From: a virus
Direction: 5' to 3' (one strand)
Length of the DNA stretch: 34,442 bases
IMG/VR virus record: IMGVR_UViG_3300031566_000204
Span: 1 to 34,442 of that record
Position 1 is the stretch's first letter, and each line of letters begins with the position of its first letter. The translations under genes and the position numbers were made by a program. This document shows, in pieces, positions 1-34,442 of the stretch. The notes beneath the pieces are model-generated. The model was not told the origin of the DNA. It ran no database searches and saw only the letters and a program-made list of their open reading frames with translations.

Positions 1-217
1 AAAAATTTTGCTCGGTAAAGTTATTATATGCAAAAATACCGCCCAGTTTGGCTACTAATGCGTCTTTTTTAATCTGTGCCATAATTTCTGCCTCTTTGGC
101 AAATTTAATGCAAAATTCGCATTTTCCGTCCAATAAAACTAAATTATGCCCGCATTTATCACACCACTTTGGCTCTTTAATCTTAAGAGGGATATTTGTT
201 TTCAACTGGTTTTGCAT
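1..217 (-). CDS. DnaC-like helicase loader, N-terminal part (cut by window edge)
   Basis: Only the first 72 or so residues are present; the gene runs off the left edge. The ATG at 217 follows a GAGGTAGGAT ribosome-binding stretch and lies inside the 3' end of the initiator gene, so the two are translationally coupled. The visible part holds a zinc ribbon (CDKCG, then CEFC about 15 residues later) and then LGGIFAYNNFTEQNF. A zinc ribbon followed by an AYxxFT-type segment is typical of the N-terminus of phage DnaC/IstB-like AAA+ helicase loaders. The ATPase motifs would lie outside the window. The role, loading replicative helicase at the phage origin, is inferred from this motif and from the position after a replisome-organiser-like gene. 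Confidence 0.6.
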   Translation of the reverse strand, partial: MQNQLKTNIPLKIKEPKWCDKCGHNLVLLDGKCEFCIKFAKEAEIMAQIKKDALVAKLGGIFAYNNFTEQNF

Positions 218-947
218 ATCCTACCTCATTATTTTTATTTTTAAAATTTTCCTTCAGGGCAAAAAGCCCCTGCCACTGATTGCCGATAGATTGCTCTACT
301 ATCTTTTTGGCTACGGATATATCCGTATTACTTAACTTCAATAGATTTTTATAAGCACTTTGTACGCTCATTTTGGATTTAAACGGCTTTTTTATTTCCT
401 TTCGGTATCTCAACCATTTGGAAAACAAATCTTTAAAATCTACGTTTTCTATAAAAGACAAATCAAATTCTTTTTTAAAGGGGGTAGGGGGTTTATTATT
501 ATCTTCTCTATTCTCTTCTACTCTACTCTTATCTACTCTACTCTTAGGGGGAGTAGCTCCGTACTTACTCCGCACCTGCTCTGTACTTACTCCGCACCTG
601 TTTTTCATAGGGGATTTTCTTTTTTTTTGTTTAGTTTTATAGCGTCCACGTAAAAATTCTCCCGAATAATCCAACCAGTCGTGTAGCATTAAATTTTCGT
701 CAACGAAACCAGCTTCCTGCAAACTTTGGAGTAGGTTCGGAGTTACTATGGAGCTAATCCGTACCGCATCATATATCTGTTTTTCTGTATATTTTGAAAG
801 GTCTCCGTCATCGGCATAATCTAACGCCCAACTCCAAAGAAATACTAAAACTCCACAGGTTTGGTGAGTATCTTTTTTTAGCAACTCTGCTAATTTAAAA
901 AGTTTCGGGTGATTAATTAGGGTTTGATGTAGTTTTATCCACGCCAT
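183..947 (-). CDS. Phage replication initiator / replisome organiser-like protein
   Basis: A 254-aa protein starting at the ATG at 947 (MAWIKLHQ), which has AAGGAC seven bases upstream; a longer in-frame TTG start is less likely. The N-terminal ~110 residues (MAWIKLHQTLINHPK, then VFLWSWALDYADDGDLS) have the look of the winged-helix N-terminus of phage replisome organisers. A charged, low-complexity linker rich in K, R, E and N follows. The C-terminal ~85 residues (FSKWLRYRKEIKKPFKS to NQWQGLFALK) match the recurring C-terminal domain of such initiators. It probably binds the origin and recruits the loader encoded next. The linker DNA carries direct repeats that look like an origin. The family is recognised by pattern, so the exact family is uncertain. 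Confidence 0.65.
   Translation of the reverse strand: MAWIKLHQTLINHPKLFKLAELLKKDTHQTCGVLVFLWSWALDYADDGDLSKYTEKQIYDAVRISSIVTPNLLQSLQEAGFVDENLMLHDWLDYSGEFLRGRYKTKQKKRKSPMKNRCGVSTEQVRSKYGATPPKSRVDKSRVEENREDNNKPPTPFKKEFDLSFIENVDFKDLFSKWLRYRKEIKKPFKSKMSVQSAYKNLLKLSNTDISVAKKIVEQSIGNQWQGLFALKENFKNKNNEVGYAKPVENKYPS
517..546. repeat. 15-bp tandem direct repeat (2 copies) in the initiator gene
   Basis: Two adjacent perfect copies of TCTACTCTACTCTTA (plus strand) at 517-531 and 532-546. They are read in frame (KSRVD, KSRVE) in the linker of the initiator. An AT-rich stretch lies to the left (about 490-500). Possibly part of a replication origin. Confidence 0.7.
561..600. repeat. Iteron-like 18-bp direct repeats, 22-bp period
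   Basis: GTACTTACTCCGCACCTG occurs perfectly at 561-578 and again at 583-600. The 22-bp period is not a multiple of three, so the two copies are translated in different frames (CGVST versus QVRSKY). Selection on protein sequence therefore cannot explain the identity. The position in the middle of a replication initiator gene is that of the lambda origin inside gene O. Confidence 0.65.
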
Positions 948-1095
948 TATTTTGTCCTTGTCTTTGTCCGTTAGCAATTTGCCAACATTTTTTACGGATT
1001 TTGTCTACAGCAGTATCAGGCAAGCCAAAAGCTTCCACTATATCTAAAACTGATTTTATTATTTGCGATTGTGTTTCTTGTGGGTGTTCTACCAT
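913..1095 (-). CDS. Small hypothetical protein leading the replication operon
   Basis: A 60-aa protein with ATG at 1095, preceded by AAGGAC eight bases upstream, the same type of site used by the next gene. Its 3' end overlaps the start of the initiator gene by 35 bp, implying translational coupling. It has one predicted helical N-terminal half (SQIIKSVLDIVEAFGLPDTAVDKI) and a polar, Gln/Asn-rich tail. I do not recognise a family. It is the first gene behind the TTGACA/TAGAAT promoter. Confidence 0.5.
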   Translation of the reverse strand: MVEHPQETQSQIIKSVLDIVEAFGLPDTAVDKIRKKCWQIANGQRQGQNNGVDKTTSNPN

Positions 1096-1127
1096 TGTCT
1101 TTGTCCTTGTCTTTTACTACTTACCAA

Positions 1128-1157
1128 ATTCTAACAAACTGTTTATTTCTTTGTCAA
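1128..1157 (-). promoter_or_regulatory. Sigma70-type promoter of the replication operon
   Basis: On the minus strand, TTGACA (1157-1152), an 18-bp spacer, and TAGAAT (1133-1128). It lies just downstream of an intrinsic terminator and about 33 bp before the first replication gene, which makes it the likely promoter for the initiator and loader genes. Confidence 0.65.
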
Positions 1158-1161
1158 GCTA

Positions 1162-1187
1162 AATAAAAGGCGGCTGTTACACCGCCC
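1162..1187 (-). terminator. Intrinsic terminator after the recombination genes
   Basis: On the minus strand, GGCGG (1186-1182) and CCGCC (1173-1169) pair around a short loop and are followed by TTTTATTT. It starts 8 bp after the stop of the 214-aa gene and separates the recombination transcript from the replication promoter. Confidence 0.65.
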
Positions 1188-1193
1188 CCTAAG

Positions 1194-1838
1194 TTATCTT
1201 ACCGAAGTTGAAACATTTGATACTGCTTTAACGCCGGGTATTTTAAGATTTTCTTTTGATACCTGCGCCAATTTATTTAATGCAGGCATATTTGGCAATA
1301 CTAATTCGGGAATAACCTTACCTGATGCAATGGCTTTGCATAATGCCACTATGTCGGTAACCTCTGCGGACCATCTCGTAGTATGTGAAACTCCGACAGG
1401 AGCAGATACTTTGGTTTGGACCGGGGCGGTAACAGGTGGCAATACAACTGGTGATCCTGTTTTCTCTGCCTTTTTTTCTGCTTTTTTAATTTCTTTTTCC
1501 CGGGCTTTTGCCTCTACTTCTGCTATTTCGGCAAGCCGTCTATTTTCCACTTGTACCCAAATACCTATTTTTTGGCGGATAATATTTTCAGAATTTTCTA
1601 CAGGTTGAAGGAAATTATCCCGCAAATTCCTTGCCTCGTCATACGCTTTTTTAGCAGATGACACGGCAGGTTTAAAAGTTTCATTAATACTTACTCGCAT
1701 TGACTTGATGTCTTTTAAAAACAAAGTAGCAGATATATTGCTTTTTTCGTCGGCAATAGTTAGCGCTTCCACTTTTTCAATTAGCGAATTACTTTGTTTT
1801 TCTAGTTCCTGTTTTTTTTCGTTTGATACTATTTCCAT
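1194..1838 (-). CDS. Coiled-coil protein of the phage recombination cluster
   Basis: A 214-aa protein with ATG at 1838 and a GGAGGAGT ribosome-binding site. Residues 1-120 are highly charged and helical (coiled coil), including a KEIKKAEKKAEK stretch. A Pro/Val-rich hinge (VLPPVTAPVQTKVSAPV) leads to a C-terminal domain ending LPNMPALNKLAQ then IPGVKAVSNVS. This C-terminal pattern recurs in phage proteins encoded next to annealing proteins and exonucleases, usually left as hypothetical. It is the last gene of the transcript and is followed by a terminator. Its function is unknown; a helper role in recombination is inferred from position only. Confidence 0.55.
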   Translation of the reverse strand: MEIVSNEKKQELEKQSNSLIEKVEALTIADEKSNISATLFLKDIKSMRVSINETFKPAVSSAKKAYDEARNLRDNFLQPVENSENIIRQKIGIWVQVENRRLAEIAEVEAKAREKEIKKAEKKAEKTGSPVVLPPVTAPVQTKVSAPVGVSHTTRWSAEVTDIVALCKAIASGKVIPELVLPNMPALNKLAQVSKENLKIPGVKAVSNVSTSVR

Positions 1839-1858
1839 TTTTTTACTCCTCCGTTTTT

Positions 1859-2446
1859 TTATTTTACATACCCATACATTTTCTTAACATTATGACTGGC
1901 CCAAAGACTTAAAAACTCCGTCCAGTCAGTGGGATTATCGTGCCATTCTACTTTGTACCCTGTGGGCGAAAGGTACAAGCCCATTCTACGCCATTTGCGT
2001 TTACTTTCTTGTTCAATTAGCTTTAAATAAGCGGCGGTTTGCCAACAATAACTATGCTCTTTTGCTCCTGTTTTAATGTCAACCATTATGCCCTGTCTGC
2101 CTATTTCTGCTAACTTATCTAAAGTTCCTGCATACAAGTAAATACCGTGATACCGTCTTACTTCGTTTTGCAATACTTTTAGCTTTAATTCTTTTTTTGC
2201 CAAAATATAGCTTTCAAGGTATGGCATATCTACTGCGCTCACCGTTGCCATATCTAGCCTGCCTTCATCATAATACTGACAAGCTAGATGTACTCTAGTG
2301 CCACGCTCGGCCGCATCACAAGTTCCAAACTGCCATAAACCTAATTCAGCTTTTAGAATTTGAGTAACGCTATCAAGGCGTTTGCCTTCGGGAGTTTCGT
2401 AAATGTGCCCTATTGGCTCAAAGTATGGCTCGTAGATTTTTGTCAT
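1859..2446 (-). CDS. PD-(D/E)XK exonuclease (RecB/Cas4-like)
   Basis: A 195-aa protein with the motifs of a PD-(D/E)XK nuclease: GTRVH (His53), AGTLDKL (Asp110), VDIKTG (Asp123-x-Lys125) and a QTAAY box (Gln136, Tyr140) typical of the RecB-like and lambda-exonuclease-like group. All predicted catalytic residues are present. It lies directly downstream of a putative annealing protein, the usual exonuclease plus annealase pairing, in which the nuclease resects double-stranded ends for single-strand annealing. The start at ATG 2446 has only a weak ribosome-binding site and is 12 bp after the previous stop, so translation is probably coupled. Confidence 0.8.
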   Translation of the reverse strand: MTKIYEPYFEPIGHIYETPEGKRLDSVTQILKAELGLWQFGTCDAAERGTRVHLACQYYDEGRLDMATVSAVDMPYLESYILAKKELKLKVLQNEVRRYHGIYLYAGTLDKLAEIGRQGIMVDIKTGAKEHSYCWQTAAYLKLIEQESKRKWRRMGLYLSPTGYKVEWHDNPTDWTEFLSLWASHNVKKMYGYVK

Positions 2447-2457
2447 TTTTATACCAA

Positions 2458-3408
2458 TTAAGCGTCAATATCAGATGTTACAATTATGGAATTTATAAAA
2501 TGGTAAACATTTCCTTTAAATTCCGATGCCGATACTGTTATTTCCACTTCTTGACCGACAGAGTTTTTCATAGTTTCAATAATTTCATTTTTAGATATAT
2601 TGCAAATATAATTCTCTCCGTCAATTTCAATACCGCAAGTTTTCTTTCCTTCTTTTGCCTCTAAAAAACGCTTGTTTATACCGACAATTTTTTCATTATC
2701 TTTGGCAACTGGTCTAGGCGTTGACGGTTTTTCTTTTTGTGCGGGCGTAGTTGTTGCCTGCCCCGGTACGTTTGCCATATCCTCAATATCCTGCGTGAAA
2801 ATATCACTTGCGGCTGTAGCTGACAATATACCGTCAATGAAAGCGCGCTTTTTTGCCATTTTAAGCACAGTATTATAAACATCTGCAATATCTGGGTTCT
2901 CTGTTTTTTCGGTTGTAAGATACTTTACCCAATGCCATTTGCCATCAACATTTTTCATACCATAACCGCTTTTTCTGTATTCGGATTTGCGTTCTTTTGC
3001 ATCGGTAGGTATCTTTTCGTCTGTTACTTCATAATCAGATACGTTGCGATATCTATATTTACTTTCCATAGTTGAGCAACTTCCAATTCCAGTCGCTAAC
3101 TCCTCTCCGTTGCAATTAAGGATATGACAATAAACGTTGTAGTCTCTATGCCCATTTCCCATATCGGTAATTGTAATATCCGATATGTTGTTAATTACAG
3201 GGCGAAGTTTAAATGTCATCGCCAATTTTTCTGCCCCCGATTTTAACAATGTTGGCTTTTTACCGCATCCAGTTATAACTCCGTAATGTTGGTCTTTTTG
3301 CATCACAGCATTCATAACTTCTTGAATTAAGTGAACTTGCGACTTAACCGCAACCGCACTCAATGGCGCATCTTTAACTACTGCTACTTCATTTTTTTGT
3401 TCGGTCAT
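2458..3408 (-). CDS. Putative phage single-strand annealing / recombination protein
   Basis: A 316-aa protein beginning at ATG 3408 (MTEQKNEVAV) behind GGAGGAAG; an upstream in-frame extension to 3516 is unlikely because it runs through another small gene in a different frame. The N-terminal segment QKDQHYGVITGCGKKPTLLK followed by SGAEKLAMTFKLRP is a strongly recurring motif (HYGxIPGCGxKPxLxKxGAEKL) in phage proteins encoded beside exonucleases. The C-terminal ~75 residues, after a Pro/Thr/Lys linker, may form a small OB-like domain. The role as annealing or ssDNA-binding protein is inferred from the neighbouring exonuclease; I cannot assign it to RecT, Erf or Rad52 families from sequence alone. 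Confidence 0.6.
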   Translation of the reverse strand: MTEQKNEVAVVKDAPLSAVAVKSQVHLIQEVMNAVMQKDQHYGVITGCGKKPTLLKSGAEKLAMTFKLRPVINNISDITITDMGNGHRDYNVYCHILNCNGEELATGIGSCSTMESKYRYRNVSDYEVTDEKIPTDAKERKSEYRKSGYGMKNVDGKWHWVKYLTTEKTENPDIADVYNTVLKMAKKRAFIDGILSATAASDIFTQDIEDMANVPGQATTTPAQKEKPSTPRPVAKDNEKIVGINKRFLEAKEGKKTCGIEIDGENYICNISKNEIIETMKNSVGQEVEITVSASEFKGNVYHFINSIIVTSDIDA

Positions 3409-3433
3409 TTTTACTTCCTCCGTTTTTTTTATT

Positions 3434-3613
3434 TTATTTATTCTCAAGTTCAAAAATACTACGCTCAATAGACGCCAACGGTTTACTGCCTGCCAAATAG
3501 CGATATATCGTACCACTTCTAACTCTCAACATATCAGCCGTTGCCTCAAATCCGTTCTTTTTGATAATTCTTTTTAGCGCAGTTAAAGTTTTTCTGCTTA
3601 TTTTTTTTGTCAT
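3434..3613 (-). CDS. Small helix-turn-helix regulator (59 aa)
   Basis: ATG at 3613 with AGGAG seven bases upstream, first gene behind the promoter at 3642-3670. The 59-aa product is basic at the N-terminus (MTKKISRKTLTALKRIIKKN) and holds a helix-turn-helix pattern, FEATADML-RVRSGTIYRYLAG, close to the ATAxxLGVSxxTIYRYL pattern of Cro/CI-like and Fis-like regulators. Its short length fits a Cro-like or autoregulator protein. It may bind the motif shared by its own promoter and the promoter at 8286-8314; this is inference. The stop lies 25 bp before the annealing-protein gene, so both are co-transcribed. Confidence 0.65.
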   Translation of the reverse strand: MTKKISRKTLTALKRIIKKNGFEATADMLRVRSGTIYRYLAGSKPLASIERSIFELENK

Positions 3614-3641
3614 AAATTAACTCCTATTTTTTTATTGGTAA

Positions 3642-3670
3642 AGTGTACCATTTGTGATACAGTTTGTCAA
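3642..3670 (-). promoter_or_regulatory. Sigma70-type promoter of the HTH-recombination operon, with candidate operator
   Basis: On the minus strand, TTGACA (3670-3665), 17-bp spacer, TACACT (3647-3642), about 29 bp before the HTH gene. The spacer and -10 are covered by GTGTACCATTTGTGATACA (plus strand, 3643-3661), nearly the same as a motif in the promoter at 8286-8314 but in opposite orientation. Confidence 0.7.
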
Positions 3671-3686
3671 ATTTTCTTATTGAAAT

Positions 3687-3714
3687 CCCGCCCCCCTTTT
3701 TAAAGAGGGACGGG
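3687..3714 (-). terminator. Strong hairpin, probable terminator of the middle operon
   Basis: On the minus strand CCCGTCCCTCTTT pairs with AAAGGGGGGCGGG over about 13 bp (two U-G wobbles) with a very small loop. It follows the methyltransferase stop by 15 bp and precedes the next promoter. The tail (ATTTCAATAAG) is not a clean U-tract, so efficiency is uncertain. Confidence 0.5.
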
Positions 3715-3729
3715 GTTTAACATAAAATA

Positions 3730-4245
3730 CTACTTAATTACTTTAAGCAATATATTTATGTTTCGTGCAGGAAACATAAAGGCAAAATACCGTTCCCACA
3801 TATCAGCAGAAATTGCATAAAGCAGTCTACCGATTAAACTTGGTAAACCTTTGCCAAAATACAATTTTCTATGCACAAGTTGAAATAACTTTTTTTGCCC
3901 ATAATGCCCTTCGTAAAGAATACTAAAAGCATTCTGTCCGAAATGGAATTTGTGGCTTAAATCATTCCAACTTTGATACGAGGAATAATGAGGCGTTGTA
4001 ATTTCTATTATGGCCCCACTTTTGCAGCACCGGTGCATTTCTTTAAGAACTTGCATCGGATCGCTCAAGTGTTCTATAATATGCTCGCATACGAACCCTT
4101 CCAGTTCGTTATCCTCAAAAGGATAAGGAAATACATTACAGTCGTGCATAATGTTTGGATTTACACTTGGATTATTATCCATAGTACCAATAATTCCCTT
4201 CTCTTTTATTTCGCCCGAACCGATACTAATTATTTTCGGTTTCAT
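3730..4245 (-). CDS. SAM-dependent methyltransferase (Methyltransf_11-like)
   Basis: A 171-aa protein with ATG at 4245 and AGGAG five bases upstream. It carries the core of a class I methyltransferase: ISIGSGEIKEKG (shortened, degenerate motif I), then MDNNPSVNPNIMHDCN, then FPYPFEDNELEGFVCEHIIEHLSD and VLKEMHRCCKSGAIIEITTPHYSS. This FPF.D..FD.V...HVLEH pattern is typical of type-11 methyltransferases acting on small molecules or surface glycans. The N-terminus is short relative to full-length relatives. It is the last gene of the middle operon. The substrate is unknown; host-surface or small-molecule modification is a guess, and DNA methylation is unlikely because no DPPY/NPPY-type motif is seen. 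Confidence 0.65.
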   Translation of the reverse strand: MKPKIISIGSGEIKEKGIIGTMDNNPSVNPNIMHDCNVFPYPFEDNELEGFVCEHIIEHLSDPMQVLKEMHRCCKSGAIIEITTPHYSSYQSWNDLSHKFHFGQNAFSILYEGHYGQKKLFQLVHRKLYFGKGLPSLIGRLLYAISADMWERYFAFMFPARNINILLKVIK

Positions 4246-4550
4246 TTTGTCTCCTTTTTTGTTTTCACTATGCCTAATTCCCCTGTGATTAGACTTTCCC
4301 CAGTGGCAGGCAAATTATCAAAATTAGTTTTGTCTTTTAAGATGGCATTTTCTAAATCCACAGGATTGTAATTATAATCAAGATTATCATCCATTAATTT
4401 ACGCACATTCTTAAACGGGTCTTTGTCGGTTATGTAAACCTGTTTAATTTCACCGCCACTAACTTTTTTTCTATTTTCAGCGCTACATTTCATATCGTAA
4501 CACACGGGTATTGTACCATCAATCATTATACCCCACATTTTCTTAAGCAT
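4242..4550 (-). CDS. Hypothetical protein
   Basis: A 102-aa protein, ATG 4550 behind GAGGGCGG, with ATGA-type overlaps at both ends (upstream gene ends at 4550; methyltransferase starts at 4245). The N-terminus MWGIMIDGTIPVCYDMK and a later YITDKDPFKNVRKL stretch are the only notable segments. No transmembrane helix or known motif is seen. The family is not recognised. Confidence 0.5.
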   Translation of the reverse strand: MLKKMWGIMIDGTIPVCYDMKCSAENRKKVSGGEIKQVYITDKDPFKNVRKLMDDNLDYNYNPVDLENAILKDKTNFDNLPATGESLITGELGIVKTKKETK

Positions 4551-4861
4551 TATCCGCCCTCCAGTTGTTTTATTTTGTTTTCGCAGTATTCTCTACCCTC
4601 AACCTCATTAAATATACTAGCCCCAAGTTCTTCAATCATATCTGCATACGCCTTTATTTCTCCCCTTTTCTCCGCATCCGCAATGGCTTTGCGTACTTCT
4701 TCAAAAAAAGTACTCATATTTCTTACGATAATACAATTATTTATTGGTTTATCTTTCTCCTCGCATTCGGGATATTGTTTTTTCATACTATCTGAGCAAT
4801 GGAAATCGTTACAAATAAATTTCTTTAACTCCTCAACTTTCTCATCTGCAAATTTAGACAT
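4550..4861 (-). CDS. Hypothetical helical protein with Cys cluster
   Basis: A 103-aa protein from ATG 4861 (MSKFADEKVEEL), chosen because GAGGAGG lies six to seven bases upstream; an in-frame start at 4882 is less likely. Four cysteines lie in the first half (ICNDFHC, PECEEKDKPINNC) and the second half is helical and charged. A small metal-binding fold is possible. Function unknown. Confidence 0.45.
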   Translation of the reverse strand: MSKFADEKVEELKKFICNDFHCSDSMKKQYPECEEKDKPINNCIIVRNMSTFFEEVRKAIADAEKRGEIKAYADMIEELGASIFNEVEGREYCENKIKQLEGG

Positions 4862-5099
4862 TAGATGCCTCCTCAAATCCATCGCAAGTTATTAACCACG
4901 TTGGGTCAAAATTGCAAGGAAATGCAAACCAACCACCCTCAATACCCCTTTTGAAACATTGTATGTTTATTCTTTTTGGTTGCGGGTGTTTACAACTGGA
5001 ATGGCAACTACCAACAACCTCGTCTCTATATTTGCAATCCCAACATTTTTTTTCTTGTTTCTTTACTTTTTTAGTACTTTCAATTATTTTTATCATCAA
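4854..5099 (-). CDS. Cysteine-rich conserved hypothetical protein
   Basis: An 81-aa protein with ATG 5099 or the adjacent ATG 5096, behind GGAGG. It has the pattern CWDCKYRDEVVGSCHSSC then CKHP, and GWFAFPCNFDPTWLITCDGF. A Cys-rich N-terminus followed by GWF.FP.NFDP.WL..CDGF is a recurring architecture of short phage and bacterial proteins with unknown function, presumably zinc-binding. Its stop overlaps the next start by 8 bp. Confidence 0.55.
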   Translation of the reverse strand: MMIKIIESTKKVKKQEKKCWDCKYRDEVVGSCHSSCKHPQPKRINIQCFKRGIEGGWFAFPCNFDPTWLITCDGFEEASNV

Positions 5100-5111
5100 A
5101 CACCTCCCAGT

Positions 5112-5288
5112 TTATTTCATTGGTTCTATAACAATTTTTTTGAAATGTCTAGTACCTTTTGGAATACCTAGTATTGCATACTCTAATGCTTCAAAAATTT
5201 CAGCTTCTATTTTGGAAGTCTTAAATCTATTTGCATACAAATAATCTTTTTTACCTTTACAATTTACTCTAAACACACGATATTTCAT
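5112..5288 (-). CDS. Small hypothetical protein
   Basis: A 58-aa protein from ATG 5288 (MKYRVFRV) behind GGGAGG five bases upstream; an upstream in-frame start is less likely. It begins with a beta-strand-like segment and ends HFKKIVIEPMK. It overlaps the end of the preceding gene by 20 bp. No family recognised. Confidence 0.45.
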   Translation of the reverse strand: MKYRVFRVNCKGKKDYLYANRFKTSKIEAEIFEALEYAILGIPKGTRHFKKIVIEPMK

Positions 5289-5667
5289 AACAACCTCCCA
5301 GTGATTTAATCCTTTTTTCAAGTTCTTGTTTCTGCCTTAAATCCTTGCCACATATTGGACAAAAATTTATTTTAATTTTTTCGGAATGGTCTAGGCATTC
5401 ACTGTCAGTAGGGTCTGCTTTTCGCAAATATCCCCTGTCAATAAATACCCACTCTTTGCGATAATGTAAATTAATACCCTTAACATCTTCTAATTTACAA
5501 AAGCCGTGAAAATCAAGCTCCTCAAATTCTATTAGCGGTTTCTCCTTTTCGCAATAATTACAAAGCATTCCCACCTCCCTTATCCTTTGTTTAAGTTCTT
5601 GTTTTTCTTGTGCATCAAACCGCTTTTTAGCCAGTTCGGCTATTTCAATTAGTGTCAAGGTTGTCAT
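5269..5667 (-). CDS. Zinc-ribbon hypothetical protein
   Basis: A 132-aa protein, ATG 5667 behind GGAGGGG. It carries two CxxC knuckles, CNYC near residue 36 and CPICGKDL near residue 103, which together could form one zinc ribbon around a middle domain with WVFIDRGYLRKA. Its start overlaps the preceding stop by 4 bp (ATGA type). Function unknown; one of several small Cys-rich proteins in this operon. Confidence 0.5.
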   Translation of the reverse strand: MTTLTLIEIAELAKKRFDAQEKQELKQRIREVGMLCNYCEKEKPLIEFEELDFHGFCKLEDVKGINLHYRKEWVFIDRGYLRKADPTDSECLDHSEKIKINFCPICGKDLRQKQELEKRIKSLGGCYEISCV

Positions 5668-6044
5668 TTATACCCCTCCTTGTTTACCCACAGGCATAGT
5701 TGCGCTAGTGCTTCTTGTGGGGTTTTGTGCGTAAATAAATCAAAAATACACTCTCCTGTATTAAAGCGATTGATATATCCAACTTCCCATAACTTATTAT
5801 TTTTTCTAATTGTTAAAGGAAATCCGTCAAAATCACTAGGCAACCACTCAAGCATTTCGGCTATTGACGGGGCGGGTATTGTTTCGCATTTTTCGTAAGC
5901 AAATACAAATAGATGCACCTTATCTTTCGGACATAAAGTCCATATATTCTTATGTATGTCTTTAGCCCACACCATCGCAGTATCAATCTTAATCCCCGCA
6001 TCCTGTAACTTCTTTGCCGTCTCCAAACCTACGCAGTCTTTCAT
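5664..6044 (-). CDS. Conserved phage hypothetical protein
   Basis: A 126-aa protein, ATG 6044 behind GGAGG. It starts VGLETAKKLQDAGIK and contains PAPSIAEMLEWLPSDF and, at the C-terminus, TPQEALAQLCLWVNKEGY. This layout (ETAKLLK..GF, then P.L.EALEWL, then EAL..L..WL..EGY) recurs in phage and prophage proteins of unknown function. Coupled to its neighbours by 4-bp overlaps on both sides. Confidence 0.55.
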   Translation of the reverse strand: MKDCVGLETAKKLQDAGIKIDTAMVWAKDIHKNIWTLCPKDKVHLFVFAYEKCETIPAPSIAEMLEWLPSDFDGFPLTIRKNNKLWEVGYINRFNTGECIFDLFTHKTPQEALAQLCLWVNKEGYK

Positions 6045-6469
6045 TGTACCTCCTCCGTTAAGTGTGATTTGCCATTTAAATGGTCTACTTCGTGTTGGAT
6101 AACCTGTGCCGTGTAGTTAAAATAAGTCTTTATTTTGTTTTTTCTTTGCAGGAAGTCATAATAGGAAACGACAACCGCAGGGTATCTATCCTCTAAAAAA
6201 GACTTGTTAGGAAACGACAAACAACCTTCGCTTTTAATTTTAGGTTTGCCTTTCAATGCCTCAATTCTAGGGTTAATCATAAAGATTTTATCATCTAAAA
6301 ATATCGCGCAAAATCTCTTATCTCCCCCAGTTTGATTGTATGCCAAACCTGCGCAGTTATCTAACGTTTTAGTGAAGTCAAAGAACGCTTTCGCCTCTTT
6401 TAGCAAATCCTCTGTAATTTCAGTAGGCAATAATTTAGTTTCGGTTTGCTTGCCGATTAGGATTTTCAT
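6041..6469 (-). CDS. def: Peptide deformylase (phage-encoded)
   Basis: A 142-aa protein, ATG 6469 behind AAGGGGGG. All three metal-site regions are visible: a divergent motif I CAGLAYNQ (residues 39-46, normally GxGxAAxQ), motif II EGCLS (81-85, metal ligand Cys83) and motif III QHEVDH (His126, Glu127, His130). The enzyme removes the N-formyl group from new proteins. At 142 residues it lacks most of the C-terminal extension of bacterial enzymes, as phage deformylases often do. The YN in motif I replaces the usual alanine and is unusual, but the catalytic Glu and metal ligands are intact, so activity is likely. Confidence 0.88.
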   Translation of the reverse strand: MKILIGKQTETKLLPTEITEDLLKEAKAFFDFTKTLDNCAGLAYNQTGGDKRFCAIFLDDKIFMINPRIEALKGKPKIKSEGCLSFPNKSFLEDRYPAVVVSYYDFLQRKNKIKTYFNYTAQVIQHEVDHLNGKSHLTEEVQ

Positions 6470-6813
6470 TCTCCCCCCTTGAGCAAATGACTATGCTCAA
6501 ACTTGTTGCCGATGATTTCCATATTTGCTAAATTATCAGCACAATATGAGTCACGATAAAATTTTGGCTCAATTCCAAATTTTACTATTTCAAAATCAAA
6601 GCAAGAATTTTTATTATTCCAAACAGTTTCATATATTGTAGAAAATTCGTCTTTTAACAAATTCCCTTCATAATCCATAATTTTATTCTTGTCGGGAAGT
6701 CCTGTGCATTGATAAGGTTTGCCGATATATGAAATATCTTTAGGAATACTAAATAAATCATAGTATAGCCACTTCTCACCATTCCAAAATCTAAACTTCA
6801 ACCTATTTTCCAT
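6466..6813 (-). CDS. YopX-like protein (divergent)
   Basis: A 115-aa protein, ATG 6813 behind GGGAGG. The N-terminus LKFRFWNGEKW matches the start of YopX-family proteins (KFRAWD..), the middle GLPDKNKIMDYEGNLL matches their GL.DKNGKEIYEGDIV segment, and the end MEIIGNKFEHSHLL matches the (E)IIGNIYENPELL terminus. The family is common in phages of many bacteria and has no defined function. Overlaps its neighbours at both ends. Confidence 0.7.
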   Translation of the reverse strand: MENRLKFRFWNGEKWLYYDLFSIPKDISYIGKPYQCTGLPDKNKIMDYEGNLLKDEFSTIYETVWNNKNSCFDFEIVKFGIEPKFYRDSYCADNLANMEIIGNKFEHSHLLKGGE

Positions 6814-6997
6814 ACTGCCTCCCGAAATGCTTTATGTTTAGCTTAAATAGAGGTATGACAACTTCGTTTAAATGTCTGCAAATGTCGTGGCATAACATTG
6901 CCGTATCTCTATCTGTTTTCATATTAGCAAGCATCAGCCTGCCGTATTCGTTACTCTGCCGTCTAATTTCGTTTGCTATTTCCATTTTTACGCTCAT
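6803..6997 (-). CDS. Small helical hypothetical protein
   Basis: A 64-aa protein, ATG 6997 behind AAAGGGGG. Charged and helical (MEIANEIRRQSNEYGRL) with a short hydrophobic stretch VVIPLFKLNI. It is the first gene after the structured gap at 7000-7285 and overlaps the YopX-like gene by 11 bp. No family recognised. Confidence 0.45.
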   Translation of the reverse strand: MSVKMEIANEIRRQSNEYGRLMLANMKTDRDTAMLCHDICRHLNEVVIPLFKLNIKHFGRQYGK

Positions 6998-7077
6998 TTT
7001 TTTATCCCCCTTTGGTTTTCTACCACCCAGTGAGGGGCATACATTTTACTACTCAGGGAGTGTTCTGTTAGATTTTA

Positions 7078-7261
7078 GGCAGGGATAACACCCTTAGTAA
7101 TTCTGCTACCCCTGCGCTTGCAGGTATTACACCTGCGTATTTTGAGGCAGGGGCAGGATTTGCACCTGCAACGCCATTATGTATCCAAATGTAGAAAACT
7201 AACGGCTCAGCTGTTTACAACACTACATTTACCTTATGTTACCTATTTCCATCACCCTGCC
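7078..7261 (-). ncRNA. Structured RNA candidate with tRNA-like features
   Basis: The 290-bp gap 6998-7285 has no convincing gene but dense pairing on the minus strand. GGCAGGG (7261-7255) can close with CCCTGCC at 7152-7146 or with another CCCTGCC at 7084-7078. After the 5' strand come TG, a D-arm-like ATG-GAAATAGGTAA-CAT, a long hairpin (AAATGTAG with CTACATTT), and a T-arm-like hairpin GCAGG-TGCAAAT-CCTGC abutting CCCTGCC. A second hairpin GCAGGT-GTAAT-ACCTGC follows. The 116-nt version is too long for a tRNA, lacks a 5-bp/7-nt anticodon arm and has TGC rather than TTC in the T loop, so it may be a tRNA mimic, a decayed tRNA or an unrelated RNA. Confidence 0.4.
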
Positions 7262-7285
7262 ATATTTTCAAAGAGCTAAAAACTG

Positions 7286-7459
7286 CTAATCTTCTAAAAA
7301 ATAAATAATTTCTTCAGTATCAATATTGTTGACAGTGTTTATTTTTTCGCATATTTTTCTTACTTGTTGTTTTTCTCTTTTATTAATCGTCCTATCATTG
7401 TAATTACAGTTTCTTTCTATCTTCAAAATTGCTAAAACTTCATTTGTTAAGTCTATCAT
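7286..7459 (-). CDS. Small hypothetical protein
   Basis: A 57-aa protein from ATG 7459 (MIDLTNEVLAIL), six bases after GGAGG; a TTG further upstream is less likely. Charged and probably all helical, ending NNIDTEEIIYFLED. Located just before the structured RNA region. No family recognised. Confidence 0.45.
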   Translation of the reverse strand: MIDLTNEVLAILKIERNCNYNDRTINKREKQQVRKICEKINTVNNIDTEEIIYFLED

Positions 7460-7513
7460 CTCAAACCTCCTCAAACTTTCCCCCGCCCACCCTAACAGAC
7501 GGGGGTCTCAAAA

Positions 7514-7531
7514 CCGCAGGATTAACTGCGG
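7514..7531 (-). terminator. Terminator-like hairpin at the end of the 128-aa gene
   Basis: On the minus strand CCGCAG (7531-7526) pairs with CTGCGG (7519-7514), followed by TTTTG. It overlaps the stop region of the upstream gene. A GC-rich second hairpin (CCCCCG with CGGGGG) lies just downstream at about 7483-7505. The short U-tract suggests a weak or partial terminator. Confidence 0.4.
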
Positions 7532-7908
7532 GAAATTGTTTTACTTTTTAATTTTTCAATAATAAGTTTTGCCAAACAATCTGCTGTTTCTTGAAACTTA
7601 TCATAGCGAAAACTTTTTAAATAAATATGTGCGCTATCTCCAGCATATGGCAATTCACCATTCATAGATATAAACCCTGATTTTCCGTTTATTATTATAT
7701 CATCACTATTTCTATGTTCATAAACGCAAAAGGTAAAATCCTTTGATTTTTTGCTACACATAAAAGTAATTCCACATTCTCTGCAATTACTAAAAACCCC
7801 AACATAAACATCAATGTCTTTATGTTTTTTTAGTTCCTTATTCTTCTTTAAAAGCTTTAACACTTTTAATCCTATTTCTAGTCCGCTACTTAATTTTATT
7901 TGTTTCAT
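7522..7908 (-). CDS. Hypothetical protein with a possible metal site
   Basis: A 128-aa protein, ATG 7908 behind GGAGGAAGG. Strand-rich middle with CRECGITFMC followed by FTFCVYEHRNSDD, and a helical C-terminus (ETADCLAKLIIEKLK). The cysteine spacing (CxxCx5C) could bind a metal. It is well separated from both neighbours and followed by a small hairpin. No family recognised. Confidence 0.5.
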   Translation of the reverse strand: MKQIKLSSGLEIGLKVLKLLKKNKELKKHKDIDVYVGVFSNCRECGITFMCSKKSKDFTFCVYEHRNSDDIIINGKSGFISMNGELPYAGDSAHIYLKSFRYDKFQETADCLAKLIIEKLKSKTISRS

Positions 7909-7954
7909 CTCCCCTTCCTCCTGTCAGTTTTGAGTTTTGTTAATTTTCAAGGAT

Positions 7955-7970
7955 GCGCTCCGTAGAGCGC
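7955..7970 (-). other. Perfect hairpin with a UACG tetraloop
   Basis: On the minus strand GCGCTC-TACG-GAGCGC: a 6-bp stem closed by C(UACG)G, a member of the very stable UNCG tetraloop class. It lies in the 73-bp gap between two middle genes and is not followed by a U-tract, so it is more likely an mRNA processing or stability element than a terminator. Confidence 0.45.
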
Positions 7971-7981
7971 TACCTAAAAAG

Positions 7982-8230
7982 CTAATTTTTAAAAACGATA
8001 TGGTCTAAACGGCATACCGCTTTTTTAAAACCAAAGCCGTTAAGGACTTTGGCTATTCCTTCTTTTTCTGCTTTTTCAAATTTTAATTTTGGCGTAATTT
8101 CAACTTTTTTCATTTCGGTATCATTGCCAAAATCAAAATCAATATCCGTGCAATGAAAACTTCGCCAGTCTGCGCAAACAGCGGCTATTTTATTAATTAT
8201 TTCATCTCTGTTTTTTCCTGTATTTGTCAT
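7982..8230 (-). CDS. First gene of the middle operon, hypothetical
   Basis: An 82-aa protein starting at ATG 8230 (MTNTGKNRDEIINKI) behind GAAGGAG; a longer in-frame reading back to 8314 runs through the promoter and is rejected. It is helical at the N-terminus and strand-rich later (KKVEITPKLKFEK, AVCRLDHIVFKN). It is the first gene after the promoter at 8286-8314, with a 50-nt leader. The family is not recognised. Confidence 0.5.
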   Translation of the reverse strand: MTNTGKNRDEIINKIAAVCADWRSFHCTDIDFDFGNDTEMKKVEITPKLKFEKAEKEGIAKVLNGFGFKKAVCRLDHIVFKN

Positions 8231-8285
8231 TTTCCTTCTCCTTCGGTTTTGAGTTTTTTTATGAGGATTATTAACCCTCACTAAT

Positions 8286-8314
8286 AGTGTATCACAAATA
8301 TGACACAATGTCAA
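8286..8314 (-). promoter_or_regulatory. Sigma70-type promoter of the middle operon, with candidate operator
   Basis: On the minus strand, TTGACA (8314-8309), 17-bp spacer, TACACT (8291-8286), the same three features as the promoter at 3642-3670. The spacer and -10 contain GTGTCATATTTGTGATACA, which matches the motif at the other promoter in opposite orientation. The late-operon terminator lies upstream, so this starts a new transcript. The rest of the 8315-8457 gap shows nothing else convincing. Confidence 0.7.
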
Positions 8315-8436
8315 GGGTTATTTTTAGCTATTTTTAAAGTCCATTTTGAGAGAGGAAACGCCATAGAAGTTGATTTAAATCAAGTTTTGATTTTGTAGAT
8401 TTTGTGTAATTTTAGCAAAAAAATAATGCTTGCCCT

Positions 8437-8456
8437 TCCTTATATATATATAAGGA
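8437..8456. repeat. 20-bp perfect palindrome
   Basis: TCCTTATATATATATAAGGA is a perfect inverted repeat with an alternating TA core, immediately behind the U-tract of the late terminator. It could extrude, bind a dimeric protein, or simply be the low-melting end of the terminator. Confidence 0.6.
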
Positions 8457-8457
8457 T

Positions 8458-8495
8458 AAAAAAAACCCCCCGCCGCTATGCAGGACGGCGAGGGG
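8458..8495 (-). terminator. Strong intrinsic terminator ending the late operon
   Basis: On the minus strand CCCCTCGCCG (8495-8486) pairs with CGGCGGGGGG (8475-8466), a 10-bp stem with one U-G wobble and a 10-nt loop, followed by eight T. It lies 28 bp after the last lysis-cassette gene and before the middle promoter. Confidence 0.9.
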
Positions 8496-8523
8496 ATTAC
8501 TGCCACGGAGGAGGTCTCAATGA

Positions 8524-8802
8524 CTATGTTTTGTTTTTTTCCAGTCCAGCCCTAATGCCGAAGACGGCTAACCCACTTACAATTAATGTACCGCCTTCAC
8601 TTTGTATCACAGTACCAATCCAGTCGGCAAAAGCGCCGACAGTTTCAAGCCCAGTAAAACTATCCACGATTTTTGCCGTACCTTGTAAGACAAGGATTGC
8701 GCCTGCGAAATATGACTTTTTGCCTTTTAAAAAGTTTTGCATTTTTGCAAACATAACCTTATACTTTTTTGGCGTTAGCAAATTTATTAGGAATTTTTTC
8801 AC
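8524..8802 (-). CDS. Small membrane protein, holin candidate
   Basis: A 92-aa protein. I prefer GTG 8802 because it overlaps the previous stop in a GTGA arrangement; later in-frame ATGs (MFAKMQ) are alternatives. A basic N-terminus (LTPKKYK, FLKGKKSYF) leads to two hydrophobic segments, FAGAILVLQGTAKIV and GGTLIVSGLAVFGIRAGL. Small phage proteins of this form (FLKGKK.Y then two hydrophobic segments ending R.G..K) commonly lie in lysis cassettes. Holin function is inferred from size, topology and the endolysin nearby. It is the last gene before the late terminator. Confidence 0.5.
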   Translation of the reverse strand: MKKFLINLLTPKKYKVMFAKMQNFLKGKKSYFAGAILVLQGTAKIVDSFTGLETVGAFADWIGTVIQSEGGTLIVSGLAVFGIRAGLEKNKT

Positions 8803-9107
8803 TGTATTTTTTCGCCCCAATTTTTACCAAGAAATTTATTTAGCGTTGTGATAATTGCGTCAATCGCAAAGCCGATTATTTTTTCCTCAAGCCATTCGGG
8901 CATAATGGGGATATTAATCAGCTTATTGATTATTGAAACCGCTAACTGCTTTTTATCAGCGCCATTAAATCCTTCCTTAATCGCCTCAAACTCAACGCTT
9001 TTTATTGCAGCGGGTATGTACTTTATACCACCCTCTTTGATATCCTCTGCCAATTCTTTTGAGGATTTAATCAATTCATCTGCTTTTGCTTCATAGTCTA
9101 TTGCCAT
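8799..9107 (-). CDS. Conserved hypothetical protein of the lysis cassette
   Basis: A 102-aa protein from ATG 9107 (MAIDYEAKADEL) behind GGTGGG; a GTG at 9116 is an alternative. The N-terminal half is charged and helical. The C-terminal part reads INIPIMPEWLEEKIIGF then AIDAIITTLNKFLG, a moderately hydrophobic amphipathic region recognisable from short phage proteins next to holins, but without a named function. Overlaps the 48-aa gene upstream and the holin candidate downstream. Confidence 0.5.
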   Translation of the reverse strand: MAIDYEAKADELIKSSKELAEDIKEGGIKYIPAAIKSVEFEAIKEGFNGADKKQLAVSIINKLINIPIMPEWLEEKIIGFAIDAIITTLNKFLGKNWGEKIQ

Positions 9108-9237
9108 TTTTCCCACCTTCCTTTTTTTTATTTTTCCGCCTGCCGAACAATCTAAAATTATGAAACTGCAAACGGATTTTAAAGCTTAATTTCTTTATAC
9201 CAAATTTACTAGCAGTTTTTAAAATACTTTCAATCAT
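9091..9237 (-). CDS. 48-aa basic peptide coupled to the endolysin gene
   Basis: ATG 9237 overlaps the endolysin TGA (ATGA arrangement), and the reading frame runs to TGA 9091-9093, overlapping the next gene by 17 bp. The product starts MIESILKTASKFGIKKLSFK and is strongly basic in its second half (GRRKNKKKEGGK). No transmembrane segment. It fills what would otherwise be a 126-bp gap in a tightly packed cassette. No homologue recognised, so it may not be expressed. Confidence 0.4.
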   Translation of the reverse strand: MIESILKTASKFGIKKLSFKIRLQFHNFRLFGRRKNKKKEGGKNGNRL

Positions 9238-9722
9238 TTTCGTAACTCAAAATGTAACAAATCGTCAAAGCCGTTGTTCGCAAAATCATTATCGCTATCC
9301 CAGTCCCCACCCCAAATTACGCTATGCTCTATAAAGCCAATTAATTTTAAAAAGAATGCGCACGCTTTAATTATACCGGCAAAATAGTAGAATTTAGCCC
9401 GCGCCTTTATTAACTTTGAAAGTTCTGCGTAAGTAAGAATGTTAAAATCTTTGGGGATAGTTCCCCATTCATAGGGAATAGGGTCAGGCGATGCGTCTAC
9501 TGCCCACGATTTTAAACGTTTAGGAGGGTCTATGTTATGTTTACTGTCGGGATATCTAACCTTACTATTGCCATTTTCAAACGCTTTGTTTTGCTCAAAT
9601 TCGCCACGTTCGCCCCATAATATCTTAATCGGGAAAATCTTAACTGCTAATTTAAAAACCATTTGCAAATCTTTATGGCAGGTTTCAAGTTTTTTTAAAT
9701 CTCTATCGGTAAAATTTGGCAT
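9234..9722 (-). CDS. Endolysin, M15C L-Ala-D-Glu / D-Ala-D-Ala-type peptidase
   Basis: A 162-aa single-domain enzyme, ATG 9722 behind GAGGCG. The zinc site of the VanY/M15 family is visible: SKHN (His62), SWAVDASPDPIPY (Asp76) and, at the C-terminus, WGGDWDSDNDFANNGF then DDLLHFEL (Glu/His; His157). GGDWD....F.D..HFEL is characteristic of the M15C phage endolysins such as that of T5 and of Listeria Ply500. LLH replaces the usual LPH. It cleaves peptidoglycan stem peptides at lysis. No signal peptide, so it needs a holin. No separate cell-wall-binding domain, which is more usual for phages of Gram-negative hosts. Confidence 0.88.
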   Translation of the reverse strand: MPNFTDRDLKKLETCHKDLQMVFKLAVKIFPIKILWGERGEFEQNKAFENGNSKVRYPDSKHNIDPPKRLKSWAVDASPDPIPYEWGTIPKDFNILTYAELSKLIKARAKFYYFAGIIKACAFFLKLIGFIEHSVIWGGDWDSDNDFANNGFDDLLHFELRK

Positions 9723-9726
9723 AATT

Positions 9727-10008
9727 TTATCGCCTCAAAAGCAATTTAATTTCAGATTGCCCTTGCATTAAATGTTGCTGATTTGTTTCCAATTTAGCAA
9801 CGTTTAAATTTATAGTGTCTATTTGGTTTTTGTTTTCTCTGATTAAAATAAAATTATTTTTAGTGTCCTCATATTTTAGGTTATTTTTGGCAACAAAAAA
9901 AGCGGTTCCATAAAGGCCTCCAATGATTATAGACAAAACACCTAAAAATAAAACAATAGTTTTTAAAGATACGTTGTTTTTTTCTATGAAATTATTAACT
10001 GCGCACAT
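9727..10008 (-). CDS. Membrane-anchored coiled-coil protein (spanin-like candidate)
   Basis: A 93-aa protein, ATG 10008. A short cytoplasmic N-terminus, one transmembrane helix (TIVLFLGVLSIIIGGLYGTA), then a Gln/Asn-rich coiled coil (ENKNQIDTINLNVAKLE to QSEIKLLLRR). This topology, directly before the endolysin, is that of an inner-membrane spanin or other lysis accessory protein. No lipoprotein partner is found in the cassette. Overlaps the upstream membrane gene by 14 bp. Confidence 0.5.
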   Translation of the reverse strand: MCAVNNFIEKNNVSLKTIVLFLGVLSIIIGGLYGTAFFVAKNNLKYEDTKNNFILIRENKNQIDTINLNVAKLETNQQHLMQGQSEIKLLLRR

Positions 10009-10441
10009 CTTTCCCCCTTATCCAGTCTAAAGTTTTTTTGAACATAACAAATAGGAGAAAAACATAAGGCGTATATTCTGCTAAAATCATAGAAGTTAGT
10101 CTATCTTTTAACAAGCCGTGATATGAAAGTAATATATCTATATTGCAAAAAATAGCAGATATAATCCAAAAATAACAATATATTTTTAACGAACCCAAAG
10201 AGTATTTTGCAGTTTTTAAAAACCTATTATGTAATGGAATATATTTTTCTGATAATCCTTTGTGAAATTGCTCATAACGACCGTAGTATATTTTTTCTCT
10301 TAAATATAATCCTAAAACAATTAATGCAATTATGCTATTTCTATTAAAAAGTAAAACATACCAACAAAGATTTTCCCCTGCAAAAATAGAGTGTAGAGGT
10401 TTTAACATTATAGCCGTTATGAGCAAAATTACTGTCCACAT
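9995..10441 (-). CDS. Multi-pass membrane protein
   Basis: A 148-aa protein, ATG 10441, with about four hydrophobic segments: WTVILLITAIMLKPL, SIIALIVLGLYL, IYCYFWIISAIFCNIDILL and TPYVFLLFVMFKKTL. A loop rich in basic and aromatic residues separates the second and third. Placed between the tail genes and the lysis genes. It could be a holin or a superinfection/exclusion protein; no family is recognised. Confidence 0.5.
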   Translation of the reverse strand: MWTVILLITAIMLKPLHSIFAGENLCWYVLLFNRNSIIALIVLGLYLREKIYYGRYEQFHKGLSEKYIPLHNRFLKTAKYSLGSLKIYCYFWIISAIFCNIDILLSYHGLLKDRLTSMILAEYTPYVFLLFVMFKKTLDWIRGKDVRS

Positions 10442-10452
10442 ATTAATTCCTT

Positions 10453-10605
10453 TTAAGGATTTGTTGGGGGCAGAGTAGTGCCAGGCGGTTCTTGTATTTC
10501 CAACTTAGCCCCATTAGCATTTGCCACTTCAACAAGTTTTTGAATGCTATCAACGCACCACCCTACTTGCGCTTTTAGCCCCTTTATTTCTTCTTCGTTT
10601 GCCAT
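10453..10605 (-). CDS. 50-aa hypothetical protein
   Basis: ATG 10605 with AAGGAG eight bases upstream. The product MANEEEIKGLKAQVGWCVDS continues as a short helix and ends in a Pro/Thr-rich tail (EPPGTTLPPTNP). The good ribosome-binding site and tight fit between neighbours support a real gene. Function unknown. Confidence 0.5.
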   Translation of the reverse strand: MANEEEIKGLKAQVGWCVDSIQKLVEVANANGAKLEIQEPPGTTLPPTNP

Positions 10606-10660
10606 TCTTTTTTCTCCTTAACTTACTTTCAAAAAGCAACTCCACTTTTTCAAAGCAAGT

Positions 10661-10882
10661 TTAGTTTTTATTTTTCCTTTCAGAAATTTCCATATCCTTT
10701 TTTAATTCAAAATCAATAACTTTATTTACAAAATAATCCGCTATTTTTTCAATTGCACAGCTAGCAGGAATACCATTTTTAGTTAATTTATTTAAGATTT
10801 TTTCTGCCGTTTCAATTTTGCAATTAAGTAACCTTGCAACTATTTCAAAGTGTTCTTTTATCGGTTCAATTCTACCGTACAT
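10661..10882 (-). CDS. Small helical hypothetical protein
   Basis: A 73-aa protein whose ATG 10882 overlaps the previous stop as TAATG, suggesting re-initiation. Helical, with a possible helix-turn-helix-like region (FEIVARLLNCKIETAEKIL) and a charged tail. No family recognised. Confidence 0.45.
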   Translation of the reverse strand: MYGRIEPIKEHFEIVARLLNCKIETAEKILNKLTKNGIPASCAIEKIADYFVNKVIDFELKKDMEISERKNKN

Positions 10883-11088
10883 TAAGTCTCCCTATCCGCA
10901 ATTATTTGCGGGTGTACAAAATCACTTTCAACGTCATCAAAAATATAACCCTTACTATACGTTTTTCCTTCGGTACGTTCCAAAATATCATCGTAACCAT
11001 ATTCGGTTTTTATTTTCTCCGCCATCTCTTGAGATGCTACAATTACGTTTTCTATTTTTCCTTCCTTAATTAAACAAAATATAGCCAT
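10882..11088 (-). CDS. Small tail-fibre-associated protein
   Basis: A 68-aa protein, ATG 11088 behind GGAGGCG. MAIFCLIKEGKIENVIVAS followed by a Gly-rich-free, strand-like body is reminiscent of small proteins encoded next to tail fibres (N-terminal part of fibre-assembly proteins). It lies 3 bp after the glycine-rich adhesin gene. Assignment rests mainly on position. Confidence 0.4.
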   Translation of the reverse strand: MAIFCLIKEGKIENVIVASQEMAEKIKTEYGYDDILERTEGKTYSKGYIFDDVESDFVHPQIIADRET

Positions 11089-11091
11089 AAA

Positions 11092-11793
11092 TTAACGCCT
11101 CCAATAAACTATGCAAATACCTTGTGCTCCTGCTCCCCCCGCATCGCCCGAACCCTCACCACTCGCACCGCCCGCACCATATTTGTTTCCTGCGTTTCCT
11201 GCGCCAATCGTGCCATCTCCACCTTTCCCATCAAATGCACCAAATGCTAATCCACCACCACCACCCGCACCTAAATCAACGCCACTTACACCGCCCCTAG
11301 AGTATAACCAAAATGGAAAATCTGTATTCTGCCTATTATCAACTCCTAATCCGCCATTTATTCCTATAGCGTTGGTTCCACTTCCACCGTTACCGCCAGT
11401 ACTAGCAGCTACTCTTCCACCGCCTCCGCTACCACCGTTTCCCCCGATCCCTGCAGTTCTGTTTCCTGCGTATCCTCCGTAAGCAATTATGTTACTCCCA
11501 AAAGAAGTATCGCTACCGTTACCGCCATCTGCACCGCCTACACCACCTGACCCGCCTGCACCTATTGTAATGATTGTAATGCCCGAAACAAAGATATTTA
11601 CACGTTCTATAATTAAACCTGACCCGCCAGCAACTCCAACACTGCCCGATGAGTCTCCACTACCGCCTCCACCTCCACCTATCATTAAAATGTTATAATA
11701 ATCAACCCCCGATTTAGGCGTAAAACTTCCACTGGAAGTAAATACTTCCGAAAATACTTTGCCAGTAATCATATCAAAAACGTCTATTGCCAT
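11092..11793 (-). CDS. Glycine-rich tail adhesin
   Basis: A 233-aa protein, ATG 11793 behind AGAGG. A short N-terminal sandwich-like region (TGKVFSEVFTSSGSFTPKSG) introduces long glycine-rich tracts (IGGGGGGSGDSSG; GGNGGSGGGG; GAGGGGGLAFG; GGAGAQG) ending in ICIVYWRR. The FTSSG.F+ lead followed by Gly tracts and a terminal (G)..IVRW-type strand is the pattern of phage glycine-rich adhesins, which may form polyglycine II bundles at fibre tips as in S16 gp38. Likely host-binding. The mirror-strand proline-rich frame is a shadow. Confidence 0.65.
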   Translation of the reverse strand: MAIDVFDMITGKVFSEVFTSSGSFTPKSGVDYYNILMIGGGGGGSGDSSGSVGVAGGSGLIIERVNIFVSGITIITIGAGGSGGVGGADGGNGSDTSFGSNIIAYGGYAGNRTAGIGGNGGSGGGGRVAASTGGNGGSGTNAIGINGGLGVDNRQNTDFPFWLYSRGGVSGVDLGAGGGGGLAFGAFDGKGGDGTIGAGNAGNKYGAGGASGEGSGDAGGAGAQGICIVYWRR

Positions 11794-11805
11794 TTTTTTA
11801 CCTCT

Positions 11806-12459
11806 TTAAACCAAAACTTTTAAATCTATTTGGATTTGTACAACGCCCTGCGTTGCAACGTTTAAATTTGCGCCAACGCTTTTAGCAGTAATTTTTAAAG
11901 TCGTTGGGTTTGTCATATCAAAGATACCGCCATAGCGATGATGCGCCCCGACATCTGTCGCTACTGCTTGAAAAACGTCAAAATCGTAACTCAATTTGTT
12001 TAAATCCCCGGTAACTCCGCACCCGATTTGATAAGCCGTTATCCCACCGCCTAAAAATTGAGTGTCGTGTTTTACAAAAGTGTCGGTTACTCTTGTTTTT
12101 GCAGGCAGAGTAAATAAATCAATGGTATTCGTAAGTCCTGCAGTAGCAAAATCCGAATATGTTTTAGTAATTTTAGTATAAATACCACCCGCCGCAGTTA
12201 AACCAATTTCTCCTATGACAGTATTGGGGGTCCCGATGCGCACTATTTTAATAGTTCGGTTTTCTGTAATGTATAAATCCCCGATGGGCGCAGGCACTTC
12301 GCCAACGTCAGCCGAGCCGTCTACTATCTTATTACCAGTCGCTCTATCGTACGGCACAAGTTTACCAACATAGCCGACATCTTCCAATACTTGATTAAGC
12401 GTTGAGCTTTCAAGTATTTGCAAAAGTTGAAATAAAGTATATATCGCTGATTTTGCCAT
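11806..12459 (-). CDS. Tail or fibre structural protein
   Basis: A 217-aa protein from ATG 12459 (MAKSAIYTLFQLL), with GGAG ten bases upstream; a TTG at 12477 is less likely. The body is beta-rich with VPAPIGDLYITENRTIKIVRIG and a C-terminal stretch GVVQIQIDLKVLV. It lies between the hub protein and the glycine-rich adhesin. No named family; receptor-binding complex membership is inferred from position. Confidence 0.5.
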   Translation of the reverse strand: MAKSAIYTLFQLLQILESSTLNQVLEDVGYVGKLVPYDRATGNKIVDGSADVGEVPAPIGDLYITENRTIKIVRIGTPNTVIGEIGLTAAGGIYTKITKTYSDFATAGLTNTIDLFTLPAKTRVTDTFVKHDTQFLGGGITAYQIGCGVTGDLNKLSYDFDVFQAVATDVGAHHRYGGIFDMTNPTTLKITAKSVGANLNVATQGVVQIQIDLKVLV

Positions 12460-12460
12460 C

Positions 12461-14872
12461 TTAAAATTGCTCCGCAAAAAGATTTAAATTTTCCCTTTCA
12501 ACTTCATTAATTACTTTACTAAAAATAATGATGTTTTGTAAATTGCCATCGTAAAAATTTACGTTAGGAGATGCCGACTTTGCGCCAAAAACAAAAGCAG
12601 ATACATCGCCAACTATACTATCGCTTGTACCAGTCTGCAAAACTCCATTTATGTATAATTTTAAATCGCTTATGCCGTCAAATGTTACTAAAATAGAATT
12701 TCTTTGAGCCGAAATTGCGCCACTTTTGGAAATAAAACTTGCCCCATTCCATAAACTAGCCCGTAAAATTCCACTCTCAAATGAAAGCCCGAATTTATTA
12801 CTTGCCCCGATTATATTGTTTACTAAAACCTGCGCAGATGCTACGCTTGCAGGTGTAAAAATTATTGACAATGAAAATGTCAATATATTTGACACTTCAT
12901 TTAAAACTGTGCGGGAAATAAAATTATCAGAGCCGTTAAAATCTATTAAATTATTTACTTTATCAAATTTCGGTTGATTTGTTTTTGTTGCCTGCGATAA
13001 ATCGTAAGTATTTCCGCTTTGGTCGTAGAATGTTTTTAAATATCCAGTATCAGAACTTGCATTTTCTAAAGCATTATCTATAAAATCATTAAAATTTAGC
13101 CATTTTTCAGCTAAATAAGTATCTAAAAATTTTCTGCGAAAAATAAAATCCCTCTCATCATCGGAACCGTCATCAACGGCTGTGTCGGCGCTATTATTAC
13201 GCCTTAATTCTAGGCAATTATCCGAATAATCCTCTTTTAAAAGGTTAAATCCGCACGCTAAAATAATATCCGAAGTGTCGCTTGATATTGGCGGGATATC
13301 TTCAAAGGTTACTTGTTGTAATTTTAGCGTAGTCTTTAAATTTGCCGAGTGATTAATTCCGCTAATCTTATAAAAATTGTTTTTATTTATTTTTATAGCC
13401 CCGATTGCCTGCCCCAAAATGCCCTCATCAAGTTTTGAAACGTCTAAAACAAAGGCACCTTTACTATCGGATATTTCAGTTCTGCGTATTTGGCATAAGT
13501 CAAAAATTTTAGCATCGGGATAAAAAGGTAACTCAATTCTAAAAGATAGTTTCGGATTTTCTGTCTGTGTACCGATAAAATCTAATAAATTTTGGCGTTC
13601 GGTAGCATTATCAATAAACTCAATATCAACATCTTTAGAAGTTCCAAATTTAGTGTTATTGCTTATAAATTCTAATGCCGTATCGCTCCAAAACCATTTT
13701 TCTATTACGTTTTTTCCGCCTTGATTAAAATCAAAAACGGATATCTTTTTTTCAGGCGAATTTAAAAAGAAATGTTTAACTACGCTTGTTGGTTTTGCCG
13801 GGCGGAAATAAAATACGTTATCTTTTACGTAAAAAATGGAATGCCCGAACGCTAATTCTCGCAATAAATCTATTACTTTAGTTTCGGGGTCTATCAAAGA
13901 CAGATTTAAACTCTGCGTATTGTAACCTGCGGATATATTATCTGTATTGACTTCAAAAAAAGCCGTAAACTGCCCACGATTGACTATTTCATAGACAAGG
14001 TCGTTGACATTCGTAGCGGTCAAAGTGCCTAACTCCGCCACGTTTAACGTGCTTAAAATTGATACCAAAGCCCTTGCGGAAAATTGCTCGCTGTCATCTT
14101 TTGTAGTTACGGCAGTTTTATCATCTATAAATCCTTGAAATGTCTCCGTTTCAATCAAAATCGGGTTGTCAGGGTCGGTATATCGGTCAATGTACCCTTC
14201 CATAATCCGAATTAGCGAATTATGGCGCACAAAATTTACAAAAATTGAGTTCGGATTGTCTTCGTCAGACATTTCCCCGTGAAGATTTTTCAATTTAAGA
14301 TTAGCGGAGCCGACTTTTACCTCTCCAAATTCGTAAAGGTTGTCAGGGATTTGTTCGCTAATCGGGCTGACGCTCTTATCTATCAAGTAATTTGAAATAT
14401 CAAACCAATCGTCCTCATATTCTTTTACTTTTTTAACGGAAACATCGTCTATTTCGGCAGTAAAAGCGCTCAATCCTTTTAAATATAGCGTAGAATTGCC
14501 AAGCGCTCTTATTTTTAAAATATAAATACCATTTTGCGCAATAGTTTCGCCAACGCTTTGGTCCCCCATTAAAATCTGCAAAGTTCCGCTTGCATAACTT
14601 GTCATCAAAAATTTTATTTCATACAAAAAGCCACTTTCCAAACCTATGTCTTGCGAAAGTGAGGTATCAGTTACGGCGCTTGCATTAGCTTTACCGTCTG
14701 TAATACTCCAATTTGCCCCTTTCGCCCAGTCGGTATCTGTGGTAAAATCGCCATTGGTAACAAGTTCGGCCGCAAACAATTCGGTAACCGCAAGCCGTCT
14801 TTTAATTTCTAAACGTCTGCCGTGTTTAAGTTCGCTGTATCTTTGCCAAATTTGCTTATTAGTTAAACTCAT
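12461..14872 (-). CDS. Tail hub/tip protein with inserted carbohydrate-binding-like and C-terminal LamG-like domains
   Basis: An 803-aa protein, ATG 14872 behind GAGGT. Residues 1-30 (RYSELKHGRRLEIKRRL) and 150 onward (YEDDWFDISNYLID) look like one hub domain interrupted by an insert of about 115 residues. The insert starts ELVTNGDFTTDTDWAKGANW and ends EIDDVSVKKV, typical of a carbohydrate-binding beta-sandwich. The middle third (FQGFIDDKTAV, EFGEVKVGSANLKLKNLHGEM) resembles phage baseplate-hub/tail-tip proteins. Residues ~600-803 (TFYDQSGNTYDLSQ, IDFNGSDNFIS, LKLYINGVLQ, NLQNIIIFSKVI) form a LamG/concanavalin-like domain. Probably part of the host-recognition tip. Confidence 0.65.
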   Translation of the reverse strand: MSLTNKQIWQRYSELKHGRRLEIKRRLAVTELFAAELVTNGDFTTDTDWAKGANWSITDGKANASAVTDTSLSQDIGLESGFLYEIKFLMTSYASGTLQILMGDQSVGETIAQNGIYILKIRALGNSTLYLKGLSAFTAEIDDVSVKKVKEYEDDWFDISNYLIDKSVSPISEQIPDNLYEFGEVKVGSANLKLKNLHGEMSDEDNPNSIFVNFVRHNSLIRIMEGYIDRYTDPDNPILIETETFQGFIDDKTAVTTKDDSEQFSARALVSILSTLNVAELGTLTATNVNDLVYEIVNRGQFTAFFEVNTDNISAGYNTQSLNLSLIDPETKVIDLLRELAFGHSIFYVKDNVFYFRPAKPTSVVKHFFLNSPEKKISVFDFNQGGKNVIEKWFWSDTALEFISNNTKFGTSKDVDIEFIDNATERQNLLDFIGTQTENPKLSFRIELPFYPDAKIFDLCQIRRTEISDSKGAFVLDVSKLDEGILGQAIGAIKINKNNFYKISGINHSANLKTTLKLQQVTFEDIPPISSDTSDIILACGFNLLKEDYSDNCLELRRNNSADTAVDDGSDDERDFIFRRKFLDTYLAEKWLNFNDFIDNALENASSDTGYLKTFYDQSGNTYDLSQATKTNQPKFDKVNNLIDFNGSDNFISRTVLNEVSNILTFSLSIIFTPASVASAQVLVNNIIGASNKFGLSFESGILRASLWNGASFISKSGAISAQRNSILVTFDGISDLKLYINGVLQTGTSDSIVGDVSAFVFGAKSASPNVNFYDGNLQNIIIFSKVINEVERENLNLFAEQF

Positions 14873-14875
14873 AAA

Positions 14876-15682
14876 TTATGATACCTCAATCAATCGCAAA
14901 TTATCATTTAATCCAGTCCAATAAAGATTTTTAGTAAGCGAAGGGCTACCGCCACGCACCCGCGCAACCTTGTAAATATCCCTAAATCGGTACGGCTCAA
15001 AAGAATAATCAAATTGCCCATCAACGCCTGCATTAATCCAAATATAAAACTCCGTTGCCCTATCTTTTAAAGTTTCCAAAAGGTCTATGTCGTTTTGGTT
15101 TATATGGCTTTTGATTGCAAGCGAAAAATCAAAACTATTTCCTTTTGTAATTACGATATTTTTGCTATCCTCTTTTTTGAAAATTGTTTCATTTACTTGT
15201 TCAGTCGGGTTCGGGTCTATAGGATATTCCAATGTGCCGATTAAATCAAAAGCGTAGACATCAAAAACGTACTTCTCCTCATTAGTCACTATGGTATTGC
15301 TGCCAGAAATACGAATACGGCTCATTGTAGTTTTGGCATCTAACAAAACGTATATATATTTATTGTCTGCGGTTTTAGTTATCGTAGCGTTGACGCCATC
15401 AGTAATGTTATTCCAACTGCCGTCATAAAATTCAAAAGCTATGTTTAAAATGTTGGTATTGTAAATAAAAAGCGCTTTAATTTCCCTGTTAGTTTCAAAA
15501 TCCCGCTCTATAGATACGGCATTGCCGTCAGTGTCTTCACCGCTTGACTGCCAACGTGTATTTTTATTGCCGTCAAACGCAAGCCATTTAGTTTCATCAT
15601 TGCTTGATACCGAAACATCGCCTTGAAATTCCTGTAAGGCGTAATTAAAATCAAAAAATGTTATCCCTTTAAATGTTGCCAT
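14876..15682 (-). CDS. Distal tail protein with discoidin-like domain
   Basis: A 268-aa protein, ATG 15682. The N-terminal ~150 residues contain KWLAFDGNKNTRWQSSG and IKALFIYNTNI, the pattern of F5/8 type C (discoidin/galactose-binding) domains. The C-terminal ~110 residues (KNIVITKGNSFDFSLAIKS to LYWTGLNDNLRLIEVS) look like a phage distal tail or tail-tip component. Position between tape measure and hub supports a Dit-like role. Specific family uncertain. Confidence 0.5.
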   Translation of the reverse strand: MATFKGITFFDFNYALQEFQGDVSVSSNDETKWLAFDGNKNTRWQSSGEDTDGNAVSIERDFETNREIKALFIYNTNILNIAFEFYDGSWNNITDGVNATITKTADNKYIYVLLDAKTTMSRIRISGSNTIVTNEEKYVFDVYAFDLIGTLEYPIDPNPTEQVNETIFKKEDSKNIVITKGNSFDFSLAIKSHINQNDIDLLETLKDRATEFYIWINAGVDGQFDYSFEPYRFRDIYKVARVRGGSPSLTKNLYWTGLNDNLRLIEVS

Positions 15683-15688
15683 AATTTA

Positions 15689-18325
15689 TTATGCCGTAGT
15701 CGGAAACGGCGCTACTGCCCTATCCGTTATTTGATTTGAAATTATATCGTGTAAACTTATTGCTAATTCTTCAGGAGTACTGCCTATCAAATTTCCTTCA
15801 ACATTTACCGTAATGTCCATTTTGCTACTTTGATTATTAGTTATCGCATCGGGCGATGATAATGCCAAATCGCCACTACGTAAAAACTGCGCCTCTGCCG
15901 AAGGTACAATAATTTCGCCTGCGTGTACGTTTGCAAGCATATCACTAGGCACGCTGTCGGTACCGACTGCAAAACTTGTACTCGCAATTCTAGCAATGGG
16001 GGCTATCGCTGCAGCTGCGACCGTTGCGGCGGCTACCAAGTTAGCGGGAAACGGCAATGTCAACGCTTTTGCAATACCTTCGTCTTTACTTACAAGCGCT
16101 TTTTTTAAGGCGATCTTCGTTTCCTGTATTGCATTTGCTTTATTTAATGTTTCCGATGCACCCAAAGTTTGCGCAACACTTTGCAAATTACTGTCGTTAA
16201 GTTTAGTATTAAATTTAGCTGATTTTTCTTTGAAAACATTTTTTCGGTCTTCAATAGCTTTTAAAGCACCTGCAAAATCTTCTTCTATCGCTTTTTCCTG
16301 CTCTTTTGTTAACGCTAAAATCTCTGTTTTCGCAAGCCCTTCGGTTTCCCAGTCAATTATTTTATTTTCTAAATCCAATAATCGCATTTCCCTTTCGGCA
16401 AGTAGTTTTTCTTCTAATAATAAAAGTTCTGCCTCATTTGCGGAGGTTTTAATTGCCAAAATTTGTGCCGCTTCCGCCTCTGTAATTTCGCCTTTTTTAA
16501 TTGATAATGCTTTAGCATCTTCCGCCGCTCTTGCGTTTGCATCTTTTTCAGCGTCTAGCTTTTCTTTTTCTTTTTTTTGTTTATTTTCAGCAACTGTATC
16601 GCCTGCAAGTTTCCATTCATCAGCCCAAGCGCTGGCAACCGTTTTTACATCTTCCAATATAGATATATTTGATTTTCCAAAAAGACTACGAATGTTATTA
16701 ACTAAATGCTCTACTACTGTCAAAGTATCATTGGCAAATGACAAAAATCCGTTTATAACTTTTGTAAAAAAGCCCTTAAATAAATCAAACCAAAATCTTA
16801 TAGCGTCCGAAAAAACTATTTTTAAAAATTCTAATACTCGCTCTGTTTTTTCTTGTATACCACCCCAGTTTTTATTCCAAGCAACAAATAAAGTTCCGAC
16901 TGCGACTATTAATGCGCCTATGCCTGTGGAAACTAAAGCGATTTTTAACGCACGCAAAGAAAAAACGCTACTCCAAATACTTTTAGTTAATAAACCAAAA
17001 TTTGTTATTAAACTTGTGAGCGTAAATTGTTTAATGAAAATAGTATTTAAAATTAATTGAGTTTTCAAAACATTGAAACCTATCCCCAAAGCCCCGATAG
17101 CTTTTGTCGCATTTATAACCTGCCCTGCCAAAATAAGTAATGCGCTACCAAAAATGCCTATAAAAGCTACTACGCCACTTATCCCCGCACCCCATAAAAC
17201 CAACGTAGCGATATTATTTTTAGTGCGATCGTCCATTTCGTTTAATTTATTAATAAAATTAGTAACAATTTGTACGGCAGGTTTCAATTTCTCTGCAAAA
17301 AAAGAACCAAAAGAAATGCGCAAAACATTTAAACTTCCTACTAAAATTTTAACTGCCTGCGAAAATGTCTCTAATTGCAATACGTACGCTTCATTTAATC
17401 CAGTTCCATTTTTAATATCACCGTTTATATTTACAATAGTTTTTCGCAGATTTTCTATTTCTTTTTCGCCTAACGCACCTACTGCGGTCAACGCTCTTAT
17501 GTTCGGTATCATTTCTGCTAAAGCGTCGGGATTTTCTTTTGCGGCTTTCGCTAATTTAAAAAGCACTTCGGTAAAATCAGCGCTTTTTAAAGCAGACGCA
17601 CCGACAGGGATATTGTATTTTTTCATTACTTCAATAGCCGCTTCAGTCGGTTTCAAAAGCCCTGATATAGCGCCTCTTAAAGCCGTTGACGCCTCTTCCG
17701 TACTTAAACCGCCCAAAGTTAACTGCGACATTGTCGCAAGTAAAGTCTTAAATCCTATACCTGCCTGCTTTGCAATAGGCGCTATCTTCCCAACATTGGC
17801 CGCAAGTTCGCCCACTGTGGTTTTACCTGCTTTTTGCGCACTAAAAAAAGCATTTGCCACATCGCTTGCTTTGACAGTTTCCTTTCCGTAAGCATTAATA
17901 ACCGAAGTCAAACCGTCTACGGCAATACTTAAATCAGTAACACCACCGATAGCAAGTTTTTGAGCGATAGCAAAAGTTTTTAATGATTTTTCGCTTACGC
18001 CTAAAGCCGAAACAGTATCAAATAAGGCTTTGTTGGTATCTCTTATTGAAAATCCTAATCCGATTGCGTCTTTGGCTACACTTTTTAAATCATCGCCAAA
18101 TTCGTCAAGTTCGCCTTTACTTAAAAGAGTGAAAACATTAGTAATGCCACTTTCAAAATCTGCAAAAGGTTTTAGCGTTGAAATTATACCTGCAGAAATA
18201 CCCGCAAAAGCAATAGCGCCAACTTTGGCAACATCGGCAAAGCTAGTTTTCAGCGTATTTACTTTGCCCTCTATTTGCTTTGTGTCGGCTAAAAAATTAA
18301 GTACGACATTACTGCTTAACGCCAT
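15689..18325 (-). CDS. Tail tape measure protein (TP901-1 core type)
   Basis: An 878-aa protein from ATG 18325 (MALSSNVVLNFL), nine bases after GGAG; a TTG five codons upstream overlaps this site and is less likely. Residues ~90-230 show the TP901 tape-measure core (IRDTNKALFDTVSALG, VTDLSIAVDGLTSVINAYG, KAGKTTVGELAANVGKIAPI, LGGLSTEEASTALRG). Hydrophobic segments follow (IATLVLWGAGISGVVAFIG and others), then a long Ala/Glu/Lys coiled coil near residues 570-720. The C-terminus has TVNVEGNLIGSTPEELA. It sets tail length; at about 0.15 nm per residue this predicts roughly 130 nm. Its start overlaps the chaperone frame. Confidence 0.9.
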   Translation of the reverse strand: MALSSNVVLNFLADTKQIEGKVNTLKTSFADVAKVGAIAFAGISAGIISTLKPFADFESGITNVFTLLSKGELDEFGDDLKSVAKDAIGLGFSIRDTNKALFDTVSALGVSEKSLKTFAIAQKLAIGGVTDLSIAVDGLTSVINAYGKETVKASDVANAFFSAQKAGKTTVGELAANVGKIAPIAKQAGIGFKTLLATMSQLTLGGLSTEEASTALRGAISGLLKPTEAAIEVMKKYNIPVGASALKSADFTEVLFKLAKAAKENPDALAEMIPNIRALTAVGALGEKEIENLRKTIVNINGDIKNGTGLNEAYVLQLETFSQAVKILVGSLNVLRISFGSFFAEKLKPAVQIVTNFINKLNEMDDRTKNNIATLVLWGAGISGVVAFIGIFGSALLILAGQVINATKAIGALGIGFNVLKTQLILNTIFIKQFTLTSLITNFGLLTKSIWSSVFSLRALKIALVSTGIGALIVAVGTLFVAWNKNWGGIQEKTERVLEFLKIVFSDAIRFWFDLFKGFFTKVINGFLSFANDTLTVVEHLVNNIRSLFGKSNISILEDVKTVASAWADEWKLAGDTVAENKQKKEKEKLDAEKDANARAAEDAKALSIKKGEITEAEAAQILAIKTSANEAELLLLEEKLLAEREMRLLDLENKIIDWETEGLAKTEILALTKEQEKAIEEDFAGALKAIEDRKNVFKEKSAKFNTKLNDSNLQSVAQTLGASETLNKANAIQETKIALKKALVSKDEGIAKALTLPFPANLVAAATVAAAAIAPIARIASTSFAVGTDSVPSDMLANVHAGEIIVPSAEAQFLRSGDLALSSPDAITNNQSSKMDITVNVEGNLIGSTPEELAISLHDIISNQITDRAVAPFPTTA

Positions 18326-19060
18326 TTTTTGTAACTCCAAACTTACTCTCTAAATTTTTCCTAACAGTATCTAAATCCTCTTTTTTATTTCCATTTACAT
18401 TGATAAAATTTTGATAAAAATTTACATACCTTTCAAAATTAGAGTTTGCAACCTGCATATTTCTGCGAGTATTCGCATTTGAAACTGCGCCCGCTACTTT
18501 CATACTATTTGCAAAACCGATATTCTTAAATGCCATATCTTTTAATGAAATTTTGCCGTATTGTTCGCACAAAATTTGTATTTCCCGCAGTGTCAAGTCT
18601 CCAATTTCGTTAAATTTATATCCTGCTTTAAAGACTAAAAGCCCGATGATATCTTCAAAATTTAACTTTTTTTTTCTGCGATTTTTTCGTTTTCTTTGCT
18701 TTCGTTGTCATCTGCTTTAGGTAAACTTGCATTTAAAGCAGTAGTAACAGTTGATATATTTCCGCTTAAGTTCTTTACAAATTTAAGTAGAATATCTGCC
18801 GTTACACTATCGCAAAAATTCTCATAAGTCATTTCTTTTTTGTCTTCTTCGGAAAATCCCGCATATAAAACCTTTGAAATTGTTAGCATAGGTTTGTTTT
18901 TTAAAAGTTCGCCCAATAGACTAATTTTCAAACCTTCTTTTTCTAACTCAATAATATCGGTTAAAGAAAATCTTAATTTATATTTTTTATTACCTATCGG
19001 AATTTCGCTACTACTCAATAATTTTGCAATGTTATCAAAACCGTCATTACTTTCAGCCAT
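18309..19060 (-). CDS. Tail assembly chaperone, long form by -1 frameshift (G-GT-like)
   Basis: The zero frame from ATG 19060 reaches the run of nine A (18675-18667, minus strand) in GCA GAA AAA AAA AGT TAA. A one-base backward slip on A AAA AAA gives AAG TTA AAT and an open frame to 18309 with no stop. The joined product continues KLNFEDIIGLLVFKAG then YKFNEIGDLTLREIQILCEQYG, a coherent domain typical of the second chaperone frame (helical, LT.REI..L...Y). The downstream frame has no good start of its own (a TTG at 18596). This arrangement, before the tape measure, is the conserved G/GT frameshift of long-tailed phages. The frameshift itself is inferred. Confidence 0.8.
18662..19060 (-). CDS. 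Tail assembly chaperone, short form (G-like)
   Basis: A 132-aa protein, ATG 19060 behind GGAGG. It reads LSSSEIPIGNKKYKLRFSLTDIIELE, matching the start of many gpG-like chaperones (I.IGGK.Y.LRF.LN.I..LE), and ends in a polar tail EKIAEKKS at the slippery run. The short form is expected in excess over the frameshifted form and coats the tape measure during tail assembly. It follows the tail-tube gene, separated by a hairpin that may reduce read-through. Confidence 0.8.
   Translation of the reverse strand: MAESNDGFDNIAKLLSSSEIPIGNKKYKLRFSLTDIIELEKEGLKISLLGELLKNKPMLTISKVLYAGFSEEDKKEMTYENFCDSVTADILLKFVKNLSGNISTVTTALNASLPKADDNESKENEKIAEKKS
18667..18675 (-). other. Slippery A9 run for -1 frameshifting
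   Basis: Nine consecutive A on the minus strand, holding the heptamer A AAA AAA in the zero frame, three bases from the zero-frame TAA. Slippage joins the two chaperone frames. Confidence 0.75.
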
Positions 19061-19083
19061 TTTACTACCTCCATTTTAAATAA

Positions 19084-19105
19084 GGGCGGGCGATTAAACC
19101 CGCCC
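19084..19105 (-). terminator. Terminator-like hairpin after the tail-tube gene
   Basis: On the minus strand GGGCGGG (19105-19099) pairs with CCCGCCC (19090-19084) around TTTAATCG, followed by TTATTTAAA. A 7-bp GC-only stem with a short U-rich tail, probably partial termination or 3'-end protection. The loop matches that of the hairpin after the major capsid gene. Confidence 0.6.
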
Positions 19106-19113
19106 CTTTTTAA

Positions 19114-20004
19114 CTAACAAACGTCTTCGGGTTTCATTCGGTAAAGCGTATAGAGATTATTGTTATTACAAGGGTCAACAAGTATCTCTCCCGATAATGT
19201 AATCTCAGCCCATTCTCTGTAAACTGCGGAAAATGGAATGCCACTGGGTATACTGACTTTAGTAAAGTCAATATACGTTAAACTGCCATCGCTTAATTTA
19301 GGCAATACGGCAAGCATACCCATATACGTTGTGTTGGGTTTATTGCCAACCGAAGTAATTACATTTCCGAAGTTTACGCCTCTAACGTCTACGGCCGCAA
19401 TATCTCCCTCTACAAGGGCAACGGAGCCACTTCCGCCAGTTATCGTAATGCCAAGTTCGTCAATATCAGTAGTACCACCTGTGCCTGCAATCGTAATGCC
19501 CGAAGCTACCAATCCCAAATTATCAAGGAAAGCGCCGTCTCCCTGCGGTTTACCGACTAAATAAATATCAACTTTTGTCGGGTCCGCAGTGCCTTTAAAT
19601 ACTAATTTTCCAAAGGGTATATTGCCCTCTTTACCAACGGTAGCCGCAATGCTTGCGATACCAGTAGCGGCATCAAATATAGATACGCCTTTAGTGTTTG
19701 CTATTGTGCCGATATCGCCGCTTGCCTCTGCAGCGGTATTATCAACCTGACTTCCTTGCTCAAAAGTCGTAAATGCAAAGTCGGGAAACTCACGCAAAAC
19801 CAAAGTAATAGGATTTGCGGGTTCTCCGGGCTCTTGCGCCCACGCTCCGTCAGGATTTCCGCCAACTAAATTAACGCCTTCTCTTGACCGTTCAACTGTT
19901 AATTCCTGCAAAACCCTAAAAATGCCGTAAGGGTCTTTTGTTACCTGTTTGTAAGGGATAACTAAATCTATCCCAAACCTTCCGTTCGGATTTAAATCGC
20001 CCAT
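19114..20004 (-). CDS. Major tail tube protein
   Basis: A 296-aa beta-rich protein, ATG 20004 behind GAGGT. It lies where the siphovirus tail-tube gene normally lies, between the tail-terminator/connector genes and the tail chaperone. The N-terminus GDLNPNGRFGIDLVIPYKQV, a GTGGTTDIDELGITITGGSGS segment of Ig-like appearance in the middle, and a C-terminal AEITLSGEILVDPC fit a tube protein with a small insertion. No sheath gene is seen, so the tail should be non-contractile. A hairpin follows the gene, consistent with high expression. Assignment is mainly by position and length. Confidence 0.65.
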   Translation of the reverse strand: MGDLNPNGRFGIDLVIPYKQVTKDPYGIFRVLQELTVERSREGVNLVGGNPDGAWAQEPGEPANPITLVLREFPDFAFTTFEQGSQVDNTAAEASGDIGTIANTKGVSIFDAATGIASIAATVGKEGNIPFGKLVFKGTADPTKVDIYLVGKPQGDGAFLDNLGLVASGITIAGTGGTTDIDELGITITGGSGSVALVEGDIAAVDVRGVNFGNVITSVGNKPNTTYMGMLAVLPKLSDGSLTYIDFTKVSIPSGIPFSAVYREWAEITLSGEILVDPCNNNNLYTLYRMKPEDVC

Positions 20005-20024
20005 ATTTTTTACCTCGCTATTTT

Positions 20025-20327
20025 TTAATTTTCAAAATGACTATCGTCCCAGTTCAACTCGTTTTTTAAATTGTATGGGATATCTTCCCAAAGCGTACCT
20101 TTCTTTACACGAAATTCAACATTCTTTTTGTAAAGTAAACGTTCTGCTTTAGTTTTTCTACCTGCGAAATTAAACACTTTAATTTTGCGCCCATCGGGTC
20201 TATATATAGCTTTCTCTCCTTCAAAAATTCCTTTCGGATTATCTTTTTTATAAGAGATAGCCTGCGCTTTGTGATTATTTATTATTTTTTCTGCGATGTT
20301 TTTTACTTCGTTTTTATCTTTTGCCAT
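20025..20327 (-). CDS. Hypothetical protein between tail terminator and tube
   Basis: A 100-aa protein from ATG 20327 (MAKDKNEVKNIAEK), eight bases after AGGAG; the in-frame extension to 20378 overlaps the upstream gene and is rejected. Basic and charged, with IYRPDGRKIKVFNFAGRKTKAE and an acidic tail (NELNWDDSHFEN). No family recognised. Location suggests a minor tail or connector factor. Confidence 0.45.
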   Translation of the reverse strand: MAKDKNEVKNIAEKIINNHKAQAISYKKDNPKGIFEGEKAIYRPDGRKIKVFNFAGRKTKAERLLYKKNVEFRVKKGTLWEDIPYNLKNELNWDDSHFEN

Positions 20328-20340
20328 ACATACTACTCCT

Positions 20341-20823
20341 CTATGCGAATTTATAAGATAACTGCACGCCTGTGCCAATCATTTGCGCACCAGTATCAAA
20401 TTTATTGCGCACAGGTAAAAGCGTTGTCATTTCGTAACCGAAATTTACAGAATTGTTAGTTCGGTTTCCGAGCGTCCTTAACAACGCATCAGCATAACGT
20501 AACCCCTTACGATAATCAGTATTATTATTCCCTGCGTCTTCCATTGAAAACCAAAGGGAGACTACAAGGTTTAATTCAACCGCAGTACGTGCGTGATTAT
20601 TAGGGTCTAACTTTATGCTATCGTCTACTACTATGTTAACGAAAACTTTCTCCTCTGCGGGTAACTCTGCCAAATCAATGTAATAAGAAGCATCATTGAC
20701 GCTTGACAAAACTATGCCGTCAGTGTATTCGGAATTTACTTTTGCGATACAATTATTTAAATCGCTTTTTAAAAAATCCAATATGTCATCTAAAACTTGT
20801 TCTATATTTTTAATTACTTTCAT
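20341..20823 (-). CDS. Tail terminator / connector-like protein
   Basis: A 160-aa protein, ATG 20823. An N-terminal helix (IEQVLDDILDFLKSDL) is followed by strands (EEKVFVNIVVDDS; VELNLVVSLWFSM) and RKGLRYADALLRTLGNR, ending in VQLSYKFA. This helix-then-strand order with a central helix fits the tail-terminator or neck fold encoded between the gpG-like gene and the tail tube. Sequence identity to any family is not recognised. Confidence 0.5.
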   Translation of the reverse strand: MKVIKNIEQVLDDILDFLKSDLNNCIAKVNSEYTDGIVLSSVNDASYYIDLAELPAEEKVFVNIVVDDSIKLDPNNHARTAVELNLVVSLWFSMEDAGNNNTDYRKGLRYADALLRTLGNRTNNSVNFGYEMTTLLPVRNKFDTGAQMIGTGVQLSYKFA

Positions 20824-20829
20824 AATTTA

Positions 20830-21354
20830 TTAACCAAATATATTGCCTTTTAAATTTGCATTTCCTTTAAATCCTGCCCTTATAAATAGTCTTGATAAAG
20901 CATCTGATAAAGGTCTGTCCCAACGTTCTTTTACTGCCATATTCTTTACAAAAGGGTCGTTAAGTATTTCACGCTGTGGCATTTTCTTTGTGCCTAACTG
21001 GTGAAATTTAGCAATAGCGCTTTTACTTCCAAACGTTGCGGATTTATCGCTGATAGTAGTTATATTATCTGTACCGCCTTCATCAGAAAAAGAGCTTGCC
21101 ATTTGTCCTGACAAAACCAAAGAAGGATACGCATCGCCCTTTAATCTTAATTTTTGCATCTTTGTAGATGGCGCTAAATCTTTCCAAAATCTTAAATTGC
21201 CTTTGTTTGTATCAAAAAAACCGCCCATATGTCCACGAAATTTACGCCCTATTTCTTTGTATGCTTCTTTTAAGCGGATAAGGTTTTTATCGCCCAGTTT
21301 TTTAAAAATTGCCTGCGCGTCTTTAGAAAATTTTAAACTAAAACCATCAGCCAT
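20830..21354 (-). CDS. Mu gpG-like / P2 gpS-like tail completion protein
   Basis: A 174-aa protein, ATG 21354 behind GAGG. Diagnostic segments: FWKDLAPSTKMQKLRLKG (W..LAPST...K), YPSLVLSGQMASSF (LVLSG.L..S), ATFGSKSAIAKFHQLGTKK and MPQREIL (FGS..YA..HQ.G....MP.R). This is the phage virion morphogenesis family, involved in joining tail to head. It sits correctly between the gp36-like adaptor and the tail terminator. Confidence 0.8.
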   Translation of the reverse strand: MADGFSLKFSKDAQAIFKKLGDKNLIRLKEAYKEIGRKFRGHMGGFFDTNKGNLRFWKDLAPSTKMQKLRLKGDAYPSLVLSGQMASSFSDEGGTDNITTISDKSATFGSKSAIAKFHQLGTKKMPQREILNDPFVKNMAVKERWDRPLSDALSRLFIRAGFKGNANLKGNIFG

Positions 21355-21355
21355 A

Positions 21356-21808
21356 TCAACAATCCTCGCAACTTGCGTTTTCTTCCACTGTTTCGCTTAC
21401 GCAAATAGGTAAATTCTCGTATCTTAAATCTTCTCTGCCATCTGCGATAGCAGTTTTTGACGTACTGTTTAAATATATTTTTTTATTTACAATATCGTCT
21501 ATTTCTTGTAACGCCTCTTTTTTTAAATTTCTTTTTTTAGGAAAATCGCCCGTCTCTTTTGCGTCCGCATTAAGCACCATATCATCTATAGTCCCCGCAA
21601 CCAATTTAGCGTGTAATTTTCGTAGTCGTTTTAAATCATCTACGTTCGTAATTGGAAGTTCGGCAACAACGCTAATGGCATCGTTTATAGTGCTTAATTC
21701 GTTATCCAAATGAAACTGTACTTTTGCTTCCGATAAGTTTGACGTAGCAGAAAACTTAAAACTCAAAAAGTAATTTTTAACATCCGCTACTAAAGCATAA
21801 TTCGCCAT
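21356..21808 (-). CDS. Mu gp36-like head-tail adaptor
   Basis: A 150-aa protein, ATG 21808 behind GAGG. Mostly helical, with DELSTINDAISVVAELPI (unusual), LRKLHAKLVAGTIDDMVLN and an acidic, Cys-containing tail ENASCEDC. The family (DUF1320/gp36-like) forms the neck ring next to gpG-like proteins in Mu-type heads. The match is weak in detail; order and fold type support it. Confidence 0.5.
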   Translation of the reverse strand: MANYALVADVKNYFLSFKFSATSNLSEAKVQFHLDNELSTINDAISVVAELPITNVDDLKRLRKLHAKLVAGTIDDMVLNADAKETGDFPKKRNLKKEALQEIDDIVNKKIYLNSTSKTAIADGREDLRYENLPICVSETVEENASCEDC

Positions 21809-21820
21809 ATTATAAAAACC

Positions 21821-22006
21821 TCATTTAAAAGTTACGCAATTTTCGCAGTCAAAATCGTATGTATTAGCATCATTGCATTTTATCGGGCATATTCTATCGT
21901 CAGAATTTTCGTAATATACTTTTTTATAACAACCCGAAAGTAAAAAAATAAATAGAGAAATTGCCATTAAAAAGAAAATTACTAAATACCAAAAATCCTG
22001 TTTCAT
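21821..22006 (-). CDS. Small lipoprotein candidate
   Basis: A 61-aa protein whose ATG 22006 overlaps the preceding TGA. MKQDFW leads to a hydrophobic segment (YLVIFFLMAISLFIFLLSGC) with an LSGC lipobox at about residue 25; the mature part has four more cysteines (ICPIKC, CENC). If processed it would be anchored in a membrane. Phage lipoproteins are known as superinfection-blocking or outer-spanin proteins, but this one lies in the head-tail block, far from the lysis genes. Function unknown. Confidence 0.55.
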   Translation of the reverse strand: MKQDFWYLVIFFLMAISLFIFLLSGCYKKVYYENSDDRICPIKCNDANTYDFDCENCVTFK

Positions 22007-23259
22007 TGCGATTTTCCCATTTTAAACACGGTATAGTTTATGCAAAATTCTAATGGGTAAAAATCGCCACCATTACTGTCCGTTCTAGTAATTTGGATAA
22101 ACATTATGTCAGCTTCCAAAAAATCATCTATAGAATAGTCATCTATTAATACTACGCTTCCAACTTTACCGCCTGCGGGAATTGTTATATTACGAGTTAT
22201 AATTCTATCCGAAGTTTGGCCTGCCCCTATATTTCCGTCAGTATGTGAAGCCGTGTATAAGTCTATTTGAATGTCGGCTGTATTTATAGCCGTACTTGAA
22301 GAATATGACAATGCTATTTCTATTGGCGTAGAAGTGTCTATGCCAAACGGAAATGAGTAAGGGGCGTGTATTGCGTCCCCTAAAGCATTGCGTAGTTTAT
22401 AGACTGTTTGAATAGCGGTAGAGCTTATATTTAATGTAGCGGTATTTGGAATGCCACCGTCCCAAAAATCTATAGCAGGAATTTTATGACTAATTTTAAA
22501 TCTTGAAACGCCAAAGAATACATCCCAATTACATCTTATTGTTGCTATTCCATTACTGCGATACATTATGTTAGTTATTCTCGGAGGGGTAGAAATTCCA
22601 CCGGGTGGGACTTCTAAAACAAGCCAATATCTACTATCCCCCGTATTCGGTATTTTATCCAGAATGTTATCGGTACCTAACCAGTCACTATCTATTTGCT
22701 CGTTTAAAGTTACGTATTGCTCATTTGTTATACGCCATAAATTTTTACTATTTTGGCGAATACAAGTATCGTTCATCGACATCCAGTCTACTGCGATTAA
22801 ATCATCGGCATTAATACTGTAATACTTTGCTATATATTTTTCTGTAGAAGTTTTAGCCACCGTACATAAAGTCTTAATAGCCCACGTTTTAATTCCTTGC
22901 GGTCCGCTAAAATATAATCTATCTCCCGCATCTCCCGAGGTTATAATTTCAGTATCAAAATCTGTTATCTCTGTAAATCTAGAACCGCTTGGAGCAGACG
23001 CATCAAGTTTCCAAATTTTCAAACCTTCCTGCGTAAAACCATTCTCTAGCCCAACCGAACTGCGAGAGCCGATATCCCCAATTATACTACCTGTGCGGGT
23101 TTCAACAATGTTAAATCTATCTATGGTCGTATCAATCTGCGTTGCAATAGTAGTTATTCCACCACTCAAAAGTAATGAAAAAATTGCGATAAGCCAAACG
23201 GTTGAACATTTATACGTTGCCAAAGGCATCGTAAATATATTTTTTAAAAAGTTTTTCAT
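22003..23259 (-). CDS. Exported or membrane-anchored beta-rich protein
   Basis: A 418-aa protein; ATG 23259 overlaps the previous TGA, and an internal MPLATYK start would also keep the hydrophobic helix. The segment VWLIAIFSLLLSGGITTIA is a signal anchor. The rest is beta-rich with fibre-like regions (SIIGDIGSRSSVGLENG, AGDRLYFSGPQGIKTW, ISTPPRITNIMYRSNGIATI). It has no recognised catalytic motif. It is the second of three consecutive genes with export signals, and may be a virion surface protein or one delivered to the cell surface. Confidence 0.5.
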   Translation of the reverse strand: MKNFLKNIFTMPLATYKCSTVWLIAIFSLLLSGGITTIATQIDTTIDRFNIVETRTGSIIGDIGSRSSVGLENGFTQEGLKIWKLDASAPSGSRFTEITDFDTEIITSGDAGDRLYFSGPQGIKTWAIKTLCTVAKTSTEKYIAKYYSINADDLIAVDWMSMNDTCIRQNSKNLWRITNEQYVTLNEQIDSDWLGTDNILDKIPNTGDSRYWLVLEVPPGGISTPPRITNIMYRSNGIATIRCNWDVFFGVSRFKISHKIPAIDFWDGGIPNTATLNISSTAIQTVYKLRNALGDAIHAPYSFPFGIDTSTPIEIALSYSSSTAINTADIQIDLYTASHTDGNIGAGQTSDRIITRNITIPAGGKVGSVVLIDDYSIDDFLEADIMFIQITRTDSNGGDFYPLEFCINYTVFKMGKSQ

Positions 23260-23774
23260 AAGTTTGCGCTCCTTGAAATTTCAAGCCAATTAGTGCCGTT
23301 ATAAATTAGCGTTATAGTGGCATTGATATTGTCTAAAATAAAATCATTTCCTTGCGAAAGGCGTAAGTTGCCAGTAGCGTGTTTTAAAGTGGTATCTCTG
23401 CCGTCATTTTCAGATGTTAAAATTAAAATCATTCCTAACGAACCGCCATTTATGGTATCTAATTCGTCAGTACCTAAATCGCCCTGCGTATCTATTTTAT
23501 GATAGCTTCTAATCGCCGTTATAACGCCTGTGGCTATAGTTAACTCGGTAGGCGTGCCGTAACTATATATTTCTGATTTAATTGTACCATCAGAGCCGTC
23601 AAGCGTAATTAAATATGTAGACGGAGTGTCTGCATCTTTAGCAACGCCAAATAAACCGCTTAAATTACGTTCGGCTGTTTTCGTGCCTGTATCAATAACA
23701 ACGCCATCGTAAATACCGGCATTCGCAAATCCAAAAAACAAAAAAATGCTTAAAATTATTTTTATTTTTTTCAT
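23256..23774 (-). CDS. Signal-peptide protein with fibre-like C-terminus
   Basis: A 172-aa protein, ATG 23774 behind AGGA. The N-terminus is a classical signal peptide: MKKIK, hydrophobic IILSIFLFFGFA, then NA before GIYDG. The C-terminal region (GNDFILDNINATITLIYNG then TNWLEISRS) is a motif often seen at the end of phage fibre proteins. A signal peptide on such a domain is unexpected for a protein assembled in the cytoplasm. Its stop overlaps the next start by ATGA. Confidence 0.55.
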   Translation of the reverse strand: MKKIKIILSIFLFFGFANAGIYDGVVIDTGTKTAERNLSGLFGVAKDADTPSTYLITLDGSDGTIKSEIYSYGTPTELTIATGVITAIRSYHKIDTQGDLGTDELDTINGGSLGMILILTSENDGRDTTLKHATGNLRLSQGNDFILDNINATITLIYNGTNWLEISRSANL

Positions 23775-23777
23775 AAA

Positions 23778-23981
23778 TTATCCTATCGTAACCCAGCCGT
23801 CAGCCGATGTCCATTGAAATAGTTGCTTAATATCAGTTGAGTACCACATTAACGCAATAGTAGGCGCTACTGGTCTCGCTGCGTGAAGTCCTTCTTGAAG
23901 AATTACTACTGTGCTTGGGTCTCCCGAAAAATCGCTTTCCCGTCCCCTGCCTAAAATATAATCTTCCTTATAACCACTCAT
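23778..23981 (-). CDS. Small fibre-region protein
   Basis: A 67-aa protein, ATG 23981 behind GGCGG. It contains VILQEGLHAARPVAPTIAL and ends LFQWTSADGWVTIG, a short strand pattern (..LW.ST....F.W.S..GWV.I) common in fibre or structural proteins of phages. Possibly a small virion component. Function not established. Confidence 0.5.
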   Translation of the reverse strand: MSGYKEDYILGRGRESDFSGDPSTVVILQEGLHAARPVAPTIALMWYSTDIKQLFQWTSADGWVTIG

Positions 23982-23992
23982 AAGTTACCGCC

Positions 23993-24274
23993 TTAATTGT
24001 AAACGACAGTTGTCGCTCGGTTATTCCAAATGTTATCCTCTTTAGAATTTCCATCAGCCCACGTAATGTTGCCTTCAGTTACCGATGTTACTGGTTTTAT
24101 AATCTTTTTAATACTCCAAATTGCCAACGCTTTTTTATCAAAAGAATTTATTTTAGCAGTACCGACATAAACAACGCCTACAGTACTAACTTCATCGTCT
24201 ATAAGTCTTGTAATCTCTCCGCTTCGGTCATCTATTGCGGCCGCATTATTTCTTCCGCTATCATTTTCAGCCAT
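23993..24274 (-). CDS. Small hypothetical protein of the fibre region
   Basis: A 93-aa protein, ATG 24274 behind AGGAG. It reads TRLIDDEVSTVGVVYVGTAK then IWSIKKI and ITWADGNSKEDNIWNNRATTVVY. The YVG.A......A.W.I..I......T..ADG...F...W..R....Y pattern recurs in short phage proteins near fibre and head genes; its function is not defined. Confidence 0.55.
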   Translation of the reverse strand: MAENDSGRNNAAAIDDRSGEITRLIDDEVSTVGVVYVGTAKINSFDKKALAIWSIKKIIKPVTSVTEGNITWADGNSKEDNIWNNRATTVVYN

Positions 24275-24285
24275 AATAATATCTC

Positions 24286-24465
24286 CTATTTTTTAACTTC
24301 TAATAAATTTGCAATGCCTAAAGAATTTGTCATTACTTTAAATTTGATTAATTTATTTTTTCTTTTAATGTAAACATACTTTGTTTTTAAGTTTTTAATA
24401 TCCTTATTCGTAATTACTTTAATTTCCGCTTGTGCTTTACTAAAAAGATTTTTCAAAAAAGACAT
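24286..24465 (-). CDS. Small basic protein
   Basis: A 59-aa protein. ATG 24465 is preferred over the adjacent ATG 24468 because GAGG lies seven bases upstream. Basic, with YVYIKRKNKLIKFKVM. Its start overlaps the previous TGA (ATGATG). No family recognised. Confidence 0.45.
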   Translation of the reverse strand: MSFLKNLFSKAQAEIKVITNKDIKNLKTKYVYIKRKNKLIKFKVMTNSLGIANLLEVKK

Positions 24466-24614
24466 CATTTAACCTCTTCCAAAGTATCTAAAATCCTTAA
24501 TGCTTTATAAGAAAATTTAGCAGGCAATTCGCCCAAAGCATTTGAAACAACTCCTATTTTTTCAGATGTAATCAAAAATTTAAGTTCTTTGATTTCTTTT
24601 TTTTCGTCAGTCAT
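24465..24614 (-). CDS. Small hypothetical protein (49 aa)
   Basis: ATG 24614 behind GGAGGC; stop TGA 24465-24467 overlaps the next start. The product MTDEKKEIKELKFLITSEKI continues GVVSNALGELPAKFSYKAL and ends in a charged helix. Strong ribosome-binding site and perfect coupling on both sides support a real gene. No known family. Confidence 0.5.
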   Translation of the reverse strand: MTDEKKEIKELKFLITSEKIGVVSNALGELPAKFSYKALRILDTLEEVK

Positions 24615-24617
24615 TTT

Positions 24618-25598
24618 TTACGCCTCCAAAACTTTTAATCTTTCGTCCAAATTCTGTACTGCCAACAAAGCAAGTAACCCGATTTTAGAATACTGTACAG
24701 TTTCAAGTTCTTTTAAATGGTTACCAAATTCGTCAAGGACCGGTATTTTTATTAGTCTATTTATACCGTTCTCATCTTCTTCTATTTCACTTACGTATTC
24801 ATATTTATACGAACATAATTGCGGGAAGTATTTTTCCACTTCTTCAGCGATAGTTCCTAACTGGTCTATGCCTTTTGATGTATCTTTGAAGTCAAAAAGT
24901 TTTACAGGTATTTTAAAAATATCTTCTATTTGTTCAGGCGTTAAATCTCGTAAATTTTCTTTGTACTTTAAGGCAGAAGAAATATAACCAAGTAATCCAG
25001 TATCGTCAACATAAGCGTCTCTATTTGTACTGCCCACTGTGGTATTATAAACTTCGGGCATTGTAATAGAGGCATTTTTATTTATAAAAAATGCGTCTAT
25101 AAGTGGAGCGCCAATTCCATTATCTCTTGTTGCAAAACATAATTTACCGGAAACATCGTTTGTTCCAGTATACGTATCGATAAACGCCTGTATTTGCGAT
25201 ACTGTTATATTTGCCGTGCCATCATAAGCATTATTATTAATAGTAAAAATCTGCATATTATTTGCTACTACCGAAGGTATACTTTCGGTACCACCAAATC
25301 GATTAAAAGTAAATGAATTTCTATTTGCGGTATTATTTGAAAAATTTTGAGCTGAAAAAGTGGTATTTCCCCCAGTATTTTTTAAAAAAAATGCTGTTGA
25401 AATTTCTGCATTAAAACTATCAGACTGCCCAATAATTAACTTTTTATTTAGATTATCCCATACTAAATTACTATCAGCGCCAAATGCTCCACTAGCATTA
25501 AACTGTATCTGTCCATTACTGCCCGCAGGCGTACCTCCGCCCCCGCCATTGTCGGTTATCCTTTCTTTATTAAGTAGCCAATCGTGTATTACGCCCAT
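24618..25598 (-). CDS. Tail fibre/spike with C-terminal S74 intramolecular chaperone
   Basis: A 326-aa protein, ATG 25598. The N-terminal part (GGGGGTPAGSNGQIQFNASG, AFGADSNLVWDNLNKKLIIG) is a fibre module widespread in phages. The last ~115 residues are a peptidase S74 intramolecular chaperone: SSALKYKENLRDLT (Ser/Lys dyad region), FKIPVKLFDFKD, LGTIAEEVEKYFPQL and YSKIGLLALLAVQNLDERLKVLEA. This domain trimerises the fibre and usually cuts itself off just before the Ser of the S...K motif. It lies between capsid and connector genes, away from the tail-tip block. Confidence 0.8.
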   Translation of the reverse strand: MGVIHDWLLNKERITDNGGGGGTPAGSNGQIQFNASGAFGADSNLVWDNLNKKLIIGQSDSFNAEISTAFFLKNTGGNTTFSAQNFSNNTANRNSFTFNRFGGTESIPSVVANNMQIFTINNNAYDGTANITVSQIQAFIDTYTGTNDVSGKLCFATRDNGIGAPLIDAFFINKNASITMPEVYNTTVGSTNRDAYVDDTGLLGYISSALKYKENLRDLTPEQIEDIFKIPVKLFDFKDTSKGIDQLGTIAEEVEKYFPQLCSYKYEYVSEIEEDENGINRLIKIPVLDEFGNHLKELETVQYSKIGLLALLAVQNLDERLKVLEA

Positions 25599-25603
25599 AA
25601 TAA

Positions 25604-25873
25604 TTAGTCTTTTTTATGCAAAAATTTGTTTAGCAAACTTGGTCTGCCTCTTTTTTTTGGCTTATTTTTGGTATCGCTTTTTTCTACTTCTTTTTTTTCC
25701 TCTTTAGCATTACAAAAGTTAATTATCTCTTTTGCTTTACTTTCGGAAATAGTCTCTTTGAATTTTCCGCTTTTAAATACATAAAGACTTATATTTTCTA
25801 ACTTTGTTAATTCGCCTTGAAAAATCTTTTTATGTGTTAAAAAAGGGATTGGATTTTTACTTTCTACTTTCAT
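25604..25873 (-). CDS. Hypothetical protein downstream of the capsid gene
   Basis: An 89-aa protein, ATG 25873 behind AGAGG. A strand-rich N-terminal half (ISLYVFKSGKF) leads to a lysine-rich, glutamate-rich tail with KKRGRPSLLNKF, an AT-hook-like RGRP. It follows the hairpin after the capsid gene. Similar short proteins with basic tails lie after major capsid genes in other phages, but no family is recognised. Confidence 0.45.
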   Translation of the reverse strand: MKVESKNPIPFLTHKKIFQGELTKLENISLYVFKSGKFKETISESKAKEIINFCNAKEEKKEVEKSDTKNKPKKRGRPSLLNKFLHKKD

Positions 25874-25890
25874 TTTTTACCTCTATTTAA

Positions 25891-25911
25891 GGGGGAGCGA
25901 TTAACTCCCCC
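25891..25911 (-). terminator. Terminator-like hairpin after the major capsid gene
   Basis: On the minus strand GGGGGAG (25911-25905) and CTCCCCC (25897-25891) pair around TTAATCG, then TTAAAT. A 7-bp stem that may cause partial termination or protect the capsid mRNA 3' end. The loop matches that at 19084-19105. Confidence 0.6.
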
Positions 25912-25924
25912 CTAAATTTTTAAG

Positions 25925-26920
25925 TTAAGTATTCGTAACTTTAATAGTGCTCCACCAAGCACCATAACCAAGTCCGTGTCTGCGATATAAACCGTAGCGT
26001 AATTCGTTGCCCGATTTAAAAGCGTCATCAGTCGGTTTTGGCGTTCTTATTTCCAAAGGATATTCGTTTGAAATCAAAACAGGCGCAAAACCTTTTGCTA
26101 TTTCTTTAGTATTGAAACAGTAAAAGTCGTTTACATCTGCTAATTTTCTTGATACGAATTTTAAACCTTTAAATAAGTTCGTTTCGGAAGATGTTGCCGT
26201 ACTTGCAATCATATCAATAGAAGCAAGTTTGGTAAACAAACCTTTTAACTGCGAAGGTATCAAAACAACCAAATCATTAATCATCATATCTTGATTTAAT
26301 TGTCTTGCATCCTCGTTTGAGCCATCTGCAGTTACGGGATAATAGAACGTATCAAACCGCGAAAGTACCGTAAGTAAATCAGCGTGTATTTTTGCGATTG
26401 AATCAACGCCACTTCCCGCTACGATATTATCCTGCGTGCCTGCAATATCAGCCCAAGCGTGCGTTGTGTCGTAAAGGTTTTGTTGGTCAAAGGTTATGCC
26501 TTTAGTACTGCCAGCGCCTGCCTCAATGTATTGTACGGCTTGTTTAAGCGGATATTCTCGTGCAGCCGCAGTCATAACATCTATTTGCTTTTGAAACGGA
26601 TTTAACGCCATCAAATTTTCATTTGCAGCGGCTCTATCAAAATCCTCAAAAGGTATGGTTACACCTTTGCCGTATTCTTCATTGGAAACTGTAAACTGAA
26701 AACTATCGGCAGGGCTTTGATAGGTAATGCCTTTGCCGTTTAGTTTTTCTAAATCCTGTAAAAAGTTAAGTAACGGGAAAGTGGTTTGTTTTGTTTTACC
26801 CGACATAAATTCCCAAAACATACTTTTTAAAACAGGGTTTAGAGGTTGATATTCTTTGATAAAGTCGGTTTTAACTTTAATGTTAAATTGCTCGACCAGT
26901 TGTTTTATTGTTTTTGCCAT
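25925..26920 (-). CDS. Major capsid protein (Mu gpT-like)
   Basis: A 331-aa protein, ATG 26920 behind AGGAG. It shows the gpT-like pattern: an N-terminal helical arm (FNIKVKTDFIKEYQPL), SFQFTVSNEEYGKGVTIPFEDFDRA, an AREYPLKQAVQYIEAG helix, YDTTHAWAD and a C-terminal LRYGLYRRHGLGYGAWW. The EYGKGV.IPFE segment and the position after protease/scaffold and decoration genes identify it. It should adopt the HK97 fold. No N-terminal delta domain to be cleaved is obvious. A hairpin lies just after the stop. Confidence 0.85.
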   Translation of the reverse strand: MAKTIKQLVEQFNIKVKTDFIKEYQPLNPVLKSMFWEFMSGKTKQTTFPLLNFLQDLEKLNGKGITYQSPADSFQFTVSNEEYGKGVTIPFEDFDRAAANENLMALNPFQKQIDVMTAAAREYPLKQAVQYIEAGAGSTKGITFDQQNLYDTTHAWADIAGTQDNIVAGSGVDSIAKIHADLLTVLSRFDTFYYPVTADGSNEDARQLNQDMMINDLVVLIPSQLKGLFTKLASIDMIASTATSSETNLFKGLKFVSRKLADVNDFYCFNTKEIAKGFAPVLISNEYPLEIRTPKPTDDAFKSGNELRYGLYRRHGLGYGAWWSTIKVTNT

Positions 26921-26943
26921 AATTTTTATCTCCTAAAAAATAA

Positions 26944-27384
26944 TTATATCTCTACAAATGCTTCCGTTGACGAAAGCCATTTACGGATAGTGCCGACAAG
27001 TACGTCATTGGTAGTAGTGCCAACCAAATCAACGCTTGAACTATCTGCGACATATACTAAAGTGCTAGGCACGCCAGTAATAATCGTCAATGCAGTAGCC
27101 AACGTCATTTTAACCCACTGCCCTGTGCCTGCGGGAATAATGCGGATTTTGTTATCAGCATCAGAACCGCCTGCCGCTTGACTTAAAGCATCTATTGCAA
27201 TGCCTGCAAAAGCCAAATCAGTAGCGCTATCGCTTGCCGTGGTGGCGTATCCATCAGCGTTATAATTGATTAATTCGCCTTTGTTAATCTCAAGAGCGCC
27301 AGCGGCAACGTCTACCTCAATATATTCGGTAGGCGGAATGCCGGGCAATCTCTCAATAATTTTATTCGTAGTTAAATCAGCCAT
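26944..27384 (-). CDS. Capsid decoration protein (DUF2190-like)
   Basis: A 146-aa protein, ATG 27384 behind GAGG. It contains GALEINKGELINYNADGYATTA and LAFAGIAIDA, then KIRIIPAGTGQWVKMTL and DVLVGTIRKWLS. The pattern (I.KGD......G......A..FAG.A......G....I.V...G...) is that of phage capsid decoration or cement proteins. Placed between the protease-scaffold gene and the major capsid gene, as in many Mu-like heads. Confidence 0.75.
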   Translation of the reverse strand: MADLTTNKIIERLPGIPPTEYIEVDVAAGALEINKGELINYNADGYATTASDSATDLAFAGIAIDALSQAAGGSDADNKIRIIPAGTGQWVKMTLATALTIITGVPSTLVYVADSSSVDLVGTTTNDVLVGTIRKWLSSTEAFVEI

Positions 27385-27401
27385 AATTTAATACCTCGCT
27401 T

Positions 27402-27887
27402 TTATATTTTTCTAGCTTTGAGGATATCTTCCTCTTTTAAGCTTGGGTCAGACTTCATAACTTCCATTTCTGCGTCAGTCAAAGTTTTATCGTCTTTTTC
27501 CCCGCTATCCCCAATTGCTTTTGTATGTATAACTTTTGGGGCATCTGCGTAGAATTTTTTCATATCTTCCGCAGTTTTAAATTGCGAAAAGCAAGCGTCC
27601 TTCATACCTTCTGCTACTTTGCCTTCCGATTTAATGTTTTCAAAAACAGTCTTTTTTTCCATTCCTTCTATTTTGTCTGAAAGGTCAGAGACTGTTTTTT
27701 TCAAATCAGCGTTTTCGCCTTCAACTTCTTTTTTACCGTCAACGTCAGATTTGATTTTTTTCAATTCCGCCTCAAGTTCTTTGTTTTTTTCAGATAACTT
27801 TTTGGCGTCATCGTTAGTTTTCAAAAGAGCATTAACGTCAATTTTGTGCTCCTCTGAAAGTTTTTTTATCATACTTTCTTTGTCCAT
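27402..27887 (-). CDS. Capsid scaffold, nested in-frame product
   Basis: An internal in-frame ATG at 27887 (residue 454 of the full protein) lies nine bases after a perfect AAGGAG. Translation from it gives a 161-aa, highly charged coiled-coil protein (MDKESMIKKLSEEHKID, then EKNKELEAELKKIKSD) with a C-terminal FKTAEDMKKFYADAP and TLTDAEMEVMKSDPSLKE. This is the classic arrangement in which a scaffold is translated separately from the 3' end of its protease gene, as with lambda C/Nu3 and Mu I/Z. Independent expression is inferred from the ribosome-binding site. Confidence 0.65.
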   Translation of the reverse strand: MDKESMIKKLSEEHKIDVNALLKTNDDAKKLSEKNKELEAELKKIKSDVDGKKEVEGENADLKKTVSDLSDKIEGMEKKTVFENIKSEGKVAEGMKDACFSQFKTAEDMKKFYADAPKVIHTKAIGDSGEKDDKTLTDAEMEVMKSDPSLKEEDILKARKI

Positions 27888-29246
27888 AACTTCTAACTCC
27901 TTAATTTGAAATACCGATTTTTCTGATAATTTAATCGGCTCGCCTTTTTGGAAAGGTCTATTTGTCAGCGATGCGCCTACCAACACATTGTTAAACCTTT
28001 CGCCTTTTTCGTTAACATAGTTTTTGTTAAAAAATTCAGGACTGATGTATTTATACTCCCCATTAGATATTGACTTCCTTGCATTGTCAGTAAAACTAAC
28101 ACCACCCCATAATTCTTTGTTTTCGTTTTTGAAAAACAGTTTTTTAATCCAGCCCCAAGCGGGTTTTTCACCTGCGTCATTATCGTGGGTATTTTCTACC
28201 GATATGTCTATGCCTCTTACATTGTTTTTGAAATTATTATTAATTTCTAAAAGGTCGGTTTCGCTTAAATTGAAATTGCCTTGCGATAAACTTTGATAAT
28301 CGCCAACTTTAAAAAGCATCGCCTCGCTTAATTTATTGGTATCTTCCGAAAGTTTAAAAGAATGTTGTATGCCTGATAGTTTTTCGTTTAACTTAAATTT
28401 TTGCCTTATTTCATCAGTAAATATCTCATCGGCTATACCGTAGTCAATTGCCTCTTGTGCATTAAAGTATTTGTCTTTTTTCCAAACATCGCTTTTTATT
28501 TCTTCTACGGATTTACCTATATTTTGTGATAAAATTTGAAACATTCTATCATTCCATTTATTTGCTTCTGCTAAATTTTCTTTAACTTCTTGCACATCTC
28601 CGCATAAACACGTACTTCCTTCGTGTATCATAATCCTTGAGTTTTCCCCTACAAATCTTTTGTCTCCACTAGCAAATAATATAGCACCCGCAGACATAGC
28701 TTTACCTAAAACTATAGTATAAACAGGCGCAGGTACCGAACGCATCGTATCTAAAATAGCGAATAAATCTAAAACGCTACCACCAACGCTATTTATATAA
28801 ATCTTTATCGGCTCTTTACTGTCTTCGGCATTGAGTTCAATTATCCTCTGCGAAATTCTATTAGCCATTTCAGTTTCAAAATGTTCAAATAAAAAAATGT
28901 TTCTGTCATTCATAATTAATCCACCTTCTTTTGATTTTTCTGCATTATAAGAATTGTTATTTTTCTTCGCTGGCTCAAAAAGAATAGTTTTTATTTTATT
29001 ATCCTTTAGCCATTTTCTAGCCTGTGCTTCCGTCCATCTTGTTATTGGAAAGCGTAATGCCTGCGCAAGAACAGGGTCTTTTGGTTTACTTTTGCCTTTT
29101 AATTTTCCCCAAATTACATCAATAGTAGTAGGTACTTTGACACCTTGTATACGTCCATCACCGCTACCGTGTGTGCGCCTAAAAGTTTTAGGGTCAAAGT
29201 CATTAGGTTTACGTAACCTTGCGGCGTGTTCATTTGGATATGGCAT
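27402..29246 (-). CDS. Prohead protease polyprotein: ClpP-type + Mu gpI-type protease + scaffold
   Basis: A 614-aa protein, ATG 29246 behind AAAGGA. Residues 1-95 (MPYPNEHAARLRKPNDFD; RFPITRWTEAQARKWLK) form a small domain known from other phage head-protease genes. Residues 115-280 are a ClpP/S14-type protease with GKAMSAGAI (Ser185), RIMIHEGS (His208) and KKDKYFNAQEAIDYG (Asp258). Residues ~345-440 match the Mu gpI protease (DISVENTHDN, PAWGWIKKL, LWGGVSFTDNARKSI, GEYKYISPEF, VGASLTNRPF). Residues 454-614 are a coiled-coil scaffold. ATG 28913 (residue 112), seven bases after AAGGTGG, could start a form without the N-terminal domain. Two protease folds in one chain is unusual. Confidence 0.8.
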   Translation of the reverse strand: MPYPNEHAARLRKPNDFDPKTFRRTHGSGDGRIQGVKVPTTIDVIWGKLKGKSKPKDPVLAQALRFPITRWTEAQARKWLKDNKIKTILFEPAKKNNNSYNAEKSKEGGLIMNDRNIFLFEHFETEMANRISQRIIELNAEDSKEPIKIYINSVGGSVLDLFAILDTMRSVPAPVYTIVLGKAMSAGAILFASGDKRFVGENSRIMIHEGSTCLCGDVQEVKENLAEANKWNDRMFQILSQNIGKSVEEIKSDVWKKDKYFNAQEAIDYGIADEIFTDEIRQKFKLNEKLSGIQHSFKLSEDTNKLSEAMLFKVGDYQSLSQGNFNLSETDLLEINNNFKNNVRGIDISVENTHDNDAGEKPAWGWIKKLFFKNENKELWGGVSFTDNARKSISNGEYKYISPEFFNKNYVNEKGERFNNVLVGASLTNRPFQKGEPIKLSEKSVFQIKELEVMDKESMIKKLSEEHKIDVNALLKTNDDAKKLSEKNKELEAELKKIKSDVDGKKEVEGENADLKKTVSDLSDKIEGMEKKTVFENIKSEGKVAEGMKDACFSQFKTAEDMKKFYADAPKVIHTKAIGDSGEKDDKTLTDAEMEVMKSDPSLKEEDILKARKI

Positions 29247-29260
29247 AAATTATTCCTTTA

Positions 29261-29323
29261 GACGCAAAAGGGACGTACTAAATAAATTTTGAGTTCATTT
29301 AATACGCCCCTTTGGAAAGCGTC
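29261..29323 (-). other. Long RNA hairpin before the protease gene
   Basis: On the minus strand GACGC...GCGTC encloses an asymmetric bulge and a 17-bp stem between AAAGGGGCGTATTAAAT and ATTTAGTACGTCCCTTT. The two non-Watson-Crick positions are G-U in the minus-strand RNA but A-C on the other strand, so the fold favours the transcribed strand. It ends 10 bases before the AAAGGA ribosome-binding site and is not followed by a U-tract. The rest of the 202-bp gap (29324-29448) holds only short imperfect hairpins and AT-rich sequence. Confidence 0.6.
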
Positions 29324-29448
29324 TTCTATCGGTCTGCCAAAGACAGTGAGAGGTAGCGAACCTTTACCGAAATTTAAGTTTAATAAAAAACTTAATCAAA
29401 TTTTAAAATATCTATAATACTTTTACTAAATTAATCTTAATAAAACAA

Positions 29449-31569
29449 CTAAAAACTACGTTGCGCCCAAATACTCGGGGGTGGTAACTGGTCATCTATC
29501 TTTGCTTTTGGTTCGTCCGCATATATCGGCCGCATAAAACTACGGCAATTAAAATGCAAAGGCGGGCGTACTTGTGAAAGCGCAATACCGCCAACACTAT
29601 ATATATGTCCGTTTAACCATCGGCATATATCCGTTGTATTTCCATCATCAACTGCAATAAATTGATATGCCTGTATCAAATCGGGGTTTTGTTTCCCAAA
29701 ATCCATAAAGCCAACGTTTGAGCCATCTGTAATTAAATGGCTTGATGCTGTGCCTATTGGACCGCTTAAAATATAGTCATCTAAAGATTTGTTGACTTCG
29801 GCTATGGTTTGTTTTGTCGTAAATCCCTTATCGGTTTTGTTTTGCGCGACAAAAACGGCTTTAACTTTCATAGAAGTGGTTTGGTCATCTATGACGTTGT
29901 TAGACATATTCTTGGCATAGACTTTTAAATTGTCCGGCAAATTATTCGGGTCCACGTCAGGTATTTCCGCAAGTTTTAATTTAGTCGTATGCCCTTTGGC
30001 ATCTTTTTTAGCGGTTAAAAAACCGTCTCCAACAAAGTAAGATACCTTTTGTACAAGGCCACTACGATATTTGTTTATTAACGGAACGTCTAAATTCAAT
30101 ATGCCACGTTGCGGGATTTGCCCCTTATTAAGTATTTTTTCTAAATTGACAAGTAATTTTTCTTTTATTACTGTCATATTTTCACGCATAAAATCAGTTA
30201 AAAGAGGTTTGTTTTTTTCTACAAATTTATTACGCTCTTTTTGTAAGGCAGAATTGCTTTTTTCTGCAAGTTTTAGTTTAGTTGCGTTTTCGCTTAAAGG
30301 CATCGGCTCCGATGGTTTGGGTTGCGGTTCTGCGATTTGTTTTTCGCGCTCTATTTTCTGCTCCTCTGTAAGATTTGGCATTTCCATTTTGGTACGGATA
30401 AAATCCTCATCGCTAATAGTAGGCTTAATTGCGCCCTTCTCAATTAGTAAAGCGTAATTAGTTATAAAGGTCTGTATTTTGCCTTTGTTGACGTTTAAAC
30501 CGATTAATTCAGGGTAGACGTCCTGCTTGCCAAAATTAATATCTATCATTGGTTTAATTACTTTGTTATTAAAAGTATTTGTAATCAAATCAATTAAGTA
30601 CTGCAAGCTGTCTAAAAAGATTTGCGATTGCACATCGCCTAAAGCGAAACTACCGCCTTTACTTCCTTGCCCTAATTCTAAAAACTGCGTCATTACAGAT
30701 TTTGCCATCTGCGTATTATGCCGGGAGATTTTTTGATTTGTTATTGCATTATTATAATTTCCAAATTGCCAAGTAAAAACATAATCGGGATATCTAATCA
30801 TATACGGATTTTGCGAACGCCCAATACGTTGTAAAATACTTTGCACAGCTTTATAATCGGGGCTATCGGGCTTTACACTTTTAGGAATAACCATATCGGG
30901 TACACCGATTGCGTTTTTACGAACTCCAATAGTGTCAATTACTTCTGTTTCGCTCTTGCGTTTCCAATCCCAGTAACTCCATCGTAAAAGCGATGTACCA
31001 CGCAGGTCATCGCCCTCTTGATTTAAAACAAAAAAGACTAAATACTCAAAAGGTATGTCTACTAACTGTCCATCTGTCCGTCTTTGTTGTATTATTTCAT
31101 TTCTTGGCTGTATCTCCTCAATAGATACTTGCAGTCGGGCAAGTAATTCGGGGACGGTATATCTTTTACCTTCATAATCCCAAATAGAATAAACTTGTTC
31201 AAAAATACTAAAGCCATACTCGGTAAAAGACAATAGCTGATATAAAAGATTAACGAACGCTATAGGATAATTTTTAAAAAAATAATCCTTGCAAAATTTA
31301 GCGTGAAATTTGTGTTTTTTGTCATCAGAACTTGTAGATATATCCCAGTCGGCAGACAGTATCGGAGTTTTAATCATATTGAGCATCATTCCGATTTGAC
31401 TGTCAAAACTCATTTTTTCGTAAATGAAACTGCCTTGTAAGCCGCGCAATGGTGGTTTAGGTTCTGCGGATACTTCTAGCCCTTCGTCCATAGTGCCGTA
31501 ATCGCCTATGGCGGTAGTATGTACTTCGTCAATCTTTTGTTTTGGTTTTAAAAAATTTAAAAAAGCCAT
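29449..31569 (-). CDS. Portal protein (DUF935/Mu gp29-like) fused to MuF minor head domain
   Basis: A 706-aa protein, ATG 31569. Residues ~1-400 are a portal of the Mu gp29/DUF935 type: QGSFIYEKMSFDSQIGMML, ILSADWDIS, TEYGFSIFEQVY, FVLNQEGDDLRGTSLLRW and FLELGQGSKGGSFALGDV. A charged helical linker follows (~400-480). The last ~110 residues contain YQFIAVDDGNTTDICRWLNG and PPLHFNCRSFMRPI, the MuF/SPP1 gp7-like minor head signature (D..TC..C......P.H.NCR). In most phages these are two genes; here one chain carries both. It forms the dodecameric DNA gate and the adjoining minor head part. The gene abuts the terminase stop by one base. Confidence 0.85.
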   Translation of the reverse strand: MAFLNFLKPKQKIDEVHTTAIGDYGTMDEGLEVSAEPKPPLRGLQGSFIYEKMSFDSQIGMMLNMIKTPILSADWDISTSSDDKKHKFHAKFCKDYFFKNYPIAFVNLLYQLLSFTEYGFSIFEQVYSIWDYEGKRYTVPELLARLQVSIEEIQPRNEIIQQRRTDGQLVDIPFEYLVFFVLNQEGDDLRGTSLLRWSYWDWKRKSETEVIDTIGVRKNAIGVPDMVIPKSVKPDSPDYKAVQSILQRIGRSQNPYMIRYPDYVFTWQFGNYNNAITNQKISRHNTQMAKSVMTQFLELGQGSKGGSFALGDVQSQIFLDSLQYLIDLITNTFNNKVIKPMIDINFGKQDVYPELIGLNVNKGKIQTFITNYALLIEKGAIKPTISDEDFIRTKMEMPNLTEEQKIEREKQIAEPQPKPSEPMPLSENATKLKLAEKSNSALQKERNKFVEKNKPLLTDFMRENMTVIKEKLLVNLEKILNKGQIPQRGILNLDVPLINKYRSGLVQKVSYFVGDGFLTAKKDAKGHTTKLKLAEIPDVDPNNLPDNLKVYAKNMSNNVIDDQTTSMKVKAVFVAQNKTDKGFTTKQTIAEVNKSLDDYILSGPIGTASSHLITDGSNVGFMDFGKQNPDLIQAYQFIAVDDGNTTDICRWLNGHIYSVGGIALSQVRPPLHFNCRSFMRPIYADEPKAKIDDQLPPPSIWAQRSF

Positions 31570-32778
31570 TTATAACTCTATCCCACCAAATACACCAGTA
31601 TCGCCCGAAATGTAATCTTTCAATTTAGTATACAAACCGTAGCGTAATGCGTCAAGTAAATGGTCGTTAAATTTAATCGGTTCATCTAAAAAATTCCCAT
31701 CCTTATTTTTTTTCCACGAATACGATTTAATTTCTTTGATTACATTATCAGATTTCTTTGTAATATGCAAGCGGAATTTTTTAACGAAATCAATGCCTGT
31801 CTTTACGCTCTTATCGGAAGGCATCGCATTAAAGCCACCTTCTCGGCATATCTCCTCTATACGTGCGGGTTCTGCGCAATCCGCAAATATCTCGTTATGT
31901 TTATCTATGTTTAGTTTTTTTAGCTCTTCTATGACATCGGAATTTGTCAGCCCTGTTTTATAAAGTAACTCATCTATGTAAACCTCTTTGTCTTTGATTT
32001 TAATTTCAATTAAAGCAGTCGGGACATTATATCCGAAGTCAAGGCCGTAAAAAGTTTCAAAATCTCCCTTTGGCATTTCGTCTACTAAATTATAGTTTTT
32101 GTATATCAGCCCTTCGGTGTTGCCCCACTCGCCTAACGTAAAGATTTTGTAAGCGTTTTCGTCTTGGTTTTTTAAATCGGTTAGAATTTTAACATAATCC
32201 TCGCCCAAAAAAGGATTATCTAAATAATTGCTTTTGATTAAATTACAGTTAGGCTCTTTGATTAATTTAGTTGCAATCCAACTGTTTGCGTCTTCGGGGT
32301 TTAAACTTAAAAAGATTTGATTGAGTTCGCCTAAAGATGTTTTGCCTGATAGCCGTGTGTAAAGCGTTATGTAATCTCTAAAGGTAAACTCGCTCGCCTC
32401 TTCAAGCCATATGTAATTAAATTCCGTGCTTTTTATCTTTTCGGGGTCGTCTAAACTAAAGAATTGTACTCGGTTGTTTTTTTCGGGGAAATCGTAAAAG
32501 TTTTCAGTACGGTTATGATGCTCTACGTTGTAAAGCCCCCACTCTTTTAAGATATCTATAAACAGGCGATAAGCAGTCATCTTAAGCGCAGGTAGCGTTT
32601 TACGTGTAATGCCGATGTTCTTGTTGCGTTCGGTACGCATCTTGTAAGCGAATAACTGCGCTATGCTATAACTCTTACTGCTACGTGCGCCCCCTATATT
32701 GCAATTAATCTTATACTTGCTTTCATAATTGCGTTTAAAAACGCTTGTTATGGTTAACTCTTTTTTATTTTCGGGCAT
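31570..32778 (-). CDS. terL: Terminase large subunit (PBSX XtmB-like)
   Basis: A 402-aa protein from ATG 32778 (MPENKKELTITSVFK); a TTG three codons upstream is possible. ATPase domain: GGARSSKSYSIAQL (Walker A variant, about residues 29-42) and FNYIWLEEASEF (Walker B with catalytic Glu). SLNPEDANSWI is a coupling motif. Nuclease domain with acidic residues: FYGLDFGYNVPTAL, IFADCAEPARIEEI and FNDHLLDALRYGL. This matches the PBSX-type family. It cuts and packages phage DNA at the portal. Its start overlaps the small membrane gene upstream, and the poor ribosome-binding site suggests coupled translation. Confidence 0.92.
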   Translation of the reverse strand: MPENKKELTITSVFKRNYESKYKINCNIGGARSSKSYSIAQLFAYKMRTERNKNIGITRKTLPALKMTAYRLFIDILKEWGLYNVEHHNRTENFYDFPEKNNRVQFFSLDDPEKIKSTEFNYIWLEEASEFTFRDYITLYTRLSGKTSLGELNQIFLSLNPEDANSWIATKLIKEPNCNLIKSNYLDNPFLGEDYVKILTDLKNQDENAYKIFTLGEWGNTEGLIYKNYNLVDEMPKGDFETFYGLDFGYNVPTALIEIKIKDKEVYIDELLYKTGLTNSDVIEELKKLNIDKHNEIFADCAEPARIEEICREGGFNAMPSDKSVKTGIDFVKKFRLHITKKSDNVIKEIKSYSWKKNKDGNFLDEPIKFNDHLLDALRYGLYTKLKDYISGDTGVFGGIEL

Positions 32779-32926
32779 TATCAACAATGTGCTCTATTAT
32801 TTTATTTTGTACTTCATTTACTTTTATATTTACGTCAATAACTTTTTTTAGTCTATCAATCCTTAAGTTATTTAGAAAAATTGCCGTGCATATAAAAATT
32901 ATAGATATTCCAATTTCTTTGCTCAT
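32765..32926 (-). CDS. Small single-pass membrane protein (53 aa)
   Basis: ATG 32926 behind AAGGGGG; stop TAA 32765-32767 within the terminase start. A transmembrane helix near residues 5-20 (IGISIIFICTAIFL) leads to a charged helix (DRLKKVIDVNIKVNEVQNK). Its good ribosome-binding site and the 14-bp overlap with the terminase suggest it drives coupled translation of terL. Function unknown. Confidence 0.5.
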   Translation of the reverse strand: MSKEIGISIIFICTAIFLNNLRIDRLKKVIDVNIKVNEVQNKIIEHIVDNARK

Positions 32927-33222
32927 TTTGTTTCCCCCTTCATTTTTTTGTTGACTTTTGCTTTTTTTACTAACTCAATAGCTATGTCTCGCTGATTATC
33001 AAAAGTTCTAATTTCTTTTAATACCTCATCTATCTTTAAACCTTTGGAAAGTAAACTGTAAAATACATCATTTGTTTTCTGCGAAAGATAAGTAGTGTCT
33101 TTTAAAATTGCCCTCGCTTGCATCATTGCAAGTTTTAATTTAGTGTAGTCTTTTTTTAATACCAAATCTTTTGCTTCTGATTTTTTTAAATTTACTTTAT
33201 CTTTTGCTTTTTTCTTTTGCAT
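32923..33222 (-). CDS. Small charged hypothetical protein
   Basis: A 99-aa protein, ATG 33222 behind AGGA. Very lysine-rich at both ends (MQKKKAKDKVNLKKSEAKD; KKAKVNKKMKGETK) with an amphipathic helical middle. It overlaps the small membrane gene by 4 bp (ATGA). A DNA-binding role near the terminase genes is possible but unsupported. Confidence 0.45.
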   Translation of the reverse strand: MQKKKAKDKVNLKKSEAKDLVLKKDYTKLKLAMMQARAILKDTTYLSQKTNDVFYSLLSKGLKIDEVLKEIRTFDNQRDIAIELVKKAKVNKKMKGETK

Positions 33223-33233
33223 AATTATTTATC

Positions 33234-33524
33234 CTAATTGTACCTAGAACATTCGTATTTTAATTTTCCGCAATGCTCGCAAACTTCTTTCGTTATTTTA
33301 TATTTTTCTAAACGTTCCTTTTTTTCAAGTTCATATGCCGCACGTCTTGTTTCTGCATCTCTCTTTATTTTAACCTTACTGTCTAGAAAATTTTTACATT
33401 TTTTCTTGTTATTTTGAATATATCCCTTATCGCAATAATCCTGTAAAGTATCTCCTCCAAAGTCATCGCAACCGGCATAATAACATTTAGCGCAAAGTCC
33501 AGTCTTTATATCATCAGTAGTCAT
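33234..33524 (-). CDS. Cysteine-rich zinc-binding-type protein
   Basis: A 96-aa protein with ATG overlapping the small-terminase TGA. It has CAKCYYAGC, then CDKGYIQNNKKKC, a charged helix (RDAETRRAAYELEKKERLEK), and a C-terminal CEHCGKLKYEC. Eight cysteines in three clusters indicate zinc binding. It follows the small terminase subunit and may assist packaging, but no family is recognised. Confidence 0.5.
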   Translation of the reverse strand: MTTDDIKTGLCAKCYYAGCDDFGGDTLQDYCDKGYIQNNKKKCKNFLDSKVKIKRDAETRRAAYELEKKERLEKYKITKEVCEHCGKLKYECSRYN

Positions 33525-33895
33525 CTATCCCCCTTTTTATTCTCAACTAAAACAAGGCTGATGTCGGGCGCTCTGTCATCTTTGTTTATTACTTTGTCAG
33601 GTACTTTGCCTAATACTCTTTGAAATAGTACCTCTGCCCGTTGCGGTTCGCCCTTATTAACCGATACTAAAAAGGCGCTTGCTACTATCGCCTCAAGCAC
33701 ATTGCTCTGCTTATTATTACGGATTTCCGAAAGCTCCTCAATTGACTTGTTACCAAAACGTTGGATTATTTCTATCAAGTCGTTTTTAGTCTCTTGCTTC
33801 ATTTTCTTAATTTCAGGCGGTAACTTCGGCTGTCCTTTGCCGTGCTTATTGCCTTTTTTAAATTTATGTTTTGGATTTGGATTGCCTTTTGCCAT
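33521..33895 (-). CDS. Small terminase subunit-like protein
   Basis: A 124-aa protein, ATG 33895. The basic, Gly/Asn-rich N-terminus (NPNPKHKFKKGNKHGKGQPK) followed by helices with SNVLEAIVASAFLVSVNKG and QRAEVLFQRVLGKVPDKV is a recurring form of small terminase-like or DUF5681-like proteins just upstream of the large terminase. A helical middle and conserved GKVP.KV end fit this. It would recognise phage DNA for packaging. Function assigned by position and composition. Confidence 0.6.
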   Translation of the reverse strand: MAKGNPNPKHKFKKGNKHGKGQPKLPPEIKKMKQETKNDLIEIIQRFGNKSIEELSEIRNNKQSNVLEAIVASAFLVSVNKGEPQRAEVLFQRVLGKVPDKVINKDDRAPDISLVLVENKKGDR

Positions 33896-33918
33896 AATTT
33901 TATGTGTTTGTTATGTGT

Positions 33919-34152
33919 TTAATTTGTTTTATCTTTTATTATTTTTCTCAACGTATCAGTATATCTCGTTTCATACCTTTTGCTTTCAGCACATTTTCTA
34001 CAAAAACTAAAATAATATCTAGTAGTAACTGGAAAAGCGCCGTAATCATCTTTATAAAAACAGTTAATCTCGCCAGATTTACAACTGGTTATTTCAACTC
34101 CACATTCGTGACAGTGATTTTTGTCTTTAGAATTTAAGCATAGTAATTTCAT
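33919..34152 (-). CDS. Small zinc-ribbon protein
   Basis: A 77-aa protein with ATG 34152 but no clear ribosome-binding site nearby. It has CHECGVEITSCKSGEINC and, after YYFSF, CRKC, a likely zinc ribbon. It is in the same frame as the ParB-like fragment upstream, separated by one TAA and eight sense codons, so it might have been, or still be, the C-terminal part of that protein. Confidence 0.45.
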   Translation of the reverse strand: MKLLCLNSKDKNHCHECGVEITSCKSGEINCFYKDDYGAFPVTTRYYFSFCRKCAESKRYETRYTDTLRKIIKDKTN

Positions 34153-34176
34153 AGTTATTTTAATAACTTCGCCTTT

Positions 34177-34386
34177 TTACCTGTCAGGTTTTAGCTTTTT
34201 AAGGGCTTTAATCCTTGTATGACCGCCTAGTATTATAAAATCATTATCTACTATTATGGGGGCAATATAGCCGTTCTTTTTAATGCTATCGCATACGTAA
34301 TCAACTGCCTTGTCGTTTTTGCGTGGATTGCGCTCGTAAGGTTTAATCTTATTTAATGCGATATTTTTTAAGTGTTCTTTTTTCAT
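34177..34386 (-). CDS. ParB/Srx-like domain fragment, truncated
   Basis: A 69-aa reading frame, ATG 34386. The sequence IKPYERNPRKNDKAVDYVC and KKNGYIAPIIVDNDFIILGGHTRIKALKKL is the N-terminal part of the ParB-like nuclease/Srx-type domain (NPR.ND..V, then II..GHTR..A...L), which in phages is usually fused to a DNA methyltransferase or continues by another 30 residues. Here TAA stops it at LKPDR; the frame then reads KGEVIKIT before the next ATG, as if continuing the domain. The real product may be truncated or non-functional. The 56 bp upstream have no good ribosome-binding site. Confidence 0.55.
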   Translation of the reverse strand: MKKEHLKNIALNKIKPYERNPRKNDKAVDYVCDSIKKNGYIAPIIVDNDFIILGGHTRIKALKKLKPDR

Positions 34387-34442
34387 AGTGATACCATATT
34401 ACATTGTACTAAATATTTTCAAGGTATCCTGCTCTTTTGACA

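Follow-up and report, generated by a model that had tools for sequence, protein, structure and literature searches.

A putative replication origin with 11-bp-spaced iterons and a 5-bp array inside a phage initiator gene

The repeats located within the replication initiator gene of a 34,442-bp linear virus record (the window, that is, the whole stretch of DNA analysed here) probably constitute the replication origin of this phage, embedded in the DNA that encodes the linker of its own initiator. We put the probability of this reading, which is based on comparative sequence analysis, at about 0.84. A candidate origin inside the initiator gene had been proposed in an earlier note on the same DNA, and the proposal is now well supported by the identification of the initiator and of an adjacent helicase loader, by the repeats in related initiators and by the layout of the replication gene of phage Tuc2009.

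The initiator gene and its repeats

The gene harbouring the repeats matches phrog_9474 (replication initiation) with an E value of 2.8e-33 in a profile search, together with four other replication families, in agreement with the function previously assigned to it. According to the AlphaFold model of the 254-aa form, the protein is composed of a confidently predicted helical N-terminal domain (residues about 1-111) and a helical C-terminal domain, joined by an unstructured linker (about 118-168); the pLDDT is mostly above 90 at residues 11-100 and about 50 at residues 120-160. The N-terminal domain gave weak matches in a fold search (best Z 4.3), some of which are winged-helix regulators, and the C-terminus shows a weak profile match to DnaD (E 0.009). 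Directly downstream lies the helicase loader gene, whose fragment in the window shares 42% identity (E 9e-15) with L107 2243-2932, a DnaC-like loader of phrog_50. An initiator-encoding gene, a loader gene directly downstream and direct repeats in linker-coding DNA that are unexplained by the protein sequence are characteristic of origins embedded in phage initiator genes of the lambda O or Tuc2009 Rep type, and each of them is found here.

Table 1. Features of the putative origin and its surroundings (window positions)
Feature	Position	Strand	Remarks
Helicase-loader gene, DnaC-like, N-terminal part, cut by window edge	2..217	(-)	assigned by similarity
Replication initiator gene	183..977	(-)	264 aa from TTG 977; 254 aa from ATG 947
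Four putative iterons GT[GA]C[GA]GAG, 8 bp, exact 11-bp steps	557..597	(-)	597-590, 586-579, 575-568, 564-557
Joint GGAGCTAC, overlaps last iteron	553..560	(-)	counterpart in homologues: GGGGCTAC
5-bp array, nine AGANN units, encodes KSRVDKSRVEENRED	500..544	(-)	highest lag-5 score in the window
C-tract CCCCCTACCCCC, after the array	480..491	(-)	only such block in the window; recoding p 0.009

Two exact 18-bp direct repeats (561-578 and 583-600, spacing 22 bp) and an exact 15-bp tandem pair (517-531 and 532-546) are present precisely where they had been reported, and they make up two of the three exact repeats of at least 14 bp at a spacing of no more than 200 bp in the window. The earlier description could be refined in that the 18-bp pair resolves into four 11-bp-spaced 8-mers on the coding strand, the 15-bp pair forms part of a nine-unit AGANN array, and a C-tract had been missed. 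The 22-bp tandem copies differ at one base, and the 8-mers are the best family at 11-bp steps in the window (p<=0.001 compared with synonymous recoding). On the coding strand the iterons are followed by the array and then by the C-tract; together with the joint, these elements encode initiator residues about 117-156, all within the predicted disordered linker.

Two null models were used, namely first-order Markov simulations of the window (n=60) and 5,000 synonymous recodings of the initiator gene. A run of 18 bp was seen in 1/60 of the simulations, in which the longest run was 12.5 on average. Since 22 is not a multiple of 3, the two 18-bp copies are read in different frames, as noted earlier, and recoding never gives the 22-bp register: at lag 22, the 18-bp run compares with a recoded mean of 5.0 and a maximum of 11 (p<=0.0002). 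The lag-5 score reaches 27, whereas no recoded gene exceeds 25 (p<=0.0002), and the 15-bp pair has a p value of 0.003 against synonymous recoding. All nine wobble bases of the array (9/9) match the motif, with 4.5 expected, and the whole-window maxima at lags 5, 15 and 22 are all located within 480-605. Consequently, none of the iterons, the array and the C-tract is accounted for by the encoded protein.

The GC skew, suggested earlier as a check, is negative in every 1-kb bin; nearly all genes are on the minus strand, and therefore the skew is uninformative as an origin marker. A search of window positions 1-2000 against Rfam families gave no match. A perfect 15-bp direct repeat, TTTGTCCTTGTCTTT, occurs at 951-965 and 1100-1114, near the starts of the initiator, which encodes DKDKDK there, and of a small upstream ORF (913-1095), respectively. 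A short gene at the opposite end of the window (34177-34386, minus strand), close to the terminase genes, encodes a ParB-like domain (phrog_620, E 1e-20). A near-identical phage from another metagenome (L093, L106) shares 94-100% identity over most of window 5664-34442, with sharp mosaic gaps, e.g., around 11080-11740. The near-identical phage G001 has no match to window 1-5663; its contig may end there, and hence it provides no counterexample.

Layout in related initiators

We collected 98 non-redundant initiators, 45 from viral contigs and 53 independent ones from bacterial genomes (Bacillota, Verrucomicrobiota, Chloroflexota and others); they are mutually related, so that the counts given below are not independent trials, although the sets had been thinned and the motif classes are different. 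Compared with 134 control ORFs, which like all controls here are ordinary ORFs of the same loci rather than disordered linkers, the 45 initiators show their main excess of autocorrelation at 5, 10, 15, 20 and 25 bp and at 11, 22 and 33 bp. The 5/11-bp pattern is repeated in the 53 initiators from bacterial genomes, where lags 4, 14, 19 and a few longer ones are modestly raised too, and a lag-5 score of at least 22 is reached by 33/53 of them against 2/168 controls.

The arrangement of the elements is also shared. Within the 100 nt upstream of the array, identity averages 0.425 for lag 11 and 0.385 for lag 22, while it is mostly near 0.25-0.27 at the other lags from 8 to 25 (0.31 at 15 and 0.30 at 18). 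In all genes with high scores for both elements (34/34), the iterons precede the array; the array is located at 0.53 of the gene length. As for the joint, the motif GG[GA]GCTAC is found near the array in 18/73 initiators and never elsewhere in those genes. Of the homologues, 25/73 have a C-tract after the array, compared with 2/557 other pieces of those genes. The linkers of distant initiators contain different peptides (RVDQS, PNLTI, GPDQT) with the same 5-bp DNA rhythm, and even in a phage of 64% GC the AT-type codons are kept in the linker. Phages that retain the initiator without any repeats at this place, which the earlier note had regarded as counterevidence, are not what the DNA-level comparison revealed: the repeats are kept at the same place, and it is the repeat sequence that differs.

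Several searches define how far the motifs themselves could be used. A blind DNA scan for (ACCNN)6 returned at least 120 loci; among the matches listed, 41 fell within ORFs of 170 aa or more read in the sense direction, and 28 of these match phrog_9474. Because many other matches are short or non-coding, the array motif alone is not specific. The exact iteron core GTGCGGAGTAAGTAC was not found in the other initiators, and its search in viral contigs led to five unrelated places; a scan of genome contigs with a single protein gave no match. Another pattern scan, with GTAGANNAGANTAGANNAGANTAGA, produced 81 matches, all of them non-coding (TAG in all three frames), and was discarded.

The array is not universal, since lambda O, TP901-1, 80alpha and Rac YdaU have no 5-bp array. 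Repeats are present in lambda O, TP901-1 and 80alpha, and therefore the array would be one of several solutions. The unit length is not always 5 bp either, as indicated by a relative (G002, L107 2865-3557, minus strand) with a 6-bp AATGCT-type array. Its initiator is a mosaic that shares the C-terminal domain and differs in the N-terminal domain, and it contains 11-bp iterons, six AATG(C/T)T units and then CCCCTACCCC. For 80alpha, the putative origin annotated inside gp20 (L398 4675-4900) has a 3/6-bp TAATAA/TACTAA array, which is closer to the spacing of DnaA-trios. In addition, a 4.6-kb Klebsiella plasmid (L475) is made up mostly of genes for phage immunity and replication (those for a CII-like regulator, a replication protein, an ATP-binding protein and ren), which suggests that phage immunity/replication modules may replicate on their own.

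Selection on the DNA and alternative explanations

A wobble test was applied, in which only the first two codon positions served to define the arrays and the third positions were scored against the motif. This definition was passed by 72/98 initiators and 9/308 controls. In the initiator arrays, 491/542 third positions match the motif, while 208 are expected from the codon usage of those genes; in the controls, 28/51 match and 20 are expected. Substitutions between related pairs fall on NN positions 55 times and on motif positions 34 times (p 3e-5) with one misaligned pair included, and 47 and 21 times (p 1e-6) without it. Many of the NN substitutions alter the amino acid while the array motif stays.

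These results bear on the possibility that the linker peptide, of the RVDKS or PNxT type, is itself selected, e.g., as an interaction or phase-separating tail, with the DNA repeat as its by-product. Fifteen bp correspond to five codons, so that a 5-residue repeat would yield the lag-15 signal that is indeed seen. However, the wobble positions agree with the DNA motif much more often than codon usage would give, one 5-bp rhythm encodes different peptides, and iterons at 11 and 22 bp could not be protein-level repeats; we regard this explanation as the least probable of all. Judged from the sequences, it is rather the peptide repeats (RVDKS, PNxT) that are a by-product of the DNA array. Recent slippage or tandem duplication in a tolerant linker, leaving repeats that have no function, would fit the predicted disorder of the linker and the single difference between the 22-bp copies. 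Nevertheless, slippage in a coding gene should favour units of 3n, and the units of 5 and 11 bp are both frame-shifting; moreover, both periods are found again in distant phages whose sequences differ, and the motif positions are kept while NN changes alter the protein. By the array and wobble analysis, slippage is already largely refuted, and we consider it quite improbable.

The repeats might also be operators through which the initiator autoregulates its transcription, the origin being elsewhere. Iteron-bound initiators often autorepress, and such a role may coexist with that of an origin. On the other hand, the sites are located in the middle of the gene, far from its start, the origins of Tuc2009 and 80alpha have been mapped or annotated at this very place, and the array and the C-tract have no obvious operator role. 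Operators without an origin are thus very improbable, and the replication origin is the reading that we prefer.

Comparison with known origins and a possible mechanism

The closest counterpart is the lactococcal phage Tuc2009, whose origin was mapped by experiment to the rep gene; its Rep2009 protein is reported to bind repeats within the gene encoding it, and these repeats act as ori; initiator binding to the iterons and replication from the segment have been reported for both Tuc2009 and TP901-1 (PMC8965321). The rep gene of Tuc2009 is annotated as containing the origin. As in the window, 11-bp-spaced iterons followed by a 5-bp array are present in its linker, here CAACCAA and then eleven AGGNN-type units (AGGAT AGGAT AGGAG AGGTT ...), whereas the initiator family (phrog_5708), the iteron and the array motif (AGG instead of AGA) are different. 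Of the 11 members of the Tuc2009 family, 9-10, including a satellite phage, combine an AGGNN array with GACAACCAAAT iterons spaced by 11 bp. The replication gene of the streptococcal satellite phage Javan230 (L468 1001-1789) has the Tuc2009-type layout of iterons and 5-bp array.

The analogy with lambda gene O drawn in the earlier note stands for the location in the initiator linker, the iterons and the loader gene next door, but not for the array: the lambda origin has 18-bp iterons at 20-24 bp and an AT-rich region without a 5-bp array (lag-5 score of 19 for lambda O vs. 27 in the window), and the window therefore does not carry a lambda origin proper. In SPP1, gp38 likewise binds direct repeats inside its own gene 38 (oriL), gp39 is the loader, and the repeats adjoin an AT-rich unwinding element (PMC6316719). 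Among bacteria, the basal unwinding system of oriC (DnaA boxes, DnaA-trios and the DnaD recognition element) also places double-strand boxes beside a short-period array read on a single strand (PMC10201434; PMC10797057). However, it employs 3-nt trios and DnaA, while the window has a period of 5 bp, hence no DnaA-trio array, along with a phage initiator and an element that is wholly protein-coding. The ori2 of Vibrio cholerae combines the initiator RctB and its iterons with a repeated 5-nt motif, [G/A]ATCA, in the unwinding element (PMC10797057), although the motif is unrelated and the replicon is that of a host. For an array that, by analogy, a protein would read as single-stranded DNA, both the oriC system, with its DnaA-trios and DnaD recognition element, and the 5-nt repeats of ori2 serve as precedents (PMC10201434; PMC10797057).

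A possible course of initiation could be outlined as follows. The N-terminal domain of the initiator would bind the four iterons, which at 11-bp spacing would lie on one face of the helix, and the resulting complex would open the adjoining 5-bp array. It is probably the C-terminal domain of the initiator or the loader that would then hold one strand of the array in single-stranded form, in steps of 5 nt. The DnaC-like loader from the adjoining gene would place the host helicase on the opened strand, as gene order and the examples of SPP1 and lambda suggest. The C-tract would form the far border and might, speculatively, serve unwinding or priming. GC-rich arrays such as ACCGGACCGG argue that sequence recognition, not low melting, is what matters.

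More broadly, we propose, at even odds, that tailed phages of many hosts share a grammar for origins in initiator genes. In this grammar, iterons would keep an 11-bp register and lead, through a short joint containing GC, to an array of 5-bp units (ACCNN, AGANN, ACANN or AGGNN; one relative has 6-bp AATGCT), after which a C-tract is often found. The array would serve for the sequence-specific recognition of a single strand in steps of 5 nt, as a phage counterpart of the DnaA-trios that works even when GC-rich (ACCGG). A search of the open-access literature found no phage origin described as having such 5-bp arrays.

Most phage origins are unmapped, and the two-period signature, obtained by simple autocorrelation in initiator genes, would locate the origins of thousands of phages and prophages that are still unannotated. 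The puzzling RVDKS and PNxT peptide repeats would be explained as read-outs of the DNA. If the array is indeed read as single-stranded DNA, it would provide a testable code for the way in which phage initiators open DNA and guide helicase loading, comparable to the DnaA-trios with a different step, and present in some phages without an AT-rich element.
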